From Streptomyces glomeratus (GTDB lineage Bacteria; Actinomycetota; Actinomycetes; Streptomycetales; Streptomycetaceae): a stretch of 64,000 nucleotides of DNA. Position numbers and translations under genes: made by a program. The notes under the pieces are model-generated. The model worked only from the letters and a program-made list of their open reading frames with translations. It ran no database searches and was not told the DNA's origin. The stretch lies in the NCBI RefSeq assembly GCF_021462825.1, contig NZ_JAKEEB010000027.1, forward strand, positions 1 to 64,000, in the 5' to 3' direction. Shown here one piece after another: positions 1 to 64,000 of this stretch; the first letter of the stretch is position 1; every line of letters starts with the position of its first letter.

Positions 1-468
1 GCGCACGGCCCCGACTGGTGGCTGCTGGATACCGGTTACGGAGCCGCGGCCGACCACCGGGGCGTGCGCGACCTGGTCCGCGAGCTGAACACCGTCTACC
101 GCCGGACTCCCGCCCTGTGGCAGCGCGACACCCGCCCCTCGGGCTTCCGCTGGGTGGTCTGCGATGCGGCCGACGACAACGTTTTCGCGTTTCTGCGCTT
201 CGACGCCCAGGGCACACCCCTGCTCGCGGTGTCCAACTTCTCGCCGGTCGTCCGCCACCACTATCACCTGGACGTGCCCGACGACGTGCCGGCCTGGCAC
301 GAGGTCCTCAACACCGACGCGGCCCGCTACGGCGGCAGTGACATCCACGACGCGGGCCCCGTGACGCCCGGGGTCGGCCCGGGGCGCGGCATCCGTCTCA
401 CGCTCCCTCCTCTCGCCACCCTGTGGCTGGTTCCCGTCACCGGATGTCCCTCCGATGGGGGGCAATAA
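1..468 (+). CDS. glgB: 1,4-alpha-glucan branching enzyme, C-terminal part (partial)
   Basis: The gene begins left of the window; 155 residues plus the stop are visible. Branching enzyme (GH13) moves alpha-1,4 glucan segments to alpha-1,6 positions in glycogen. What is seen is the end of the barrel domain and the C-terminal beta-sandwich: the stretch WWLLD..Y....DHRGVRDLVRELN, then VFAFLRFD, LLAVSNFSPV and HYHLDVP, and the ending IRLTLPPLATLWLVP, which follow the order of GlgB C-termini. The catalytic residues lie outside the window. The next gene is a sigma factor with its own promoter region, so this is probably the last gene of a glycogen or trehalose operon lying to the left. Confidence 0.85.
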   Translation, partial: AHGPDWWLLDTGYGAAADHRGVRDLVRELNTVYRRTPALWQRDTRPSGFRWVVCDAADDNVFAFLRFDAQGTPLLAVSNFSPVVRHHYHLDVPDDVPAWHEVLNTDAARYGGSDIHDAGPVTPGVGPGRGIRLTLPPLATLWLVPVTGCPSDGGQ

Positions 469-471
469 ATT

Positions 472-489
472 CCCGGGATATTCCCCGGG
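472..489 (+). terminator. possible short hairpin after glgB
   Basis: CCCGGG at 472-477 and 484-489 are complementary and separated by six bases (atattc), three bases past the branching-enzyme stop. The stem is only 6 bp and no T-run follows, so this is a weak terminator candidate based on position. Confidence 0.3.
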
Positions 490-790
490 CGCATAGAATT
501 CCGCTCACTCGCGCACTTCCCCACTCGGGCACTTTTCCCCGTCACCTATCGAAACGACGGGATTGCCGGCCGTCACCATCGGCCCCACCGGCGATCCATG
601 AAACGTTTCTCGTGAATGGTTTGGCGTCGGAAATAGCGGGAATGGCTCGTTATGAGTGCTTCGGACAGGAGGCACCTCCGTGGAAACTGGCCCAGCAGAT
701 TCCGGGTGTGTGTGTCTCCCCTTGCGGTCTGTGAATGCGCCTTCCCACGGTGACTGCCCAGTCAGCCCCTTGAGGGAGTTGAAGAGCACC
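490..790. other. intergenic region upstream of the sigma factor
   Basis: About 300 bases without a convincing gene; it is less GC-rich than its flanks, as expected for promoter DNA. One candidate for autoregulation is GGTTTG (618-623), 14 bases, GGGAAT (638-643), which loosely resembles promoters of the SigB/SigF group (GTTT then GGGTA with a 14-16 base spacer). The match is imperfect. An open reading frame runs in from 656 in frame with the sigma factor, but it lacks a ribosome binding site and protein-like sequence. Confidence 0.35.
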
Positions 791-1585
791 ATGCGCATCG
801 CGGTGAAGTCCAAGCAACACCCCCATGATGACGCCCCCGACACCACCGACGCCTTCGCGCGCCTGTGTGAGCTGCCCGAGGGTCCCGAGCGCCGGACACT
901 GCGCGACGAGATCGTCCGGTCCTGGCTGCCGATGGCCGATCGCATCGCCCGGCGCTACCGAGGGCGGGGCGAGTCGGTCGAGGACCTCTGCCAGGTGGCG
1001 GCTCTGGGGCTGGTCAAGGCGGTCGACCGCTACGATCCGGCCCGGGGCTATGCCTTCGAGAGCTACGCCATCCCCACCATCACCGGCGAGATCAAGCGTC
1101 ACTTCCGCGATCACATGTGGGTGCTCCATGTGCCCCGCCGAGTCCAGGACCTGCGCAATCGGGTACGGGCGGCGGTCAAGGAGATATCCCAGGAGAGCCC
1201 GGGGCACGGCCCCACACTCGCCGAGATCGCCGAGCACGCCCACCTCAGCGAGGAGGACGTCCGGGTCGGCCTGGAAGCCATGGACAGTTTCACCGCCCTC
1301 TCCCTGGACGCCGAGGTCTCGGGCAGCGACGACGGATACGCACTGGGTGACGCCCTGGGCGACTCGGACTCCGGGTACGACCTGATCGTCGACCGTGAGG
1401 CCGTCAAGCCGTGTCTGCGGTCGCTGCCGGAGCGCGAGCGCACCATCCTCTACCTGCGGTACTTCCGCGGGATGACCCAGAGCCGCATAGCGGACCAACT
1501 CGGTATTTCCCAGATGCATGTCTCACGTCTGCTCAGCGGCTGCTGCGCGCGCGTACGCGAAGAGGCTCTTGCCGATATCCCCTGA
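791..1585 (+). CDS. RNA polymerase sigma factor, SigB/SigF/SigG family
   Basis: 264 residues; a group 3 sigma-70 factor of the stress and sporulation type. Region 2 holds ADRIARRYRGRGE, EDLCQVAALGLVKAVDRYDP and FESYAIPTITGEIKRHFRD; region 3 follows (VPRRVQDL, then PTLAEIAEHAHLSEEDV); region 4 has SLPERERTILYLRYF and the helix-turn-helix TQSRIADQLGISQMHVSRLL. ATG 791 is chosen over an in-frame upstream start at 656 because a purine-rich GAGGGAG lies about 12 bases before it and the family starts here. In Streptomyces such factors are held by RsbW-type anti-sigma kinases that STAS proteins and SpoIIE phosphatases release; proteins of those types are at 41.5, 51.4 and 60.6 kb, but no anti-sigma gene is adjacent. 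Confidence 0.93.
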   Translation: MRIAVKSKQHPHDDAPDTTDAFARLCELPEGPERRTLRDEIVRSWLPMADRIARRYRGRGESVEDLCQVAALGLVKAVDRYDPARGYAFESYAIPTITGEIKRHFRDHMWVLHVPRRVQDLRNRVRAAVKEISQESPGHGPTLAEIAEHAHLSEEDVRVGLEAMDSFTALSLDAEVSGSDDGYALGDALGDSDSGYDLIVDREAVKPCLRSLPERERTILYLRYFRGMTQSRIADQLGISQMHVSRLLSGCCARVREEALADIP

Positions 1586-1934
1586 CAAGGCCGATCCTGA
1601 TCCTTCCCGGCCCCGATCCGCACTATCAGGGCCCGCGCCTGTGAAGGACTGCATCCGGCCGCCCGGCTCGGCGAATCGTCGACCGGACGGCCGTTTGCGG
1701 CGGGCTCACTGCCGAACCCTCCCGGGAACGGCTAGGCAGTGCGCCGCTCCTTCCGGACTATCCGTGAGAGGGTATTTGAAACACGCCGCCCACGGGACAA
1801 CGGAAGGGAACCGAAAGGTTATTGACCGGAGATCATCGACCCGTCCCGGACAGGGCCCGCCGGACGTGTGCGAGCCGGGGGAAGGGGTACCCCGAGGACC
1901 GGGCCGGCACAGCGGGCCCGGAGGTGAGGCAGGC
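1586..1934. other. intergenic region before udgX
   Basis: 349 bases with no coding signature on either strand. It holds a GGGTAT element (1770-1775) that could be a SigB-type -10 box, but no GTTT-like -35 box sits 14-16 bases upstream. No strong hairpin is seen. The ribosome binding site of the next gene (GGAGGTGAGG, ending just before 1931) closes the region. Confidence 0.4.
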
Positions 1935-2606
1935 ATGAGCCGTTCCGACGACACCCGGGCGAGCGCCTATGACGCGACCCCCTTCCTGCCGGACGAAGGG
2001 GGACTGGCCGCCTACCGGCGCGCGGCCGCGGACTGCCGGGGCTGCCCCCTGTACGAGAACGCCACCCAGACGGTGTTCGGCAAGGGGGACAGCTCCGCCC
2101 GGGTCGTGCTGGTCGGAGAGCAGCCCGGCGACCAGGAGGACCGGCAGGGCGAGCCCTTCGTCGGGCCGGCCGGACGCCTGCTGGACAAGGCCCTGGAGGA
2201 GGCGGGCATCGACCGCGGCACGGCGTACGTCACCAACGCGGTCAAGCACTTCAAGTTCACCGTCGTTCCCGAACGAGGCAAGCGGCGTATCCACAAGGCG
2301 CCGAGCCTGCGCGAGCTGAGTGCGTGCAAGCCGTGGCTGCGCGCGGAACTGGAGCTGGTCCGTCCGGAGGTCGTGGTGGCCCTCGGCGCCACGGCGGGCA
2401 AGGCGCTGCTCGGCGGCTCGTTCCGGGTGACCAAGGACCGGGGGAGCCTGCTGCCGATGCCCGGCACCGACGAGGAACAGTACGTCGTCGCGACCGTGCA
2501 CCCTTCGGCGATCCTGCGCGCCGACGACCGGGAGGCCGCGTACGCCGGTCTCGTCACGGACCTGAGGGTGGTGGCGCGAGCGCTGAACGGGCATCGCCGC
2601 GCGTGA
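1935..2606 (+). CDS. udgX: uracil-DNA glycosylase-like DNA-repair protein UdgX
   Basis: 223 residues, uracil-DNA glycosylase superfamily with an iron-sulfur cluster. Seen: CRGCPLY near the N-terminus (two cluster cysteines), the active-site motif GEQPGDQED followed by EPFVGPAGRLLD, the loop GKRRIHKAP, SACKPWL (third cysteine) and VATVHPSAILR near the end. GEQPGDQED together with KRRIH is the signature of UdgX. In the studied mycobacterial enzyme the loop histidine attaches covalently to the abasic site left after uracil excision, so the protein stays fixed to damaged DNA. The position that is a cysteine (KCRPP) in family 4 enzymes reads KHFKF here. ATG 1935 is set by a strong ribosome binding site; the longer in-frame ORF upstream is non-coding. 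It appears monocistronic. Confidence 0.93.
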   Translation: MSRSDDTRASAYDATPFLPDEGGLAAYRRAAADCRGCPLYENATQTVFGKGDSSARVVLVGEQPGDQEDRQGEPFVGPAGRLLDKALEEAGIDRGTAYVTNAVKHFKFTVVPERGKRRIHKAPSLRELSACKPWLRAELELVRPEVVVALGATAGKALLGGSFRVTKDRGSLLPMPGTDEEQYVVATVHPSAILRADDREAAYAGLVTDLRVVARALNGHRRA

Positions 2607-2693
2607 TCCGAGGCCCATGTCCCGGCCCTCGCGTGTGACGGCCGCACCGTGATCGCCCCGCCTGGACGGCCGATCTCCGGGTACCCGCCCGCC

Positions 2694-2903
2694 ATGCGTA
2701 CCCTTCTGCAGCGCCTGAGCCGGCGCAAGAAGCCGACCCGTACCGCCACCGAAGAGCTGCTCGAAGAGGCGAAGCAGCAGGAACTCGAGGACGACACCGG
2801 CATCTCCCGGGACACCGGGGGCGGGGCCGGCGACCCGATCACACCGAGCCCACGCGCCAACCGCAACACCGCCGAGGGCCATCCCTCCGGCGACGACTCC
2901 TGA
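2694..2903 (+). CDS. small hydrophilic protein, function unknown
   Basis: 69 residues from ATG 2694 (an in-frame GTG at 2649 would give 84). The N-terminus is basic (QRLSRRKKPTR), followed by a short acidic helix (ATEELLEEAKQQELEDDTG) and a disordered Gly/Pro/Ser-rich tail. No known domain, signal peptide or membrane segment is visible. It lies 87 bases after udgX in the same direction. The third codon positions are G/C-rich as in real genes, but the sequence is low in complexity, so it could be a chance ORF. Confidence 0.45.
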   Translation: MRTLLQRLSRRKKPTRTATEELLEEAKQQELEDDTGISRDTGGGAGDPITPSPRANRNTAEGHPSGDDS

Positions 2904-3039
2904 CCGGACCCGTCGACGAACCAGGCGATCCCCGGGGGCACGGATCCGGCCGGGGAACCCCTCGGCGGCGACGCCCGCCGCCCCCCGGACGGGTCACCAC
3001 GACCTGCGGGCCTCCTCGCCCACCCGGTGCAATGGACGC

Positions 3040-3720
3040 GTGACCGTGCCCCCGGACGACTGCCTCGCCCGCAACGAGTGGATCTGCGGCGCGTATCTGC
3101 GCACCCGCCGCCACATCCTTCTCGACGCGGTGGCCCAGCATCTGCAACTGACGGCGGCCTCCGTGCTCATCGCTCTCGTCATCGCCGTGCCGCTCGCCCT
3201 GCTGGCGCGCCGCTGGGCCGGGATCGCCGGGCCCGTCCTCGCCGTCACCACCATCCTGTACACCGTTCCGTCCCTGGCGATGTTCTCGCTGCTGCTGCCC
3301 CTGTACGGGCTGTCACCCACCCTGGTGGTCGCCGGTCTCGTCCTGTACTCGCTCACCCTGCTGGTCCGGAACATCCTCGCGGGACTGCGCGCCGTCCCCG
3401 AGGAGACCCGGCGGGCCGCCCACGGCATGGGATACGGACCGATCCGGCTGCTGGTCACCGTGGAACTCCCGCTGGCGCTGCCCGCCGCCATGGCCGGGCT
3501 CCGTATCGCCACGGTCTCCGCGATCTCCCTGGTCACCATCGGCGCGATCGTCGGCTTCGGCGGACTCGGGAACCTGATCTACGCGGGCATGAACACCTAC
3601 TTCAAGGCACAGGTGCTGACCGCGTCCGTGCTGTGTGTGCTGATCGCCGTGGCCGCCGATCTGCTGCTGCTCGGCGTCCAGCGGCTGATCACCCCCTGGG
3701 CGAGGGCGGCACGCGGATGA
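3040..3720 (+). CDS. ABC importer permease for glycine betaine/choline-type osmolytes (OpuC/ProW family), first subunit
   Basis: 226 residues from GTG 3040. An integral membrane protein with about five or six hydrophobic helices and the permease coupling loop EETRRAAHGMGYGPIRLLVTVELPLALP, which contacts the ATPase, followed by GAIVGFGGLGNLIYAGM, typical of OpuCB/OpuCD and ProW. It is the first of three overlapping genes (permease, permease, binding lipoprotein). The substrate is most likely a quaternary amine such as glycine betaine, choline or carnitine, by family; the sequence does not tell which. Confidence 0.88.
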   Translation: MTVPPDDCLARNEWICGAYLRTRRHILLDAVAQHLQLTAASVLIALVIAVPLALLARRWAGIAGPVLAVTTILYTVPSLAMFSLLLPLYGLSPTLVVAGLVLYSLTLLVRNILAGLRAVPEETRRAAHGMGYGPIRLLVTVELPLALPAAMAGLRIATVSAISLVTIGAIVGFGGLGNLIYAGMNTYFKAQVLTASVLCVLIAVAADLLLLGVQRLITPWARAARG

Positions 3721-4388
3721 GGACCCTGCGCGAGACCTGGCACTGGCTCATCGACCCCGTCCACTGGGCGGGCGACGACGGCATCGGGCACCGGCTGGCG
3801 CAGCACGTCCTCCTCACCCTCGGCTGTCTGATCATCAGCTGTGTGATCGCCCTGCCGGTCGCTCTTGTCCTCGGGCACCTCGGCAGCGGCGGCGCGCTCG
3901 CCGTCAACCTCTCCAACGCCGGCCGTGCCGTGCCCACCTTCGCCGTGCTGGTGCTTCTGCTGCTCACCCCGATGGGCCGCTGGGGACAGGGGCCCACCGT
4001 GGCAGCCCTCGTCCTGTTCGCCGTACCGCCTCTGCTCACCAACGCCTACGTCGGCATGCGCCAGGTCGACCGCAGTGTGGTGCGGGCGGCGCGGGGGATG
4101 GGGATGACCGGCCGGCAGACGCTGCTGCGCGTGGAACTTCCCCTGTCGCTTCCGATGATGGTGAACGGGGTACGGATCGCCGCCGTACAGCTCGTCGCGA
4201 CCGCCACCATCGCCGCGCTCGCGGGCGGAGGCGGACTCGGCCGGATCATCACCGCGGGCTTCAACCTGGCGAGCACTCCGCAGGTGGTGGCCGGGGCGCT
4301 CCTGGTCGCGGTGCTGGCACTGATCGTCGAGGGGGTCTTCGAGTCCGTCGAGCGGCTGGTCCCGCTGCGGGCCGGAGGCTCACGATGA
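3717..4388 (+). CDS. ABC importer permease for glycine betaine/choline-type osmolytes, second subunit
   Basis: 223 residues. The ATG at 3717 overlaps the preceding stop (ATGA), so the two permeases are probably translationally coupled and form a heterodimer. It has an N-terminal cytosolic stretch, about six membrane helices, and the coupling loop VVRAARGMGMTGRQTLLRVELPLSLP, followed by ALAGGGGLGRIITAGFNLAS. It is a paralogue of the subunit just upstream. The ATPase gene is on the opposite strand downstream of the binding protein. Confidence 0.88.
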   Translation: MRTLRETWHWLIDPVHWAGDDGIGHRLAQHVLLTLGCLIISCVIALPVALVLGHLGSGGALAVNLSNAGRAVPTFAVLVLLLLTPMGRWGQGPTVAALVLFAVPPLLTNAYVGMRQVDRSVVRAARGMGMTGRQTLLRVELPLSLPMMVNGVRIAAVQLVATATIAALAGGGGLGRIITAGFNLASTPQVVAGALLVAVLALIVEGVFESVERLVPLRAGGSR

Positions 4389-5320
4389 GACGGCACGCGG
4401 CGGCCGCGGTCCTGCTCCTCGCCGTCGGCTGCGCCACGGGCCCGTCCCTGGAGACACGCGGCCGGGTCACCGCGCCGCCCGGCGACGGCAGGCATCTGAC
4501 CGTCGGCTCCGCAGGCTTCACCGAGAGCGACGTGCTCGCCCATATGTACGCATTGCTGCTGGACCACGCCGGCTTCACGACGTCCCTGATCACCGTCGCC
4601 AACCGCGAGCTGTACGAACCCGCCCTGGAGTCCGGGCGGATCGACGTCGTCCCCGAGTTCGCGGCCACCTTCGCGGACTGGCTCAACGCCAGGACCCACG
4701 GCCCCGACGCCCCGCCCGTCGGCTCGCCGGACCTCGGCACCACGATGAAGGCCCTGCGCAGACTCGCGGCGCCCCGTGGTCTCACCGTCCTCGACCCCGG
4801 GCGGGCGGTCGACCGGAACGCCTTCGCGGTGACCCGGGTGTACGCCCGTGAGCACCGCCTGAGGACGCTGAGCGACCTCGGCGGATCCGGTCTGAAGGTA
4901 CGGCTGGCGGCAGGCGACGAGTGCGTGCGGCGACCGTACTGCGCACCAGGGCTCAGGAAGGTGTACGGCATCGACGTCATCGGTGTCGACCCGAAGGGCG
5001 TCGGTACCACCCAGGCCAAGCGGGCCGTGCAGAGCGGACGGGACCAGGTGGTGCTCACCACCACCACGGACGCGACCCTCGACGCGTTCGGGCTCGTCCT
5101 GCTCGCGGACGACAGACATCTGCAGAACGCGGACCACGTCGTCCCGGTCGTGGGCCGCTCCCGGGCGGGCGGCGCTCGCGTCACCAAGGCGCTCGGTGCC
5201 CTCAACCCTGTTCTCACCACGCAGGATCTGGCGTCGATGAACGATCAGGTCGACAGCCGGCGGCGGCTTCCGGGGGACGTGGCCCGTGCCTATCTCGAGG
5301 ACAAGGGCCTGCTGAAGTGA
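4385..5320 (+). CDS. substrate-binding lipoprotein of the OpuC-type importer
   Basis: 311 residues; start ATG 4385 overlaps the upstream stop (ATGA). The N-terminus is a lipoprotein signal peptide (MRRHAAAAVLLLAVGC), with the lipobox cysteine at residue 16, so the mature protein should be tethered to the outer face of the membrane. After it come the OpuAC-family features: LTVGSAGFTESDVLAHMYALLL, YEPALESGRIDVVPEFAATF and ALNPVLTTQDLASMNDQVD. It delivers substrate to the two permeases encoded just before it. The gene ends facing the ATPase gene, which is transcribed toward it. Confidence 0.88.
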   Translation: MRRHAAAAVLLLAVGCATGPSLETRGRVTAPPGDGRHLTVGSAGFTESDVLAHMYALLLDHAGFTTSLITVANRELYEPALESGRIDVVPEFAATFADWLNARTHGPDAPPVGSPDLGTTMKALRRLAAPRGLTVLDPGRAVDRNAFAVTRVYAREHRLRTLSDLGGSGLKVRLAAGDECVRRPYCAPGLRKVYGIDVIGVDPKGVGTTQAKRAVQSGRDQVVLTTTTDATLDAFGLVLLADDRHLQNADHVVPVVGRSRAGGARVTKALGALNPVLTTQDLASMNDQVDSRRRLPGDVARAYLEDKGLLK

Positions 5321-5369
5321 CGGCGTGCGACGTCCCCGGCCGGCCGGACGCGCCGACGGCGGGGCTCCG

Positions 5370-6524
5370 TCACGCGTCGGCCACCGACTCGTAAGGCACC
5401 TCGCGCCGCGAGACGCCCCGCGCGTCCGCGTCCACCGAGCGGCGCAGGGCCTCATGGAGCTTGGCGGGTGTCAGGACCCCCAGGAACCGTCGCCCGTCCA
5501 GCACCGCCACCCAGCCGGCGTCATGCTGGAGCATCACCGCGAACGCCTGCTTGAGCGGAGCGCCCACCGCCACCCAGGAGGTCATCCGGTGCGCGTGGTC
5601 ACCGACCAGGCCACCCCCGGCGAGCTCGTCGACGCCCGCCCAGCCGTGCAGATCGCCGGCGGTGTCCAGCACGACCGCCCAGCGTGCCCCCTGCCCGCGC
5701 AGCCGGGCAGCCGCCGGCCCGGCGGGCTCGTCGAGCCGTGCGACCGGCGGCTGCTCCAGATCGCTCGGCTCGATCACGGTCACCGACAGCCGCTTCAGGC
5801 CCCGGTCCGCCCCCACGAACTCGGCGACACGCGGCGTCGCGGGCGCGCCCAGCACCGCCCCCGGCGTGTCGAACTGCTCGATCCGCCCCTGCCCGTACAC
5901 CGCGATCCGGTCGCCGAGCCGGACCGCCTCCTCGATGTCGTGCGTGACGAGCAGCACCGTCTTGCGCACGGCCGTCTGCATCCGCAGGAACTCCTCCTGC
6001 AACTGCTCCCGCACCACCGGGTCGACCGCCCCGAACGGTTCGTCCATCAGCAGCACCGGCGGATCGGCGGCCAGCGCCCGTGCCACCCCCACCCGTTGCC
6101 GCTGACCGCCGGACAACTGGTCCGGGTAGCGCGGCCCGTAAGTCTTCGGGTCCAGGCCCACCAGGTCGAGCAGCTCGGCCGCGCGCGCCCGCGCCCTCGC
6201 CTTCCTCCAGCCGAGCAGACAGGGCACGGTCGCGGTGTTGTCCAGCACGGTCCGGTGCGGGAACAGCCCGACCTGCTGGATCACATAGCCGATCCGGCGC
6301 CGAAGCCGCACCGGGTCGACGGTCGCGACGTCCTCGCCGCCCACGAAGATCCGTCCCGAGGTGGGCTCGATCAGCCGGTTGACCATCATCATCGTGGTCG
6401 TCTTGCCGCAGCCGGACGGTCCGACGAGCGTGACCAGTTCGCCCTCGGAGATCTCGAAGGACAGGCCGTCGACGGCCGTCGTACCGTCCGGATACCGCTT
6501 GCCGACCTGCTCGAACCGGATCAT
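5370..6524 (-). CDS. ATP-binding subunit of an OpuC-type importer, with C-terminal CBS-like region
   Basis: 384 residues. ABC ATPase: Walker A GPSGCGKTT (about residues 35-43), Q-loop VIQQVGLFPHRT, signature LSGGQRQRVGVARAL, Walker B VLLMDEPFGAVD, H-loop VTHD. The last 120 residues contain two CBS-like stretches (WAVVLDTAGDLHGWAGVDEL and AGWVAVLDGRRFLGVLTPAKLHEAL), as in OpuCA/ProV proteins where this part senses ionic strength. It is transcribed toward the permease-lipoprotein operon, with 49 bases between the stops, so the two halves of one transporter have separate promoters. Confidence 0.9.
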   Translation of the reverse strand: MIRFEQVGKRYPDGTTAVDGLSFEISEGELVTLVGPSGCGKTTTMMMVNRLIEPTSGRIFVGGEDVATVDPVRLRRRIGYVIQQVGLFPHRTVLDNTATVPCLLGWRKARARARAAELLDLVGLDPKTYGPRYPDQLSGGQRQRVGVARALAADPPVLLMDEPFGAVDPVVREQLQEEFLRMQTAVRKTVLLVTHDIEEAVRLGDRIAVYGQGRIEQFDTPGAVLGAPATPRVAEFVGADRGLKRLSVTVIEPSDLEQPPVARLDEPAGPAAARLRGQGARWAVVLDTAGDLHGWAGVDELAGGGLVGDHAHRMTSWVAVGAPLKQAFAVMLQHDAGWVAVLDGRRFLGVLTPAKLHEALRRSVDADARGVSRREVPYESVADA

Positions 6525-6546
6525 TCCCTCACGCTAACGGCCCGGG

Positions 6547-7191
6547 TCACGCCTCGCTCATCAGCACCACCTCCAGGGTGCGCGGACCATGCACCCCCTC
6601 GACGCGCTCCAGCTCGATGTCACTGGTCGCGGAGGGCCCGGAGATCCAGGTCATAGGGCGTGTCGGGGTGAGCCGCCGCAGGGCCTGGGGCACGGACGAC
6701 ACGACCTGGTCCGGAACGCGTACGACACAGATGTGATGGTCGGGCACCAGGGTGATGCGGGGGCGCCCCTGGTCCGGCGAGCCGTCCAGCACCAGGGTGC
6801 CGGTCTCGGCGATCGCGACCGCGCAGCCGGTGACCACGCTGTCGACGCGGTCGAGTTCGTACGGGGTGCTCTCCGCCCGGTCGGCTACCTGCTCGACGCC
6901 CGTGAGCCAGTGGGACGGCAGTCCCGCCGGTACCAGCACGGTCCGCGCGCCCCGCGCCGCGAGAAGACCGGCAAGCACCGACGGCAGGCCCGGGGCGTTC
7001 GTGCGGTGCACGATCGCCCGGTAGTCCGCGAGATTCTCCGCGAGCAGATCCACCGTCTCCGCCGGGGTGCGCTCGCCGTGCCGCTCCCCATAGTCCCGGG
7101 GAACGGCCTGCTCGTACGGCGTTTCGTCCTCGGGTACGTCCGCCAGCGCGCGCCGTACCCGGCCCAGGATCAGCTCCCTGCTTCCGCTCAC
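6547..7191 (-). CDS. lutC: LutC-type subunit of the L-lactate oxidation complex
   Basis: 214 residues from GTG 7191. LUD-domain protein (LutC/YkgG family), the smallest of the three subunits that oxidise L-lactate to pyruvate through iron-sulfur proteins. Features: SRELILGRVRRALADVP at the N-terminus, VTGCAVAIAETGTLVLD in the middle and DIELERVEGVHGPRTLEVVL at the end, all typical. It begins one base after the lutB stop, so it is the last gene of lutABC. Confidence 0.9.
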   Translation of the reverse strand: MSGSRELILGRVRRALADVPEDETPYEQAVPRDYGERHGERTPAETVDLLAENLADYRAIVHRTNAPGLPSVLAGLLAARGARTVLVPAGLPSHWLTGVEQVADRAESTPYELDRVDSVVTGCAVAIAETGTLVLDGSPDQGRPRITLVPDHHICVVRVPDQVVSSVPQALRRLTPTRPMTWISGPSATSDIELERVEGVHGPRTLEVVLMSEA

Positions 7192-7192
7192 C

Positions 7193-8677
7193 TCACCTCG
7201 CCTCCTTCCCTCCGTGTGTGCGCTGCCACCAGTCGCGGAACGGTTCCGCGGGCAGCGCCGGCAGGTCCCGGCTCGCGCTCCACGCCCTGCCGGGGCCCGG
7301 CAGCGTCCGCGGGTGGAAGCGGCGCGAGCGCGACGCCAGGCGCTGACCCGCGCGCAGCGCTCCCGGGTGGCTGAACGCCCAGCGTGCCGCCCGCATCACC
7401 GCCCGCTCGGCGGCGTGTCCCTTCGCCGGCTTCAGCACGACCTTGTTGCCCGCCCGTGTCACGGGACCGCCCTCCACGACGCGCTCCCGCAGATGCACCA
7501 GCACCTCCGGAATGTCGATGGCGACCGGGCACACGTCGTAACAGGCGCCGCACAGCGACGAGGCGTACGGCAGCGAGGCGTCGATCTCGCTTCCGGTTCC
7601 CCGCAGTTGAGGGCTGAGGATGGCGCCGATCGGCCCCGGGTACACCGAGCCGTAGGCGTGGCCGCCCGCCCGTTCGTACACCGGGCAGACGTTGAGACAC
7701 GCCGAGCAGCGGATACAGCGCAGCGCCTGACGGCCGACCTGGTCGGCGAGCGTGTCGGTGCGCCCGTTGTCCAGCAGGACCAGATGGAAGGCCCGGGGGA
7801 CGTCCGCCGTGCCGGAGCCCGTGGTGCCCGTCCACATGCTCGTGTAGGGGTTCATACGCTCGGCCGTCGAGGAGCGGGGCAGCGTCTGCAGGAACACCTC
7901 CAGGTCCCGCCAGGTCGGCACGATCTTCTCGATGCCGACGACCGAGATCAGCGTCTCGGGCAGGGTGAGGCACATTCGCCCGTTGCCCTCGGACTCGACC
8001 ACCACCAGCGTGCCCGTCTCCGCGACCATGAAGTTCGCACCGGAGACGGCGACCTTGGCCCGCAGGAACTTCTCGCGCAGGTGCCGCCGTGCCGCCTCGG
8101 CGAGTTCGGCGGGCGAGTCGGTGAGATCCTCGGGAGCCGGCCGGCCCCACGCGCCCATCCGGGAGCGGAAGATGTCCCGGATCTCGCCGCGGTTGCGGTG
8201 GATGGCCGGAACCAGGATGTGCGACGGCCGGTCTCCGCCCAACTGCACGATCAGCTCGGCGAGATCGGTCTCGTACGCCCGGATCCCCTCGGCCTCGAGC
8301 GCCTCGTTCAGGCCGATTTCCTGCGTGGCCATGGACTTGACCTTCACGACCTCCGACTCGCCTGTGGCCTTCACCAGTTCGGCGACGATCCGGTTCGCCT
8401 CGTGAGCGTCCGCGGCCCAGTGGACGGTGCCCCCGGCCGCAGTGACCGCCTCTTCCAACTGGATCAGGTAGCGGTCGAGATGACGCAGTGTGTGGTCCTT
8501 GATCCGCTTGCCCGCCTCCCGCAGCGCCGCCCAGTCGGACAACTCCGAGACGGCCCTGGCCCGCTTGGCGCGGATGGTGTGCGTGGCGTGACGCAGGTTC
8601 CCGCGAAGTGTCTCGTCGGCGACGGCTTTCCGAGCCGCCTCGGGAAACGCCGGCATCCCGAGGAACGTTCCACTCAT
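7193..8677 (-). CDS. lutB: LutB-type iron-sulfur subunit of the L-lactate oxidation complex
   Basis: 494 residues. LUD domain in the first 300 residues (SMATQEIGLNEALE, VSGANFMVAETGTLVVVESEGN, ISVVGIEKIVPTW), then two 4Fe-4S motifs, CIRCSACLNVCPVY and CGACYDVCPVAIDIP, and a C-terminal LutB tail. With LutA and LutC it oxidises lactate and feeds electrons to the respiratory chain. ATG 8677 lies 31 bases after the lutA stop, on the same transcript. Confidence 0.93.
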   Translation of the reverse strand: MSGTFLGMPAFPEAARKAVADETLRGNLRHATHTIRAKRARAVSELSDWAALREAGKRIKDHTLRHLDRYLIQLEEAVTAAGGTVHWAADAHEANRIVAELVKATGESEVVKVKSMATQEIGLNEALEAEGIRAYETDLAELIVQLGGDRPSHILVPAIHRNRGEIRDIFRSRMGAWGRPAPEDLTDSPAELAEAARRHLREKFLRAKVAVSGANFMVAETGTLVVVESEGNGRMCLTLPETLISVVGIEKIVPTWRDLEVFLQTLPRSSTAERMNPYTSMWTGTTGSGTADVPRAFHLVLLDNGRTDTLADQVGRQALRCIRCSACLNVCPVYERAGGHAYGSVYPGPIGAILSPQLRGTGSEIDASLPYASSLCGACYDVCPVAIDIPEVLVHLRERVVEGGPVTRAGNKVVLKPAKGHAAERAVMRAARWAFSHPGALRAGQRLASRSRRFHPRTLPGPGRAWSASRDLPALPAEPFRDWWQRTHGGKEAR

Positions 8678-8708
8678 GCGCTGCGCCCCCTCACCCGGTC
8701 GACGACGC

Positions 8709-9464
8709 TCATACCAGCGGCTCCTTCTCCGTGCTCGCCAGGATCTCCGCGATGTGCACCGGCCGCATGCCGACGCGCAGCCGCGTCATCGTGCCGCCGA
8801 GGTGCATGAGACAGGAGTTGTCTGCCGCGCAGAGCACCTCCGCGCCCGTGGACTCGGCGTTGCGCACCTTGTCGACGCCCATGGCCGAGGAGACGTCGGC
8901 GTTCTTCACGGCGAAGGTGCCGCCGAAGCCGCAGCACTCCTCGGCGCCGGGCAACTCGATCAACTCCAGTCCCTTGACGGCCCGCAGCAGCCGCACGGGG
9001 CGGTCGCCGAGCCGGAGGCTCCGCAGCCCGTGGCACGTCGGGTGGTAGGTCACCGGATGCGGGTAGTACGCCCCCACGTCCGTCACCCCCAGCACGTCCA
9101 CCAGAAACTCGGTCAGCTCGTAGGTCTTCGCGGCGACGGGCGCCACCGTGGCCGCGAGGGCGTCCCCGCGGCCCTCGGCCCGCGCCCGCTCACCCATCCG
9201 CGGGTACAGTTCCCGCACCATCGCCGCGCAGGACCCGGACGGGGTCACGATCGCCTCATACCCCCGGAACACATCGGAGAACTGCACCGCGAGCGGCTCG
9301 GCGTCATGCCGGTAACCGGTGTTGTAGTGGGCCTGGCCGCAACACGTCTGCGCCGGCGGAAAATCGACCTCGACGCCCAGCCTGGTCAGGAGTCTCACCA
9401 CGGCACGCCCGGTGTCCGGATAGAGCGTGTCGTTGACACAGGTCAGGAACAGAGCGACGCGCAT
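8709..9464 (-). CDS. lutA: LutA-type subunit of the L-lactate oxidation complex
   Basis: 251 residues. Two cysteine-rich CCG domains: QTCCGQAHYNTGY in the first half and ECCGFGGTFAVKNADVS in the second, each with the partner cysteines of the family (LTCVNDTLYPD; TYHPTCHGLR). These bind iron-sulfur clusters in LutA and GlpC-like proteins. Start ATG 9464 has GGAGGAG about 5 bases upstream. First gene of lutABC. No regulator of the usual GntR or IclR type is adjacent; the LacI gene at 10.3 kb is separated by a broken SDR gene. Confidence 0.92.
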   Translation of the reverse strand: MRVALFLTCVNDTLYPDTGRAVVRLLTRLGVEVDFPPAQTCCGQAHYNTGYRHDAEPLAVQFSDVFRGYEAIVTPSGSCAAMVRELYPRMGERARAEGRGDALAATVAPVAAKTYELTEFLVDVLGVTDVGAYYPHPVTYHPTCHGLRSLRLGDRPVRLLRAVKGLELIELPGAEECCGFGGTFAVKNADVSSAMGVDKVRNAESTGAEVLCAADNSCLMHLGGTMTRLRVGMRPVHIAEILASTEKEPLV

Positions 9465-9606
9465 CGCGGCTCCTCCGGTCGGTCATGGGACGCGTGCAGG
9501 GTAATGCGCGGACGTGGCGCGGGGAGGGGAGGGGCCGCCCCACGGCGCCGTGTCGCCTCGCGCGCTCCCGGCCCGCACATCGCCGCGCCCGTCGTTGTCT
9601 GTGTCC

Positions 9607-10128
9607 TCACCGGGGAAGAGGGCCCATGACCGCCGCCTTCGACGCCGGGTGGGCGACACCCGGGTAGCCGTATGCGGGCGTGTCCTCGGCGGTGACCCTG
9701 CTCAGCGACGCCAGGCCGCCGCTGACGTTGACCACCACGGGGGCGGCCGACCGTCGCAGCAGCGGCAGGAAGGCGTGGGTGACGCGGACCAGGCCGAACA
9801 CGTTCGTCTCGAACACCGTCCGCATCACATCGGCGGTCACCTCCGCCGCGCCGACCACACCCCCGTCCCGCGTCCGGCTCTCGATACCGGCGTTGTCGAC
9901 CAGGACGTCGAGTCCGCCGTCGGCCTCGATGCTCTTCGCCGCGGCCGCGACCGACGCGTCGTCGGTCACGTCGAGCAGGACCGCCCGCGCGCCCAGCCGC
10001 CCGGCGGCCCGGCGTCCGCGCTCGGGATCCCGGCTGCCCAGGTAGACGGTGTGCCCCGCCTCGACGAGCCGTCGCGCGGTCTCGAAGCCGAGGCCCTTGT
10101 CCGCTCCGGTGATCGGTGTGGTTGTCAT
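9607..10128 (-). pseudogene. truncated short-chain dehydrogenase/reductase with lost catalytic Tyr
   Basis: 173 residues from ATG 10128, against about 230 in intact relatives. The N-terminal Rossmann fold is good: ITGADKGLGFETARRLVEAG (NADP motif), LDVTDD, LVDNAGI and VVNVSGGLASL. The catalytic YPASK motif reads AHPASKAAV, so His replaces the essential Tyr. The reading frame then runs into unrelated residues (MGPLPR) and stops. The roughly 140 bases between this stop and lutA encode nothing like the missing C-terminal third in any frame, so the end has been deleted rather than shifted. Upstream in-frame sequence to 10290 is not part of the gene. Confidence 0.75.
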
Positions 10129-10313
10129 GCCCCCAGGGTGCTGCTCCGCTTGCCCTACGGCCAGGGCCCTCTTGCCCGGTGGTGCTCCGGGCACGTCGTC
10201 GAGTCCCCGATCCGGGCATGACCGCGCCGCCGAGCCGGGCGGAAGTGGCAGGCAGCGCAGGTAATGTGAGGTGTTTTCTCCGCCGCCCACAGAGCCCTGG
10301 AGGTCCCCGCCCG

Positions 10314-11339
10314 ATGGCCCAGTCGGTGGGTATCAAGGATGTCGCCCGCGTCGCCGGAGTCTCCGTGGGCACCGTCTCGAACGTCATCAACCGTCCCGAG
10401 ACCGTCGCCTCCGAGACCCGCGCACGCGTGCTGTCCGCGATCGACCGCCTCGGCTACGTCCGCAGCGAGTCGGCGCGGCAGTTACGGGCCGGGCGCAGCC
10501 GGATCATGGGGCTGCTCGTCCTCGACATGGGCAACCCCTTCTTCGTGGACGTGGCCCGCGGAGCCGAGCGTGCCGCCCGCGAGGCCGGGCTCGGCGTGAT
10601 GGTCTGCAACAGCGCGCAGAGCCCCGCCGAGGAGGCCGAATACCTGTCGCTCTTCGCCGAGCAGCGGGTGCGCGGCGTGCTGCTCACACCTGCCGACGCG
10701 ACCGGCCGCAACATCGAGGCGTTCCGTCGCCACGGCATTCCGTTCGTGCTGGTCGACCGGGTCGCCGAGGGCACCACGGAGTGCTCGGTCTCGGTCGACG
10801 ATGTGACGGGCGGCGCCCTGGCCGTGCGGCATCTCGTCGACGCCGGGCACCGCACCATCGCCTACGTCAGCGGGCCGCCCGGACTCCACCGGATCAGGGA
10901 TCGCCGCACCGGCGCCCTGAACGCGCTCTCCGAGGCCGGACTGGGCCCCGAGGCGCTGCGGGAGCTGCCCACCGAGCGCCTCGACGTCGCGGCGGGCCGG
11001 GACGCCGGGGCCCGGCTCCTCGGGCTCGCCGACCGCCCGACCGCCGTCTTCTGCGCCAACGACCTGCTCGCGCTGGGAGTCCTGCAGGCCCTCTACGCGG
11101 CCGGGGTGAGCGTCCCCGAGGACCTTGCCCTCGTCGGCTACGACGACATCGAGTTCGCCGCTGCGGCCGCCGTGCCCCTCACCTCCGTACGACAGCCCGC
11201 CGTCACCCTGGGCACGCTGGCCGCGGAGCTTCTGCTGGAGGAGACCCGGGCGGGGTCGCCGGACGGCCGGCACGAGCACCGGCGGGTCGTGCTCCAGCCG
11301 GAACTGGTGGTGCGCCGCTCCAGCCTGGCGGCCCGCTGA
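10314..11339 (+). CDS. LacI-family transcriptional regulator
   Basis: 341 residues. N-terminal helix-turn-helix IKDVARVAGVSVGTVSNVIN (residues about 7-26) with the hinge RSESARQLRAGRSR, then a periplasmic-binding-protein-like sensor domain (IMGLLVLDMGNPFFVDV, GVLLTPADATG, FVLVDRVAEG, HRTIAYVSGP, AVFCANDLLALGVLQAL, VGYDDIEFAAAAAVPLTSV). The effector is probably a sugar. ATG 10314 is preceded by CCTGGAGG. No sugar uptake operon adjoins it; neighbours are a broken SDR and an S33 peptidase, so its target cannot be inferred from context. Confidence 0.92.
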   Translation: MAQSVGIKDVARVAGVSVGTVSNVINRPETVASETRARVLSAIDRLGYVRSESARQLRAGRSRIMGLLVLDMGNPFFVDVARGAERAAREAGLGVMVCNSAQSPAEEAEYLSLFAEQRVRGVLLTPADATGRNIEAFRRHGIPFVLVDRVAEGTTECSVSVDDVTGGALAVRHLVDAGHRTIAYVSGPPGLHRIRDRRTGALNALSEAGLGPEALRELPTERLDVAAGRDAGARLLGLADRPTAVFCANDLLALGVLQALYAAGVSVPEDLALVGYDDIEFAAAAAVPLTSVRQPAVTLGTLAAELLLEETRAGSPDGRHEHRRVVLQPELVVRRSSLAAR

Positions 11340-11471
11340 ACCGCTCCCGTGCGGGAGCCCGCCGCCGGCTGGGCTGCCGTTCAGCAAGCCCTTCTCGATC
11401 CCGGGCGCGTACGGCGCCGGACCGTGTGCTGAACTGGGGCGAGACTGCATCCGTCCGTCTCGGGAGCCCCG

Positions 11472-12773
11472 TTGACTCTCAGCTACCGCCAGCCCGGTGT
11501 CGTCCTCACCGACCGGCGCTTCACCGTGCCCCTCGACCACGACACCCCCGACGGGGAGACGATCGAGCTGTATGCGCGAGAGGCCGTCGCGAGCGACAAG
11601 GCGGACGCCGACCTGCCCTGGCTGGTGTACCTCCAGGGCGGTCCGGGCTTCGGGGCGAACCGTTTCATCGGAAAGCAGGCCTGGCTGGGCCGCGCACTGG
11701 AGGAGTACCGCGTCCTCCTCCTCGACCAGCGGGGCACCGGCGCCTCCACTCCCGCCAACCGCCAGACGCTCCCGCTACGCGGAGGGCCCCGTGAGCAGGC
11801 GGACTACCTCACCCGCTTCCGTGCCGACTCCATCGTCCGCGACTGCGAGGCCATCCGTGCCCGGCTCACCGGCGGCGCCCCATGGACCGTCCTCGGGCAG
11901 AGCTTCGGCGGCTTCTGCACCGTGAACTACCTCTCGACGGCCCCCGAGGGCCTGCGCGCTGCCGTGATCACCGGTGGGCTGCCCTCCCTGGACGCGCACG
12001 CGGACGACGTCTACCGGGCCGCGTACCCCCGCATCGAACGAAAGGTCGCCGCCCACTACACGCGCTACCCGCAGGACGTGGAACGCGCCCGCCGAATCGC
12101 CGAGTACCTGCTCCGGCACGAGCCCGTGCTGAACGGCGGCTACCGGCTCACCGCCGAGGCGTTCCAGTCCCTCGGCATTCTCCTCGGCGGCGGCGAGGGC
12201 AGCCACCGCCTCCACTTCCTCCTCGAGAACGCCTTTGTGCGCACCGCGCGGGGCCTCGCGCTCTCGGACTCCTTCCAGGAGGAGGTACAGGCTCTCCTGT
12301 CGTACGCGGGCCATCCCCTGTACGCGCTCGTCCACGAGGCGATCTACGGCCAGGACGGCCGTCCCACCGCCTGGTCCGCGGAGCGGGTACGGGCGGAGTT
12401 CCCGCAGTTCGACGCGGCGAAGGCGCTGGCGGGCGAAGACCCGGTGCTGTTCACCGGGGAATCCGTGCACCCCTGGATGTTCGACACCGACCCGGCGCTG
12501 CGCCCGCTGCGCGAGACCGCGCACCTGCTGGCCGAGCGCACCGACTGGACGCCGCTGTACGACCCGGCCCGCCTCGCCGCCAACGAGGTGCCGGTGGCCG
12601 CGGCGATCTACCACGACGACATGTACGTCGACACCGCGCACGCCCTGGAGACGGCCCGCTCGATCCGCGGACTGCGCACCTGGGTGACGGACGAGTTCGA
12701 ACACGACGGCGTCCGCGCGGGCGGCCCCCGCGTCCTCGACCGTCTGCTGGCGCTGACGCGGGACGAGGTCTGA
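11472..12773 (+). CDS. alpha/beta hydrolase, prolyl iminopeptidase-like (peptidase family S33)
   Basis: 433 residues from TTG 11472. Oxyanion-hole motif LQGGPGFGANRF, LLLDQRGTGAST, and the nucleophile elbow GQSFGGFCT are the hallmarks of S33 aminopeptidases, which remove N-terminal proline or small peptides. The acid residue probably lies in IYHDDMYVDTAH and the catalytic His in TDEFEHDGVRAGG. No signal peptide, so it is probably cytoplasmic. It follows the LacI regulator by 132 bases; a link between the two is possible but unproven. Confidence 0.88.
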   Translation: MTLSYRQPGVVLTDRRFTVPLDHDTPDGETIELYAREAVASDKADADLPWLVYLQGGPGFGANRFIGKQAWLGRALEEYRVLLLDQRGTGASTPANRQTLPLRGGPREQADYLTRFRADSIVRDCEAIRARLTGGAPWTVLGQSFGGFCTVNYLSTAPEGLRAAVITGGLPSLDAHADDVYRAAYPRIERKVAAHYTRYPQDVERARRIAEYLLRHEPVLNGGYRLTAEAFQSLGILLGGGEGSHRLHFLLENAFVRTARGLALSDSFQEEVQALLSYAGHPLYALVHEAIYGQDGRPTAWSAERVRAEFPQFDAAKALAGEDPVLFTGESVHPWMFDTDPALRPLRETAHLLAERTDWTPLYDPARLAANEVPVAAAIYHDDMYVDTAHALETARSIRGLRTWVTDEFEHDGVRAGGPRVLDRLLALTRDEV

Positions 12774-12869
12774 CCCGAGAACCGGGCCGCGGACCGGGCG
12801 CGGTGCCTCCCTGACCCCTGATGCACGGGCGCTCCACGCCCACCGCACCCCCGGCAGGGCGGGCGCCGC

Positions 12870-13200
12870 CGGTCTGCGGCCATGACGGAGCCGCGGGACG
12901 ACCCGAGAGATCGCGTATGTGCTTGCGACGCGCGGTGAGACGGGCGTCGACTCACCGGAGCCCGCCGTGTGCGGACCCGTCCCTCGACGTCGGGCCATGC
13001 CGTGGAGGCGGCACCGGGCCCGGAGCGCGCGGTGCGGTCGCTGCCGGAACACCGCACGTACGTCGAGGCGTTGACCGATCAGGACCCGGAGACGTACGCA
13101 CGGTCCTTCCTGACCTCCCGTGCAGAGGCGGTGAGCGAGCGATTCGGTGGCAAACCGGCCGTGGCGTTGGAGCTTTTCGGCCACCGGCCGGTCACGGCTC
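12870..13200 (+). pseudogene. remnant of a PIG-L/LmbE-family deacetylase
   Basis: Two pieces of protein-like sequence in different frames. Around 12901-12970 one frame reads REIAYVLATRGETGVDSP, matching the strand and loop after the metal site of PIG-L deacetylases (family pattern YVLATRGE.G). From about 13040 a second frame reads RTYVEALTDQDPETYARSF and then ERFGGKPAVALELFG, with strong third-position GC, resembling the C-terminal end of such a protein. The roughly 120 residues that should lie between are missing. The first piece has no start codon in frame. I read this as a deleted, frameshifted gene; the assignment is by eye. Confidence 0.45.
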
Positions 13201-13271
13201 CGACGGGGTGTCGAAGCCGTGCTTCCATCGTTTCCGCAGCCCACGCAGACGGCTTCTCGAAACGGGGATCG

Positions 13272-14165
13272 ATGGACGACAAGGAACTGCTGGCCGAACG
13301 CTTCCAGACGCAGCGAGGGCACCTCAGAGCCGTCGCCTACCGGATGCTCGGCTCGCTGGGCGAGGCCGAGGACGCGGTGCAGGAGACCTGGTTGAGGCTG
13401 AGCCGCTCCGACGTGAGCGAGGTGACGAACCTGGCCGGCTGGCTCACCACCGTGGTCGGCCGGATCTGCCTGGACATGCTGCGCTCGCGCGCGGCACGCC
13501 GCGAGGAACCCATGGCCGACACCTTCGTCCCGGACCCCGTCGTCACGCCCCTGGGGCGCGTCGACCCCGAACAGGAGATGCTGCTCGCCGACTCGGTCGG
13601 GCTTGCCCTCCTCGTCGTCCTGGAGACACTGGAGCCCGCCGAGCGACTGGCCTTCGTCCTGCACGACATGTTCGCCGTGCCCTTCGACGACATCGCTCCC
13701 ATCGTGGGGCGCACGTCCGCCGCGACCCGGCAGCTCGCCAGCCGCGCCCGCCGCCGGGTGCAGAGCGCGGAGCCCGCGTCCGATCCGGATCCGGCACGGC
13801 AGCGTGAGGCGGTGGAGGCGTTCCTCGCGGCCTCGCGCGCGGGTGACTTCGAGGCCCTGGTCGCCGTCCTCGACCCGGAGGTCGTGCTGCGGGCCGACTC
13901 CGGCCCCCTGGTGTCCGGCGTGGCCGCGTCCAAGGTGGTGCGCGGCGCGACGACCGTGGCGAAGGGGGCGCTCATGTTCCGGCAGTACTCCGCATACGCC
14001 CGGCTCGCCCTGGTCAACGGCGCGATCGGGCTGGTCACGGAGCCCGAGGGCCGGCTCATATCGGTCATGGGCATCACCGTCGTCGGCGGCAGGATCACCG
14101 GCATCTACATCCTGTCGGACCCCGAGCGGCTGGAGCGGCTGGGCCTTGCGGCACCGGCGGCCTGA
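13272..14165 (+). CDS. ECF sigma factor with C-terminal SnoaL-like domain (SigJ/ECF41-like)
   Basis: 297 residues. Sigma region 2: LRAVAYRMLGSLGEAEDAVQETWLRL and NLAGWLTTVVGRICLDMLRSRAARRE; region 4: LEPAERLAFVLHDMFAVPFDDIAPIVGRT followed by the recognition helix SAATRQLASRARRRV. A SnoaL-like domain follows from about residue 175 (EAFLAASRAGDFEALVAVLDPEVVLRAD), ending in YILSDPERLERLGL. ECF41-type factors use this extension in place of a separate anti-sigma factor. ATG 13272 is chosen because the in-frame sequence upstream belongs to a PIG-L remnant; an ORF from 12969 would fuse the two artificially. Confidence 0.88.
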   Translation: MDDKELLAERFQTQRGHLRAVAYRMLGSLGEAEDAVQETWLRLSRSDVSEVTNLAGWLTTVVGRICLDMLRSRAARREEPMADTFVPDPVVTPLGRVDPEQEMLLADSVGLALLVVLETLEPAERLAFVLHDMFAVPFDDIAPIVGRTSAATRQLASRARRRVQSAEPASDPDPARQREAVEAFLAASRAGDFEALVAVLDPEVVLRADSGPLVSGVAASKVVRGATTVAKGALMFRQYSAYARLALVNGAIGLVTEPEGRLISVMGITVVGGRITGIYILSDPERLERLGLAAPAA

Positions 14166-14174
14166 CCCGCGGGG

Positions 14175-14369
14175 TCAGACCCCGGTCCGTTCCGCCACGC
14201 GCAGCGGAGCCACCGCCCTTCCGTCAGGAAGCAGTTCGCCGGTGTCGTCGAAGACGATGGTGCCGTTGCACAGCAGGTTCCAGCCCTGCTCGGGATGGGC
14301 GGAGACGATCACCGCGGCGTCGTGGTCGGGGCGGTCGGCCGACGGACACGGAGGAAGGTGCGTGCACAT
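14175..14369 (-). CDS. DUF5999 family small protein
   Basis: 64 residues. It starts MCTHLPPCPSADRPDHDAA and continues VIVSAHPEQGWNLLCNGTIVFDDTGELLPDG, the typical pattern of a small actinobacterial family of unknown function (DUF5999). Two N-terminal cysteines in CTHLPPC with the histidine could bind a metal. ATG 14369 has GGAGAG about 8 bases upstream. It faces the ECF sigma factor gene tail to tail, with 9 bases between the stops. Confidence 0.8.
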   Translation of the reverse strand: MCTHLPPCPSADRPDHDAAVIVSAHPEQGWNLLCNGTIVFDDTGELLPDGRAVAPLRVAERTGV

Positions 14370-14515
14370 GACGTCTCTCCAGGGTCGTACGACGGTGTGT
14401 CTCCGTGGTAGCGGAGTTTGTTTTCGTACGGATGAGAGGACCACCACAGGGCAGGAAACTCAACGGTGAGCTTTCCCTTCGGGGCAGCCGTGGCGCGGTG
14501 CCCAGGTACAAGCGG

Positions 14516-15088
14516 TCAGTCGTTCCACTCAGGCTCCCGCCCGCTGGTCGCGAGCGCACGGTGGAAGGCGGGGGCGTCGGCCGCGGTGGGCACGGGCGCC
14601 CCGTAGCCACCGGTGGCCCGGGCCTGTTCGGCGATCTGTTCGACGACGCCGAGAGTGACCCGTGCGGTCTCCTCGCTGACGATGAACGGCCGGCCGGTGG
14701 CGCGGGCCAGGTCCCAGCCGTGCAGGGCGAGTTCCTGCAGGGTGATGGCGGCCGCGAAGGAGGCGGGCATCTCTCCGGTGCCGAACTCGGTGACACCCTC
14801 GTACGCCGCCGGGTCGGCCCACGCCGTGGCGGCCAGGGCGGCGGACTCCGCGACGGCCGCCGGCGACATCGCCTGGGACAGGCCCTCGCGCGGCTGCGGT
14901 TCCTTGCGGGCGGCCCGGGCGGAGGAGGACAGGGTCCCGCCCAGGTGGGCGAGGAGTTCGGCGACGGTGAACTTCTCGCAGGGGGTGCGGTCGTCGAGCT
15001 GTTCGGTGCGGATGCCGGAGGCCGTGGCCGCGACGGCGTCGGCGCATTCCTTGAGGGCGGGGTACAGCGTGCTGTGCCGGGCGTTCAT
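14516..15088 (-). CDS. TIGR03086-family metal-binding protein (DinB/maleylpyruvate isomerase-like)
   Basis: 190 residues. Four-helix-bundle family with the N-terminal signature LDDRTPCEKFTVAELLAHLGG and the later helix ITLQELALHGWDLARATGRP. The two His (HLGG and LHGWD) and nearby acid residues form the metal site in the family, which is related to mycothiol-dependent enzymes. The substrate is unknown. ATG 15088 has GGAAGGAA-type purines just upstream. It lies 76 bases after the SRPBCC gene in the same direction and is probably co-transcribed with it. Confidence 0.85.
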   Translation of the reverse strand: MNARHSTLYPALKECADAVAATASGIRTEQLDDRTPCEKFTVAELLAHLGGTLSSSARAARKEPQPREGLSQAMSPAAVAESAALAATAWADPAAYEGVTEFGTGEMPASFAAAITLQELALHGWDLARATGRPFIVSEETARVTLGVVEQIAEQARATGGYGAPVPTAADAPAFHRALATSGREPEWND

Positions 15089-15164
15089 GGGGTTCCTTCC
15101 TCGGGGGTGGCGTGCCGGTGCGTCCGGCGGGGGTCGGTGCGGTCGGGCCGCGGGGGGTGCCGGC

Positions 15165-15587
15165 TCAGCCGGTGAAGAAGGGCACGGGTTCGCCCTGCTC
15201 GGCGTAGGTCGTGAGCTGGGCGAACTTCGTCGCCCAGCCGTACGTGAAGTCCCGGTAGGCGTCGTCGACGGCGGGGAATCCGCGGTGGGTGAAGCGCAGG
15301 GTGACGCCGCCCTCCGGGCGGGGCAGCACCTCATAGCTCTGGACGGTGCCGGTCCAGGGGCCGTTCTCGCCGGCCAGGACGAGCCGCCTGCCGGGCTCCG
15401 CCTCCGTGATGCGCAGTCGCCACGGCTCCGGCACACCGGGGAAGCGCAGTTCGTGCACGCCGTCCACGCCCTCCTCGGCGGTGGCGGTCGTGGTGAACCA
15501 GCCGTAGATGCCCTCGGCCGTGGAGATCGCCGTGTACACGGTGTGCGGGTCGGCCTCGATGTGCAGCTGCATCGCGATGTCAGCCAT
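15165..15587 (-). CDS. SRPBCC/AHSA1-family ligand-binding protein
   Basis: 140 residues. Helix-grip fold of the AHSA1 type: MADIAMQLHIEADPHTVYTAISTAEGIYGWFTT at the start, RLRITEAEPGRRLVLAGENG in the middle and AYRDFTYGWATKFAQLTTYAEQGEP at the end. Such proteins bind small hydrophobic ligands and often pair with ArsR regulators. It is divergent from the ArsR gene across a 77-90 base region that carries the operator at 15618-15633. ATG 15587 is preferred over an upstream in-frame start at 15617, which would fall in the operator. Confidence 0.87.
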   Translation of the reverse strand: MADIAMQLHIEADPHTVYTAISTAEGIYGWFTTTATAEEGVDGVHELRFPGVPEPWRLRITEAEPGRRLVLAGENGPWTGTVQSYEVLPRPEGGVTLRFTHRGFPAVDDAYRDFTYGWATKFAQLTTYAEQGEPVPFFTG

Positions 15588-15617
15588 GACGTGTGTTCCT
15601 TCCGTCGTTGCGATCAA

Positions 15618-15633
15618 TTTAGTGAAGACTAAA
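15618..15633. promoter_or_regulatory. ArsR operator: TTTAGT-N4-ACTAAA
   Basis: A perfect 6-bp inverted repeat with a 4-base spacer lies between the divergent SRPBCC and ArsR genes. The right arm is part of CTAAAATGACG (15629-15639), repeated exactly at 15669-15679 over the ArsR start codon. The layout suggests the ArsR protein binds both copies and represses both directions. Confidence 0.7.
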
Positions 15634-15673
15634 ATGACGAAGCGCTCGATGGCAAGCTGTAGCGGTGGCTAAA

Positions 15674-16021
15674 ATGACGTCCATGGATGCGGTGCGAGCG
15701 GTCGCGGAACCCAGACGGCGCGAGATCCTGCGCCTGGTCTGGGACGCGGAGCTGTCCGCGGGCGAGATCGCCGAGCGGTTCGACGTCACCTTCGGGGCCG
15801 TCTCGCAGCACCTCAAGGTGCTGCGCGATTCCGGCCTGGTTACGCTGCGCCAGGAAGGCAAGAAGCGCTTCTACCGTGCCGACCGTGAGGCCATGGGCCC
15901 ACTGGCCGACTATCTGCAGTCCATGTGGGCCGCGAAGCTGGACACACTGGCCGAGCTGGCGGAGGCGGCCGAGCGGGTGGAGCGTGGGGGGCCCGGACAC
16001 TCCGAAGGGGCGAGCCCTTGA
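15674..16021 (+). CDS. ArsR/SmtB-family transcriptional repressor (SRPBCC-associated type)
   Basis: 115 residues from ATG 15674; GTG 15665 and ATG 15683 are also in frame and none has a clear ribosome binding site. Winged helix: MDAVRAVAEPRRREILRLVW, LSAGEIAERFDVTFGAVSQHLKVLRDSGLV, LRQEGKKRFYRADREAMGPL. No metal-binding cysteine motif is present, so it belongs to the ArsR group that partners SRPBCC proteins and not to the metal sensors. It overlaps the next gene by 4 bases (TTGA) and is divergent from another SRPBCC gene. Confidence 0.88.
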   Translation: MTSMDAVRAVAEPRRREILRLVWDAELSAGEIAERFDVTFGAVSQHLKVLRDSGLVTLRQEGKKRFYRADREAMGPLADYLQSMWAAKLDTLAELAEAAERVERGGPGHSEGASP

Positions 16022-16455
16022 ACGCGAACGTGGTCACCGTGGAACGGCTCATCGCCGCCCGGCCCGAGACGGTGTTCTCCTTCTTCACCGACCGTGACAG
16101 GTGGCTGTCCTGGATGGGCAAGGACGGCGAGTTCGCCTTCGAGCCCGGTGGCGCCTATCGCACGACCGTCACCGGTGAGAACGTCGCGGAGGGCCGTTTC
16201 CTCGAGATCGACCCGCCCACACGGCTGGTCTTCACCTGGGGCTGGGCGGAGGGCGGGATGCCCGTGCCGCCCGGCTCGACCACCGTTGAGATCACCCTCG
16301 AGCCGGTCGCCTCCGGGACCCTGCTGCGCCTGGTCCACCGGGACCTGCCCTCCCCGGAGGCGTGCGCCGCGCACGAGGAGGGCTGGGTGCATTACGTCGA
16401 CCGGCTCACCACGGTGTCGGCGGGCGGCGACCCGGGGCCCGACGACTGGATGTGA
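16018..16455 (+). CDS. SRPBCC/AHSA1-family ligand-binding protein
   Basis: 145 residues from TTG 16018, overlapping the ArsR stop, with GAAGGGG upstream; translational coupling is likely. Features: VERLIAARPETVFSFFTDRDRWLSWMG, FEPGGAYRTTVTGENVAEGRFLEI, LVFTWGWAEGG, SGTLLRLVHRDLP, HEEGWVHYVDRL. It is a second SRPBCC protein controlled by the same ArsR repressor, in an arrangement common in actinobacteria. The ligand is unknown. Confidence 0.87.
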   Translation: MNANVVTVERLIAARPETVFSFFTDRDRWLSWMGKDGEFAFEPGGAYRTTVTGENVAEGRFLEIDPPTRLVFTWGWAEGGMPVPPGSTTVEITLEPVASGTLLRLVHRDLPSPEACAAHEEGWVHYVDRLTTVSAGGDPGPDDWM

Positions 16456-16550
16456 GCCGGCGGGGAACGGCCGGTTCGGCGCCCCGCCCGGCCCGTGCAA
16501 CCGCCGGGGCCCTCCCCGAAACGGGTTTCTGCGGCAACGGCCGAGGTCGT

Positions 16551-16556
16551 TAGGGT
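16551..16556 (+). promoter_or_regulatory. -10 box TAGGGT for a leaderless transcript
   Basis: TAGGGT ends 7 bases before ATG 16564, and no ribosome binding site precedes that ATG, so transcription would begin at or next to the start codon. The arrangement recurs at four other genes in this window. Confidence 0.5.
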
Positions 16557-16563
16557 GAACGTC

Positions 16564-17394
16564 ATGCACGCCACCCCAGTCGCCCCCTCCGACCTGCGCG
16601 CCGACTGCAGCCGCTGCTTCGCTCTGTGCTGTGTCGCGCTGCCCTTCGCCCGTTCGGCCGACTTCGCCATCGACAAGGACGCCGGCACCCCCTGCCGGAA
16701 CCTCCGGGACGACTTCCGCTGCGGCGTCCACACCGAGCTCCGGCAGCGCGGCTTCTCCGGCTGCACGGTCTACGACTGCTTCGGTGCCGGGCAGAAGGTC
16801 TCCCAGGTCACCTTCGGTGGGCAGGACTGGAGGTCGGGCGGCCCGGAGCACGCACGGCGGATGTTCGACGTGTTCCCCGTGGTGCGCCAACTCCACGAAC
16901 TGCTGTGGTACGTGGCCGAAGCGCTCACCCTGCCCGCCGCCCGGCCGGTCCACGCCGACCTCCGCCGCATGCGGGAGAAGACCGAGCGGCTCACCCGGCG
17001 GACCCCGGAAGAACTGGGGCGGCTGGATGTGGCGGCGCACCGGCAGGAGGTCAACGTGCTGCTGCTGCGCGCCAGTGAGCTGGTGCGCTCGGGTGCGGGG
17101 CGCCGCACCAAGGACCGGCGGGGCGCCGACCTCATCGGCGCCCGACTGAAGGGCGCCGATCTTCGGGGTGCCAGTCTGCGTGGCGCCTGCCTCATAGCCG
17201 CCGACCTCACGGGTGCCGATCTGCGCGGCGCCGATCTCATCGGTGCCGACCTGCGCGACACGGACCTCACCGACGCCGATCTGACCGGTGCTCTCTTTCT
17301 GACCCAGCCCCAGATCAACGCCGCCCGGGGCGGCGCGGGCACCAGGCTCCCGGCGTCAGTCGCGCGCCCCGGTCACTGGGCAGCGCACCTCTGA
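16564..17394 (+). CDS. pentapeptide-repeat protein with cysteine-rich N-terminal domain
   Basis: 276 residues. The first 75 residues hold eight cysteines, including DCSRCFALCCVALPF, PCRNL, RCGVH and SGCTVYDCFG, which resembles a metal-binding cluster domain. After a helical middle (residues about 90-180), residues 190-250 form a pentapeptide-repeat beta-helix: ADLIGARLKGADLRGASLRG and ADLTGADLRGADLIGADL, with Leu at the centre of each unit. Function unknown; related Streptomyces proteins share this two-part layout. A GTG at 16555 is also in frame. The last 39 bases overlap the convergent P450 gene. Confidence 0.8.
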   Translation: MHATPVAPSDLRADCSRCFALCCVALPFARSADFAIDKDAGTPCRNLRDDFRCGVHTELRQRGFSGCTVYDCFGAGQKVSQVTFGGQDWRSGGPEHARRMFDVFPVVRQLHELLWYVAEALTLPAARPVHADLRRMREKTERLTRRTPEELGRLDVAAHRQEVNVLLLRASELVRSGAGRRTKDRRGADLIGARLKGADLRGASLRGACLIAADLTGADLRGADLIGADLRDTDLTDADLTGALFLTQPQINAARGGAGTRLPASVARPGHWAAHL

Positions 17395-18867
17395 CGGTGT
17401 GTCGGGGAAGGCCGCCGGCGCACGCGGCGGGGCGGCCCGCCGGTCGAGATGCAGCCGGAGGTCCTCCGGGATCACCGTCAGCCGCTCCGCGACCCGCAGC
17501 CGGTAGGCCGGGTCCGGCCGCAGCTCGTAGCGGCGCAGCAGGAGCCCCAGCACCAGCGTCGCCTCGTGCAGCGCGAACTGCCGCCCGATGCAGGCCCGCG
17601 CCCCCGTCCCGAACGGCTTGAACGTGTGCGCGGCGCGCGCCCGTACGGCGCCCGCCTCGAACCGGTCCGGGTCGAACCGCTCCGCGTTCGCGCCCCACAC
17701 CTCCGGATCCCGGTGCAGCAGGGGCGTCAGGACCAGGGCCCAGGCGCCCCGGCGCATCGGATGGACGCCGTCCAGCACAGTGTCGTCCCGCGCCTCCCGC
17801 GCGTAGGCGGGAGCGGTCGGCCACAGGCGCAGGGATTCGTCGAGGACCCGGCGCACATACCGCAGCCTGGCGACCTGCTCGTAGCCGGGCCGGGCGACGT
17901 CACCCCACACCCGGTCCACCTCCTCCCGGGCGCGCGCGGCGACGTCCGGGTGCCGGGAGAGATAGTGCAGGGCGAAGGAGAGCGCTCCCGAGGTCGTCTC
18001 GTGCCCGGCCACCAGGAAGGTGATCACCTGCCTGCGGACGTTCTCGGGCGCCAGCCGCTCCCCGGTCTGCGGATGCGCGGTCTCCAGCATCCGGTCGAGC
18101 AGGTCGCCACTTCCGGCGCCGGTGCGCCGGGCGCGTACGAGGTCGTCCACCGTGCGGTTCAGATAGGCCATGTCCACCTCGTTGCGCCGGGCGGCGTCCC
18201 GCAGCAGGAGTGAGCTCAGCGGCCCGGGGATGACGTTGCGGCGCTGCGCGAACGTCAGCGTGCCGACCATGGCGGTCACGAAGGGATGCGGCCGGGAGCG
18301 CTCGAAGGAGCCGAAGTCATGGCCGAAGCCGGTCCGCGCGATGGTCTCCAGCGTCAGCTTGGTCATGTCCCCGGGCACGTCCACGGGCCGGCCCCCGGCC
18401 TGCTCCGCGTCCCAGCGGTCCAGCAGCCGCTCGGCCACGTCCAGCATCATCGGGTGGTAGCCCGCCATCGCCTCCCGGCTGAAGCCGGGGGCCAGGATGT
18501 CGTGCGCCAGCTGCCAGTTGGGCTCGTCGTTGTACGCCGTGAACAGCCCGTCCCCGGCCATCGGCCGGAGATTGGCGACCCCGAGGCCCACATGCTTGGC
18601 GAAACGCGACTCGTCGGCGAGATCGGCCGCCAGGCGCCCGCCCCACACGAAGACGATCTCCCGGCTGAAGTACTTCCTCCGGAAGATGGGGCCGAGCAGA
18701 CGGCCGTAGCGCATCGAGTCCTGCAGCGGCCTGCGGCGGTCGGCGCCGAGTACGTCTCCGACGAACGGGAGCCGGTGCGGCGGGTGAGGGATGCGGTCCA
18801 GCTGCGGCCAGCCCAGTCGCGCGCTGCGGAAACCCCTCGGAAGCGCGGTCGCCGTCGTCTCCGCCAT
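17356..18867 (-). CDS. cytochrome P450, CYP102-like haem domain without fused reductase
   Basis: 503 residues, longer than usual bacterial P450s. It opens with IPHPPHRLPFVGDVLGADRR and has the I-helix LVAGHETTSGALSFALHY, the ExxR helix DESLRLWP, and the haem-binding loop FKPFGTGARACIGRQFALHEA with the cysteine ligand. These features match the haem domain of CYP102 (P450-BM3-like) fatty-acid hydroxylases, but the fused diflavin reductase is absent and no reductase gene is near, so electrons must come from elsewhere. ATG 18867 is preferred over upstream in-frame codons. It is divergent from a TetR gene, which probably represses it, and its 3' end overlaps the pentapeptide gene. Confidence 0.9.
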   Translation of the reverse strand: MAETTATALPRGFRSARLGWPQLDRIPHPPHRLPFVGDVLGADRRRPLQDSMRYGRLLGPIFRRKYFSREIVFVWGGRLAADLADESRFAKHVGLGVANLRPMAGDGLFTAYNDEPNWQLAHDILAPGFSREAMAGYHPMMLDVAERLLDRWDAEQAGGRPVDVPGDMTKLTLETIARTGFGHDFGSFERSRPHPFVTAMVGTLTFAQRRNVIPGPLSSLLLRDAARRNEVDMAYLNRTVDDLVRARRTGAGSGDLLDRMLETAHPQTGERLAPENVRRQVITFLVAGHETTSGALSFALHYLSRHPDVAARAREEVDRVWGDVARPGYEQVARLRYVRRVLDESLRLWPTAPAYAREARDDTVLDGVHPMRRGAWALVLTPLLHRDPEVWGANAERFDPDRFEAGAVRARAAHTFKPFGTGARACIGRQFALHEATLVLGLLLRRYELRPDPAYRLRVAERLTVIPEDLRLHLDRRAAPPRAPAAFPDTPSEVRCPVTGARD

Positions 18868-18936
18868 GACGCCATCTCCCTTGATGCAACGCAGGCCGGG
18901 CCCCGGCCGAGCAGGGCCGACGGGCATGTTGTACGT

Positions 18937-18977
18937 GGGTTCAATAGCGTTTTCAGTCTCGTCCCGTCGTTGAACCC
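18937..18977. promoter_or_regulatory. inverted repeat GGGTTCAA...TTGAACCC between P450 and TetR genes
   Basis: The 8-base arms at 18937-18944 and 18970-18977 are exact reverse complements, with 25 bases between. The right arm is also part of TTGA-N7-TCAA (18970-18984). The element lies between the divergent P450 and TetR start codons, where a TetR operator is expected. Confidence 0.55.
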
Positions 18978-18985
18978 GCGTCAAG

Positions 18986-18991
18986 TAGAGT
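18986..18991 (+). promoter_or_regulatory. -10 box TAGAGT for a leaderless tetR transcript
   Basis: TAGAGT ends 6 bases before ATG 18998 and there is no ribosome binding site. It sits just downstream of the inverted repeat, so repressor bound there would block this promoter. Confidence 0.5.
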
Positions 18992-18997
18992 GCGGTC

Positions 18998-19606
18998 ATG
19001 GCCGCGAACCAGGGGGAGCGCACGCGCCGCCGGCTCAGCACCGGGGAACGCAGGGAGCAGCTCCTCGCGGTCGGGGCGCGGCTGTTCTCGGAGAGCCCCT
19101 ACGACGAGGTGTGGATCGAGCAGGTCGCCGAGATCGCCGGGGTCTCGCGCGGGCTGCTGTACCACTACTTCCCGACCAAGCGTGACTTCTTCGCGGCGGT
19201 CGTGGAGCGCGAGAGCGAGCGGATGCTGCGGATGACGGAGGCCGTCCCCGGGGTTCCGGTGCGCGATCAGCTCGCCGCCTCTCTGGACACGTTCCTCGCG
19301 TACGTCGAGGAGCACGCGCACGGCTTCCGTGCCTTCCATCGCGCGGACGCGGCGGGGGACCAGGCGGTGCGGAGGGTCTATCAGCGGTCACTGGCGGCGC
19401 AGGAACGGCAGATCCTGGCGGCGCTCGCGGCGGATCCCGAGTTCGGAGCGGCCGTCCTGGAGCGACCCGGCGTGAGGATCGCGGTGCGCGGCTGGCTGGC
19501 CTTCACGACGGCCGTGTGCCTGGAGTGGCTGAGGGGGGCCGCCCTGTCCCGGGACCAGGTGCGTGATCTGTGCGCCCGCGCGTTGTGGGGTGTCATCGCC
19601 TCCTGA
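18998..19606 (+). CDS. TetR-family transcriptional regulator
   Basis: 202 residues. HTH region STGERREQLLAVGARLFSES then IEQVAEIAGVSRGLLYHYFPTKRDFFAAVV (residues about 14-62); the remainder is the variable helical ligand domain, ending WLRGAALSRDQVRDLCARALWGVIAS. It is divergent from the CYP102-like P450, so a fatty acid or related hydrophobic inducer is plausible, by analogy with Bm3R1-type repressors. That link is inference from position. Confidence 0.9.
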   Translation: MAANQGERTRRRLSTGERREQLLAVGARLFSESPYDEVWIEQVAEIAGVSRGLLYHYFPTKRDFFAAVVERESERMLRMTEAVPGVPVRDQLAASLDTFLAYVEEHAHGFRAFHRADAAGDQAVRRVYQRSLAAQERQILAALAADPEFGAAVLERPGVRIAVRGWLAFTTAVCLEWLRGAALSRDQVRDLCARALWGVIAS

Positions 19607-19699
19607 GGCGGGCGCCCGCCGTCCCTGTGTCGCGAAGTGTCGGGGGCCGCGGCCGTTGTGTGCCGGGCCTGGTTGGCGCACATCCCGATCTCCGCTAGG

Positions 19700-19718
19700 T
19701 TAGGCAAGGCTTACCTAA
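19700..19718 (+). promoter_or_regulatory. DmdR/IdeR-type iron box
   Basis: TTAGGCAAGGCTTACCTAA matches 16 of 19 positions of the Streptomyces DmdR1 consensus as I recall it (TTAGGTTAGGCTCACCTAA). Its right end abuts the AGGAGG ribosome binding site (19718-19723) of the DUF2470 gene, so Fe-DmdR bound here should shut the gene off when iron is plentiful. Confidence 0.85.
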
Positions 19719-19729
19719 GGAGGTTGGGA

Positions 19730-20455
19730 ATGGCTGACCGTCATGCCTGGACGGCCGCGCCTGCCGCGGCGGAGCGCGCCCGATCCGTGCCGGCCGCGGC
19801 ATGGTCCTGCGCGGTGACCGCGGAAGGAGGCCGGGAGGAACTCGTCGGCGCACACACCGTGCTGGCGGACGGCCGGGTACTGCTGCATCTGCCCGAGGAC
19901 AGCACGCTGCACGCCGTCGCGCTCTGCGCCCCGCGCGGAGAGCCGTCCGCGGTACTGGAATTCGCCGATGTCGCGCCGGTCCCGGTACGGTCCCGGATCC
20001 GCGCCCGGCTGTGGCTCGCCGGTTCCCTCGTACCCGAAGAGGGGAACCTGGTCCTGAGGCCGACGCGTATCGCGCTGCGCCGGGCGAACGGCGTCGTCGC
20101 CGTGGACCCCGGCGAGTACGCGGCCGCCGGCCCCGACCCGCTCGCCGCGGCCGAGGCCGGCCTGCTCACCCATCTCGCCGACGCCCACCCCGAGACGGTG
20201 GAGCGGCTCACCCGTCTCGTCGAGCCCGGCAGCCTTCACGGCGCGGTACGCGTCCAGCCGCTCGCCGTCGACCGCCACGGGCTGACGCTGCGTATCGAGC
20301 GGGCGCGAGGCCATGGCGACGTACGTCTTACGTTCCACCGGCCCGCCGATGACGCCGCCCAGCTGACCGAGCGCATGCATGTGCTGCTCGCCCAGGCCCA
20401 GCGGGCCGCCTGCCCCCGGACGCTACAGCGGCAGCGCACAGACGGCGACCGGTGA
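19730..20455 (+). CDS. DUF2470 protein, iron-regulated (haem utilisation-like)
   Basis: 241 residues. The N-terminal half is a split-barrel-like region (AWSCAVTAEGGREELVGAHTVLADGRVLLHLPED); the C-terminal half matches DUF2470 (AEAGLLTHLADAHPETVERLTRLVEPG, then ERARGHGDVRLTFHRPADDAAQL), a domain found at the end of HugZ-type haem-degrading enzymes. It sits directly behind an iron box, which supports a role in iron or haem handling when iron is scarce. The reaction is not known. AGGAGG lies 6 bases before ATG 19730. The 3' end overlaps the convergent lactonase gene by 33 bases. Confidence 0.8.
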   Translation: MADRHAWTAAPAAAERARSVPAAAWSCAVTAEGGREELVGAHTVLADGRVLLHLPEDSTLHAVALCAPRGEPSAVLEFADVAPVPVRSRIRARLWLAGSLVPEEGNLVLRPTRIALRRANGVVAVDPGEYAAAGPDPLAAAEAGLLTHLADAHPETVERLTRLVEPGSLHGAVRVQPLAVDRHGLTLRIERARGHGDVRLTFHRPADDAAQLTERMHVLLAQAQRAACPRTLQRQRTDGDR

Positions 20456-21636
20456 GGCGAACGGCTCGCCCGCGAGCCGCAACCCACCGCTCGCACGGTC
20501 GACGTGGAAGACACTGACCGTGCCGGAGCGCTGGTTCGCCGCGAACAGCAGCCGCCCGTCCGGGGAGAGCGCAATATGACGCGGGAAGTCACCGCCCACC
20601 GGCACCGTGTCCAGCAGCCGCAGCCGGGCGCCGCCCGCCTCGACGGCATATCGGGTCAGACTGTTGTGGCCACGGTTGGCGAGGTAGGCGTACGACCCGT
20701 CCGCCGTCACCACGAACTGGGCCGGATAGCTCGTTCCCTCGCCCGTGCCCGTGGACTGAGGCTCGCCCGGGGTGAGGCGCCCGGTCCGGGGATCGTAGGC
20801 GCAGACGACGGCCGTGTTGTCGACCTCGTTGGCCAGGTAGGCGAAGCGACCGCCGGGGTGGAACGTCAGATGCCGGGGCCCTGCGCCCGGCCGGGTCCGC
20901 GCCCGGGAGACCTCGGTGAGCGTGCCCCGGGAGGGGTCGAGACGGTAGGTGTAGACGGTGTCCGTGCCCAGGTCGACGGCCAGCACATGGTCCCCGTCGG
21001 GGCCGGTGAGGAACTGGTGGGCGTGCGGCCCCTGCTGCCCTGGACCCGGTGGCGGGCTGGAGTGCGTGACGAGGTCGGTGCGCTCGCCCAGCGCGCCCGA
21101 GGGATCGATGGGGTGAACCGCCACGCTGCCCGAGAGGTAGTTGGCGCTGAGCAGCCACCGCCCGCCCGGATGGACCGACAGATGACAGGGGCCCGCCCCT
21201 CCCGTGCCACGGGCGCCCAGAATCCGGCGCCCGTCCAGGCGCACGGCCGTCACCGCACCGTCCTGTCGCTCGTCGACCGCGTAGAGCGTGCGCCCGTCGG
21301 GATGCGCCGCGAGATACGACGGGTCGGGCACGCCGCTCAGCGTGCCGGACCCGGTGATCCTGCCGCTCTCCGGGTCGTACGACGCGAAGCCGATGCCCTG
21401 GCCGTCGCCCTCGACGGAGGTGACGTGCCGAGGAACAGCGCGCGGGGGCCGAAGGAACGGCGCGGTGCCGAGGGCGTACGGGCCGGAGCCGGCCGGGAGG
21501 TGTCCGAAGCCTGTCCGGGCGCGGCGGGTGTCGCGACCGTCGTCACCGCGGTCGCGGCCGTGGCGGCGCCGAGGAAACGACGCCGGCTCCAGCCCCCGCC
21601 GGACGAAGCCCGTGTCATGTCCGCACCCTTGCTCAT
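20423..21636 (-). pseudogene. Tat-exported lactonase-family beta-propeller (6-phosphogluconolactonase-like), one-base frameshift
   Basis: Two overlapping frames make one protein. The N-terminal frame starts at ATG 21636 (GAGG upstream) and carries a twin-arginine signal, WSRRRFLGAATAATAVTTVA, reaching RALFLGT. A second frame continues TSVEGDGQGIGFASYDPESG and then the seven-bladed lactonase propeller: DPSYLAAHPDGRTLYAVDE, GPCHLSVHPGGRWLLSANY, GPRHLTFHPGGRFAYLANE, FPRHIALSPDGRLLFAANQ. The family has LGTYTS at the junction; here one base of the Tyr codon is missing near 21422. About 404 codons if corrected. It is either a real pseudogene or a sequencing error. The intact protein would be exported folded and act on lactones outside the membrane. 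Confidence 0.85.
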
Positions 21637-21745
21637 CCCGCACCTCGAGAATCGACGGCCTCATCCGAGACCGCCACCATGGCCCGTCCCGGCCGTCAAG
21701 TGCAAGAAAGGCAATGAGGGTTGCGCATTCTGCAACAACCGGCGG

Positions 21746-22798
21746 TCACCAGTCGCCGTCCTCCACCGGGTGGCCCGGCGCGTCGCCCAGTGGCTTCACC
21801 TGGTGCGGTGACGGCTGCTGCCACGGCTCGTGGTCGTCCCCGAGCCAGTCGCCGGCCGGCTTGACCGCGCCGAGCGTGTCCGTCGGCGCGAGGTCCTGGC
21901 CGTCCTGGTCGTAGTAGTCGAACCACGGGAGCCCCGCCTCTGTGTACGCCGCACGGTCCACCGGAGACGGCGGGGGCGCCTCGCCCGTGATCCTGCGCCA
22001 CTGCGGGGGCGTCACCAGATGCACGAACACCCGCCCGGCCGGCTCCTTGGCCCAGCTGCCGCGCGGCCAGTCGTCCCGGTAGACCTCCTGGCGCATCGAG
22101 CCGCCGACGCCCAGCCCCATCGCGGGTGCGCTCGGCGGCGGACCGCCCGTGGCCCGGGCCATGGCGGGCGCCGCGGGCGGAGCGCCAGGGGCCGGCGGGG
22201 CGCCCGCGTACGGACCCGAGGCCGCCCGGGCCCTGGCGAACTCCAGGGCCCGCTCGCGCTTTCGCCGCTCCTCCTCACGCCACTTCGCGAGCGGGGCCTC
22301 CCGGAGCGGGAAGGCCTGCAACTGCACGCCGCCCCAGACCTCCTCGCCGGTGACCTGCCCTTCGACCGTGGCCCCCAGCCCCAGAGGCACCGCCACGAAC
22401 TGGCGGACCGTGCCCCGGCCGGAGTTGATCCCGTCGAGCCACGGCTGGCGCGGCAGCACCACGTAGTTCTGCGGATCCCGGGTGAGGCGGGAGCTCCATG
22501 ACCTGCCGGAGACGGCGCACACCTTGCCCACGCCCACCTGGAGGGCGGCCGGTTCCGACGCGCCGAAGCTCAGCCACATGGCCTCACGCAGATACACCGG
22601 CAGCATCACCCCGCCGCGCGCACGCCACTCGCCGGGCACCGTCCGGGCGTAGTCCTCCACCCGGCGGACGGGGAACTCGCCCAGCCCCGGCGGCAGCGGA
22701 TGCGTGCCCGTCTCCGGCAGCCGCAGCGTCCGCATGAACCGGACCCGTACACCCCCCGGCAGCAGCAGTGTGTTCCCTTCGATCCGTGCCGCGTCCAT
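21746..22798 (-). CDS. conserved protein of unknown function
   Basis: 350 residues from ATG 22798. The N-terminal 190 residues are well ordered: IEGNTLLLPGGVRVRFMRTLRLPE, REAMWLSFGASEPAALQVGVGKVCAVSG, DPQNYVVLPRQPWLDGI, VRQFVAVPLGLGATVEGQVTGEE. I recall similar sequence in unannotated proteins of cyanobacteria and fungi but cannot name a domain. A charged helix (WREEERRKRERALEFARARA) and a Pro/Ala-rich linker follow, then a Trp-rich acidic C-terminal part ending GDDHEPWQQPSPHQVKPL. No signal peptide or membrane segment. It starts 34 bases after the stop of the upstream membrane-protein gene on the same strand, so the two probably form an operon. Confidence 0.65.
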   Translation of the reverse strand: MDAARIEGNTLLLPGGVRVRFMRTLRLPETGTHPLPPGLGEFPVRRVEDYARTVPGEWRARGGVMLPVYLREAMWLSFGASEPAALQVGVGKVCAVSGRSWSSRLTRDPQNYVVLPRQPWLDGINSGRGTVRQFVAVPLGLGATVEGQVTGEEVWGGVQLQAFPLREAPLAKWREEERRKRERALEFARARAASGPYAGAPPAPGAPPAAPAMARATGGPPPSAPAMGLGVGGSMRQEVYRDDWPRGSWAKEPAGRVFVHLVTPPQWRRITGEAPPPSPVDRAAYTEAGLPWFDYYDQDGQDLAPTDTLGAVKPAGDWLGDDHEPWQQPSPHQVKPLGDAPGHPVEDGDW

Positions 22799-22832
22799 GC
22801 GCCCCCCTCTTTTCGGCCCGTCCGTCCCTTCC

Positions 22833-24110
22833 TCATCTGGAACGCCCCGGCGGCCGTGGACGGTTCCGGCCCCGGAGCACATCGCGCAGCCTGGAGAGCC
22901 TTGGGCGCAGCACGCGCTCCCGCACCCTGGTGAGAAGCGGGTACCGCTCGCGCTCCTCGCGGGCGCCGCGGTCCAGCTCCTCCAGCAGGCGGCGGGTGCG
23001 GTGCTCGGTGTCCAGCTCGTCGAGGATGCGGTTGACCTCGGTCAGCACGGCGCCCTGCAAATGCCAGTGCCGTGCGTCCCGCTGCACGTTCTCCAGCAGC
23101 AACTGGGCCAGCTTGTCGCGGGTCGCGCCCGCCGTGACCAGCTCCTCGGCGAGGCGTCCCTCCGCGGACTCGGCGCTGCGGCTGACGTCGGTGGTGACGA
23201 GGACCGCGAAGCTGACCACGGCGTCGCCGATCTCGGACAGCAGCCGCTCCAGCGTCGCCCCCGTCTCCGGCTCGAACAGCGGGTCGGGGTCGCATTCCTT
23301 GGCCAGGTCGGCGAGGGTCCGGGCGATCACCCGCAGCACGACGGTGCAGATCTCCAGCGTGTCCAGACCGGTGCGCAGCACGATCCGGTGGAGCAGGCCC
23401 TCACGGACCCGGGGGTTGAGCTTGAGACTGTCCTCGGCCTGCCGCAGCGCCGCGTCCACCTCGACGATGTCGTGGTCGAGCCGACGGGCCTCGAACAGCC
23501 GTGCAGTCGCCAGGGCCGCCGGGACCGGTCCCGCCGCCTGCTCGCCGACGCGCAGCATCAGCTGCCGCATCCGGCGCGCCAGATCCTCGATGGACTCTCC
23601 GGCGGTGCTCACCCACACCGGCGGAGCGAAGAACAGATTGGTTCCCAGGCCGACCACCGCGCCGATCACGGTCTCCAGGACCCGGGCCCAGGCCGTGCTG
23701 CCGACCTGGGTCACCCCGAGGACCAGCATGGCGCTGATCGCCACCTCGGGCACATACTCGCTGACCCGTACGACATGGCCGACGGCGAGCGAGGCCAGGA
23801 TGATCAGGGCCAGGCTCCACCAGGTCAGACCGACCAGGATGCTGAAACCGATGGCGATGACGACGCCCGCCACCACGGAGTTCACCCGGCGCACACTGTT
23901 GGTGAGCGTCGCGTACAGAGTCACCTGGACCACCAGGAGGGCCGTCAGGGGCGCGGTGAGCGGGGCCGGCTCGGGGCTGAGGCGCACGGCGACCACGTAG
24001 GCGACGGTCGCGGCCGCGGTCGAACGAACCGCTTGGACGACCTCGGGCACCTGGCGCCATTTCACCAGCCGGGCGGTGACCCTCGCCCATGCCTCACGCA
24101 CATCTCGCAT
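22833..24110 (-). CDS. FUSC/aromatic-acid-exporter-like membrane protein
   Basis: 425 residues. About six hydrophobic helices in the first 170 residues (TAAATVAYVVAVRL, LTALLVVQVTLYATLT, VVAGVVIAIGFSILVGL, LALIILASLAVGHVV, AISAMLVLGVTQ, VIGAVVGLGTNLFF), then a long soluble helical domain rich in Arg, Glu and Leu, ending in a basic tail. This is half of the 12-helix FUSC/ArAE fold, the common actinobacterial form. Such proteins are proposed to export aromatic acids. ATG 24110 is preferred over an in-frame start at 24176. Upstream on the same strand lies the uncoupled FBP gene (76 bases away). Confidence 0.8.
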   Translation of the reverse strand: MRDVREAWARVTARLVKWRQVPEVVQAVRSTAAATVAYVVAVRLSPEPAPLTAPLTALLVVQVTLYATLTNSVRRVNSVVAGVVIAIGFSILVGLTWWSLALIILASLAVGHVVRVSEYVPEVAISAMLVLGVTQVGSTAWARVLETVIGAVVGLGTNLFFAPPVWVSTAGESIEDLARRMRQLMLRVGEQAAGPVPAALATARLFEARRLDHDIVEVDAALRQAEDSLKLNPRVREGLLHRIVLRTGLDTLEICTVVLRVIARTLADLAKECDPDPLFEPETGATLERLLSEIGDAVVSFAVLVTTDVSRSAESAEGRLAEELVTAGATRDKLAQLLLENVQRDARHWHLQGAVLTEVNRILDELDTEHRTRRLLEELDRGAREERERYPLLTRVRERVLRPRLSRLRDVLRGRNRPRPPGRSR

Positions 24111-24186
24111 CCCTATCGCTCTTCCCTCTCCACCTGGGCATCGAACGTATGAGTGGGAAGGGTCACCCGTCGACATGCGGTTCGGC

Positions 24187-24681
24187 TCAGGCGTGCAGCT
24201 TGTCCAGGAACGCGGACAGGTTGTCCATCATCCGGGCGATCTGCTGCTCCGGGGTGAGGCTCTCCTCGAAACGGCCGCCGCCCTCGGGCACCTTCCTCCC
24301 GCGTATGTACAGCGGGCAGGCGAGGTCCGTGCACATGTAGACACCGACCGAATTCCCCTCGCGCCCCGCCGCGCCCGCCTTGCGGGCCGTCATCAGGGAG
24401 ACGCCGTTGCCCGGGTGCGTGGTGAGACAGAGCGAGCACATGCTCCGGTGCAGAAAACCGCGCTGCGAGGACGGAAAGCGCAGCGCGACACCGACGAGAC
24501 GGCCGGCGCGCTCGGTGACGAGATAGCTGCGGTCGGGTGCTCCCGGGTCCCGCCAGCCCAGGAAGTCCAGGTCGTCCCAGGGGCGTTCACCGAGGTCGCG
24601 GGGCACCGCCAGCCGCTTCGCCTCTCCCTTCGAGCAGTTGATGAACGCGTTGCGGATGTCCTGCTCGGTGAGCGGTCTCAT
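24187..24681 (-). CDS. FBP-domain zinc-finger protein (FusB-like, elongation factor G-binding family)
   Basis: 164 residues. The C-terminal treble-clef zinc finger is clear: SMCSLCLTTHPGNGVSLM and VGVYMCTDLACPLYIRG supply four cysteines (CxxC and CxxxxC), preceded by DDLDFLGWRDP and RAGRLVGVALRF. The family includes FusB, which frees elongation factor G from the ribosome and gives fusidic acid resistance; actinobacterial members are mostly uncharacterised. ATG 24681 is used. A palindrome sits about 50 bases upstream, see 24733-24750. Confidence 0.85.
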   Translation of the reverse strand: MRPLTEQDIRNAFINCSKGEAKRLAVPRDLGERPWDDLDFLGWRDPGAPDRSYLVTERAGRLVGVALRFPSSQRGFLHRSMCSLCLTTHPGNGVSLMTARKAGAAGREGNSVGVYMCTDLACPLYIRGRKVPEGGGRFEESLTPEQQIARMMDNLSAFLDKLHA

Positions 24682-24732
24682 GAGAAGTCCTTCTGCGGAA
24701 CGACGCTGAACCCGGTCCGGAAACCTAGGGCT

Positions 24733-24750
24733 CTTAGGATTCTGCCTAAG
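24733..24750. promoter_or_regulatory. palindrome CTTAGG-N6-CCTAAG upstream of the FBP gene
   Basis: Exact 6-base arms with a 6-base spacer, about 52 bases before the FBP start codon on the minus strand. The arms share the TTAGG/CCTAA ends of iron boxes, but the total length is too short for a canonical DmdR site. CTAG occurs just outside each arm. Confidence 0.45.
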
Positions 24751-24871
24751 CTAGCGATGGGCGGCGGGGCGGAACCAATGGTTTTCCGGAGCGGTCGGCA
24801 GATCGTCGGCGTACAGTGCGAACGCTCATATGCCGCACCGGCCCGAGCCGGCCACGCATGCGGGCCGACCC

Positions 24872-24939
24872 GGGATCGGCCAGACGGTGGGCTCCCTCGG
24901 TTTCCGGGATCGGCCAGACGGTGGGCTCCCTCGGTTTCC
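24872..24939. repeat. tandem duplication, two exact 34-base copies
   Basis: The unit beginning GGGATCGGCCAGACGGTGGG occurs twice head to tail (24872-24905 and 24906-24939), and a degenerate third start (GGGAGCGG) follows. It is non-coding. The exact identity implies a recent duplication by replication slippage. Confidence 0.9.
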
Positions 24940-25043
24940 GGGAGCGGAAGTGGCGGGACACGACGGTGTGGGAAGCCCGGCTTCGAGTTTCCGGAGCCGG
25001 TCGACTTCGAGGGGCCGTAGGGCACCGCGATCGCAGGTGTCCG

Positions 25044-25322
25044 CTAGTCGCCCTCCTCCGGTGTGCCCGCCTGCGCGTGTACCTGGGTCTCGACGTCACT
25101 CCGTGTCCTGCCGTGTTCCTTCGCGTACTCGGCGATCTCGATCTGAAGGTCGCGGTCGAGGTCTCTCCAGGCACGGATCGCGGTCTCGTACAGGTCGGAT
25201 TGCCGTTTGGTCCATGCGCTGGCGGTGGGCGGACCGTACATCTCGCGCAGCCCCGCCGCCTTCGTCTCCGCTTCGCTCGCCGCCCGCTGCATCTCCACAA
25301 TCTCCTCAAATGTCTTCGCCAC
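25044..25322 (-). CDS. small helical protein, function unknown
   Basis: 92 residues, almost entirely predicted helix with heptad character: MAKTFEEIVEMQRAASEAETKAAGLREMYG and TKRQSDLYETAIRAWRDLDRDLQIEIAEYAKEHGRTRSD. No known domain, signal or membrane segment. The pattern of a C-terminal EYAKEHGRTRSDVE is reminiscent of small DNA-associated or antitoxin-like proteins, but no partner toxin is adjacent. GTC-rich codon use is normal for the window. The region before its start is the same non-coding stretch that leads to the ROK gene. Confidence 0.7.
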   Translation of the reverse strand: MAKTFEEIVEMQRAASEAETKAAGLREMYGPPTASAWTKRQSDLYETAIRAWRDLDRDLQIEIAEYAKEHGRTRSDVETQVHAQAGTPEEGD

Positions 25323-25413
25323 GGCCCCGGATATTAGGCGGGCTCATCGGGGCCGGGTTCCACGACCCGCTCGGCGTTCACGGAGATCGACCGGTCGGCC
25401 CTAGGTATCATGT

Positions 25414-25436
25414 CTTAAATTAGGTTCTGATTTAAG
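25414..25436. promoter_or_regulatory. AT-rich inverted repeat CTTAAAT-N9-ATTTAAG upstream of the ROK regulator
   Basis: Exact 7-base arms at 25414-25420 and 25430-25436 in an unusually AT-rich patch about 73 bases before the ROK start codon. ROK repressors such as NagC, Mlc and XylR bind AT-rich palindromes of this size, so autoregulation is plausible. Confidence 0.55.
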
Positions 25437-25508
25437 CGCGGGTTAAGGCTGCGCCCGGGCGCGGCGCGGGCAGTATCGTGCAAGTCGGGCAGGGCCGGAA
25501 GGAGTCAC

Positions 25509-26798
25509 ATGGCGGGGCGGAACGGGCGCACGGTACGTGACCTGCGCCGGGGCAATCGCGCCGAAGTGCTGCGGCGGCTGTACTTCGACGGCCCGATGAG
25601 CCGGTTCGAACTGGGCCCGGCGACCGGTCTGAGCTCCGGCTCCATCAGCAACGTGGTCGCCGAACTGGTCGCGGACGGACTGGTGGAGGAGGCCGGCAGC
25701 GTCGACTCCGACGGCGGCCGCCCGCGCACCCTGCTGCGCGTCGCGCCCGGCAGCGGGCACATGATCGGCATCGATGTCGGCGAGACCCGTGTCCGCGTCG
25801 AGCTGTTCGACCTGGCCCTCACCGAACTGGCCCGGACCGACCGGGCGCTGGAGCACCAGCGGTACGACGTCGAGGTCGTCGTCGGGCACATCCGCGACGG
25901 TATCGCGGAGGTCCTGGCGGCCGCCGGCATCGCCCCCGAACGGCTCCTGGGCGTCGGTATCGGCGTACCCGGCATCGTGGCCCGCACCCCCGGGCAGGGC
26001 GCCGTCGTGCACGGCCAGACCATCGGCTGGGACGCCGTGCCGGTGGAATCCCTGCTCCGCTCAACGTGCCGGCTCCCGGACTCCGTCCCCTACTTCATCG
26101 ACAACGGGGCCAGGACCCTCGGCCAGGCCGAGATGTGGTTCGGCGCCGGGCGCGGCGCCCACAGCGCGGTCGTGGTCCTCTTCGGCTCCGGCGTGGGAGC
26201 CTGCCTCGTCACCGAGGAGGTGGGCAGCGGGCGCGCCGTGGAGTGGGGTCATCTGACGGTGCGCGTGAGGGGGCGGCGGTGCCGGTGTGGCGCCTTCGGC
26301 TGCCTGGAAGCGTATGCGGGCGCGGAGGCGCTCATCGACCGCTGGCGCGAACAGGGCGGGCGGCCGCCCGAGCACGCCGACGAGGAGACGGCGCTGACCG
26401 CCCTGCTGGCCGCCGCCTACCCGCCCGAGGGCGTAGAGGCGGACCCGGTGGCGCTCGCCCTCCTGGAGGAGACCGCCGAGTACCTGGGCGCCGGCCTGTC
26501 CGACCTGATCAACCTCTTCCAGCCCGAGCGGATCCTGATCGGCGGCTGGGCGGGCCTTCAACTCGGCTCCCGGTTCCTGCCGGCGGTGCGCCGGCACGCG
26601 ATCGCCTACGCCCTGCGGTATCCGGCCGAACGGGTCACCATCGACCTGGGCAGGCTCGGTCCGGACGCGGTGACGGTCGGTGCGGCGATCCTGCCGCTCG
26701 CGGACTTCTTCGCCCGCGGCGGGCGGCGCGCGGAACCGGCGCACGAGGGGAGGCGGCCGACCTGGCGGACAGCGCTGGAGGAACGGTCGCCGCGCTGA
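25509..26798 (+). CDS. ROK-family transcriptional regulator (NagC/XylR type)
   Basis: 429 residues. An N-terminal winged helix (LRRGNRAEVLRRLYFDGPMSRFELGPATGLSSGSISNVVAELVADG) is followed by the ROK sugar-kinase-like domain: HMIGIDVGETRVRVELFD, GVGIGVPGIV, FIDNGARTLGQAE, VVVLFGSGVGA, and the zinc signature EWGHLTV then CRCGAFGCLEAY. It should sense a sugar or sugar phosphate. No sugar transporter or catabolic gene adjoins it. GGAAGGAG lies before ATG 25509. The last codons (EERSPR) already lie in the minisatellite that follows, so the C-terminus may have been altered by repeat expansion. Confidence 0.9.
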   Translation: MAGRNGRTVRDLRRGNRAEVLRRLYFDGPMSRFELGPATGLSSGSISNVVAELVADGLVEEAGSVDSDGGRPRTLLRVAPGSGHMIGIDVGETRVRVELFDLALTELARTDRALEHQRYDVEVVVGHIRDGIAEVLAAAGIAPERLLGVGIGVPGIVARTPGQGAVVHGQTIGWDAVPVESLLRSTCRLPDSVPYFIDNGARTLGQAEMWFGAGRGAHSAVVVLFGSGVGACLVTEEVGSGRAVEWGHLTVRVRGRRCRCGAFGCLEAYAGAEALIDRWREQGGRPPEHADEETALTALLAAAYPPEGVEADPVALALLEETAEYLGAGLSDLINLFQPERILIGGWAGLQLGSRFLPAVRRHAIAYALRYPAERVTIDLGRLGPDAVTVGAAILPLADFFARGGRRAEPAHEGRRPTWRTALEERSPR

Positions 26799-27040
26799 CC
26801 GGCGCTGGGGGAGGTGGCTGCGTTGTCGGTGCCGAGGATTGGTGGTTGCGCTGTCCGGTGCGGGGGGATCGGTGGTCGCGCTGTCCGGCGCTGGGGGATC
26901 GGTGGCTGCGTTGTCGGCGCCGAGGAACGGGTGGTCGCGCTGTCCGGCGCTGGGGGATCGGTGGCCGCGCTGACCGGCGCTGGGGGAACGTCGTCGCGCT
27001 GTCGGTCACCGGAACAACGGTCGCCGCGCTGACCGGCGCG
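26770..27040. repeat. degenerate minisatellite, about nine units of 28-30 bases
   Basis: Tandem units of the form CCGGCGCTGGGGGATCGGTGG then TCGCGCTG, with substitutions between copies, run from within the last codons of the ROK gene to about 27040. There are no unique spacers, so this is not a CRISPR array. All frames give low-complexity translations. Together with the sequence to 27178 it makes up the 380-base gap after the ROK gene; the rest of that gap is featureless. Confidence 0.8.
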
Positions 27041-27178
27041 TCCCGCCGCCCCGGCGACCGGTGCCCGGCGTGGTTTCGCCGACGTCTCCCTGGGGTACTC
27101 GCGGGTTCGCCCGGAAGGGGCCCGTGACCCCGCTCGCGGGCCCCGTTCGCCGGGCGAGCCGAGAACGGAGTGAGCGCC

Positions 27179-27436
27179 GTGACCGAACGACGGCAACGGG
27201 GTCCCGGCGAGCAGGCCCGTCCGGTCCCGCGGGACATGCCGGACCAGCAGGCCCGCAACGCCGAGGATCCATGGGACGTCCGCACCGCCCGGGACGAGAG
27301 CGAACGCACGCCGGACACCGGCGAGTCGGCGAGCGACGTACCCGACACCAACGAGGCGGGCACCGGCCCGAAGGGTGCCCCCCAGCCCGGCACAGTCCAC
27401 CCCGAGCATCCCGTCCCGGACGAGCCGGCCGACTGA
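27179..27436 (+). CDS. small acidic, disordered protein, function unknown
   Basis: 85 residues from GTG 27179 (GTG 27170 is also in frame); GGAG lies about 9 bases before 27179. The sequence VTERRQRGPGEQARPVPRD continues into an Asp/Glu/Pro/Thr-rich tail ending HPEHPVPDEPAD. No domain, signal peptide or hydrophobic segment. Small hydrophilic proteins like this are frequent in Streptomyces. It could be a chance ORF, but the ribosome binding site and third-position GC argue for a gene. Confidence 0.5.
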   Translation: MTERRQRGPGEQARPVPRDMPDQQARNAEDPWDVRTARDESERTPDTGESASDVPDTNEAGTGPKGAPQPGTVHPEHPVPDEPAD

Positions 27437-27499
27437 CCCCGCACCGGCCCGCCCGCCACCCGACCGGGGCCGACCGGTGCGCGGCCGGCCCCTTCCGCA

Positions 27500-28468
27500 T
27501 CAGGAGCGGTTGGCGAACGCGTCGACGCCGGTGAGGTCGGCGGACAGCTCCCACAGGCGCGCGGCCTGCTCAGGGTCGGTCGCCCAGTCCCTGACTCCGC
27601 CGCGCCCGCCGTCCGCCGGCGCGGGTGCCGCGATGTCGCAGTCCTCGCAGTACACCCCGCCGATGCCGGCGAGCTGGGGCGAGGTCGCGGCCCACACCTG
27701 GGTGGCCGCTCCCTGCTCGGGAGTCTTGAAGGCGCCGGGGTCCACCAGCGCGCCGGTCTCGTCGATCCAGCCGCGCTCGATCATCTCCTCCCGGGTGAGG
27801 TGGCGCTGGAGCGGGGTGAGGATCCCGCCGGGATGCAGGGAGAAGGCGCGCACGCCGTGGTCCCGGCCAAGCCGGTCGAGGTGCACGGCGAACAGTACGT
27901 TCGCGGTCTTGGCCTGCCCGTACGCCTCCCACTTGTCGTAGCCGTGCTTCCAGTGCGGATCGTCCCAGCGGATCGGGGAGCGGTGGTGGCCCGCGGACGA
28001 CACGGAGACGACCCGGGCCCCGCCCGGTTCGATGGCCGGCCACAGGCGGTTGACGAGCGCGTAGTGGCCCAGGTGGTTGGTGGCGAACTGCGCCTCCCAG
28101 CCGGGGCCGACCCGGGTCTCCGGGCAGGCCATGACACCGGCGTTGTTGATCACGAGGTCGAGGGTGCGGCCGGAGCCGAGAAAACGATCGGCGAAGGCGC
28201 GCACGCTCTCCAGGTCGGCGAGGTCCAGTTCGTCCACCTCCACCCGGTCGAGGCCCGCCAGGGCCTTCTCGGCGGCGGCACGGCGCCGCGCCGGGACGAC
28301 GACCCGGGCGCCCGCCTCGGTGAGGGCCCGTGTCGTCTCCAGGCCGAGCCCGGAGTAGCCACCGGTCACGAGCGCGAGCTTGCCGGAGAGATCGATTCCC
28401 TTCAGGACGTCCTTCGTCGTGCTCCGAGCGCCGAAGCCCGAACCGATGCTGTGCTGTGCAGTGATCAT
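27500..28468 (-). CDS. short-chain dehydrogenase/reductase (retinol dehydrogenase/WWOX-like)
   Basis: 322 residues, the length of the larger SDR group. Motifs: LALVTGGYSGLGLETTRAL (cofactor, NADP type), VDELDLADLESV, LVINNAGVMACP, SVSSAGH (catalytic Ser), YGQAKTANVLFA (catalytic Tyr and Lys), LHPGGILTPL. All catalytic residues are present, unlike the SDR at 9.6 kb. The substrate is unknown. ATG 28468 is preferred; the longer in-frame ORF reaches into non-coding sequence. Confidence 0.9.
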   Translation of the reverse strand: MITAQHSIGSGFGARSTTKDVLKGIDLSGKLALVTGGYSGLGLETTRALTEAGARVVVPARRRAAAEKALAGLDRVEVDELDLADLESVRAFADRFLGSGRTLDLVINNAGVMACPETRVGPGWEAQFATNHLGHYALVNRLWPAIEPGGARVVSVSSAGHHRSPIRWDDPHWKHGYDKWEAYGQAKTANVLFAVHLDRLGRDHGVRAFSLHPGGILTPLQRHLTREEMIERGWIDETGALVDPGAFKTPEQGAATQVWAATSPQLAGIGGVYCEDCDIAAPAPADGGRGGVRDWATDPEQAARLWELSADLTGVDAFANRS

Positions 28469-28539
28469 GCACCGCACGCTACGAATTGAAGAGCACTCGA
28501 AGTCAACCCGGCGCCGCAACCGGCGTCGGCACCGGCCCT

Positions 28540-28574
28540 CTCCCGGTCCGGGAGGTATTCCTCCGGTCCGGGAG
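28540..28574. repeat. two adjacent palindromes CTCC(C)GGTCCGGGAG
   Basis: CTCCCGGTCCGGGAG (28540-28554, perfect 7-base arms around T) and CTCCGGTCCGGGAG (28561-28574) lie 21 bases apart start to start, two helical turns, about 75-105 bases upstream of the SDR start on its strand. They could be a double operator or simply hairpins. Confidence 0.5.
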
Positions 28575-28603
28575 GAACTCTTCCGGCCCAGGACGAAGAA
28601 GAG

Positions 28604-28634
28604 CCCCGACCGGACGGGGGGATCGCGGTCGGGG
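28604..28634 (-). terminator. terminator hairpin after the HAD/PHP operon
   Basis: CCCCGACCG (28604-28612) pairs with CGGTCGGGG (28626-28634) across a 13-base loop. Read on the minus strand the stem is followed by CTCTTCTTCG, a T-rich tract, as in an intrinsic terminator for the operon ending at 28848. Confidence 0.6.
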
Positions 28635-28847
28635 CGGTCAGTGGTGGGCGTGGACGGCGGTCGCCTCTCGGCGAGATGCTCCACAGGGCTTCAGCCGAAC
28701 GATCGTCCCTGTGGGCGAGAGATGAGGCCCGGGGACACTGTCCCGTCCGTTCCCACAGCTGGTTCAACGGAAAACTACCGATCGGTGTTCCGGAAGGCCG
28801 CCCATCTGGACGTGATCTGCGTCACCTCCGGTACGCGGACCGCCGGC

Positions 28848-29510
28848 CTACGCGTCCGGCGCCAGCGGACTGTCCCCCAGCATGGCGAGCAGATGCGCCG
28901 GATCCCGGTAGACGGCGCGGGCGCCCGCCTCCCGCAGATCCGTCTCCGGAATGCCGCCCGACAGCAGGCCGACACAGGTCACCCCGGCCCGGGTGCCCGC
29001 CCGCATGTCCCACACCGTGTCACCGACGAACACCGCCGACTCCGGCGGCACCCCGACCAGCTCCAGGGCGTGCTCGACGGGCTCGGGCGCCGGCTTGCCG
29101 GCCTGTACGTCGTCGGAGCTGGCCGTCGCCGCGATGGCGTCGTCCGCCCCGATCGCCCGGCGCAGCGCCGACAGCTCCCGTCCGCTGGCGGACGTGGCCA
29201 GCACGACGTTCCACCCGTCGTGGTCGAGCCGCCGCAGCAGCCGTCCTGCGTCCCTCAACGGGGGCAGCCGATCGAAGAACGTCCCGTACAGGGCCGTGTG
29301 CGCGGCGACCAGCGTGTCGACCTCGTCCCGGTCCCGGCCGCCCAGGAGATGCGAGATGAGGTCCTCGGAGCCGAGGCCCACCGACCGGTGGATCGCATGC
29401 ATCGGCACCTGGTGACCCGCCTGACGGAAGGCCTCCCACCACGTCGTGACATGCAGATGGTTGGTGTCGACGAGGGTCCCGTCCACGTCGAAAACGGCCG
29501 CCCGTCCCAT
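28848..29510 (-). CDS. HAD-family phosphatase (phosphoglycolate phosphatase/beta-phosphoglucomutase-like)
   Basis: 220 residues. HAD motifs: I, VFDVDGTLVDT with the nucleophile Asp; II, VVLATSASG; III, AGKPAPEPVEHAL; IV, AVFVGDTVWDMRAG. An alpha-helical cap (about residues 18-85) places it in subclass I, which acts on small phosphorylated sugars or glycolate. The exact substrate is not evident. It begins 12 bases after the stop of the PHP gene and is probably co-transcribed. Confidence 0.9.
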   Translation of the reverse strand: MGRAAVFDVDGTLVDTNHLHVTTWWEAFRQAGHQVPMHAIHRSVGLGSEDLISHLLGGRDRDEVDTLVAAHTALYGTFFDRLPPLRDAGRLLRRLDHDGWNVVLATSASGRELSALRRAIGADDAIAATASSDDVQAGKPAPEPVEHALELVGVPPESAVFVGDTVWDMRAGTRAGVTCVGLLSGGIPETDLREAGARAVYRDPAHLLAMLGDSPLAPDA

Positions 29511-29522
29511 GATCTTCCTCCC

Positions 29523-30584
29523 TCATGTACGGGCTCGGGTACCACGGGACGCGCCCGTTATACGCGTGGGCACCGTCCGCTCCCTGGTCCAGTTCAGCAG
29601 CTCGTCCGCGGTCCAGGTGGTGATCACGCGCTCGGCGGGCACCCCGCACTCCTCGGCCCGGGCACAGCCGTGGATCTGCCAGTCGAGTTGCCCGGGCGCA
29701 TGCGCGTCGGTGTCGATGGAGAACAGCACGCCCGCCTCCACCGCCCGTCGCAGCAGCCGGCGCGGCGGGTCGAGCCGCTCGGGCCGGCTGTTGATCTCCA
29801 CGGCCGTACCGGCCTCGGCGCACGCGGCGAAGACCGCGTCCGCGTCGAACTCCGACTCGGCGCGCCCGCGCCCGGTGACCAGCCGCCCGGTGCAGTGGCC
29901 GAGCACATCGGCCAGCGGATTGCGGACGGCGGCGATCATCCGCCGGGTCATCGAGCGGGCATCCATCCGCAGCTTCGAGTGCACCGACACGACCACGACG
30001 TCCAGCCGGTCCAGCAGTTCGGGCTCCTGGTCCAGGGAACCGTCGTCGAGGATGTCGCACTCGATACCGGTGAGCATCCGGAACGGTGCCCACTGCTCGT
30101 TGAGCGCGGCGACCACCTCCAGCTGCTCGCCCAGCCGCTCGGCGGACAGCCCGCGAGCGACGGTGAGGCGGGGGGAGTGGTCGGTGAGCGCCGCCCACTC
30201 GTGCCCGAGCCGCGCGGCCGCTCGGCCCATGTCCTCGATCGGGCTGCCGCCGTCCGACCAGTCGGAGTGCAGATGGCAGTCGCCGCGCAACAGCGCCCGC
30301 AGGCGCTCGCCGCCACGTGTCAGCGGCGTCTCGCCCTCCCGCTCGAGCTGTTCCAGGTAACCCGGGACCCGCCCGGCCAGTGCCTCCCGCACCACCTGGG
30401 CGGTCTTGGGGCCGATCCCGCGCAGCGACTCCAGCGTCCCGGCAGCCGTCCGTTCCGCGATCTCCTTCTCCGGAAGCGCCGCCAGCACGGCGGCCGCGGT
30501 GCGGAAGGCCCGTACGCGGTAGGTCGGCGCCCCGGCGCGCTCCAGCAGGAACGCGATCCGGTCCAGCGCTGCGACGGGACCCAT
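29523..30584 (-). CDS. PHP-domain phosphoesterase with N-terminal helix-hairpin-helix (polymerase X-like C-terminal module)
   Basis: 353 residues. The first 95 residues are a helical DNA-binding region like the start of family X DNA polymerases (LDRIAFLLERAGAPTYRVRAFRTAAAVLA; hairpin SLRGIGPKTAQVVREAL). The PHP metal centre follows: DCHLHSDWSDGGS (residues about 102-114), ALTDHSPRL, LTGIECDI, VVSVHSKLRM, GHCTGR, EINSRPERLD, SIDTDAHAPG. The nucleotidyltransferase part found in bacterial PolX is absent, so this is a PHP exonuclease/phosphatase module with its HhH domain. Role in DNA repair is likely but unproven. AGGAGG lies before ATG 30584. Confidence 0.87.
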   Translation of the reverse strand: MGPVAALDRIAFLLERAGAPTYRVRAFRTAAAVLAALPEKEIAERTAAGTLESLRGIGPKTAQVVREALAGRVPGYLEQLEREGETPLTRGGERLRALLRGDCHLHSDWSDGGSPIEDMGRAAARLGHEWAALTDHSPRLTVARGLSAERLGEQLEVVAALNEQWAPFRMLTGIECDILDDGSLDQEPELLDRLDVVVVSVHSKLRMDARSMTRRMIAAVRNPLADVLGHCTGRLVTGRGRAESEFDADAVFAACAEAGTAVEINSRPERLDPPRRLLRRAVEAGVLFSIDTDAHAPGQLDWQIHGCARAEECGVPAERVITTWTADELLNWTRERTVPTRITGASRGTRART

Positions 30585-30775
30585 CGGAACCTCCTCACCC
30601 CCAGCCTTGCCCAGGCGTGCCCGGCGTGCACGGCGGGCGCCCCCCGGGTGCCCTTCACCTGGCCGGACCAACGGGAAGGACAGGCCGTCGGCGCCTGGGC
30701 AGGGCGGCGACGGCAGGGGTGGGGGAGCCCCGGTGGCAGGGGCCTGCCCGAAGCGCTCCTGATCGCCAGGGGATC

Positions 30776-30781
30776 TACGCT
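30776..30781 (+). promoter_or_regulatory. -10 box TACGCT for a leaderless transcript
   Basis: TACGCT ends 6 bases before ATG 30788, with no ribosome binding site between, the same geometry as at 18986 and 57697. Confidence 0.45.
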
Positions 30782-30787
30782 CTATTC

Positions 30788-31024
30788 ATGACCGAAATCG
30801 CGAGCCCCCACATCTCCCGTCCGCGGATCATGGTGCTCGGGGTCCAGCCGGGCAATCCGCCGTTCCGAATCGTGGAGATCGACGGCCAGGTGGTCGCCGA
30901 GGCGAGGTCGCTCACCGATGTGCTGGCGGTCGCCGCGGAGGCCGGTATCCCGGTCCACGACCTCGACGACCCCGACGTGGTCCGTTGGGTGGGCGGGGAC
31001 AAGCTGACCTGGACGCTGCACTGA
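30788..31024 (+). CDS. small conserved actinobacterial protein, function unknown
   Basis: 78 residues, a compact alpha/beta protein: PRIMVLGVQPGNPPFRIVEIDGQVVAEARSLTDVLAVAAEAGIPVHDLDDPDVVRWVGGDKLTW. I recall close relatives in many Streptomyces genomes, none with a known role. The strand-turn-strand pattern around FRIVEIDGQVV and the C-terminal VRWVGGDKLTW are probably the conserved core. It appears to be expressed from a leaderless promoter. Confidence 0.75.
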   Translation: MTEIASPHISRPRIMVLGVQPGNPPFRIVEIDGQVVAEARSLTDVLAVAAEAGIPVHDLDDPDVVRWVGGDKLTWTLH

Positions 31025-31197
31025 GGGCCTGTCGTCCCCTCCCGCAAGGTGGTTCCGCGGCACGGCACGGCCCTGCGCAACGGCCGGTTCGGCGCGGCGG
31101 CCGGACGCCGGCGCACCCGCCGGGCGGGCCTCGTCGCCTTCGCCGAAGCCCGCCCTCGAGTGCGTCCACGATGCCCGCCGGACGAGCGGACGGTCGG

Positions 31198-32436
31198 TCA
31201 GCCGACCGCCCACTTCTGGTTGGCGCCACCGGAGCAGGACCAGATCTGCAACCGGGTGCCGTTCGCGGAGTTGTTGTCCGTCACGTCCAGGCACTTGTTC
31301 GCCTGCGGATTCACGATGTCGTGGGCCGCGGTGACCGTCCACTTCTGGTTGGGCCCGCCGGTGCAGTCCCACAGTTGCACCTTGGAGCCGTCCGCCGTGC
31401 CGTTTCCGGCCACGTCCAGGCACTTGCCGAGCGCCCTCAGGGTGCCGTCCGATGCCACCGTCCACTTCTGGGCGGCCGTGCCGTTGCAGTCGTACAGCTG
31501 GACAGGGGTGCCATTGGCCGAGTTCGCGCCCGCCACGTCCGCGCACTTGCCTGCGAGCCCGGTGATCGGGGCGCCGGTGCCGCCGGCGCTGTCACTCGTC
31601 GTCATCCGTACCGAGTCCACGACGAGTTGCTGCGGAAACGCCGTGGAAGCGTCCGGGTCGCCCGGCCAGTAGCCGCCGACGGCGAGATTGAGGATGAGGA
31701 AGAAGGGCTTGTCGAACACCCAGGTCCGGCCGCCCAGATCGGCCGGGGTGCGCCGCTGGTAGACCGTGCCGTCCACGGACCAGGTGATCGAGCCGGGCGC
31801 CCAGTCCACGGCGAAGGTGTGGAAGGCGTCCGCGAACGCCTGGCCGTTCGGCAGGGAGTAGGCCGCGCCGATGCCGCCGGAGCCCGAGTAGCCGGGTCCG
31901 TGGATGGTGCCGTGGACGGTCCCCGGCTCGTAACCGACGTTCTCCATCACGTCGATCTCACCGCTGTCGGGCCAGCCGACCCGCCCGATGTCGTTGCCGA
32001 GCATCCAGAAGGCCGGCCACATGCCCTGCCCGCGCGGAATCTTCATCCGGGCCTCGACATGGCCGTACTGCGCCGTGAACCTCCCCGAGGTGTTCAGCCG
32101 GGCCGAGGTGTACTGGCATGTGCCGTACCAGCACCGGTAGTTCGCCGGGTTCTCGCGGCGGGCCGTGATGACCAGATGTCCCCGGCCGTCCAGCGCCGCG
32201 TTCTTGTTGCCCGGCGTGTAGTACTGACGCTCGTGGTTGTTGACGTTGTCGCCGGTCTCGATCTGCCACTTGGCGGAGTCGACGGCGGCACCGGCCGGGC
32301 CGTCGAAGGTGTCGGAGAAGACGGTCGCCTCCGCCGCCTGCGGGGCCGCGTGGGCGACGGGCGTGAAGGCGGACGCGGTGAGCACCGCGGAGAGCGCGGC
32401 GAGGAGGCATCTGCGCAGCAGGCGTGGGCTGTCCAT
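31198..32436 (-). CDS. secreted GH16 endo-beta-1,3-glucanase with ricin-type lectin domain
   Basis: 412 residues. Sec signal peptide with cleavage after AHA (about residue 30). GH16 catalytic domain about residues 40-280, with KWQIETGDNVNNHERQYYT, LVITARRE, ARMKIPRGQGMWPAFWMLG, and the catalytic motif GEIDVMENVG (two Glu about residue 160), the form found in laminarinases. A ricin-B/CBM13 beta-trefoil fills residues 285-412 with three QxW-type repeats (QKWTV, QKWTV, QKWAV). It should cut beta-1,3-glucan of fungal cell walls or laminarin outside the cell, the lectin domain anchoring it to the polysaccharide. Confidence 0.95.
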   Translation of the reverse strand: MDSPRLLRRCLLAALSAVLTASAFTPVAHAAPQAAEATVFSDTFDGPAGAAVDSAKWQIETGDNVNNHERQYYTPGNKNAALDGRGHLVITARRENPANYRCWYGTCQYTSARLNTSGRFTAQYGHVEARMKIPRGQGMWPAFWMLGNDIGRVGWPDSGEIDVMENVGYEPGTVHGTIHGPGYSGSGGIGAAYSLPNGQAFADAFHTFAVDWAPGSITWSVDGTVYQRRTPADLGGRTWVFDKPFFLILNLAVGGYWPGDPDASTAFPQQLVVDSVRMTTSDSAGGTGAPITGLAGKCADVAGANSANGTPVQLYDCNGTAAQKWTVASDGTLRALGKCLDVAGNGTADGSKVQLWDCTGGPNQKWTVTAAHDIVNPQANKCLDVTDNNSANGTRLQIWSCSGGANQKWAVG

Positions 32437-32547
32437 GAGCTCCCTTTCCGTACGGCCGCCCGGAGGCGGGCGGGCCGACTGAGGTGGGGGGTTGGCAGCG
32501 CAGCCGTAGGCCCCGGCCGCGCCGCAGGAAAGCTCTTAAAGATTCAG

Positions 32548-32562
32548 CTCTTGATTCAAGAG
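32548..32562. promoter_or_regulatory. 15-base palindrome CTCTTGATTCAAGAG upstream of the glucanase
   Basis: Perfect 7-base arms around a central T, about 112 bases before the glucanase start codon, in an AT-rich patch. A related half site (CTCTT) lies at 32533-32537. A repressor or activator site for beta-glucan induction is plausible. It also lies downstream of the VanZ gene, but there is no T-run after it. Confidence 0.5.
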
Positions 32563-32620
32563 GTGAGGTAAGGGGTCGTCAAGACTCTGGTACGGACCGG
32601 AAGCCGGCCTCTTCGTCTGT

Positions 32621-33163
32621 TCAGTCCTTGCCGCGCCGCCGTGCGCGTGCGTGCACGGCTCGCCCCAGCCGCCGTCCGAGAAGCAGATAGCCGAGCAGCG
32701 CACCCGCCGTGTTGAGGATGACGTCGTCGATGTCGAACGCGCGGCCGGTCACGAGCGCCCCCTGGGCCAGCTCGACCAGCAGCATCACGACCGCGGTGGC
32801 GATGCCCACGCGCAGGACACCCCGGGTGCCGGGCGCCAGGACCGGCAGGAGAAACCCGAACGGCACACCGAGCAGGACGTTTCCGCCGATCTGCCGGACG
32901 GCGCCCCGTGCCGCGGGCCGTTCGAGGTAGGCGCGCAGGGAACGGCCCGGGTGCAGGTTGCTGTGGACCAGGGCCCGGGATGCGGGCGACGGCTGCAGCG
33001 TCATCCGGGCCAGCGCCGCGGCGAAGCCCACCATCGCGATGAAGGCGAGCGCCATGATCAGCAGCCGGACGGGGAGCGGGAGCGGTCGCCGCTCCCGTGC
33101 TGCCTCCGTGGCCCGGCGGCGACCGGACTTCGCGAGACGCGCGCTGAACGCCGTACGTGCCAT
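32621..33163 (-). CDS. VanZ-family membrane protein
   Basis: 180 residues. Four hydrophobic segments (PVRLLIMALAFIAMVGFAAAL, GNVLLGVPFGFLLPVLAPG, VLRVGIATAVVMLLVELAQG, DIDDVILNTAGALLGYLLLG) with the VanZ signatures NVLLGVPFGFLLP, ELAQ and DIDDVILNTAGALLGY. VanZ of the vancomycin cluster lowers teicoplanin sensitivity; the many chromosomal relatives have no known role. The basic N-terminus is cytoplasmic. It is divergent from the Mrp-like operon. Confidence 0.88.
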   Translation of the reverse strand: MARTAFSARLAKSGRRRATEAARERRPLPLPVRLLIMALAFIAMVGFAAALARMTLQPSPASRALVHSNLHPGRSLRAYLERPAARGAVRQIGGNVLLGVPFGFLLPVLAPGTRGVLRVGIATAVVMLLVELAQGALVTGRAFDIDDVILNTAGALLGYLLLGRRLGRAVHARARRRGKD

Positions 33164-33415
33164 CCGACCCTCCCGGTTTCAACGTCCCTTCGGCTAGAGC
33201 CTGTTACCCCCGATGGGGCCGCTGATGCCGGGTCGCTCCAAGACCGGGGGAGTCGCCGCCGCCCTGCGGCCGGGGTGCGCCGCCGGCGGTTTCCCTTCCC
33301 GCGGGCGGGGCACTCCGTGCAGCAGCCGCTCGCGCGCCGCCGATACGCGGGCGCGCCACGGTGCTTGGATGACATGTCGGACATTCCCGGATGCGGTGGT
33401 GGGTGGAGGTGGGGC

Positions 33416-33598
33416 ATGAACGCGCGTACGGCACTGGTGACGGCGCTGGAAGTGCTCGGCTGGTGGGCCGCCCTCACCCTGCTCTGGCTCGTCCTCATCA
33501 GCACCGTCGACACCCTGGAATGGGCGGTGGGGACCTCCGCCGCGCTCGTCGGCGCGGTCACGGCACGCGCCGCACGACGGGCGGTAGGCGCACGGTGA
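33416..33598 (+). CDS. short MrpE-like membrane protein
   Basis: 60 residues with two membrane helices (LEVLGWWAALTLLWLVLISTVD and LEWAVGTSAALVGAVTARAAR). The sequence around TLLWLVLISTVDTLEWAVGTSAALVGAV resembles the beginning of MrpE/MnhE, which is about 160 residues in full-length form; the cytoplasmic domain is absent. GGAGG lies 6-7 bases before ATG 33416. The GTGA overlap with the next gene shows it is the first gene of the Mrp-like operon. Confidence 0.65.
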   Translation: MNARTALVTALEVLGWWAALTLLWLVLISTVDTLEWAVGTSAALVGAVTARAARRAVGAR

Positions 33599-34047
33599 AC
33601 GGCTGGACCTGGACGGCCACGATCGCGCTCGGTGTGGGCGTGGGCGCCGCCGTGTGGGGCGTCGTCACCGGGCCGCTGCGCCGCCGCGTCGTCGCCCAGA
33701 ACCTGTCCAGCGCGCTCGCCGCCCCGGGACTGCTGCTGCTCGCCCAGGGCTACGGGCGCCCCGCATATGTCGACCTCGCGCTTCTCCTCGCCCTGCTCGG
33801 CCCGGTCGGCACCCTCGTCTTCGCCCGGCTGCTCGCCGACGACCTCGCCGGCGACCCGCCGCGGGCCTGGGCCGTCACCCTCGCCGTCGCGGGATACGGG
33901 GCCGTGGTGGTGCTGGTCCTGTGCGCCGTCACCGGCCCCGGGCGGGCGATGGTCAAGCTGCTGGTCGTCGGGGCGCTCCTGATCGGCGGCAATCTCGTGG
34001 CCTCACGGGCGCTGTCCGGCGGATTCCCCGGGAGCCGCCGTGGATGA
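33595..34047 (+). CDS. MrpF/MrpG-like membrane subunit (apparent fusion)
   Basis: 150 residues from GTG 33595, overlapping the upstream stop. Residues 1-85 follow MrpF (LRRRVVAQNLSSALAAPGLLLLAQGY, YVDLALLLALLGPVGTLVFARLL). Residues about 92-150 (VTLAVAGYGAVVVLVLCAVTG, MVKLLVVGALLIGGNLVASRAL) resemble the last two helices of MrpG; the first part of MrpG, including its conserved Lys-rich loop, is missing. About five membrane helices. It overlaps the next gene by 8 bases. Confidence 0.6.
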   Translation: MNGWTWTATIALGVGVGAAVWGVVTGPLRRRVVAQNLSSALAAPGLLLLAQGYGRPAYVDLALLLALLGPVGTLVFARLLADDLAGDPPRAWAVTLAVAGYGAVVVLVLCAVTGPGRAMVKLLVVGALLIGGNLVASRALSGGFPGSRRG

Positions 34048-34303
34048 CCCGCTGATCGTCGTCGTCCTGCTGCTGGTCGCCGCCGCGGCGACCGCGGCCG
34101 TCGCCGTGCGCGACCCCGTGCGCCAGGCGCTCGTCCTGGCCGTGCTCGGCGTCTGCCTCGCCCTGCTGTTCACCGTCACGCAGGCCCCGGACGTGGGTCT
34201 GTCACAGCTCGCCGTGGGATCCGCGGTGACCCCGCTCCTGATCATGCTCTCGGTGCGCAAGGTCAGACGAAGGCAGCAGGACGGGAAGGAGAAGGAGCGA
34301 TGA
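34040..34303 (+). CDS. DUF4040/MbhD-type subunit of a Mrp-like antiporter
   Basis: 87 residues from GTG 34040. Two or three membrane helices with the DUF4040 signature: PVRQALVLAVLGVCLALLFTVTQAPDVGLSQLAVGSAVTPLLIML. In full-size antiporters this segment is near the C-terminal end of MrpA, and in membrane-bound hydrogenases it is the free subunit MbhD. The tail is basic (KVRRRQQDGKEKER). The next gene starts at 34300, overlapping the stop (ATGA). Confidence 0.8.
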   Translation: MDDPLIVVVLLLVAAAATAAVAVRDPVRQALVLAVLGVCLALLFTVTQAPDVGLSQLAVGSAVTPLLIMLSVRKVRRRQQDGKEKER

Positions 34304-35043
34304 CCCGGCGCCTGCGGATGATCGTCCTGGCGCTCGGCGGCGCCGGCCTGGCGGCGCTGTTCGTCGCCGCGTGCTTCGGCATGCCGGGCTTCGGCGGCGA
34401 CCGGCACCCCTACGGCGACCGGGCCGTGCACGCCTCTCTGGCCCGGAGGACCGCCAACACCATCAGCTCCGTCAACTTCGACCAGCGTGCTTTCGACACG
34501 CTCGGCGAGATGAGCATCCTGTTCACCTCCGTCCTCGGCACCGTCGTACTGCTGCGGCAGACCCGCGACGAGAAGCGCGGGCGCCCACAGCCGCAGGAGG
34601 TCGCGCTGCCGGTCCGCCGGTACGCGCTTGTCGTCCTGCCCGTCGCCCTCGTCTCCGGTCTCTACGTGATCGCGCACGGCCAGCTCAGCCCCGGCGGCGG
34701 CTTCCAGGGCGGAGTCGTCGCGGCGACCGCCCTGCACCTGCTCTACCTGGGCGCCGACTACCGCGCCCTGGAACGCATCCGGCCGATCGGCGTGTTCGAG
34801 GTCGGCGACGCGCTCTCCGCCTCCGCATACCTGGTCACCGGGCTCGCGGGCGTCCTCGCGGGCACCGCCTTCCTCGCCAACACCCTGCTTCCGTACGGCA
34901 CCTTCAACACACTGTCGTCCGGCGGGACCGTGCCGCTGCTCAACGCCGCCATCGGCATGGAGGTCGCCTGCGCGATCGTCATCCTGCTCGCCCGCTTCCT
35001 GGACCAGGCCGTCGAGATCGAGGAGGACAACGGGAAACGATGA
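34300..35043 (+). CDS. MrpB/MnhB-type subunit with MrpA-tail-like N-terminus
   Basis: 247 residues. Residues 1-90 resemble the very end of MrpA (ANTISSVNFDQRAFDTLGEMSILFTSVLGTVVLL; family pattern NVILVDFRGFDTLGE). Residues 100-240 are MrpB: LVVLPVALVSGLYVIAHGQLSPGGGFQGGVVAATALHLLYL and VFEVGDALSASAYLVTGLAGVLAG. The His in HGQLSPGGGFQGG is a family hallmark. Such a split of MrpA is seen in Mbh-related complexes. Start overlaps the upstream stop (ATGA) and end overlaps the next start. Confidence 0.85.
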   Translation: MTRRLRMIVLALGGAGLAALFVAACFGMPGFGGDRHPYGDRAVHASLARRTANTISSVNFDQRAFDTLGEMSILFTSVLGTVVLLRQTRDEKRGRPQPQEVALPVRRYALVVLPVALVSGLYVIAHGQLSPGGGFQGGVVAATALHLLYLGADYRALERIRPIGVFEVGDALSASAYLVTGLAGVLAGTAFLANTLLPYGTFNTLSSGGTVPLLNAAIGMEVACAIVILLARFLDQAVEIEEDNGKR

Positions 35044-35387
35044 CCGTACTGCCGTATCTCGTCGCCGTGTGGATCTTTCTGACCGGATGTTACGGCCTCG
35101 CGACCAGCCGCAACCTCATCCATGCGGTCGGCTGCCTCGCCGTCTGCCAGTCCGCCACCTACGTCCTGCTGCTCGCCGTCGGCTACCGCGCCGGCGCGAC
35201 CGCGCCCGTCTACTCCGACATCAAGCCCGGCTCGCGGCCGGTCGTGGACCCGGTGGTGCAGGCCCTCACCCTCACCGACATCGTCGTCGGCGCCACCGTC
35301 ACCGCCCTGCTGCTCTCCCTCGTCATGCAGATCTCCAAACGCCACGGCACCGTCGACCCGGACGAACTGCGGGAGCTGCGCGGCTGA
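35040..35387 (+). CDS. MrpC/MnhC-type subunit (NuoK-like)
   Basis: 115 residues, start ATG 35040 overlapping the mrpB stop. Three membrane helices as in NuoK and MrpC: YLVAVWIFLTGCYGLATSRNLIHAVGCLAV, QSATYVLLLAVGY, and DPVVQALTLTDIVVGATVTALLLSLVMQI. The motif DPVVQALTLTDIVVG is nearly invariant in MrpC. One base of its stop codon is shared with the start of the next gene (TGATG). Confidence 0.9.
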   Translation: MTVLPYLVAVWIFLTGCYGLATSRNLIHAVGCLAVCQSATYVLLLAVGYRAGATAPVYSDIKPGSRPVVDPVVQALTLTDIVVGATVTALLLSLVMQISKRHGTVDPDELRELRG

Positions 35388-37147
35388 TGAACCACCTGCT
35401 GCCGTTGCTCGTCGCCGCACCGCTGCTCGGTGCCGGCCTGCTGATCGCCTGCGGACGCCGGCTGCCGCGCGTCGCCGCCGAGAGCTTCGGCTGCGCCGTC
35501 TCGGCCGGAACCGCCGCACTCGCGATCTGGCTGTGCCTCAACTCCTCGCCACCTTTGACCGAATGGGTCGGAGCCTGGACGCCCCGCAACGGCACGAGTG
35601 TCGGGATCGTCCTCGTCGGCGACGGTCCCGGACTCGGCATGTCGGCCCTGGCCTCCCTGCTCACCCTGGCCTCCCTGGCGTACTCCTGGCACTACTTCGA
35701 CGAACCGCCCCGCCGGCACGCCGGTTCCTACCCGGCCCTCATGCTGCTGTTCCAGGGCGGAATGTGCGGCTTCGCGATCACGGGCGACCTGTTCAACGCG
35801 TTCGTCTTCTTCGAGCTGATGAGCGCCGCCGCCTACGCCCTGACCGGATACCGCGTCGAGGAGGCGAAAGCCGTACAGGGCGCCCTGGCCTTCGGCGTGA
35901 TCAACTCCTTGGGCGCGTACGCCATGCTCATGGGCATCGCGCTGCTCTACGCGCGCACCGGCGAGCTGGCCCTGACCCACATCGGCCGGGGGCTGGACAC
36001 CCACGGCGGTCCCGACGCGCTGACCCTCGCCGCCTTCGTCCTCGTCCTGACCGGGCTGCTGGTGAAGGCCGCGGCCGTGCCCTTCCACTTCTGGCTGCCC
36101 GACGCGCACGCCGTCGCACCCACCCCGGTGTGCATGCTGCTGTCCGGCGTCATGGTCGAGTTCGGCGTCTACGGAGTCTGGCGCGTCTACGGCACCGTCT
36201 TCTCCGGACCGGGCGGGATCCCGGCTGCCGACCTGGAGCGCGCGCTCACCGTCCTCGGGATCCTCACGGGTGCGGTCGGCGCGCTGATGTGCTGGTACCA
36301 GCGGCATGTGAAGCGGCTCCTCGCCTGTTCGACCATCGCCCATGTGGGGCTGTTCCTCGTCGGTGTCGGCTCCCTGCTGCCCGAGGCCGACGACGGGGTC
36401 GCGCTGTACCTCCTCGGTCACGCCGGCGTGAAGGCGGCCCTGTTCGCCTGCACCGGCCTGCTGCTGGACCGGTTCGGCTCCGTCGACGAGCACGCGCTGC
36501 ACGGGCGCGGCCGGCCGCTGCGCGGGGTCGCGGTGATGTTCGTCCTCGGCGGCCTGGCGCTCGCCGGAATGCCGCCGTTCGGCATCTCCCTCGGCAAGGC
36601 GGTCACCGAGGAGGCCCTGGGCGGGCCGCTGACCGTGGTGTACGTCCTCGTGTCGGCGGTGACGGGCGGCGCGGTGCTCCGGGTCGCCGCGCGGGTCTTC
36701 TACGGACTGGGTCCGCAGCCGCGGGTCGGGTCCGCGTGCGAGACCACCGGGGCCGGCGAGGAGCCCGAGACCCGGCACCGGTTGAGCCGGATCCCGGACA
36801 CCATGAGGGCCGTGCCCGCCCTGCTGCTCGCCGGCTCGCTCGCCGTCGGCGTGGTGCCGGGCTTCGCCCGTATCGTGGCGCGCTCGGTGAACGAGGCCGG
36901 GTCCGGCGGGGCGCTCACCTCCGCCCACTGGACCGCGGCCGGCGTCCTGCTGGGGCTGGTCTCCACGGCGCTCGCCCTGGCCCTGGCCGCGCTCGCCGTC
37001 ACCCGCCCGGAACTGCTCGGCGCACGGCCGTGGACGCTGCCGCTGCGCCGGCTGCAGTCCGGGCACATCGGGGACTACGTGGCCTGGGTCCTGCTGGGCA
37101 CCACCCTGCTCGGGGCTCTGGCCCTGCCCGGGATCCTGACCGGCTGA
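35387..37147 (+). CDS. MrpD/MnhD-type subunit (NuoN/NuoM-like proton channel module)
   Basis: 586 residues with about 14 membrane helices. The discontinuous-helix antiporter motifs are present: FELMSAAAYALTGYRVEEAKAVQGALAFGVIN (Glu and Lys of the channel), KAAAVPFHFWLPDAHAVAPTPVCMLLSGVMVEFGVYGVWR (Lys and the HFWLPDAHAVAPTPV signature), and YQRHVKRLLACSTIAHVGLFLVG. It is somewhat longer than typical MrpD. It is the only large channel subunit in this operon; no NuoL-like MrpA is present, so the operon as written has one proton path. Confidence 0.92.
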   Translation: MNHLLPLLVAAPLLGAGLLIACGRRLPRVAAESFGCAVSAGTAALAIWLCLNSSPPLTEWVGAWTPRNGTSVGIVLVGDGPGLGMSALASLLTLASLAYSWHYFDEPPRRHAGSYPALMLLFQGGMCGFAITGDLFNAFVFFELMSAAAYALTGYRVEEAKAVQGALAFGVINSLGAYAMLMGIALLYARTGELALTHIGRGLDTHGGPDALTLAAFVLVLTGLLVKAAAVPFHFWLPDAHAVAPTPVCMLLSGVMVEFGVYGVWRVYGTVFSGPGGIPAADLERALTVLGILTGAVGALMCWYQRHVKRLLACSTIAHVGLFLVGVGSLLPEADDGVALYLLGHAGVKAALFACTGLLLDRFGSVDEHALHGRGRPLRGVAVMFVLGGLALAGMPPFGISLGKAVTEEALGGPLTVVYVLVSAVTGGAVLRVAARVFYGLGPQPRVGSACETTGAGEEPETRHRLSRIPDTMRAVPALLLAGSLAVGVVPGFARIVARSVNEAGSGGALTSAHWTAAGVLLGLVSTALALALAALAVTRPELLGARPWTLPLRRLQSGHIGDYVAWVLLGTTLLGALALPGILTG

Positions 37148-37159
37148 CGAGTCGGGGGC

Positions 37160-37840
37160 TCAGGTGCCGTAGGACACCTTCACCTCCTTGAAGCCGAGGG
37201 ATTTCAGCAGTCCGTCGAGCATGGCGGTGGTGTTCGTCTCGGCGCGCGCGGTCAGTTCGCTCTCCTTCGCGGCCTCGCCGATGTGCCGGACCGCCAGCTT
37301 CTGCACGGCGCGTTCGCTGTTGGGGTTGTCCGAGAAGAGGTCGCCGATGCGGTCCAGCAGACCCCGCTGTTTGGAGACGGCGTAGGAGCGGTCCGGGTCG
37401 AGCGTGGGCTTGCCCAGCGCCGCGTGCGGCAGACGGAGCGTGGCGGACGTCCGGTCGGCGTCGACCGTCACGTCCTGCCGGCCGACCCTGCCGAGGTCGA
37501 CGTACGCGTCCACGGTTCCCGCGCCCACGTACAGTGTTCGGGTGCCGCGGATCGCCGACGGCAGGTACTTGGAGTCCCTCTCCAGGTCCACGACCACCTG
37601 GAAGGTGCCGGAAGCGGCCTCGTACCGGCTCATGTCCTGGATGGACCGCAAAAGCACGGGCCCCGACCGGTCGTGCGTGTCCATGCCGAACAGGTCACGC
37701 AGCCCCGGAAGCACACTCAGCCGCAGTCCCGCGAACAGCACCGCGAGTACCGCGACCAGGGCGATGACCGCCTTGGCCCAGGCGGGCGTCCGCCGCCGCA
37801 CGGACATCGGTTCGGGCCTCTGCTTCGTGGACGTCGTCAT
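37160..37840 (-). CDS. DUF4230 protein, single-pass membrane anchor
   Basis: 226 residues. One N-terminal membrane helix (WAKAVIALVAVLAVLFAGLRL), then an extracytoplasmic domain: PVLLRSIQDMSRYEAASGTFQVVVDLERDSKYLPSAIRGTRTLYVGAGTVDAYVDLGRV, which matches DUF4230. The function is unknown. The helical tail RAVQKLAVRHIGEAAKESELTARAETNTTAMLDGLLKSLGFKEVKV is also typical. It faces the Mrp-like operon, with 12 bases between the stops. Confidence 0.85.
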   Translation of the reverse strand: MTTSTKQRPEPMSVRRRTPAWAKAVIALVAVLAVLFAGLRLSVLPGLRDLFGMDTHDRSGPVLLRSIQDMSRYEAASGTFQVVVDLERDSKYLPSAIRGTRTLYVGAGTVDAYVDLGRVGRQDVTVDADRTSATLRLPHAALGKPTLDPDRSYAVSKQRGLLDRIGDLFSDNPNSERAVQKLAVRHIGEAAKESELTARAETNTTAMLDGLLKSLGFKEVKVSYGT

Positions 37841-38019
37841 ATCGACACTCCTCCCTTCTTCTCGCCGGTTTCCCGTCAGGGGCCCCTGCCGAACGCGGAG
37901 TTCGCCGATCGCGGCCGCGGACGGCCGTACGCCGCACGGCCCCGCATCCCCGGGCGGCGGCAGGGCCCGTCAGTAGCATGTGGCGCGCAGCCCGTTTTCG
38001 ATCATGCGAGGAGCGGAAC

Positions 38020-38973
38020 GTGCGTGACATCGCCGTCTTCAGCGGCAGTGCCCATCCCGAGCTCGCGGCGGAGGTGTGTGCGCACCTCGGGGTGCCGCTC
38101 AGCCCGGTGCGGGTCAGCAGATTCGCCAACGACTGCCTGGAGGTGCAGCTCCAGGCCAACTGCCGCGAGCGGGACGTGTTCCTCGTGCAGCCGCTGGTCG
38201 CCCCCGTGCAGGAGCACCTCGTCGAGCTGTTGTTGATGTGCGACGCGGCACGCGGCGCCTCCGCCGGGCGGATCACGGTGGTCATGCCGCACTACTCGTA
38301 CGCCCGCTCGGACAAGAAGGACGCGCCGCGGATCTCGATCGGCGGGCGGCTGGTGGCCGACCTGATGGTGGCGGCCGGGGCCGGCCGCGTCCTGGCCATG
38401 ACCCTCCACTCGCCCCAGGTGCACGGCTTCTTCTCGGTGCCGGTCGACCATCTGCACGCCCGCCGGGAGCTGGCCGAGCACTTCCGTCAGTACGACCTGT
38501 CGCACGCGACCGTCGTCTCGCCCGACCTCGGCAACGCCAAGGAGGCGGCGGCCTTCGCGCGGATGATCGGGGCGCAGGTGGCGGCGGGCGCCAAGCAGCG
38601 GTTCGCGGACGACCGGGTCAGTATCAACTCCGTGATCGGCGACGTCGCCGGACGGGATGTGATCGTGCTGGACGACGAGATCGCCAAGGGCAGTACGGTC
38701 CTGGAACTCCTGGAGCGGCTGCGTGAGTCGGGCCCGCGGTCGATCCGGATCGCCTGCACCCACGGCCTCTTCGCGGCCGGTGCCCTCAAACGGCTGAGCG
38801 AGCAGCCCGACGTCCTGGAGATCGTGTGCACGAACACGGTGCCGGTCCCGGTCGAGGAACGCACCGGCAAGCTGCGGATCCTGTCCATCGCCCCCGCCCT
38901 GTCCGAGGCCGTCCGCCGCATTCACAACGGTGAGTCCGTCAGCGCTCTGTTCGACCAGCCCCGGAACGAATAG
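38020..38973 (+). CDS. prs: ribose-phosphate pyrophosphokinase
   Basis: 317 residues from GTG 38020, GAGGAG upstream. It makes PRPP from ribose 5-phosphate and ATP. Seen: IAVFSGSAHPELAAEVCAHLG, the ATP-site loop MPHYSYARSDKKDAPRISIGGRLVADL, TLHSPQVHGFFSVPVDHL, VVSPDLGNAKEAAAFA, and the PRPP loop VIVLDDEIAKGSTVLELL. The usual bacterial PRPP loop reads DDMIDTAGT; DDEIAKGST here marks it as a divergent paralogue, probably a second copy beside a housekeeping prs elsewhere. No nucleotide or antibiotic pathway genes are adjacent. Confidence 0.9.
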   Translation: MRDIAVFSGSAHPELAAEVCAHLGVPLSPVRVSRFANDCLEVQLQANCRERDVFLVQPLVAPVQEHLVELLLMCDAARGASAGRITVVMPHYSYARSDKKDAPRISIGGRLVADLMVAAGAGRVLAMTLHSPQVHGFFSVPVDHLHARRELAEHFRQYDLSHATVVSPDLGNAKEAAAFARMIGAQVAAGAKQRFADDRVSINSVIGDVAGRDVIVLDDEIAKGSTVLELLERLRESGPRSIRIACTHGLFAAGALKRLSEQPDVLEIVCTNTVPVPVEERTGKLRILSIAPALSEAVRRIHNGESVSALFDQPRNE

Positions 38974-39135
38974 AGCCGCGCAGTGACGCAACATCAGCCC
39001 TGAGCAGCGGTGATGTCACAAGCGCGGACGAGGCCGCTGTGAATTCGCGATGCGTTTGAACACGCCGGGGTCCGGCTGCGTACAGGGAGTGGGGATTTTC
39101 ATGCCCGGCCCGCCATGACGTGTAGGAGTACTCCC

Positions 39136-41373
39136 TTGAGACGCAACACGCGCAGACGCCCGACAGGCGCACGGCGCGCGACCTTTGCAGCAGTCGCGCT
39201 GATCATGGGCGGAGGGGGGCTGGTAGCAGCGAATGTCTACGCCTCGGCGAGCGAAGGCGGCTGGGGCGGAACATCCGGCCAGAGCGGCGACCAGGCCCTG
39301 ACCTCCAGGACGGTCACCCTGGACTGCCCGGACGTCGGCCAGAAGCTGACCGACGTTCCGGACCCGGCGCAGTCGCGGGTCGACACGGAACTGGCCACCC
39401 TCGACAAGCAGATCACCGAGGCGTACGACCGGCTGGCCTCGACACGCGAGGCGCAGGCGAACGACGGGAGCTACGTCCAGAACTCGATCCTCGGCCCGCT
39501 GAAGGACAAGCGCGCCGCCGTGATCGACCGGATCAAGGCCGACTATCAGCAGGCGGGCGCCACCGCTCCCGGTGCGATCGACGGCATGGCCCCGTGTACC
39601 GGGGTCCCCGCCGAGCAGGGGCAGCCCCCGGCCGCCGGCCAGAACGGTGAGGGGCAGAACGGCAGCGGCCAGAACGGCAGTGACCAAGCCGGCGGCGGCC
39701 AGGAGGGCAGCGGCCAGAACGGCAGCGGCCAGAACGGTCAGCAGCAGGGAAGCGGCGGACAGGCCGTCGGCGGCCCCGTCGCCTCCGACTTCGTGGACAT
39801 CCGGAGCGTGCAGCCGAACGTCCGGAAGCCCGCTCCGCAGACCGGCGCCTCCACCGGCGCGTTCGTGACGAAATGCGGTGTCAACGCCAACGGCAACCAC
39901 AACACCGACAATGTGATCGTGGCGCCGGGCGTGAAGAACGGTGCGCACCATCTGCACGACTACGTCGGCAACCAGTCGAACGACGCCTTCGCCACCAACG
40001 ACACGTTCGCGGCGGCCCAGACGAGCTGCGAGAACCAGCAGGACAAGTCGTCGTACTACTGGCCGGTGGTGCGTGTTCAGGACGGAACGCAGGACTTCGA
40101 CCAGAACAACGACGGCGGCGGCAAGGAGGGGAACGTCGGCAAGATCCTGGTCGCCAAGCAGGCCGAGATCACCTTTGTCGGCAGCCCGACCAGCAAGGTC
40201 GTCGCGATGCCGCGCTTCCTGCGGATCATCACCGGTGACGCCAAGGCGTTCACCAACGGTCCGAAGAACGCCAACGCCCACTGGAGCTGCACCGGCTTCG
40301 AGGACCGCCAGCTGACCGACAAGTACCCGATCTGCCCCGACGGCAGCAGCGTGGTGCGCTCGTTCGCGTTCCAGAGCTGCTGGGACGGTCAGAACATCGA
40401 CAGCGCCAACCACCGGACGCACGTCGCCTTCGCCGACGCCGACGGCAACTGCCAGAACGGCTTCAAGGCGATCCCGCAGCTCACGATGCGCCTGGTGTAC
40501 GACGTGCCGCAGCCGGTCATCGAGAACGGCCAGGTGAAGAACCCCTACGCGGTGGACGGCTTCCCCGAGCAGCTGCACAAGCCGATCACCGACCACGACG
40601 ACTTCATCAACGTCATGACCGACGAGCTGATGAGCCAGGTCGTCGACTGCGTCAACAGCGGTCGCCAGTGCGGGGGCGGGGCCGGCGACCAGCCGCCGAG
40701 CACATCGGCACCGTCCCCCGACCCCACCTCGGGTGACAACGGGGGCTCCGGCCAGGGCTCCTCCTCCGGCGGCTCGACGGGAACCGACCCGGGCACCCCG
40801 TCCGGCGACGACTCCGGGTCGGGATCTTCCTCAGGTGACAACTCGGGCTCCGGTTCTTCGTCCGGCGACAACTCGGGCTCCGGTTCTTCCTCAGGTGACA
40901 ACTCGGGCTCCGGTTCTTCGTCCGGCGACAACTCGGGCTCGGGTACGGGCTCCTCGTCCGGTCACCAGTCCGGGTCCGGGGCCGGGTCAGGCTCCGGCGG
41001 CAAGCAGACGTCGCAGCCCACGGCCGGTACGCCGGGCACCTCGGCGACGGACGGCGGCTCGGGCAGCGGCCGCGGTGGTGCGGCTCCGAGGGTCTTCGCG
41101 AGCTCCTCGCCCGCCCGGAGCGACGCGTCCGCCGCGCCGGGGAGCGGCTCGGAGGACAGCCACACCGGGCAGGCGGCAGGGGAGCCCTCGGCGGCCGGAC
41201 AGCCCTCTGCGGAGGGCGGGGTCGCTCCGTCCGCCGCGCCGGGGACCCAGCCCCAGGCGGTCACGGGCGGCCTGGCCGAGACCGGCGCCCACCTGTGGCC
41301 GGCCGCGGCCGGAGGGGTGCTCGTGATCGCGGGGCTGGTGCTTCTGCGCCGTATCGGACGCCGGTCCTTCTGA
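39136..41373 (+). CDS. LAETG cell-wall-anchored DUF1996 protein
   Basis: 745 residues from TTG 39136, which has AGGAG 7 bases upstream; ATG 39115 in frame is possible. Basic N-terminus and a hydrophobic segment ([22 protein letters not shown]) form a signal peptide. A helical region follows (about residues 60-145), a Gln/Gly/Ser linker, then DUF1996 (residues about 245-505) with [37 protein letters not shown] and TRHWSC-like [11 protein letters not shown]. Ser/Gly repeats ([10 protein letters not shown]) span about 530-620, then [31 protein letters not shown], a class E sortase signal. It should be covalently displayed on the cell wall. DUF1996 is common in fungi; its ligand is not known. Confidence 0.88.
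40806..40950 (+). repeat. in-frame tandem repeats encoding [10 protein letters not shown]
   Basis: About five 30-base units alternating between two codon versions (TCCGGCGACAACTCGGGCTC and TCAGGTGACAACTCGGGCTC followed by CGGTTCTTC). They code for the flexible wall-spanning part of the surface protein and are likely to vary in number between strains. Confidence 0.85.
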
Positions 41374-41396
41374 CCCCCTCGCCAAGAGGCACACAG

Positions 41397-41435
41397 GAAG
41401 GCGGCGGGACCTGCCCGGCAGGTCCCGCCGCCTTC
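41397..41435. terminator. strong bidirectional terminator hairpin
   Basis: A perfect 19-base inverted repeat (41397-41415 pairs with 41417-41435; GAAGGCGGCGGGACCTGCC on the left) lies between the convergent surface-protein and STAS genes. The stem is flanked by purines left and by CACCC right, so it can serve both directions. Confidence 0.85.
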
Positions 41436-41474
41436 ACCCGTCCTGGTCGGGGCCGCCGACGCGGACCCGCCGGA

Positions 41475-41867
41475 TCAGTTGATCTCCAACGGCCCGCTAC
41501 TCTCCGACCGGCCGAGTGCCTCGTCCAGCGACGCCGCCGGCGGAAGCAACTCGGCCAGGCGGGTGAGGCGCAGGATGCGCAGCGTCAGCGGATGGGTGCA
41601 GACCAGATGCAGCGTGCCGCCCCGCGCGAGTACCCGACGCCTGGCGCGGAAGAGCAGCCGCAGCCCCGAGCAGTCGAAGAACTCCGCCGGCCGCAGGTCG
41701 ATGACGATCCGCGGCGCCGGACGGCCGGTCGCGGAGTCCAGGAACGGCGTGATCTCCAGGGCCGCGACGACATCGATCTCGCCGTGGAACTCGAGCACCA
41801 GATGACCGCGGTCCCGGTGGATGCGCAGATACCGGGGGAGGGGTGCGGGGCCGTGCTGCATCGACAT
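41475..41867 (-). CDS. STAS-domain anti-sigma factor antagonist
   Basis: 130 residues from ATG 41867 with GGTGGAGG upstream. STAS fold: RGHLVLEFHGEIDVVAALEITPFLD, PRIVIDLRPAEFFDCSGLRLLFRARRR, GTLHLVCTHPLTLRILRLTRLAELL. The Ser in FDCSGLRLL is the residue that an anti-sigma kinase phosphorylates; unphosphorylated, the protein binds the anti-sigma factor and frees the sigma. No anti-sigma or sigma gene adjoins. Possible partners in the window are the SigB-type sigma (0.8 kb) and the two SpoIIE phosphatases. Confidence 0.9.
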   Translation of the reverse strand: MSMQHGPAPLPRYLRIHRDRGHLVLEFHGEIDVVAALEITPFLDSATGRPAPRIVIDLRPAEFFDCSGLRLLFRARRRVLARGGTLHLVCTHPLTLRILRLTRLAELLPPAASLDEALGRSESSGPLEIN

Positions 41868-41957
41868 CGCCTCCACCGACTCCGGGCTCGAAGGAACCCA
41901 ACGGCCATGCGCGTTAGGCAAGTTATCTCGGTGGAGTGAATTCCAGCATGTTCGATT

Positions 41958-41967
41958 GACATATGTC
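41958..41967. promoter_or_regulatory. palindrome GACATATGTC in the STAS promoter region
   Basis: A perfect 10-base palindrome in a markedly AT-rich 80-base stretch, about 91 bases before the STAS start codon and close to the end of the oxidoreductase gene. It may be part of the STAS promoter; its short length makes this uncertain. Confidence 0.35.
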
Positions 41968-42001
41968 TTCTATTTGTGGAGCGTGCCACGCTGACGGTAC
42001 G

Positions 42002-42958
42002 TCAGTCCACCAGCAGAACCAGCTTGCCCGTGGTCCGGCCGGTGTCGCCGATCTCGTGCGCCTTGGCGGCATCCGCAAGCGGGAACGTCCCGGAGATCGT
42101 GGCGCGCAGCTTGCCCTCCGCGACGAGCCCGGCGATGGCCCTCATACCGTGCTGGTCGGCGTCGACGAGCATCTCGGTCGCGCGTACCCCGAGCCTTTCG
42201 GCCTCCAGGGGCAGCTCCTTCGATCCCTCCGGCAGGATCGTGACCAGAATTCCGCCCGCACGCAGGGTGCGCAGCGAGCGCTGGACGTAGTCGCCGCCGA
42301 TCGTGTCCAGGACCACGTCCACGTCCCGCACCGTCTCCGCGAAGTCGGTCTCCCGGTAGTCGACCAGTTCGTCCGCGCCCAGTTCGCGCAGGAAGTCGTG
42401 CTTGCCCGCGCTGGCCGTGCCGATGACATACGCGCCGCGCGCCTTGGCAATCTGCACGGCCACGTGCCCGACGCCGCCGGCGGCCGCGTGGATCAGCACC
42501 CGCTGTCCGGGCCGCAGCTGGGCCGTCTCGACCAGGGCCTGCCAGGCGGTCAGCGAGACCAGCGGAAGCGCGGCGGCCTGGGTGTGGTCGATGTTCGAGG
42601 GCTTGTGGGTGAGGGCGCGGGCGGGGACGGTGACGTACTCGGCGTGCGAGCCATGGCCGAACGGGTAGGGCAGCATGCCGAAGACTTCGTCCCCGGTCCG
42701 GAAGAGGGCGACGCCGAGTCCGGTCTCCTCGACCACGCCGGAGACGTCCCAGCCGAGGACGAACGGCGGCCGGCCGAGGAATCCGCCGGTGGCCCGGTGC
42801 TTCCAGTCGGTCGGGTTGACCCCGGCCGCGCGTACCCGGACCAGCACCTCGTTCGGTCGCGGTGCGGGGCGCTCCAGCCGTACTTCCTTGAGGACCTCGG
42901 GACCGCCGAGGACGTCCTGGCCGATGGCGCGCATGGTGTTGGTGTTCACAGTGCTCAT
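42002..42958 (-). CDS. NADP-dependent zinc-free alcohol dehydrogenase/quinone oxidoreductase (MDR family)
   Basis: 318 residues. GroES-like N-terminal domain (VLVRVRAAGVNPTDWKHRATGGFLG, LGWDVSGVVEETG, GDEVFGMLPYPFGHGSHAEYVTVPA) and Rossmann domain (LRPGQRVLIHAAAGGVGHVAVQIAKARGAYVIGTAS, DVVLDTIGGDYVQRSL). The zinc ligands of true alcohol dehydrogenases are missing, as in quinone oxidoreductases. It is divergent from the GlxA-type regulator, and a 10-base inverted repeat between them suggests that the regulator controls it. Confidence 0.9.
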   Translation of the reverse strand: MSTVNTNTMRAIGQDVLGGPEVLKEVRLERPAPRPNEVLVRVRAAGVNPTDWKHRATGGFLGRPPFVLGWDVSGVVEETGLGVALFRTGDEVFGMLPYPFGHGSHAEYVTVPARALTHKPSNIDHTQAAALPLVSLTAWQALVETAQLRPGQRVLIHAAAGGVGHVAVQIAKARGAYVIGTASAGKHDFLRELGADELVDYRETDFAETVRDVDVVLDTIGGDYVQRSLRTLRAGGILVTILPEGSKELPLEAERLGVRATEMLVDADQHGMRAIAGLVAEGKLRATISGTFPLADAAKAHEIGDTGRTTGKLVLLVD

Positions 42959-42994
42959 GGTGTGCCAGCCTGCCGGGGTCCGCCGCTCGAGAAA

Positions 42995-43031
42995 ATGGCA
43001 CGATTGCCAACCTTCGATAGGATCGTGCCAT
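42995..43031. promoter_or_regulatory. operator ATGGCACGAT-N17-ATCGTGCCAT
   Basis: Exact 10-base arms at 42995-43004 and 43022-43031 with a 17-base spacer, between the divergent oxidoreductase and regulator genes. The right arm runs into the ATG of the regulator (43030), so binding would block its own expression. Confidence 0.75.
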
Positions 43032-43977
43032 GCAGCGTGTGGAACGGATCGTGGTCCTGGCGCTCGAGGGCGTCTATCCCTTCGAGCTGGGCATCCCCAG
43101 CCGGATCTTCGGCGCGGCCGAGGGGCGGTACGAGGTGCTGACCTGTTCGGTCGACGGGCGGCCGGTGCGCAGCAACGCGGACTTCTCGATCGCCGTGGAG
43201 CGCGGGCCGGAGGTGCTGGCCACGGCCGACACCGTGGTGGTCGCCTCCGTCGCGCCGTCCTACATCACCTCGGAGCTTGCGCCGGAGGTCGCCGCCGCCC
43301 TCGCACAGATCCGTCCCGACGCGCGGATCGTCTCCATCTGCACGGCGGCCTTCGTCCTCGCGGCGGCCGGCCTGCTGGACGGACGGAAGGCGACCACCCA
43401 CTGGCAGGTCGTCGACCGGTTCCGCCGTATGTACCCGCATGTCGACCTCGATCCGGACGTCCTCTTCGTCGACGACGGGCGGGTCCTCACCTCCGCCGGA
43501 GCCGCCTCCGGGGTCGACGTCTGTCTGCACATCGTGCGCACGGACCACGGCAGTGAGCTGGCCAACGCGGTGGCCCGCCGGTGCGTGGTGCCGCCGTTCC
43601 GGGACGGCGGCCAAGCGCAGTACATCGAGCAGCCGGTGCCGCAGCACGGGGCGGCGAGCACGGCCGCGGCCCGTTCCTGGGCCCTCGAACACCTCGATGA
43701 GTCCCTTGCGCTGGCCGATCTCGCCCGGCACGCCGGGATGAGCCTGCGCACCTTCGCCCGCCGATTCCAGGAGGAGGTGGGCATGAGCCCCGGCCGATGG
43801 CTCATCCAGCAGCGTGTCGCCCGCGCCCGTCACCTGCTGGAGTCCACCGATCTTCCGGTGGACCAGATCGCCGGGGAGGTCGGCTTCGCCACGGGGGCCT
43901 CCCTGCGGCAGCACCTGCACGCGGCGATCGGGGTGTCACCGCAGGCCTACCGGCGCACGTTCCAGGCGGCGCGCTGA
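43030..43977 (+). CDS. GlxA-type AraC-family regulator (DJ-1/PfpI sensor domain plus AraC HTH)
   Basis: 315 residues. The N-terminal DJ-1/PfpI-like domain (IVVLALEGVYPFELGIPSRIFG, VVVASVAPS, RIVSICTAAFVLAAAGLLDGRKATTHW) carries the Cys in SICTAAF at the place of the PfpI nucleophile. The C-terminal AraC domain has two HTHs: LADLARHAGMSLRTFARRFQEEVGMSPGRWL and VDQIAGEVGFATGASLRQHLHAAIGVSPQAYRR. Regulators of this type sense small metabolites. It is divergent from the MDR oxidoreductase. The ATG overlaps the right arm of the inverted repeat. Confidence 0.92.
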   Translation: MQRVERIVVLALEGVYPFELGIPSRIFGAAEGRYEVLTCSVDGRPVRSNADFSIAVERGPEVLATADTVVVASVAPSYITSELAPEVAAALAQIRPDARIVSICTAAFVLAAAGLLDGRKATTHWQVVDRFRRMYPHVDLDPDVLFVDDGRVLTSAGAASGVDVCLHIVRTDHGSELANAVARRCVVPPFRDGGQAQYIEQPVPQHGAASTAAARSWALEHLDESLALADLARHAGMSLRTFARRFQEEVGMSPGRWLIQQRVARARHLLESTDLPVDQIAGEVGFATGASLRQHLHAAIGVSPQAYRRTFQAAR

Positions 43978-43988
43978 CGGGCTCCCGC

Positions 43989-44552
43989 TCACCGGCTGCG
44001 ATGCAAGGCGACCAGCAACTGCCAGGACTGATCGGCGATCTGACGCGGTGACGCCTCGATGAGGCCGTGCAGCCAGTCCGCCAGCACGCCCGCGAAGGAG
44101 GCGGCCACGGCGGACGCCACCAGGGGGGCGTCGGCGGCGCCCGCGAGTTCGCGCTCGGCAAGGCTTCGGGCGCGCAGATCCCGGTGCAGGACCCGGCCGA
44201 GCGGTCCGCCGCCCCCCGGAGTGAGCAGCGTGCGGTAGAGGGCGGCGTGCGGGGCGAGCCCGGCGAAGAAGTCATTCAGGGCCGCGGGGGCGTGCACCGG
44301 GTCCGGCCGGCCGCGCCAGGCGTGCAGCGCGGCCACGGCCTCCCGTACGACATCGGCGCAGGCGTCGACGGCCAGTGCCTCCAGGTCCGCGTAGTGCACG
44401 TAGAACGTGGCGCGCCCGACCCCGGCCCGGCGCACCAGCGCGGCGACGCTGACCTCGTCGAGGGGGCGTTCGGCGCACTCCCGCAACAGGGCTTCCCGTA
44501 GCCGCGCGCGGGTGCGGGAAGCCCGGGGATCCACCGGTGGCACCGCGGTCAT
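43989..44552 (-). CDS. TetR-family transcriptional regulator
   Basis: 187 residues from ATG 44552, overlapping the stop of the DUF1304 gene (ATGA). HTH: RTRARLREALLRECAERPLDEVSVAALVRRAGVGRATFYVHYADLEALA. The ligand domain shows FFAGLAPHAALYRTLL and VAASFAGVLADWLHGLIEASPRQIADQSW. It is the second gene of a two-gene operon and probably represses that operon through the paired sites at 44942-44978. Confidence 0.9.
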   Translation of the reverse strand: MTAVPPVDPRASRTRARLREALLRECAERPLDEVSVAALVRRAGVGRATFYVHYADLEALAVDACADVVREAVAALHAWRGRPDPVHAPAALNDFFAGLAPHAALYRTLLTPGGGGPLGRVLHRDLRARSLAERELAGAADAPLVASAVAASFAGVLADWLHGLIEASPRQIADQSWQLLVALHRSR

Positions 44553-44911
44553 CGCGCCACCACCACGGCGGCCAGGGCGAGCGCGCCGGGCAGCGCCTGG
44601 GCGACCAGAATCCGCCGGTTGGCGGTGGCGGCCCCGAACATGCCCGCGATCACCACGCAGGCCAGGAAGAAGACCCGTACACGGAACCCGGTCGGATCGG
44701 CGGCGAGGAGCCCCCACGCCAGACCGGCCGCCAGGAAGCCGTTGTACAGACCCTGGTTGGCGGCCAACGGCGCCGTGGCGCGCGCCATCTCGGGCCCGAA
44801 CCCGTGCAGCCCGCGCCCGGGCTTCTTCTCCCAGAGGAACATCTCCATCACGAGAATGTACGCATGCAGGACGGCCACCAGCCCGACCAGTACGTTCGCC
44901 ACGATCTCCAT
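44549..44911 (-). CDS. DUF1304 membrane protein
   Basis: 120 residues with four membrane helices: VANVLVGLVAVLHAYILVMEMFLW, QGLYNGFLAAGLAWGLLAA, FRVRVFFLACVVIAGMFGAAT, ILVAQALPGALALAAVVVA. The signatures HAYILVMEMFLWEKPRGRG-like WEKKPGRGLHGF and NQGLYNGFLAAGL are typical of DUF1304. Unknown function; relatives are often next to TetR genes, as here. Confidence 0.9.
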   Translation of the reverse strand: MEIVANVLVGLVAVLHAYILVMEMFLWEKKPGRGLHGFGPEMARATAPLAANQGLYNGFLAAGLAWGLLAADPTGFRVRVFFLACVVIAGMFGAATANRRILVAQALPGALALAAVVVAR

Positions 44912-44941
44912 CGCCGACCGACCTCCACCCCGAAAAAGTTA

Positions 44942-44978
44942 CTGGACAGGTGTCCAGCATACCTGGACAGGTGTCTTG
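44942..44978. promoter_or_regulatory. paired TetR operators CTGGACA-GG-TGTCCAG
   Basis: The first site is perfect: CTGGACA (44942-44948), GG, TGTCCAG (44951-44957). A second begins at 44963 (CTGGACA, GG, TGTCTTG). They are 21 bases apart, so two repressor dimers would sit on the same DNA face, about 30-65 bases before the DUF1304 start codon. Confidence 0.8.
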
Positions 44979-45009
44979 GAATCACGTGATCTTCGGGGTG
45001 CGGCCGGCG

Positions 45010-46641
45010 TCAGGCGCCGGGCGCCGTGAACACGCGCTCGCCCCCGACATAGGTGAGCGCCACGCCTGTCCCGCCGATCTCCTCGGGTGGGCCCGCGTAC
45101 GGGTCGCGGTCCAGCACCACCAGGTCCGCCAGCGCCCCGGGGCTGATACGGCCGGTGTCGTCGAGGTGGTTCACATACGCCGATCCCGCCGTGTACGCCG
45201 TCAGCGCCGTCGTCAGGCCGATACGTTCCGCGGGCAGGAAGGCCGGGGCGGAGCCGCCCGGCAGAACCCGGTTGACCGCGACATGGATCCCGTGCAGCGG
45301 GTCGGGGCTGCTGACCGGCCAGTCGCTGCCCGCCGCGAGCCTCGCCCCGGAGCGCAGGAGGGCGCCGAACGGGTACTGCAGGGCGGCCCGTTCGGCTCCC
45401 AGGAACGGGATGGTCAGCTCGTCCATCTGCGGTTCGTGCGCGGCCCACAGCGGCTGGACGGTCGCCGTGGCACCGAGCCGTGCGAAGCGCGGGACGTCGT
45501 TCGGATGCACGATCTGCAGATGGGCCAGGTGCGGTCTGGTGTCGCGGCGCCCGTTGGCCTCGCGGGCCGCCTCGACGGCGTCCAGCGCGTCCCGTACGGC
45601 CCGGTCGCCCAGCGCATGGAAGTGGCACTGGAAGCCGAGCGCGTCCAACTCGGAGACATACGAGGGGAGCCGGGCGGGGTCGAGGAAGCTGGTGCCCCGG
45701 TTCGCGGTGGCACAGCCGCACCCGTCCAGATACGGGTCGAGCAGCGCAGCCGTGCCGGTCTCGGCGATCCCGTCCAGCATCAGCTTGACGCTGCCCGCGC
45801 GGAACCGGCCGTGGCTCAGGGCGGCCCGGCGCTCGACGAGTTCGGGGATCTGCTCGGCGCCGCGCTCGCGGTCCCACCACAGCGCGCCGACGACCCGGGC
45901 GGTCAGCGAGCCGTCGCGGGCCGCCGTGAGATACGCCCCGGACGGGTCGTCCATCCCCAGGAAGTCGCCGACGAGGGCGTCCTGCCAGGCCGTGATGCCG
46001 AGCGCGTGCAGATGCCGCTGGGCGTACAGCAGCGCGGCGAGCAGATCGGCGGTGGTGGCCGCGGGCGTCAGCCGGCCGACGTGGCTCATGGCCCCCTCCT
46101 GGAGCATGCCCGTGGGCTCCCCGGAGGCGTCGCGCTCGAACCGTCCGTCGGCCGGATCGGGAGTGTCGCGGGTGATGCCCGCGAGTTCCAGGGCACGGCT
46201 GTTGACCCAGGCGCCGTGATGGTCGCGGTTCACCAGGTGCACCGGCCGGTCCGGGACCACCGCATCCAGCAGCTCCCTGGTCGGTGTCCCGCCCTCGAAC
46301 GCCTCCAGAGACCAGCCGCCGCCGGTGATCCACTCGCGGTCCGGATGCGCCTCGGCGTACGCGCGGACGGCGGCCAGGGTGTCCTCGGCGGTCCTCGCGC
46401 GGGTGAGGTCGCACCGGGTGAGTTCGAGCCCGGCCGGGACGGGGTGGACGTGCGCGTCCTGGAATCCGGGCAGCAACAGCCGTCCGGCCAGGTCGACCAC
46501 CTCGGTCCTCGGACCCGTGAGTTCGCGAGCCGCGCCGTCGCCGACCGCGGCGATCCGGTCACCGGCGACCGCCACCGAGGTGGTGAAGGGCCCGTCGGGG
46601 GTGAGGACGGGGCCACCGGTGAAGAGAAGATCGGCGTGCAT
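45010..46641 (-). CDS. amidohydrolase family protein (YtcJ/amidohydrolase 3 type)
   Basis: 543 residues. Metal-dependent TIM barrel: DLAGRLLLPGFQDAHVHPVPAG (first two His ligands), HLVNRDHHGAWVNSRALELAGI, SVKLMLDGIAETGTAALLDPY (Lys), CHFHALGDRAVRDALD (His), ARLAAGSDWPVSSPDPLHGI (catalytic Asp). YtcJ-like enzymes hydrolyse N-substituted amides such as formyl groups; the substrate here is unknown. No signal peptide. GGAG lies 7 bases before ATG 46641. Neighbours do not form an evident pathway. Confidence 0.9.
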   Translation of the reverse strand: MHADLLFTGGPVLTPDGPFTTSVAVAGDRIAAVGDGAARELTGPRTEVVDLAGRLLLPGFQDAHVHPVPAGLELTRCDLTRARTAEDTLAAVRAYAEAHPDREWITGGGWSLEAFEGGTPTRELLDAVVPDRPVHLVNRDHHGAWVNSRALELAGITRDTPDPADGRFERDASGEPTGMLQEGAMSHVGRLTPAATTADLLAALLYAQRHLHALGITAWQDALVGDFLGMDDPSGAYLTAARDGSLTARVVGALWWDRERGAEQIPELVERRAALSHGRFRAGSVKLMLDGIAETGTAALLDPYLDGCGCATANRGTSFLDPARLPSYVSELDALGFQCHFHALGDRAVRDALDAVEAAREANGRRDTRPHLAHLQIVHPNDVPRFARLGATATVQPLWAAHEPQMDELTIPFLGAERAALQYPFGALLRSGARLAAGSDWPVSSPDPLHGIHVAVNRVLPGGSAPAFLPAERIGLTTALTAYTAGSAYVNHLDDTGRISPGALADLVVLDRDPYAGPPEEIGGTGVALTYVGGERVFTAPGA

Positions 46642-46895
46642 GGTTCTCCGTTCCGTCGAAGGGCGCCGGAGGGCCGGCCGGGGGTGACCGGGATGGGCCC
46701 CGGCCGATCGGCTCGTCGGGCCGCGCGTCGCGCGGAAAAGGGCGTAAGCGATCGAGTATCGCCGAACTTCTGCCGCGCGTACCGGCGTTGGCGGCCGGTA
46801 GCAGGGCGCGCCGCCGAGTGAAACCCGGGGACGGGGTATCCGGGGACCCATGGGGGGCGGGGTGGCCCCGCCCCGGACCTCTCAGGGAGGAAGGC

Positions 46896-47288
46896 ATGAC
46901 ACTGGTCATGGCGGGCGTCGTGGTCCTGGACTGCGCCGAGCCCGAGAAGCTCGCAGTGTTCTACAGGGAACTCCTCGGCGCCGAGGAGACCGACGCGACC
47001 GCGAACCGGGTGGAGGTTCGCAGCCCCGACGGGATGCGGATGGCGTTCCGCCGTGACACCAACGCCACCCCGCCGAGCTGGCCCCGCCCCGAGAACTCCC
47101 TCCAGGTGCATCTGGACTTCCTGGTCGACGACCTCGACGAGGCCGAGCGCAGGGTGGTCGGCCTGGGCGGCCGTCCACTGGAGGCCAAGGACGCGGCGGG
47201 GCCGTTCGAGGAACGCGGTTATGCCGACCCCGCCGGGCACTCCTTCACCCTGCGCCTGACCCGGGCCACGGGGCCGAAGCAGGGGTGA
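46896..47288 (+). CDS. VOC-family protein (glyoxalase/bleomycin-resistance-like)
   Basis: 130 residues, two beta-alpha-beta-beta-beta units: VMAGVVVLDCAEPEKLAVFYRELLGAEE and LQVHLDFLVDDLDEAERRVVGLGGRPLEAKD, ending YADPAGHSFTLRL. The His in VHLDF and the acid residues nearby are candidate metal ligands. A strong GGGAGGAAGG precedes ATG 46896. Probably a small hydrophobic-ligand or dioxygenase-type protein; not assignable further. Confidence 0.85.
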   Translation: MTLVMAGVVVLDCAEPEKLAVFYRELLGAEETDATANRVEVRSPDGMRMAFRRDTNATPPSWPRPENSLQVHLDFLVDDLDEAERRVVGLGGRPLEAKDAAGPFEERGYADPAGHSFTLRLTRATGPKQG

Positions 47289-47319
47289 GGCGGCGCATGG
47301 CCGTGCGGCGGCGTGGGAC

Positions 47320-47625
47320 TCAGTCCCGGCCGCCGTTGGTCCTGGCCGGCCACACACCCGTCGACCGCTCGATCGCCTTCGCTCCCGTGCGGTCCGCCAC
47401 ACTGCGTGCCACGGCGAAGAGGGCGCCCTGGACGGCCGCCGCGAGCAGCACCTCGCCCCAGCCGCGGTCCTTGTCCAGCGCGTCGGGCGCGTCGTCCTCG
47501 TGGCGGATCGCCTTCCACGCCGTGCGGAAGGCGAGCCCCGCGAGGGCGCCGCTCGCCCAGCCGAGGGCGAATCCCACCGGCTTGTAGACCAGCGGAAGCT
47601 TCGCCTTCTTCTTGTCCTTGGCCAC
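47320..47625 (-). CDS. DUF4235 membrane protein
   Basis: 101 residues from GTG 47625 (GAGAGG upstream). A lysine-rich N-terminus (VAKDKKKAKLPLVYKPVGFALGWASGALAGLAFRTAWKAI) and a second helix (WGEVLLAAAVQGALFAVARSVADRTGAKAIERSTGVWP) fit DUF4235, a small actinobacterial membrane-protein family of unknown role. Confidence 0.9.
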   Translation of the reverse strand: MAKDKKKAKLPLVYKPVGFALGWASGALAGLAFRTAWKAIRHEDDAPDALDKDRGWGEVLLAAAVQGALFAVARSVADRTGAKAIERSTGVWPARTNGGRD

Positions 47626-47713
47626 GTTCCTCTCCTGTCCTTTGCTGTGCTGTCTGTCAACCTGCTGCCCGCGCGCCCGCGTACCGCGCGTCGCGGCCGC
47701 TGCCGCCCCGCCG

Positions 47714-48724
47714 TCAGGGCCGGCCCGCGGCCGGCACCTCCTCGCGCGCGGGCACCGGACCCGGCGGCGTGCCGTCACCGAACGGGCGCCCGCCCAGCCC
47801 CTCCCGGCCGTGCGGCGAGAGCCAGCCGGCCAGGTCCGGTCCGAGCGGCACGATCCCGGTCGGGTTGATGCCCGTGTGGACCTGGTAGTAGTGCCGTTTG
47901 ATGTGGTCGAAGTCGACGGTGTCCCCGAAACCGGGCGTCTGGTACAGGTCGCGGGCGTACGCCCACAGCACCGGGTCCTCGGCCAGCTTCCGGCGGTTGC
48001 ACTTGAAGTGGCCGTGGTAGACGGGGTCGAAACGTACGAGTGTGGTGAACAGCCGGATGTCGGCCTCGGTGATCGTGTCGCCGACCAGGTACCGTCGCCC
48101 GGCCAGGCGCTCCGACAGCCACTCCAGCCGGCGGAACACATCGGTGCACGCCTGCTCGTACTCGGTCTGGCCGGTGGCGAAACCGGCCCGGTAGACGCCG
48201 TTGTTGAGGTCCTCGTACACGACCCGCATCACGTCGTCGATCTCGTCACGCAGTCGCTCGGGGTACAGGTCCGGCGCCCCTTCGCGGTGCAGCGCCGTCC
48301 ACTCGGTGGCCAGATCGAGGGTGATCTGCTGGAAGTCGTTGGTCACCAGCCGACCGCTCGGCACGTCCACGACGGCGGGCACGCTCACGCCGCCCGGATA
48401 GCCGGTCTCCCGGGCGTTGTATGCCTCACTGAGAAAGCGGATGCCGAGGACGGGGTCACGGCCGCCGGGGTCGAGGGTGAACCGCCAGCTGCGGTCGTCC
48501 TGGACCGGATCGGCGATGGCCAGCGACAGGGCGTCCTCCAGGCCGAGCAGCCGCCGCGAGATCACGGCGCGGCTCGCCCAGGGGCAGGCCCGGCTGACCA
48601 CCAGCCGGTAGCGGCCCTCCGCCACCGGCCAGCCGTCGCGCCCGTCCGCCGTGACGCGGTCGGCGAAGTGACTCCTGGACCTCTTGAACTGCTTCTTCCC
48701 GTACGCGCTGTTGCCGTCGGCCAT
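47714..48724 (-). CDS. Xi-class glutathione S-transferase (glutathionyl-hydroquinone reductase-like)
   Basis: 336 residues. Thioredoxin-like half with the catalytic motif VSRACPWASRAVISRRLLGLEDALSLAIADP (Cys of CPWA), SVPAVVDVPSGRLVTNDFQQI, then the helical half (VYEDLNNGVYRAGFATGQTEYEQAC, LVGDTITEADIRLFTTLVRFDPVYHGHFKCNRRKLAEDP, and HYYQVHTGINPTGIVPLGP). Xi-class enzymes reduce glutathionyl-hydroquinones, but actinomycetes use mycothiol and not glutathione, so its thiol partner is probably mycothiol or another. The C-terminal 35 residues (RPFGDGTPPGPVPAREEVPAAGRP) are a disordered extension. Confidence 0.92.
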   Translation of the reverse strand: MADGNSAYGKKQFKRSRSHFADRVTADGRDGWPVAEGRYRLVVSRACPWASRAVISRRLLGLEDALSLAIADPVQDDRSWRFTLDPGGRDPVLGIRFLSEAYNARETGYPGGVSVPAVVDVPSGRLVTNDFQQITLDLATEWTALHREGAPDLYPERLRDEIDDVMRVVYEDLNNGVYRAGFATGQTEYEQACTDVFRRLEWLSERLAGRRYLVGDTITEADIRLFTTLVRFDPVYHGHFKCNRRKLAEDPVLWAYARDLYQTPGFGDTVDFDHIKRHYYQVHTGINPTGIVPLGPDLAGWLSPHGREGLGGRPFGDGTPPGPVPAREEVPAAGRP

Positions 48725-48825
48725 GCTGCCTCTCCTGACGTGGGCGTCCGCCCGCACGGAAGGCGGGTTCCCCGTTTTGCGCCTCGGCACCGTGTGAGGC
48801 CGGTGGATCGGGGCAGTCGGGCGAC

Positions 48826-49890
48826 GTGAGCGGGACATCTTCCAACACGGGACAGTCGGCACGGCCCCGGCCGGCGGGGGAGCCTTCGCACCGCGAGGCG
48901 CCCGGCCACGGAACCGGAGGGCGTGGCGGGAGCTCGGACGGCAGGACTCGGGTGACGGTGCTCGTGGCACTCGGCGCGAACCTGGTGATCGCCGTCGCCA
49001 AGGCCGTGGGCGGACTCCTCGCGGGCTCGCCCGCCCTGCTGTCGGAGGCCGCTCACTCCGTCGCCGACAGCCTGAACGAGATCTTCCTGCTGGCCGCCCT
49101 GCGCCGCAGCCGCCGCCCGGCCGACCGGCGACATCCCTTCGGCTATGGCAAGGAGCGGTTCTTCTGGTCGCTGCTCGCGGCCGTCGGCATCTTCGTGATG
49201 GGCGGCTGTTTCTCCTTCTTCCAGGGCCTCGAAGCCCTGAAAGGCGGCGCCAAGGAGTCACACAGCGGCTATGTGGCGGGGCTCGCCGTGCTCGTCGTGG
49301 CGCTGCTGTCGGAGGGCGGCTCCCTGGTGCGGGCCCTGCACCAGGTGCACCGGCAGCACGATACGGCCGCCCAGGCGCTGCGGGACCCGGCTCTGCGCAC
49401 GGTGCTCGCCGAGGACAGCACGGCGGTGCTCGGCGTGGTCCTCGCGATCGCCGGTATGGCGCTGCACATGGCCACGGGGAACGTCGTGTGGGAGGCGTCC
49501 GCCTCGCTCGCCATCGGTGTGCTGCTCGTGTACGTCGCCTACCGCCTCGGCCGGGAGGCCCGGGACCAGCTGATCGGCCAGGCGGCCGACCCGGAGCTGA
49601 GCGACCGGATCCGCGCGCTGCTGAAGGCACAGCCCGAGATCGACAGTGTGGAGGCGCTGCTCACCATGCAACTGGGCCTCGACTCCCTTCTGGTCGCCGC
49701 GCGCGTCGACCTGGTCCCCGGCCTGGACAGCGAAGAGGTCGAGGAGGTCGCGGTGCGCATCAAACGCTCGGTCGCGCACACCGTCCCGGAGACCCACCAG
49801 GTGTTCCTCGACATCACGGACGCCCCGACCCGCGCGGCGGAGCGGCGTGAGGGTGGCCCCGCCGCGGCGGGCGAGCCCGGCGGGACCTGA
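48826..49890 (+). CDS. cation diffusion facilitator (CDF) family metal transporter
   Basis: 354 residues from GTG 48826. A disordered N-terminal tail of about 40 residues precedes six membrane helices; metal-site residues are HSVADS in helix II (SEAAHSVADSLNEIFLL) and the LAEDSTAVLGVVLAI helix V. HPFGYGKERFFWSLLAAVG follows helix II, as in the family. The C-terminal cytoplasmic domain (SDRIRALLKAQPEIDSVEALLTMQLGLDSLLVAARVDLVPGLDSEEVEEVA) is typical. It probably exports Zn, Fe or Mn against protons; the ion cannot be told. It is divergent from the GST gene. Confidence 0.9.
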   Translation: MSGTSSNTGQSARPRPAGEPSHREAPGHGTGGRGGSSDGRTRVTVLVALGANLVIAVAKAVGGLLAGSPALLSEAAHSVADSLNEIFLLAALRRSRRPADRRHPFGYGKERFFWSLLAAVGIFVMGGCFSFFQGLEALKGGAKESHSGYVAGLAVLVVALLSEGGSLVRALHQVHRQHDTAAQALRDPALRTVLAEDSTAVLGVVLAIAGMALHMATGNVVWEASASLAIGVLLVYVAYRLGREARDQLIGQAADPELSDRIRALLKAQPEIDSVEALLTMQLGLDSLLVAARVDLVPGLDSEEVEEVAVRIKRSVAHTVPETHQVFLDITDAPTRAAERREGGPAAAGEPGGT

Positions 49891-49908
49891 CGACGCCCCC
49901 CGGCGGGG

Positions 49909-50340
49909 TCAGACGGCCGTGGCGGGCCCGTCGGCGCGCTCCGCGTCCCGGCGCTCCTGCTCGGCCAGCCGATGCCGGGCGTCCGCCCAGTCGAGGGGCA
50001 GCTCCGCGGCCGGTACCTGCCAGAAGGTGAAGACCGAACGGCTCATCGTGGAGCGCAGGCCGTTCATCACCGAGCGGTGGGGCTCGGCCTTGGCGTACGC
50101 GTACAGGGCCTGCCTGTCCTCCCACGCCGAGAGGGTCCAGAAGGTGCGCTTGAGCGGCTGGGCGACCAGTGAGGCGCCATATGCGCCCGGCGCGCTCCTC
50201 ACCTGCTTCCATGCGGCGAGCGAGCGCAGAAAGAACCGGGGTACGTCGGCGAACGACCGGACCTCCAGGCGGGACGCCATCACGACGGCCTCGGCGTCGG
50301 GTGCGGGGGCGTTGACGGTGGTCCAGGGGAGTGTGGGCAC
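49909..50340 (-). CDS. DUF3291 protein (heme-degrading monooxygenase-like fold)
   Basis: 143 residues from GTG 50340. Features of DUF3291: VPTLPWTTVNAPAPDAEAVVMASRLEVRSFADVPRFFLRSLAAWKQV, YGASLVAQPLKRTFWTLSAWEDRQALYAYAKAEPHRSVM and TFWQVPAAELPLDWADARHRLAEQ. A ferredoxin-like dimeric barrel is likely; the reaction is unknown. It is divergent from the MerR regulator, which carries a matching operator, so this is probably its target. Confidence 0.85.
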   Translation of the reverse strand: MPTLPWTTVNAPAPDAEAVVMASRLEVRSFADVPRFFLRSLAAWKQVRSAPGAYGASLVAQPLKRTFWTLSAWEDRQALYAYAKAEPHRSVMNGLRSTMSRSVFTFWQVPAAELPLDWADARHRLAEQERRDAERADGPATAV

Positions 50341-50448
50341 GGCACTGCCTTCTTCCGGCGGGGAGTGGAGGGTGTCCGTGGTGCGAACAGACCGGCAAGG
50401 AAGCGCGACAAAGGGCGCACCACGGGCACGGGCGAGCGGGAGGCTCAC

Positions 50449-50491
50449 TTGGATACCTCCGCTATCCATGTTAGACAGTAGAGGTATCCAA
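50449..50491. promoter_or_regulatory. MerR-type operator TTGGATACCTC-N21-GAGGTATCCAA
   Basis: Exact 11-base arms at 50449-50459 and 50481-50491 between the divergent DUF3291 and MerR genes. Each arm resembles half of a MerR-type dyad. The spacing of 32 bases centre to centre would place two protein dimers or one large complex on the DNA. Confidence 0.75.
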
Positions 50492-50513
50492 TGACCAGAG
50501 CGGAGCCGCCACG

Positions 50514-51164
50514 ATGCGCCTGTCAGAGCTGAGCCGCCGCAGTGGCGTCTCCGTCACGACGATCAAGTACTACCTTCGTGAGGGGCTGCTCCCGCCCGGC
50601 CGTCAACTGTCCGCGACCCAGGCCGAGTACGACGACGACCATCTGCGGCGACTGCGCCTGATCCGCGCGCTCACCGGCGTCCGCGGTCTGTCCGTCAGCA
50701 CCACCCGGGACCTTCTGGGCGCACTGGAGGAGCACACCGGTGACATCCACCTGCTGCTCGGGCTGTCCCTGGGCTCGATCGGTCCGGCCGCCTCGGCGGG
50801 ACCGGCCGGGGAACCCGCCGACGCCGCTTCGGAGGGATCCGCGGAACGGGCTGAAGTCGACAAGCTGGTGGACGAGTTGGGCTGGGTGGTCCACAAGGGC
50901 GCGCCGGCCAGGACCACCCTGGCCGAGACCCTGGCCTCGCTGCGCAGCCTCGGCGCCCCGCTCGACCGGCGTGCCCTGCTGCCGTACGCGCGCCTGGCGG
51001 AGCGGACCGCGGCCCTCGATCTCGACCAACTCGAAGGACTCGACGACTCGTCGGAGGTCATGGAACGTGCGCTTGTGCTGACCGTTCTCCTGGAGCCCGC
51101 GCTGCTCGCCCTGCGGCGCCTGGCGCAGGAGAACGAGTCGGCCCGCCGGCACGCCGACGGCTGA
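50514..51164 (+). CDS. MerR-family transcriptional regulator
   Basis: 216 residues. HTH: MRLSELSRRSGVSVTTIKYYLREGLLPPGRQLSATQAEYDDDHLRRLRLIRALTGVRGLSVSTTRDLLGAL. A helical C-terminal part follows with no cysteine, so it does not sense metals by thiols. The spacer (ALEEHTGDIHLLLG then RLAERTAALDLDQLEGL) fits organic-ligand or multidrug-type MerR proteins. It is divergent from the DUF3291 gene across the inverted repeat at 50449-50491. Confidence 0.9.
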   Translation: MRLSELSRRSGVSVTTIKYYLREGLLPPGRQLSATQAEYDDDHLRRLRLIRALTGVRGLSVSTTRDLLGALEEHTGDIHLLLGLSLGSIGPAASAGPAGEPADAASEGSAERAEVDKLVDELGWVVHKGAPARTTLAETLASLRSLGAPLDRRALLPYARLAERTAALDLDQLEGLDDSSEVMERALVLTVLLEPALLALRRLAQENESARRHADG

Positions 51165-51359
51165 CCGGGTGCCCGGCTCCCGCGGCATACCGGCGGCCGC
51201 CGTGCGGCGGCCCGTGGCGCCCGACCCCGATCGGCCCCGTGCCCCGGATGGCCGCCGACGTCACCGCCGCGGACGGGCCGCTCGGTGCCCCGCGGGAGCG
51301 CGGTCACCGCCGCCGGGCCCCGGTTGAGGCGGCGTCCCGGAGGAATCATTCTGGACCAT

Positions 51360-53696
51360 ATGGAGGAAGTCGCCGCTGCGGCGATCATCGATGCCCGGGG
51401 CACGGTGACGGGATGGAGCGAAGGTGCCCGGCGGCTGACGGGATACGCGGCCGAGGACGTCGTGGGACGCCCGGCGCAGGAACTGCTCGCCGGTGACGTG
51501 TCCCCTCCGCCGCTGACCGCGCTGACCGGCACCGTCATCCTGCGGCACCAGGACGGCCGCCCCGTCCCCCTCCGCGTCAGCGCGTATCCCCTGCTGGGCG
51601 TGGACCCCGAGCCGCGGGCGTTCGCGGTCACCACCGTGCCCGATGCCGGGGAACCGCTGCTGGTGGCCCACGCCTTCCAGCAGGCGCCGATCGCAATGTC
51701 CGTGTTCGACACACAGCAGCGGTGTCTGCGCGCCAACGACAAAACCGCCGAGATCCTGGAGGCCGAGGCGGACGAGCTGGTGGGGCGGAGGCTCGGCGAC
51801 AGCCTGGTGAAGGACGACGAGTCCCGCCGGCGCTTCCGAAGCCACCTGCGCCAGGTCGCCGAGACCGGGCGTCCCGCGCACTACGAGAGCCACACCCGTA
51901 TGTCCTCGGAGCGCCGGGAGCATGCCTGGACCATCGACATGTGGCCGGTGCGCAGCGGCTCAGGTCCGGTGACCGCCGTCGCCGTGGCTGCCGTCGACAA
52001 CAGCGAACAGTACCGGGCCCGTGACCGTCTGGCCCTGCTGAACGAGGCCGCGACCGCCATCGGCACCACGCTGGATGTGACGCGCACCGCCGAAGAGCTG
52101 CTGGACGTGGCCGTTCCGCGGTTCGCCGACTTCGCCATCGTGGACCTTTTCGACTGGGTCCTCGGCCAGGACGAACGGCCCATGCGACGCGGCGACGGCC
52201 TCGTCCTGTGCCGCGTCGCCCATCGGTCCGCCACCGAGGGGACACCCGAGGCCGCGGTCAGGCTGGGCGAGGACGACACCTACGCGCCCCACTCGCCGCC
52301 CGCACGCGCGTTGCGGGAGTGCCGGGCCGTGCTGCGCCGGGCGGGCGAGCCCGACTTCGACCGCTGGCTACAGGAGCGCAACGCCCGGGGAGTCGGCGAT
52401 CCCGCGGCCCGCCGCGGCGCCCACTCCCTGGTGGCGGTGCCGCTGAGAGCCCGCGACACCACCCTGGGCGTCGCGGTCTTCCTGCGCATCGGCAAGCAGG
52501 ACCCGTACGCCGACGACGACGCCGTCCTCGCCGAGGAGCTCGCGAGCCGGGCGGCCGTCTGCGTCGACAACGCCCGCCGCTTCGCACGCGAGCGGTCGAC
52601 CGCGCTCGCCCTCCAGCACAGCCTGCTGCCGCGCGGTCTGCACGGGCCGGTCGCGCTCGAGGTGGCCCACCGCTATGTCCCTTCCGTGGCCAGGGCAGGC
52701 TTCGGCGGTGACTGGTTCGATGTGATCCAGCTGTCCGGCAGCCGGGTCGCCCTGGTCGTCGGCGACGTGGTCGGGCACGGTATCCGCTCCTCGGCGACCA
52801 TGGGCCGTCTGCGCACGGCCGTGCGCACTCTGGCCGACGTGGACCTCGCGCCCGACGAACTCCTCACCCACCTCGACGACCTGGTCGCCCATCTCGCGGC
52901 GGAGGAGGCCGGCGACGAGGTCGGCGAACTCGGCGCGACCTGTCTGTACGCCGTCTACGATCCCGTCTCGCGCCGTCTGGGCCTGGCCGCCGCGGGACAC
53001 CCCGCTCCGGCCGTCCTGCGGCCCGACGGCAGCGCCCGGCTCGTCACCATGTCGGCCGGCCCGCCCCTGGGCGTCGGCGGCCTGCCCTTCGAGGCGACGG
53101 AGGTGGAGCTGCCACAGGGCTCGCTGATCGCCCTCTACACCAATGGGCTGATCGAGGGCCGCGGGCGCGACTTGGACCGCGGCGCCACCGAACTGTGCCG
53201 AGCGCTGGAGGTCCCGCGAGACTCCCTAGACGCCCTGTGCGACACGGTGCTGACGGCCGTGCTCTCCGAGGAACCCGGCGACGACGTGGCCCTGCTGCTG
53301 GCCCGGACCCGGGCCCTGGGCGCCGACCGGGTCGCCACCTGGGACGTCCCGGCGGACCCGGCGCAGGTGGCCGCCGCCCGGCAGCAGGCGATCGAGCGGC
53401 TGGCCCGGTGGGGCCTCGAGGAGACCGCGTTCGTCACGGAACTGGTGGTCAGCGAGCTGGTGACCAACGCGATCCGGTACGGCGGGCCGCCCATCCAGCT
53501 GCGGCTGATCCGCGACCGCTCGCTGATCTGCGAGGTCTCCGACGGCAGCTCCACCTCACCGCATCTGCGCCGGGCCCACGCCTTCGACGAGGGCGGCCGG
53601 GGCCTGTTGCTGGTCGCCCAGCTCACCCAGCGCTGGGGCAGCCGGCAGACCGACGAGGGCAAGACGATCTGGGCCGAGCAGCCGCTCCCCGACTGA
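51360..53696 (+). CDS. SpoIIE-type PP2C phosphatase with PAS, GAF and HATPase domains
   Basis: 778 residues from ATG 51360. Two PAS domains (residues about 1-95: AAAIIDARGTVTGWSEGARRLTGYAAEDVVG; 105-220: APIAMSVFDTQQRCLRANDKTAEIL), a GAF domain (about 230-410, EAATAIGTTLDVTRTAEELLDVAV), the PP2C phosphatase (GFGGDWFDVIQLSGSRVALVVGDVVGHG at about 445-470; GDDVALLLAR near 640), and an RsbW-like HATPase (TELVVSELVTNAIRYG at about 690-705; DEGGRGLLLVAQL). It should dephosphorylate a STAS antagonist in response to a ligand or light. GGAGGAA lies at a distance suited to an in-frame CTG 51351, so the true start may be 9 bases earlier. Confidence 0.93.
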   Translation: MEEVAAAAIIDARGTVTGWSEGARRLTGYAAEDVVGRPAQELLAGDVSPPPLTALTGTVILRHQDGRPVPLRVSAYPLLGVDPEPRAFAVTTVPDAGEPLLVAHAFQQAPIAMSVFDTQQRCLRANDKTAEILEAEADELVGRRLGDSLVKDDESRRRFRSHLRQVAETGRPAHYESHTRMSSERREHAWTIDMWPVRSGSGPVTAVAVAAVDNSEQYRARDRLALLNEAATAIGTTLDVTRTAEELLDVAVPRFADFAIVDLFDWVLGQDERPMRRGDGLVLCRVAHRSATEGTPEAAVRLGEDDTYAPHSPPARALRECRAVLRRAGEPDFDRWLQERNARGVGDPAARRGAHSLVAVPLRARDTTLGVAVFLRIGKQDPYADDDAVLAEELASRAAVCVDNARRFARERSTALALQHSLLPRGLHGPVALEVAHRYVPSVARAGFGGDWFDVIQLSGSRVALVVGDVVGHGIRSSATMGRLRTAVRTLADVDLAPDELLTHLDDLVAHLAAEEAGDEVGELGATCLYAVYDPVSRRLGLAAAGHPAPAVLRPDGSARLVTMSAGPPLGVGGLPFEATEVELPQGSLIALYTNGLIEGRGRDLDRGATELCRALEVPRDSLDALCDTVLTAVLSEEPGDDVALLLARTRALGADRVATWDVPADPAQVAAARQQAIERLARWGLEETAFVTELVVSELVTNAIRYGGPPIQLRLIRDRSLICEVSDGSSTSPHLRRAHAFDEGGRGLLLVAQLTQRWGSRQTDEGKTIWAEQPLPD

Positions 53697-53719
53697 CACA
53701 CGACCGCAAAGACGCGGAC

Positions 53720-53747
53720 GGCCGCACGGCGGGGGCGCCGTGCGGCC
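53720..53747. terminator. terminator hairpin between the SpoIIE and reductase genes
   Basis: GGCCGCACGGCG (53720-53731) pairs perfectly with CGCCGTGCGGCC (53736-53747) across a GGGG loop, in the 67-base gap between convergent genes. It can serve both strands. Confidence 0.75.
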
Positions 53748-53763
53748 CGCGGCTCCGGCTCGT

Positions 53764-54210
53764 TCACTTCCCGGTGGGCTCCAGCACGAAGACGGGGATC
53801 TCACGGTCCGTCTTCTTCTGGTAGTCGGCGTACGGGGGATAGGCGGCGACCGCCCGCTCCCACCACTGCGCCTTCTCCTCGCCCGTCACCTCACGGGCCG
53901 TCATCTCCTGGCGTACCGCCCCGTCCTGGAGTTCCACCGTGGGATGCTGCGTCACGTTGTAGTACCAGACGGGGTGCTTGGGCGCGCCGCCCAGCGAGGC
54001 GACCACCGCGTACCGGCCCTCGTGCTCGACGCGCATCAGCGGAGTCTTACGGATCTTGCCGCTCTTGGCGCCCAGGGTGGTGAGGATGATCACCGGCATC
54101 CCCGTGTCGAGGAGGGTCGTCCCCTTGGTGCCGCCGGAACTCTCATACAGCTCCACCTGTTCGCGCACCCACTGCGTCGGGCTGGGTTCGTACTCGCCCT
54201 CAAGAGCCAT
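53764..54210 (-). CDS. F420-dependent nitroreductase-family (DDN-type) oxidoreductase
   Basis: 148 residues. Split-barrel deazaflavin-dependent reductase: [61 protein letters not shown] and [31 protein letters not shown]. The [13 protein letters not shown] and [15 protein letters not shown] stretches bind the F420 phosphate and ring in Mycobacterium Ddn. Substrate unknown. ATG 54210 (MALEGE) and ATG 54216 both fit; GAGGGG lies upstream. Confidence 0.9.
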
Positions 54211-54372
54211 GTGCATCCGTCCCCTCGTCGCGTACGACTGCTGTCTCGTCCGGCGGGCCGCGGCCGTAGGCATCGCCGCGGGTCCGCGCGCTGCACGATT
54301 GAACACCAGCCGCCGCCGCTTTCATCCTCACCACGCTCCGGGCGTGAGGGCGGGACCACGCAACGCTTCGCC

Positions 54373-55005
54373 TCACGCGGGCCCGGTCAGCACCCGCACC
54401 GCCAGCGCCGCGATCACCGCACTGGAGACAAGCGCCGTCGCAAGGCGCCCGCGCCGTCCGGTCAGCGCCCGGCCCAGCAGCGCCCCACCCCCGGCCAGCA
54501 GCAGCTGCCAACTGGCCGACGCGAGGAAGGCCGCGGCGACGAAGAGGCCCTGTTCCAGCGGCCGCACCGGGTCCGCGGCGCGGCCCCCGAGCACCAGTGC
54601 GGCGAAGTAGATCACCGTGGTGGGGTTGAGCAGGGTGACGCCGAGCAGCCCCAGATACGCCCGCCCGGGGCCCGACGGCGCCGCGCGAGTGGGCAGGGAC
54701 CTCCCCTCTGAGCGGTACCGGCGCACCGCGCCGACGGCACCGCGCACCGCGAGAGCGGCAAGGACCAGCGCGGACGCCCACCGCAGCGGGGTCAGCACCG
54801 GCTGGAGCGCGGCGGCGAGGGCGGAGCCGCCGACGGCCGCCGCCAGGGCGTAGATCCCGTCGGCGGTGGCGACGCCGAGCGCGGCGCACGCACCGATCCG
54901 CAGGGAGGTACGGGCGGTGAGGGAGAGCAGATAGGCGGAGACCGCTCCGACGGGTACGGCGATGCCGTACCCCGCGACCAGTCCCGCCACCAGCGCCGCG
55001 GTCAC
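54373..55005 (-). CDS. LysE-family amino-acid exporter
   Basis: 210 residues, six membrane helices. The start is GTG 55005 (VTAALVAGLVAGYGIAVPVGAVSAYLLSLTARTSLRIGACAALGVATADGIYALAA), typical for the family; GVTLLNPTTVIYFAALVLGG contains the NP-type motif. LysE/RhtB proteins export basic or neutral amino acids by proton exchange. Upstream in-frame codons to 55344 are not part of it. The start shares GTGA with an Arg-rich 35-codon ORF (55002-55109). Divergent from the P450-ferredoxin genes across 388 bases. Confidence 0.87.
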   Translation of the reverse strand: MTAALVAGLVAGYGIAVPVGAVSAYLLSLTARTSLRIGACAALGVATADGIYALAAAVGGSALAAALQPVLTPLRWASALVLAALAVRGAVGAVRRYRSEGRSLPTRAAPSGPGRAYLGLLGVTLLNPTTVIYFAALVLGGRAADPVRPLEQGLFVAAAFLASASWQLLLAGGGALLGRALTGRRGRLATALVSSAVIAALAVRVLTGPA

Positions 55006-55109
55006 GACCGGGGCGGCGAGAGCCTCCGGGGACGGCCGAACTGCTGTCGGCCCCGGCCGGAACGGGCGGCGGCGGAGGTCGGCGGCAGGGCGGGGGCGGG
55101 GAGAGGCAT
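55002..55109 (-). CDS. possible 35-codon leader ORF translationally coupled to the LysE exporter
   Basis: ATG 55109 opens a 35-residue ORF ending in TGA at 55002-55004; the last four bases (GTGA) contain the LysE start. A weak AGGA precedes the ATG. The peptide is Pro- and Arg-rich (seven Arg, in FGRPRRLSPPRS and before). If translated it would deliver ribosomes straight to the LysE start, which lacks a ribosome binding site of its own. In GC-rich DNA such ORFs also arise by chance. Confidence 0.3.
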   Translation of the reverse strand: MPLPAPALPPTSAAARSGRGRQQFGRPRRLSPPRS

Positions 55110-55393
55110 GCGCCGATCCTGGGGGAGCGCCGGGAGCACGGGCAAGCGAATTACGATGGTCAGCGCGGGGACGCGCGACGCACTCCCGTCGGATGCGACG
55201 GCGCGGCCCGCCGGGCCGGCGACAGACTTCGGCCCGGCGACAACCATCCGCCTGCGGCCGTCGGCCCGACGACGGGCTTCGGCCACATACGGCATTCGGC
55301 GGATCTGGCCGAACTTCGAGTGGCCCTGTAGGTGCCTCGGGCATCTAATTGGTGATGATCGGCAAGAGCGAATCTTCGCGTGCGAGGTCATTC
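55110..55393. other. intergenic region between LysE and P450 genes
   Basis: 284 bases between the leader ORF and the P450 start. No gene-like ORF on either strand. It should hold the divergent promoters. No strong inverted repeat is seen, and the TetR operator-type GAGAAC element found near 57.6 kb is absent. Confidence 0.5.
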
Positions 55394-56602
55394 ATGACGA
55401 AACCCGCTGTGACCCAGTCAGAAACCGTCGACTTTCCCCAGGACCGCACCTGCCCCTACCACCCGCCCGCCGCCTACGATCCGTTGCGCACCACACGACC
55501 GCTGACCCGCGTCACCCTCTACGACGGGCGTGACGTCTGGGTGGTCACCGGCCACTCCGCGGCCCGGGAGCTCCTCGCGGATCCGCGCCTGTCCTCCGAC
55601 CGCAGCCGGGACGCGTTCCCGGCGATCAACGCACGCTTCGCCGCAGCACGCAACCGCCGGCTGACCTTGCTCGGCGTGGACGACCCCCGGCACCGCACAC
55701 AGCGTCGCATGCTGGTGCCGAGCTTCACCCTCAAGCGGGTCGCCGCCCTGCGCCCGCGCATCCAGGAGACGGTCGACCGGCTGCTGGACGCCATGGAGGC
55801 CGCCGGCCCGCCGGCCGAACTGGTGAGCGCCTTCGCGCTGCCGCTTCCGTCGATGGTGATCTGCGCGCTGCTGGGTGTCCCCTACGCCGACCACGAGTTC
55901 TTCGAGGAGCAGTCCCGCAGGCTGCTGCGCGGCCCCACCCCGGCCGACACCCAGGACGCCCGCGACCGCATGGACGCCTACCTCGGAGAGCTGATCGACG
56001 CGAAGCGCGAGCAGCCGGGGGACGGACTGCTCGACGAGCTGATCCAGGAGCAGCTGCGCGAGGAAGCGCTGGACCGGGCCGAACTGGTCTCCATGGCGAC
56101 GCTTCTGCTGGTCGCCGGGCATGAGACGACCGCCAACATGATCTCCCTCGGCACGTTCACGCTGCTCCGGCACCCCGAGCAGCTCGCCGAGCTGCGCGCC
56201 GACCCCGGCCTGATGTCCGCCGCGGTCGAGGAACTGCTGCGCTTCTTGTCGATCGCCGACGGGCTGTTGCGCGTGGCCACCGAGGACATCGAGGTCGCCG
56301 GGAGCATCATCCGCGCCGACGAGGGCGTTCTGTTCTCCACCTCCGTCATCAACCGGGACACCACGGCCTTCCCCGAACCGGACACGCTGGACTGGCACCG
56401 CACCGCCCGCCATCACGTCGCCTTCGGGTTCGGCATCCACCAGTGCCTCGGGCAGAACCTGGCCCGGGCCGAGCTGGAGATCGCCCTGCGCACGCTGTTC
56501 GAGCGGCTGCCCGGGCTGCGGCTCGCCGCTCCGGCGGAAAAGATCCCCTTCAAACCGGGCGACACGATCCAGGGGATGCTGGAACTCCCCGTGACCTGGT
56601 AA
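55394..56602 (+). CDS. cytochrome P450 (CYP105/CYP107-like)
   Basis: 402 residues from ATG 55394 (GAGG upstream). P450 motifs: I-helix TLLLVAGHETTANMISLGTF, ExxR helix VEELLRFL, and the haem loop FGFGIHQCLGQNLARAELEIAL with the Cys ligand. Typical of Streptomyces class I enzymes that modify natural products or xenobiotics. The ferredoxin gene 13 bases downstream is its likely electron donor. No ferredoxin reductase is near. The N-terminal residues CPYHPPAAYDPLR and RVTLYDGRDVWVVTGHSAAREL are in the usual place. Confidence 0.93.
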   Translation: MTKPAVTQSETVDFPQDRTCPYHPPAAYDPLRTTRPLTRVTLYDGRDVWVVTGHSAARELLADPRLSSDRSRDAFPAINARFAAARNRRLTLLGVDDPRHRTQRRMLVPSFTLKRVAALRPRIQETVDRLLDAMEAAGPPAELVSAFALPLPSMVICALLGVPYADHEFFEEQSRRLLRGPTPADTQDARDRMDAYLGELIDAKREQPGDGLLDELIQEQLREEALDRAELVSMATLLLVAGHETTANMISLGTFTLLRHPEQLAELRADPGLMSAAVEELLRFLSIADGLLRVATEDIEVAGSIIRADEGVLFSTSVINRDTTAFPEPDTLDWHRTARHHVAFGFGIHQCLGQNLARAELEIALRTLFERLPGLRLAAPAEKIPFKPGDTIQGMLELPVTW

Positions 56603-56615
56603 GAGGCTGGCGACC

Positions 56616-56861
56616 ATGACCGATGACATCTCCGACAGCTCGATTTCCATCTCCATCGACAGGGACGTCTGTATCGGTGCAGGCCAGTGCGCCCTCACCG
56701 CTCCGGGCGTCTTCACCCAGGACGACGACGGCTACAGCGAGCTGCTGCCCGGCAAGGAGGACGGGGGCGGCGACCCGCTGGTGCGGGAGGCCGCACGGGC
56801 CTGCCCGGTGAGCGCCATCACCATCAGCGAGAAAGGAGTCGAGGCTTCCCGGGCCGGCTGA
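56616..56861 (+). CDS. 3Fe-4S ferredoxin partner of the P450
   Basis: 81 residues. Cluster motif CIGAGQC (residues about 19-25) and the third cysteine in ACPVSAI, the three-cysteine pattern of single-cluster ferredoxins that feed actinobacterial P450s. It starts 13 bases after the P450 stop with GAGG upstream and is in the same operon. Confidence 0.92.
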   Translation: MTDDISDSSISISIDRDVCIGAGQCALTAPGVFTQDDDGYSELLPGKEDGGGDPLVREAARACPVSAITISEKGVEASRAG

Positions 56862-56880
56862 CCCCGCCGGCCCATTCGCC

Positions 56881-56928
56881 GAGAACCCGAGAACCCAGAA
56901 CCCCGGAACCCGAGAACCCGAGAACGCC
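56881..56928. repeat. short tandem repeat of GAGAACCC units
   Basis: About six 8-base units run GAGAACCC, GAGAACCC, AGAACCCC, GGAACCC, GAGAACCC, GAGAACGCC between the convergent ferredoxin and TetR genes. GAGAAC occurs exactly at 56881, 56889, 56912 and 56920, the same hexamer as the half site of the palindrome at 57633-57650. Confidence 0.8.
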
Positions 56929-56971
56929 GAGGACGGCCCACGCGGACGAACCGAGGGGCCGTCCTCGGCGG

Positions 56972-57601
56972 TCAGCGTCTGCGGACGCCGGCGTCCCCGC
57001 ACCCGGCCGCGCGGCCCGGATCGGCCGTCTCCCGGTCGGTCTCCCGCCACCGGTGGGCCGCCAGCAGCAGTTCGGCGGCCCGGCGTGCCTGGTCGGCGGG
57101 TGCGGGGGAGGCCTCCATGCCCGCCGTCACCATGGCGCCCTCGGCCAGCAGGAAGAGCTGGTCGCCGAGAGGTGCGGGCAGGCCCGCATCGCCCACCAGA
57201 CCGGCCAGGTACGCCTTGAACGCCTGCTTGTGGGCGCGTACCTGGGCCAGCACCCGCGGGGAGGTGGCGCCCAGTTCGCCGTAGGAGTTGATCCAGGCGC
57301 ACCCGCGGAAGCCGGGCTCGGCGCACGACTCCCGCAGCCACTCGAACACGGCCAGAAGGCGCTCCACGGGGTCCGTGTGCCGGTCCACGTACTCCGCCAG
57401 CCGCTGCCGCCAGCGCTCGTCACGCCGCTGCAGATATGCCTCGACCAGCTGCTCCTTGGCGGGGAAGAGCTGGTAGAGGCGCTTGAGCGACACACCTGAG
57501 GTGCCGCGGATGTCGTCCATCCCGACGCTCTGTATGCCACGGCCGTAGAACAGCTCCTCCGCGGCGTCCAGCGCCCGGGCGCGGGCGACTTCGGTGTCCA
57601 T
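56972..57601 (-). CDS. TetR-family transcriptional regulator
   Basis: 209 residues. HTH: ARALDAAEELFYGRGIQSVGMDDIRGTSGVSLKRLYQLFPAKEQLVEAYLQRR. The ligand domain contains EWLRESCAEPGFRGCAWINSYGELG, and FLLAEGAMVTAGMEASPAPADQARRAAELLLAAHR, a pattern of the QacR/TetR_C group. A disordered tail (TADPGRAAGCGDAGVRRR) ends it. It lies tail to tail with the ferredoxin. The palindrome at 57633-57650, just before its start, points to autoregulation. Confidence 0.9.
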   Translation of the reverse strand: MDTEVARARALDAAEELFYGRGIQSVGMDDIRGTSGVSLKRLYQLFPAKEQLVEAYLQRRDERWRQRLAEYVDRHTDPVERLLAVFEWLRESCAEPGFRGCAWINSYGELGATSPRVLAQVRAHKQAFKAYLAGLVGDAGLPAPLGDQLFLLAEGAMVTAGMEASPAPADQARRAAELLLAAHRWRETDRETADPGRAAGCGDAGVRRR

Positions 57602-57632
57602 GTACGCGTCCCTCCTGGGGCGTCCTCGACCG

Positions 57633-57650
57633 AGAGAACCGGCGTTCTCT
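57633..57650. promoter_or_regulatory. TetR operator AGAGAAC-N4-GTTCTCT
   Basis: Exact 7-base arms (57633-57639 and 57644-57650) around CGGC, between the divergent TetR (start 57601) and flavoprotein (start 57709) genes. Size and symmetry are usual for TetR dimers. Confidence 0.75.
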
Positions 57651-57696
57651 ACGGTAGCAGCGGCATGACCGGCCACGCCGTCTCTGCTCCGCCGCC

Positions 57697-57702
57697 TAGA
57701 GT
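57697..57702 (+). promoter_or_regulatory. -10 box TAGAGT for a leaderless transcript
   Basis: TAGAGT ends 6 bases before GTG 57709, and there is no ribosome binding site, as at 18986 and 30776. Confidence 0.5.
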
Positions 57703-57708
57703 GCAGAC

Positions 57709-58239
57709 GTGACCCAGGACGCCTCAAAACCCTTCCTGTACATCGTCGTCTGCGCCGCGGGTGTCGCACAGGGCGTCGGCAAGCTGATCACGGCCGCCCA
57801 GGAGGCCGATTGGGAGGTGGGCGTGATCGCCACCCCGCTCGCCCTCCGCTTCTTCGACACCGCCGACGTCGAGGCGCGCACGGGCCGTCCGATCCGCTCC
57901 GCCTGGCGCGCCCCGGGCGACCCGCGGCCGTTTCCGGACCCGGACGCGGTGGTCGTGGCCCCGGCCACCTTCAACACCGTCAACAAGTGGGCCGCCGGCA
58001 TATCCGACACCCTCGCCCTGGGCGCCCTGTGCGAGGCGTACGGGTTGGGCGTGCCGATCGCAGTCCTGCCCTGTGTGAGCGAGGCGCTGGCGGCCCATCC
58101 CGCCTACCGCGCCAGCCTCGAACGGCTGGGCGGCATGGGGGTCCGGTTCGGGGACCCGTACGCCGGAGAGGCGGACGAGGAAGGCGGACATCCCCAGTTC
58201 CACTGGCGGCGGGCTCTGGAGCTGCTCCCGCCGCACTGA
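57709..58239 (+). CDS. flavoprotein (phosphopantothenoylcysteine decarboxylase-like, HFCD family)
   Basis: 176 residues from GTG 57709. Rossmann-like HFCD fold: FLYIVVCAAGVAQGVGKLITAAQEADWEVGVIATPLALRFFD, DAVVVAPATFNTVNKWAAGISDTLALGALCEAYGLGVPIAVLPCVSEALAAHPAYRASLERL. The motif PATFNTVNKWAAGISDTL is the FMN-binding PANFNT-type pattern of the family. Full-length CoaBC is much longer, so this is a stand-alone flavoprotein; the substrate is unknown. It may share the TetR operator upstream. Confidence 0.85.
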   Translation: MTQDASKPFLYIVVCAAGVAQGVGKLITAAQEADWEVGVIATPLALRFFDTADVEARTGRPIRSAWRAPGDPRPFPDPDAVVVAPATFNTVNKWAAGISDTLALGALCEAYGLGVPIAVLPCVSEALAAHPAYRASLERLGGMGVRFGDPYAGEADEEGGHPQFHWRRALELLPPH

Positions 58240-58635
58240 CGAGACCCATTGCCGCCCGGCTTTCGAAAGGGACCGAACTGCCGGTCGAATTTTCCGGGTC
58301 GAGTGCGCCGGAGGGCGCGGAATTAGGCGCCCGGACGCTGTTGACTGACTTTCTGTCAATACAGCCCCGCCGCACCGGAAACGGAAAGCGAGGGACTCTC
58401 TTGTTCGCCCTCGGCGACCTATGGAAAAGTGTCACCGTCGGCGCGCGGATCATTCTCCTCACCGCTGCGCATCCGGCGTTGTCGTGCGCCGTCCGCTGCA
58501 ACCGGTGGTGTCTCGGGCGGTTGTTCGACACGTCGGAAAATTCCGATGGACACGTCCTGCGTGCAGCCGGCCGGGCGGTGCCTTCATTGGTACGGACTAA
58601 AGAAGTGTCTGCGTGGGTTCTGGAGGAACGTGAAC
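58240..58635. other. intergenic region upstream of the sigma/lectin fusion gene
   Basis: 396 bases without a gene-like ORF, clearly AT-richer than the flanks. It contains TTGAC-N9-GTCAA (58341-58359), a short inverted repeat, and several AT-rich patches that probably hold promoters. A long leader of this kind suggests complex control of the downstream gene. Confidence 0.5.
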
Positions 58636-60600
58636 GTGAAAGACGGGAGTCGGCGTAATTTGCCGAACTCCCTCCCGTCGTACGGCGCGACGGACGAACA
58701 GCTCGCCGCCGAGCTGAAGAAGTCCGCGGGCAAGAGGCCCGTGCACCATCCGGTCGGCGAGTTGCTCGGCCGTCACTGGGAGGCCGCCTTCTCCTACGCC
58801 CGGCTGTGCACCGACGGGGCTCATCCCGCCGGAATGCTCACCACGGCAGCTTTCACCCGGCTCTTCGAGGACTCCGCGCGGCAGGGCGGACCCACGGCCG
58901 CCTGGCGGCCCCAATTGCTCGTCGCCGTCCGCCGTCTCGCGGCGGAATGGGACACCGACCACCGACGCGCCCTCCTGCACCGCGCACTGCGCTCCGACCC
59001 CGGCGGCGGCGAGCGCGCCGCGGCACGGCTGTCGCCCCCCGAGACCCGGCGGCTCGTGTCGCTTGCCTTCCAGCGGCTCCCCGAACCAGCCCGGTGTCTG
59101 CTGTGGCACGCCGAGGTCGAACGGGAGGAACCCGCTCTCCCCGCCGCCCTGTTGGGCATCGATCCCGCAGACGCCGTGGTACGGCTGGACCGGGCGCGCG
59201 AGCAGATACGTGAGGCGTGCCTGGACGTCCACCGCGAGTCCGCCCCCGACGAGGAGTGCCGCCGCTACGCCCGGCTGCTGGACGTCTCCCTGCGCCGGTC
59301 GGACGACATCCTCGATCCCGATCTGCACCGCCACATGGACGGCTGCACGCACTGCCACCACGCCGCTGAGCAACTGGAGGGCTTCCACCGGCGCCTCCCG
59401 CTGCTCCTGGCGGAGGGTGTGCTCGGCTGGGGCGCGCAGGCCTACCTGGAGACCAAGACCACGCCCGTCGAGGTGACCGAGGCGCCGGCGGCCCCCGTGA
59501 AGCCCCTCGTCGGAGGCGAGCCGCTGATCGACCCGGCCGACGCACGCCCGCGGGCGACGCCCGTGGAGGTCACGGCTCCCAACGACCCGGCCGGCCCCGG
59601 CCATCGGGACACCACCGCGACGGACGCCAGGGGCGGCGGCCGCTCCGCGAGCGCCGTGCCGACCGCGGCGGGCCCGCGCCCCACCGCCGCGCACAAGGCC
59701 CCCCGCCGCTCGCCGCAGCGTCGCCAACTCGCCTTCGCCGCGGCCGCGGTGGGTGCGCTCGTCCTCGTCCCGCTGGCCGTGTGGTCCGGGACCCGGTCGG
59801 CTGGGGGCGCCGCCACCGGCACGGGCACACCGTCCGGTGAGCCCAGCCCGGCAGGGACGAGCCACTCCGGATCGCCCTCCCTGATCGGCACCGCCGCCGA
59901 TGTGCCCACCGGCGCCTTCGAGGGCTGGCTGCGCAACGAGGACAGCGGCCTGTGCATCGGCCTCGACAAGGACAAGGCGGTCGTCGGCGCCGAGGCCCTG
60001 CTCATCTCCTGCGCGCCCACGCCCACCCAGCAGTGGGCGTACGGCAGCGACGGGCTGCTGCGCAGCGCCGCCGCGCCCGGGCTGTGCCTCGACTCCCACC
60101 TCGGCTACTCGGTGCAACTCGCCGCCTGCGCAGGGGCCTCGGAGCCCGGGGCGGAGAACGTCCGTTACGACTTCACCCTCCAGGGCGCGCTCGTCCCGCG
60201 CTGGAACCAGGACCTGGCCCTGACCCCCGCCTCCTCCGACCGGGACGCGGGACTCGTACTCAAGCCGCGGACGCGCGGCCACACCCAGCGCTGGCATGCG
60301 GACACCTCGAACGCGCCGCGGATGGCGACGGCCGACGGGGGAGCCGAGGAGTTGTCGAGGGCTCCGGCGGCCCGCGGCGCCGGGCCGTCCCGCTCGGCGG
60401 CCCCGGCGAGCGGGAGCGCGCCGGGGCCGGCTCCCACCTGGTCGACGCGGGCGCGGCCCACGGACGGGCCGTCCTCCCCGAAGGCGGGCGGCTGTCCGGG
60501 CCGGTACTGTCCGCCGGGCGACCAAGACGCCCAGGACGGGCACAGTGACTGGGGCGGACACGAGGGCCGGGGTCCGTCCGGGGCTCGCGGCGGCCACTGA
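58636..60600 (+). CDS. membrane-spanning fusion: sigma-like helices, anti-sigma-type zinc finger, transmembrane helix and extracellular ricin-type lectin
   Basis: 654 residues from GTG 58636 (GGAGG upstream; GTG 58630 also in frame). The first 200 residues are helical and resemble a degenerate ECF sigma region 2/4 (HHPVGELLGRHWEAAFSYARLCTDG, LAFQRLPEPARCLLWHAEVE, ALLGIDPADAVVRLDRAREQIREACLDVHRE). A zinc-finger motif follows, HRHMDGCTHCHHAAEQL (H...CxxC, about residue 233), as in anti-sigma factors. After a Pro/Thr linker comes one membrane helix (RRQLAFAAAAVGALVLVPLAVWSG, about 362-385), then a ricin-B domain (WLRNEDSGLCIGLDKD, CAPTPTQQWAYGSDGLL, about 428-555) and a disordered tail. I infer an outside lectin sensing glycans with a cytosolic regulatory head. 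Confidence 0.75.
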   Translation: MKDGSRRNLPNSLPSYGATDEQLAAELKKSAGKRPVHHPVGELLGRHWEAAFSYARLCTDGAHPAGMLTTAAFTRLFEDSARQGGPTAAWRPQLLVAVRRLAAEWDTDHRRALLHRALRSDPGGGERAAARLSPPETRRLVSLAFQRLPEPARCLLWHAEVEREEPALPAALLGIDPADAVVRLDRAREQIREACLDVHRESAPDEECRRYARLLDVSLRRSDDILDPDLHRHMDGCTHCHHAAEQLEGFHRRLPLLLAEGVLGWGAQAYLETKTTPVEVTEAPAAPVKPLVGGEPLIDPADARPRATPVEVTAPNDPAGPGHRDTTATDARGGGRSASAVPTAAGPRPTAAHKAPRRSPQRRQLAFAAAAVGALVLVPLAVWSGTRSAGGAATGTGTPSGEPSPAGTSHSGSPSLIGTAADVPTGAFEGWLRNEDSGLCIGLDKDKAVVGAEALLISCAPTPTQQWAYGSDGLLRSAAAPGLCLDSHLGYSVQLAACAGASEPGAENVRYDFTLQGALVPRWNQDLALTPASSDRDAGLVLKPRTRGHTQRWHADTSNAPRMATADGGAEELSRAPAARGAGPSRSAAPASGSAPGPAPTWSTRARPTDGPSSPKAGGCPGRYCPPGDQDAQDGHSDWGGHEGRGPSGARGGH

Positions 60601-60618
60601 CCGGGACCGGCCGCGGCC

Positions 60619-63003
60619 TCACTCCAGCAGGTTCAGCTCGGCCCAGATCGTCTTGCCCTCGGCGGTGTGGCGGCTGCCCCAGCGTTGGGCGAGCTGGGCC
60701 ACCAGGAGCAGACCTCGGCCGCCCTCGTCGAACGTCCGGGCCCGGCGCAGATGCGGGGCGGTGGGGCTGCCGTCGGACACCTCGCAGATCAGCGTGGCGG
60801 CGTCATGGATCAGCCGGAGCCGGATCGGATGCTCGCCGTATCGGAGGGCATTGGTGACCAGCTCGCTGACCACCAGCTCGGCCGTGAACGTCACATCGCT
60901 CAGCCGCCACATCTCCAGTTGCCCCACGACCTCCTTGCGGACCGTCGCCACCAGCGCCGGATCGGCGCCGATCTCCCAGGTCTCCACCTGTGAGGCGGGC
61001 AGCCCGTGCGCGCGGGCGAGCAGCAGGGCCACGTCGTCCGGGACACCGCCCGGGGGAAGCAGCGCGTTCAGGATCCGGTCACAGGCCTCGTCCAGCGAAA
61101 CCGGACCGGCCGCGCATTCGTCGAGGACCGAGCAGAGCAGCCGGTGGTTCGTGTCGATGTCACGCTGACGGCTCTCGATCAACCCGTCGGTGTACAGGCC
61201 GAGCACCGTACCCTCGGTCAGGTTGATCTCCATCGACTCGAACGGCAGCCCGCCGAGCCCCAGGGGCGGCCCGCCGGGCAGCTCGATCTGCCGTGCCGTC
61301 CCGCCCGGCGGCACCATCAACGGGGCGGGATGGCCCGCCCGCGCCAGCGTGCACCGGCGCGAGACCGGGTCGTACACCGCGTACAGACAGGTGGCGCCCA
61401 CCTCACCGGTCGTGCCCTCGAGCCCCCCTTCCTGGGACATGCGTATGACGAGATCGTCGAGATGGGTGAGCAGCTCCTCCGGTGCCAGATCGATGTCGGC
61501 GAGCGTACGCACGGCGGTGCGCAGCCGCCCCATGGTGGCGGAGGCCTGGACACCGTGCCCGACCACGTCACCGACGACCATGGCCATCCGCAGTCCCGAC
61601 AGCGGGATCACGTCGAACCAGTCGCCGCCCACACCGGCGCGGGCCGCGGGCAGATAGCGGTAGGCGGTGTCCAGCGCCGCGGTGTACGGCAGTTTGCGCG
61701 GCAGCAGACTGCGCTGGAGGGCGAGCGCCGTCTCGCGCTCGCGGCCGAACCGCCGCGCATTGTCGATGCAGACGGCGGCCCGCGCCGTGATCTCCTCGGC
61801 GATCAGCACGTCGTCCGGCGTGAACGGCTCCTGACGCCGGAATCGTCGCAGCACGACCACTCCGAATCGCCCGCCGCGGGCGCGGATGGGAACCGACATC
61901 GTGGAGTGCACACCGAGTTCACGGACGCGTTCGCCCCGGGCCCGGTCCCATTCGAGCCACTCGGTGAGCGAGGTGGCGAGGTCCGTCGCGACCATCGTCC
62001 GGCCCGCCACCAGGGAGGACGCCTGCGGCGATGAGGCGGGGTACAGGCCCACCCGGCCGGGCTCGATCAGCGCCTCGGGGGAGCCGGGAGTGATCGACCG
62101 GTGGGCGGCGCGGCGCAGCGTGACCGGCGCGGTGACCGAGGAGGGCCCCGGACGGCCCTCGTCGTCCGGCGGGTCCAGCAGATCGACGCTGACGAAGTCG
62201 GCGAGCCGGGGCACGCACACATCGGCCAGCTCCTGCGCCGTGCGTATGACGTCGAGGGTGGTCCCGATACGGATGCTGGCCTCGTTGACCAACTGCAGCC
62301 GCTCCCTGGCCAGAAACTGGTCGGTGAAGTCGTGTGCGGTCATGCACACCCCGCGCATCCGGCCGCCGCCGTCGGCGAGCGGGGCGAACCGCGCGAGCCA
62401 GGCATGTGTCCGGCCCTCGGCCCCGCTGCGCAGATACGTCTGCACATCCCGCCTCCGGCCGCTCTCCAGCACTTCGCGGGCCTGGAACTCCAGTTCCTCG
62501 CTCTCGGGCCTGCCGACGATCTCCGCGAGCCGCAGACCCCGGATGCGCTCCTGCGGAAGACCGACCAGCTCGGCCATCGCCTGGTTGCAGGCGTACAGCC
62601 TCAGGTCCTCGTCGTAGACCGCGAGGGCGCAGGGCGAGCAGGTCAGCGCCGCCCGTATCAGCGCGTCGTCCCCCGGGTGGCGGCCCGAGTCGCCGACGGG
62701 AGTGACGACCAGCCATGCCTCACCCTGGGCGTGCTGACGGCGGTGGGCGAGCAGCCACACCGGCAGGGCGCGGCCGTCGCGGTGGCGCAGCTCGACCGTG
62801 CCGCTCCAGCGGGTGCCGTCCGGTTCGGGCCGCGGTACCGGACTGCCGGGGACGAGCAGCTCAGCGGCGGGGCGGCCCTCGACCTCCTCGGGCGCATAGC
62901 CCAGCAGTCGGCCCGCGTGCTCGTTCCAGTGCACCAGGACGCCGTTCCCGTCGATGACTGCCCGAGCCGTGGCGGCTTCGCCGGGCGGATGCACCGGGCT
63001 CAT
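60619..63003 (-). CDS. SpoIIE-type PP2C phosphatase with PAS, GAF and HATPase domains (paralogue)
   Basis: 794 residues from ATG 63003 (GGGGAG upstream). Same layout as the gene at 51360: PAS (RAVIDGNGVLVHWNEHAGRLLGYAPEEVEG), second PAS (CSPCALAVYDEDLRLYACNQAMAEL), GAF (NEASIRIGTTLDVIRTAQELADVCV), PP2C (GVGGDWFDVIPLSGLRMAMVVGDVVGHG at about 455-480; PDDVALLLAR) and HATPase (AELVVSELVTNALRYG at about 705; DEGGRGLLLVAQLAQRWG). Metal-binding Asp residues are present in both PP2C motifs. The two proteins are clear paralogues on opposite strands 7 kb apart. The gene follows tail to tail the sigma/lectin fusion. Confidence 0.93.
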   Translation of the reverse strand: MSPVHPPGEAATARAVIDGNGVLVHWNEHAGRLLGYAPEEVEGRPAAELLVPGSPVPRPEPDGTRWSGTVELRHRDGRALPVWLLAHRRQHAQGEAWLVVTPVGDSGRHPGDDALIRAALTCSPCALAVYDEDLRLYACNQAMAELVGLPQERIRGLRLAEIVGRPESEELEFQAREVLESGRRRDVQTYLRSGAEGRTHAWLARFAPLADGGGRMRGVCMTAHDFTDQFLARERLQLVNEASIRIGTTLDVIRTAQELADVCVPRLADFVSVDLLDPPDDEGRPGPSSVTAPVTLRRAAHRSITPGSPEALIEPGRVGLYPASSPQASSLVAGRTMVATDLATSLTEWLEWDRARGERVRELGVHSTMSVPIRARGGRFGVVVLRRFRRQEPFTPDDVLIAEEITARAAVCIDNARRFGRERETALALQRSLLPRKLPYTAALDTAYRYLPAARAGVGGDWFDVIPLSGLRMAMVVGDVVGHGVQASATMGRLRTAVRTLADIDLAPEELLTHLDDLVIRMSQEGGLEGTTGEVGATCLYAVYDPVSRRCTLARAGHPAPLMVPPGGTARQIELPGGPPLGLGGLPFESMEINLTEGTVLGLYTDGLIESRQRDIDTNHRLLCSVLDECAAGPVSLDEACDRILNALLPPGGVPDDVALLLARAHGLPASQVETWEIGADPALVATVRKEVVGQLEMWRLSDVTFTAELVVSELVTNALRYGEHPIRLRLIHDAATLICEVSDGSPTAPHLRRARTFDEGGRGLLLVAQLAQRWGSRHTAEGKTIWAELNLLE

Positions 63004-63218
63004 CGCCACTCCCCTGCGCACACTCTCGGTGAACAAGCACGTCACTCGTGTTCCAGCCTAGACCGTGGCCGGATTCCGTACCCCCGAAGCCGGTGGCCGG
63101 AGGGATCCGGTCCGGCCGCCGGACCGCGGGTCGGCGGGCGGTGGGCTCTTCACCCGGCTTCGGTACCTCTCACATCCCGCTCCCACCTGCGTGTATTTAC
63201 CCGGGAGTACCCGGACGG

Positions 63219-63224
63219 TACCGT
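63219..63224 (+). promoter_or_regulatory. -10 box TACCGT for a leaderless transcript
   Basis: TACCGT ends 7 bases before ATG 63232 and there is no ribosome binding site upstream, the same layout as for four other genes here. Confidence 0.45.
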
Positions 63225-63231
63225 GTGGGTC

Positions 63232-63477
63232 ATGCCAGCCCTCAACGTGGAGTTCAGTGACCGGGAGCTCGAGGACCTGCGACAGATCGCCAAGGAACGC
63301 GGTACGTCGATGAAGGCCCTGGTGCGTGAGGCCGCCGCGGCCGACATCGCGCGGCACCGGGCCCTTCAGGAGGGCGCCGAGGCCTTCCGCCGGTTCTTCG
63401 CCGGGCACGCGGACGAGTTCGCTGCGGCCTTCCCCGAGGACGAGCCGCACACCAAGGACGAGGGGCGGGGCGCCTGA
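63232..63477 (+). CDS. ribbon-helix-helix (CopG/Arc-like) antitoxin
   Basis: 81 residues: MPALNVEFSDRELEDLRQIAKERGTSMKALVREAAAADIARHRALQEG is a ribbon-helix-helix DNA-binding start, and the tail (FRRFFAGHADEFAAAFPEDEPHTKDEGRGA) is the flexible part that wraps the toxin. It lies 3 bases before the Doc-like toxin gene, the usual order of a toxin-antitoxin operon, and would also repress the promoter. Confidence 0.87.
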   Translation: MPALNVEFSDRELEDLRQIAKERGTSMKALVREAAAADIARHRALQEGAEAFRRFFAGHADEFAAAFPEDEPHTKDEGRGA

Positions 63478-63480
63478 CCG

Positions 63481-63858
63481 ATGGCCTCCGTCCTCCATAT
63501 CGACGTGCCCTGGCTGCTCCAGCGCCATGAAGAGGTCCTTCCGGACCAGCCGGTGATCAACGACTTCTCCGCGCTGGTCGCGGCGGTCGCCCGGCACCGT
63601 GTCGACCCGCCCCGCCTCGGTGTGAACTCCGACCCGGCCTGGCGCGCGGCAGCCCTGTTGCACACGCTGGCGCTGCTCAAGCCGCTGCCGTCGGCGAACG
63701 CACGCTTCGCCTGTGCCACGGCGGTCGCGTACATGTTCGTCAGCGGCGTCGGCATCGACCCGCCGTACGGCGCCCTGGTCGACCTCACGCGCGACCTCAT
63801 CTCCGGAAAGACCGACGTCTACAAGGCGGCGGACCGGCTGCGGTCCTGGCAGATCTGA
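63481..63858 (+). CDS. Doc/Fic-family toxin-like protein with degenerate catalytic motif
   Basis: 125 residues: VLHIDVPWLLQRHEEVLPDQPVINDFSALVAAVARHRVD, then LLHTLALLKPLPSANARFACATAVAYMFVSG and DLISGKTDVYKAADRLRSW. The fold and the antitoxin next door fit the Doc (death on curing) group. The Fic motif HPFxDGNKR reads KPLPSANAR here, so the catalytic His and the Asp are missing; only the Asn and Arg remain. It could be an inactive relic, a binding protein, or an enzyme with another mechanism. ATG 63481 lies 3 bases after the antitoxin stop. Confidence 0.75.
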   Translation: MASVLHIDVPWLLQRHEEVLPDQPVINDFSALVAAVARHRVDPPRLGVNSDPAWRAAALLHTLALLKPLPSANARFACATAVAYMFVSGVGIDPPYGALVDLTRDLISGKTDVYKAADRLRSWQI

Positions 63859-64000
63859 CGGGGCGAGGCCGTTACCGGGCCAGGGGGCTGGCGTCACATG
63901 GGGCGCCGGAAATGCCGCAGGGTACGCGGGTTGCGCCGAACCCCTTGCCGACCTGAGGAGTTGGGCTGGCGCCCGACGTCTTTCAGTCGGTACGGATGTA
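63859..64000. other. right edge of the window, no feature recognised
   Basis: 142 bases without a recognisable gene, hairpin or repeat. A promoter for a gene starting beyond the edge may lie here. Confidence 0.4.

What the first reader, a model, noticed from the sequence alone, without database searches (positions are those of the whole stretch)
58636..60600. Sigma-like, zinc-finger, membrane and lectin domains in one protein
A degenerate ECF-sigma-like head, an anti-sigma-type HxxxCxxC finger, one membrane helix and an outside ricin lectin combine sensing and gene-control modules in a single chain. It could report extracellular glycans without a separate sigma/anti-sigma pair. The unusually long AT-rich leader and the neighbouring SpoIIE phosphatase add to the case.
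Basis: inference. Interest (0 to 1): 0.65.

Follow-up and report, generated by a model that had tools for sequence, protein, structure and literature searches.

The report
Sigma-like membrane lectin protein in Streptomyces
A Streptomyces membrane protein carries a sugar-binding lectin outside the cell and, inside, a domain descended from a transcription-starting sigma factor joined to its own inhibitor; its relatives form a large, carefully preserved family that has lost the usual signature of a working sigma factor.

Summary
The gene (58630/58636-60600, +) encodes an N-inside protein: sigma2-like and sigma4-like domains, an HxxxCxxC anti-sigma-type finger, one TM helix and a ricin lectin. The head's predicted structure matches ECF sigma factors. 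The architecture is that of the published ECF52/ECF53 fusions (SCO4117), for which glycan-triggered release is already proposed. New here: the protein belongs to a separate clade, seen only in its own genus in my sample, nested among canonical fusions and supported by an outgroup. It has lost the sigma2 D-L-x-x-E signature (A-G-M-L-T-T-A-A-F in nearly all orthologues) and, on average, the positive charge of the -35 recognition helix. Yet sigma2 changes least of four domains compared (63 of 64 relatives). The genome's four copies are missing from its sigma-model matches. Paralogues swap the outer domain (ricin, CBM2, LamG). In 3 of 3 genomes examined, the gene and a nearby paralogue flank SpoIIE and GH9 (and GH2) glycosidase genes. 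Most likely a glycan sensor derived from fused sigma/anti-sigma proteins; whether its output is true initiation or sigma mimicry is unresolved, and I lean to mimicry. A link to contractile injection systems was tested and rejected.

The parts
58240..58629 (+). leader between the flavoprotein gene and the start; G+C about 0.63
   Evidence: part of it aligns with the upstream stretch of L010-L013
58622..58626 (+). GGAGG ribosome-binding site
   Evidence: GGAGG also in L010-L013
58630..60600 (+). whole gene, 656 aa, GTG start (alternative 58636) to stop
58732..59013 (+). sigma2-like domain, residues 35-128
   Evidence: VIA Z 8.0, rmsd 3.4, 79 aligned to SigH; lowest pN of four domains in 63 of 64 relatives
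58828..58854 (+). A-G-M-L-T-T-A-A-F (residues 67-75) in place of the sigma2 D-L-x-x-E-x-F signature
   Evidence: A67, G68, L70, T72, A73, F75 in 81 of 81; M69 in 74, I69 in 7
59038..59241 (+). sigma4-like domain, residues 137-204
   Evidence: (Z 7.0, rmsd 3.0, 68 aligned to SigL region 4)
59155..59199 (+). turn and recognition helix of the sigma4-like HTH (residues 176-190), net charge 0
59242..59457 (+). ZAS-like (anti-sigma) segment, residues 205-276, ending in the conserved LAExVLGWGAxAY stretch
   Evidence: NCBIfam antisigmaE in 32 of 81 at E up to 1; fold alone inconclusive
59332..59355 (+). H-x3-C-x2-C finger (residues 235-242)
   Evidence: (80 of 80 relatives)
59458..59727 (+). variable linker ending in the basic RRSPQRRQ stretch
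59728..59784 (+). transmembrane helix LAFAAAAVGALVLVPLAVW (residues 367-385)
   Evidence: hydrophobic segment in 69 of 80 relatives, 8 of the 11 misses being frames cut by a contig end
59785..59922 (+). Ser/Thr/Pro/Gly-rich outer spacer
59923..60294 (+). ricin-type beta-trefoil lectin (residues 432-555)
   Evidence: QxW in the alpha repeat in 41 and the gamma repeat in 41 of 42 lectins that my pattern found (of 80 relatives), beta 0 of 42
60295..60597 (+). poorly conserved low-complexity C-terminal tail

Best explanation
A membrane-tethered glycan sensor descended from ECF52/ECF53-like fused sigma/anti-sigma proteins. Outside the membrane the ricin lectin binds a carbohydrate (inferred from the domain). 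Inside, the sigma2/sigma4-like head is packed against its own zinc-finger anti-sigma segment (inferred from the order of domains). Ligand binding then exposes or proteolytically frees the head (inferred by analogy with SCO4117). Because the clade has lost the D-L-x-x-E signature and the positive recognition helix while sigma2 stays strongly conserved, I think the head more likely acts by binding a protein (sigma mimicry, for example titrating another anti-sigma factor, or altered docking on RNA polymerase) than by ordinary promoter recognition. Shown: architecture, fold relation, motif loss, selection. Inferred: ligand, release, output.
For: Fold and profile relation to ECF sigma factors. Same domain order in relatives with recognisable sigma2 plus ricin (plasmid loci L090, L091, L095; L160, L161, L163). 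One branch separates 43 motif-lost from 20 motif-bearing heads (97/99), still 87/93 when the motif and recognition-helix columns and four rows are dropped; with six ordinary ECF sigma factors of this genome as outgroup the motif-lost rows form a clade (42 rows, 99/98) nested among the canonical ones. sigma2 has lower pN than the lectin in 64 of 64 relatives. Net charge of residues 176-190: mean +1.9 (range +1 to +3) in 20 canonical, -1.0 (range -3 to +3) in 43. The outer domain is swapped among sugar-binding types: ricin, CBM_2, LamG. GH9 and GH2 genes between paralogues A and B in 3 of 3 genomes (the GH2 match in one is a fragment).
Against: No ligand, partner or DNA target is known. sigma2 of an ECF52-type pair is about equally constrained (dN/dS 0.069, one pair), so selection does not separate mimicry from real sigma function. 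Most canonical members of this group already lack the Q of D-L-x-Q-E, so the core-binding surface may simply have drifted. By median dN/dS over 64 relatives sigma2 (0.288) is barely below sigma4 (0.321), and in the three more distant pairs sigma4 is lower. In paralogue B sigma2 is not the most constrained part. The own genome's A-B interval holds no GH match. The window's own charge at 176-190 is 0, not negative.
Confidence: 0.45

Rival explanations
1. A working, divergent ECF sigma factor of the ECF52/53 kind: glycan binding triggers proteolysis, and the freed head binds RNA polymerase and drives a regulon, perhaps glycoside hydrolases.
For: Architecture and fold; published model for ECF52/53 (passages); sigma2 constraint like an ECF52-type pair; GH9 and GH2 genes between the A and B paralogues in 3 of 3 genomes.
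Against: D-L-x-x-E lost in the whole clade, no curated sigma2 match in the window head, the genome's four copies absent from its 78 TIGR02937 matches; recognition helix no longer positive on average.
Confidence: 0.33
2. Mainly a surface lectin or adhesin; the cytoplasmic sigma-derived head is a structural anchor or leftover without a signalling role.
For: Lectin with QxW in two of three repeats; no curated sigma model hit for the window head.
Against: sigma2 is better conserved than the lectin in 64 of 64 relatives; zinc finger kept in 80 of 80.
Confidence: 0.12
3. An effector or adaptor of a Streptomyces contractile injection system, like Sco4256-4258 or CisA.
For: Sco4257/4258 also have one TM helix and a ricin domain (passages); Sco4242/CisA has a Cys-rich, possibly Zn-binding stretch before its TM (passages).
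Against: Own genome has no sheath match (PF04984); strong head matches are no commoner in sheath-bearing genomes (11 of 18 against 28 of 43); the Sco4256 N-domain is described as chaperone-like and the CisA N-terminus as largely unstructured. Direct sequence comparison was not possible.
Confidence: 0.03

Closest known systems
ECF52 sigma factors (SCO4117, S. coelicolor)
   Same: sigma2-sigma4, zinc finger, TM, low-complexity spacer, outside carbohydrate-binding domain (PMC5826349, passages); heads align over their length with NPCBM-type relatives
   Different: SCO4117 is reported with a TIGR02937 sigma domain and an NPCBM-type (smart00776) module; here D-L-x-x-E is lost and the module is ricin.
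ECF53 and canonical sigma-ZAS-TM-ricin proteins (e.g. loci L090, L091, L095, L160, L161, L163)
   Same: same domain order including ricin
   Different: all six match Pfam Sigma70_r2, and four of six Sigma70_r4_2, above cut-off; the window protein does not. I could not compare with the ECF53 reference itself
PhyR-type sigma mimics (Alphaproteobacteria)
   Same: sigma-like fold with degenerate polymerase and promoter contacts (as described in PMC8103513, passages)
   Different: PhyR has a receiver domain and acts on NepR; here ZAS, TM and lectin are fused instead
IutY (ECF243) fused sigma/anti-sigma, Pseudomonas putida
   Same: sigma fused to a membrane anti-sigma; released by proteolysis (PMC8999054, passages)
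   Different: iron-starvation surface signalling in a Gram-negative, working sigma; no lectin is mentioned in the passages I saw

Membership tests
ECF sigma factor | sigma2 and sigma4 folds | tested here: met
   Foldseek prob 1.00 to SigE, SigW and SigL region 4 (best E 0.018, none at or below 0.001); VIA Z 7-8
ECF sigma factor | recognised by curated sigma models (PF04542, PF08281, TIGR02937) | tested here: not met
   window protein none in Pfam, only weak sub-cut-off NCBIfam sigma matches; not among 78 own-genome TIGR02937 matches, 150 of 164 candidates scored; weak matches in relatives
ECF sigma factor | acidic D-L-x-x-E signature of region 2.2 (recalled) | tested here: not met
   M-L-T-T-A; M69 in 74 and I69 in 7 of 81; A73 in 81 of 81
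ECF sigma factor | binds core RNA polymerase and initiates at promoters | not testable with these tools
   bench assay needed
ECF52 | sigma-derived head + zinc finger + TM + low-complexity spacer + carbohydrate-binding module | tested here: met
   compared with the description in PMC5826349
ECF52 | groups with NPCBM-bearing (SCO4117-type) proteins in a tree | tested here: not met
   separate clade
ECF53 | clusters with the published ECF53 reference sequences | not tested
   reference not available; one classification paper not held
ZAS-type anti-sigma domain | H-x3-C-x2-C finger after the sigma part | tested here: met
   80 of 80; NCBIfam antisigmaE in 32 of 81, zf-HC2 in 3 of 81 (E up to 1)
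ZAS-type anti-sigma domain | fold matches solved ZAS domains | tested here: inconclusive
   model pLDDT 75.8, pTM 0.54, no meaningful PDB match
PhyR sigma mimic | receiver domain coupled to the sigma-like domain | tested here: not met
   no receiver domain in the Pfam scan at E up to 1
Streptomyces contractile injection system effector (Sco4256-4258) | found with an injection-system cluster | tested here: not met
   no sheath match in own genome; no association over 61 genomes

The most novel reading that the evidence does not exclude
A Streptomyces clade of membrane-bound sigma mimics: fused sigma/anti-sigma glycan receptors that gave up promoter recognition and now signal by protein binding, for example by titrating anti-sigma factors or occupying polymerase when sugars are sensed. 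It would be a Gram-positive, membrane-anchored counterpart of PhyR, often with several copies per genome differing in the sugar module.
Probability: 0.3. Interest if true: 0.78.

Novelty: new variant of a known kind. Interest (0 to 1): 0.52.

Why it matters
Fused sigma/anti-sigma/carbohydrate-binding proteins are a predicted but barely tested way of turning an outside glycan into gene control; of ECF52 the paper I saw calls SCO4117 the first member characterised. Here is a multi-copy clade that sigma-model searches of this genome miss and that keeps the sigma2 fold under strong selection without the usual signature. A simple pull-down or transcription assay could tell sigma mimicry from divergent initiation. 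The GH2/GH9 neighbours in related genomes make polysaccharide use in Streptomyces a concrete place to look.

Tried and rejected
Contractile injection system link: PMC10066040 (passages) describes TM-ricin effectors Sco4256-4258, and PMC10020575 (passages) a TM protein with a possible Zn-binding stretch and a sugar-related end, Sco4242/CisA. Rejected: own genome has no PF04984 match, Fisher p 0.78 over 61 genomes, N-domains described as chaperone-like or largely unstructured. I had no Sco425x sequence, so homology itself was not tested.

An ECF52 (NPCBM) orthologue as a further paralogue in this genome: PF08305 gives 0 matches and the head profile only the four known copies at E up to 1e-10, so it appears to be missing here.

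SpoIIE as functional partner: near the gene in 36 of 80 flanks but convergent in the window; no mechanism found. Leader as a special feature: relatives look the same.

ZAS fold alone: model too weak, no PDB match. Foldseek E-values for the head are modest (0.018 at best, none at or below 0.001). VIA notes that Z under about 13 for helical folds can be a common arrangement, and its 50 rows include some that are not sigma factors (a designed helical repeat, NarL, VpsT, WhiB7 complex). I rely on 48 of the 50 Foldseek rows shown being sigma factors or the sigma-like PhyR, together with the sequence profiles.

Without the motif columns (and four rows) the split drops from 97/99 to 87/93. Among the 43 motif-lost rows one has E at the D position (V_L166), and five keep E at the E position: four of the paralogue-C type and V_L175. 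Paralogue B does not share the sigma2-most-conserved pattern. The charge comparison counts related sequences many times, so its p value means little.

The 63 tree rows were chosen by me from what I had fetched: 13 of the 80 related-loci hits, the 11 proteins, 29 of the 30 (L148 dropped as incomplete), the four own copies and six of the seven plasmid loci then held (L096 left out); L127 and L128 left out. One search used 59 of them plus six ECF sigma factors picked by me. Selection was measured on 7 of 80 loci and on 64 of 80 (16 dropped as cut, short or long).

Searches of print for this motif-lost clade. Neither their listings nor the passages I read describe it. Of the classification papers, Casas-Pastor 2021 is not held; Huang 2015 and Pinto and Mascher 2016 were not looked up, so an account there is not excluded.

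Full report
What is there. The gene runs from GTG 58630 (or 58636, same frame) to the stop at 60600 on the + strand, with GGAGG at 58622-58626. Close orthologues L010-L013 keep the GTG at 58630. The 656-residue product has a ricin-type lectin at 432-555 (Pfam E 1.5e-13), one hydrophobic helix at 367-385 preceded by a basic stretch (lectin outside by the positive-inside rule, an inference), and an H-x3-C-x2-C finger at 235-242. No Pfam sigma model matches the window protein; NCBIfam gives only weak sigma matches at 132-202 (E 0.0019 and 0.017, far below the cut-offs).

The head is sigma-derived. The finger is present in 80 of 80 and a hydrophobic segment in 69 of 80 (8 of the 11 misses are frames cut by a contig end, three are not). 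Scanned one by one at E up to 1, 64 of 81 heads match TIGR02937 sigma70-ECF, 28 of 81 match Sigma70_r4_2 (best 7.6e-8) and 32 of 81 match the NCBIfam antisigmaE family. AlphaFold on the 81-row alignment gave pLDDT 82.1 and pTM 0.77. Foldseek against the PDB lists ECF sigma factors first (SigE, SigW, SigH, SigL), probability 0.92-1.00 in the first ten rows, but E no better than 0.018. The second aligner places sigma2 at about 35-128 (Z 8.0, rmsd 3.4, 79 aligned to SigH) and sigma4 at about 137-204 (Z 7.0, rmsd 3.0, 68 aligned to SigL region 4). The anti-sigma segment folded alone gave no useful match.

Known kind. Proteins with sigma, zinc finger, TM and an outside carbohydrate-binding domain are the published ECF52 and ECF53 groups. 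From passages of PMC5826349 and PMC8999054: SCO4117 is the member studied, and activation by glycan binding and proteolysis is proposed, not shown. PMC10766802 (passage) says experimental validation of the predicted sugar domains is lacking. The NPCBM-bearing type was read in eight genomes (five; L172, L173 and L174); Pfam confirms NPCBM, sigma2 and finger for the one that I scanned, L173.

What is different here. The window protein and its three paralogues in the same genome (one 3.4 kb beyond the end of the window gene, past SpoIIE, one on contig C26, one on C1) are not among the 78 TIGR02937 matches of this genome at E up to 0.001 (150 of 164 candidates scored); Pfam gives at most a sub-cut-off sigma4 hit (E 0.029, paralogue C). 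At the place of the sigma2 signature D-L-x-x-E-x-F they have other residues. In the 81 orthologous heads this stretch is nearly fixed: A67, G68, L70, T72, A73, F75, T76 and R77 in 81 of 81, T71 in 80, M69 in 74 and I69 in 7. Aligning 63 heads, 20 carry D and E and 43 do not: 37 lack acid at both places, five keep the second and one has E at the first. In a maximum-likelihood tree the 43 and the 20 lie on the two sides of one branch (97/99). With the motif and recognition-helix columns removed and four long or odd rows dropped the split stays but weaker (87/93, 88% of bootstrap trees). With six ordinary ECF sigma factors of the own genome as outgroup, the 42 motif-lost rows form one clade (99/98, 100% of bootstrap trees) and the 17 canonical rows do not: the signature was most simply lost once, inside a canonical stock. 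The net charge of residues 176-190 (turn and recognition helix) averages +1.9 (+1 to +3) in the 20 and -1.0 (-3 to +3) in the 43; the window protein has 0.

Selection. Between the window gene and L010-L013 the sigma2 part has dN/dS 0.08-0.13 against 0.35-0.45 for the lectin and 0.58-0.84 for the linker; in three more distant pairs sigma2 is 0.29-0.32 and sigma4 somewhat lower, 0.20-0.27. Over 64 of 80 relatives sigma2 has a lower pN than the lectin in 64 and the lowest pN of four domains in 63; median dN/dS is 0.288 for sigma2, 0.321 for sigma4, 0.531 for the finger segment and 0.616 for the lectin. An ECF52-type pair shows a sigma2 value of 0.069 (one pair). In paralogue B (three pairs) the finger segment and sigma4 are the most constrained and sigma2 less so (0.28-0.43). 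So the head is not decaying, but the constraint alone does not say whether it still acts as a sigma factor.

Spread and neighbours. In 61 genomes of the genus 60 have at least one head match at E up to 1e-10, 1 to 8 per genome; part of these are the canonical type. Across 197 genomes of the class, 66 have a match at E up to 1e-15, 50 of them outside the genus (only up to 12 candidates scored per genome; no other genus of the family has a listed match). None outside scores better than 2.6e-37. The 15 outside-genus loci returned all keep an acidic pair at the signature (15 of 15), and so do the Nonomuraea and the two Arthrobacter plasmid hits (L096, L206, L094). Motif-lost members were therefore seen only in the own genus in this sample; 35 of the 50 outside genomes were not read. 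The outer domain varies within the clade: ricin, CBM_2 (own paralogue C, L146, L156) and LamG (L092, L093, L165). Two family members lie 11-22 kb apart in ten of the other genomes by the places. In the three of these intervals that I took, SpoIIE, a GH2 and a GH9 cellulase gene lie between A and B (Pfam in L137; tblastn in L138 and L141; the GH2 match in L138 is only a 107-residue fragment). In the own genome the interval shows SpoIIE and two small genes and no GH match. SpoIIE is found in 36 of 80 flanks and the upstream flavoprotein in 46 of 80 (many flanks are too short to tell).

Mechanism. Shown: architecture, fold relation, loss of signature, selection, module swapping. Inferred: the lectin senses a glycan; the finger segment holds the head; ligand exposes or frees the head. 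For the output I weigh three readings. A protein-binding sigma mimic fits the lost signature and charge; a passage on PhyR in PMC8103513 describes such degeneration in a sigma mimic. A divergent but working sigma factor fits the conserved sigma2 and the glycosidase neighbours. A passive anchor is hard to square with the well-conserved head. I lean to the first, at 0.45 against 0.33 for the second; the added outgroup test did not move these odds.

Rejected lead. PMC10066040 and PMC10020575 describe TM-ricin and Zn-TM-sugar proteins of Streptomyces contractile injection systems (passages). The own genome has no sheath match and strong head matches do not track sheath genes (11 of 18 against 28 of 43, p 0.78); the CisA N-terminus is described as largely unstructured (PMC12237407, passages).

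Verdict. A real feature, correctly read in its parts; a new variant (motif-lost clade) of a known kind (fused sigma/anti-sigma/carbohydrate-binding proteins). The D-L-x-x-E signature as a core-binding feature is recalled from the sigma literature, and its role was not tested here.

Noticed in passing
L007 6026-7729 (own contig C27 64025-65728), just past the window: A second protein of the same family (paralogue B, 567 aa, ricin) on the same strand beyond SpoIIE.
   Followed up: yes
L137 7303-12793; L138; L141: GH2 and GH9 (cellulase with CBM4_9 in L137) genes between paralogues A and B in three related genomes (GH2 only a fragment in L138); no such match in the own genome's interval.
   Followed up: partly
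own genome (G000): The ECF52-type (NPCBM) gene that I read in eight other genomes of the genus appears to be missing.
   Followed up: partly
L127 952-2697: Own-genome protein with canonical sigma, an HxxxCxxC finger, a TM and, by eye, a secreted CAP-like domain.
   Followed up: no
L128 (own contig C2, match at 15302-15709, minus strand): Another degenerate sigma-like protein with an HxxxCxxC finger, TM and, by eye, an Ig/BACON-like outer domain; weak TIGR02937 match (E 1.3e-4).
   Followed up: no
window 63247-63477 and 63481-63858: Two small adjacent genes that look by eye like an antitoxin and a Fic/Doc-like toxin; the second has no Pfam match; both found in only 1 of 80 relatives' flanks (L081).
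   Followed up: partly
L092 2884-4794 and L093 2905-4740: Motif-lost heads with a LamG outer domain on Streptomyces plasmids, each just downstream of an MHYT-domain gene.
   Followed up: no
L009 5733-8401 (own contig C1): Paralogue D lies beside a sigma-B/F-type sigma gene on the same strand and near histidine-use genes (identified by eye).
   Followed up: no
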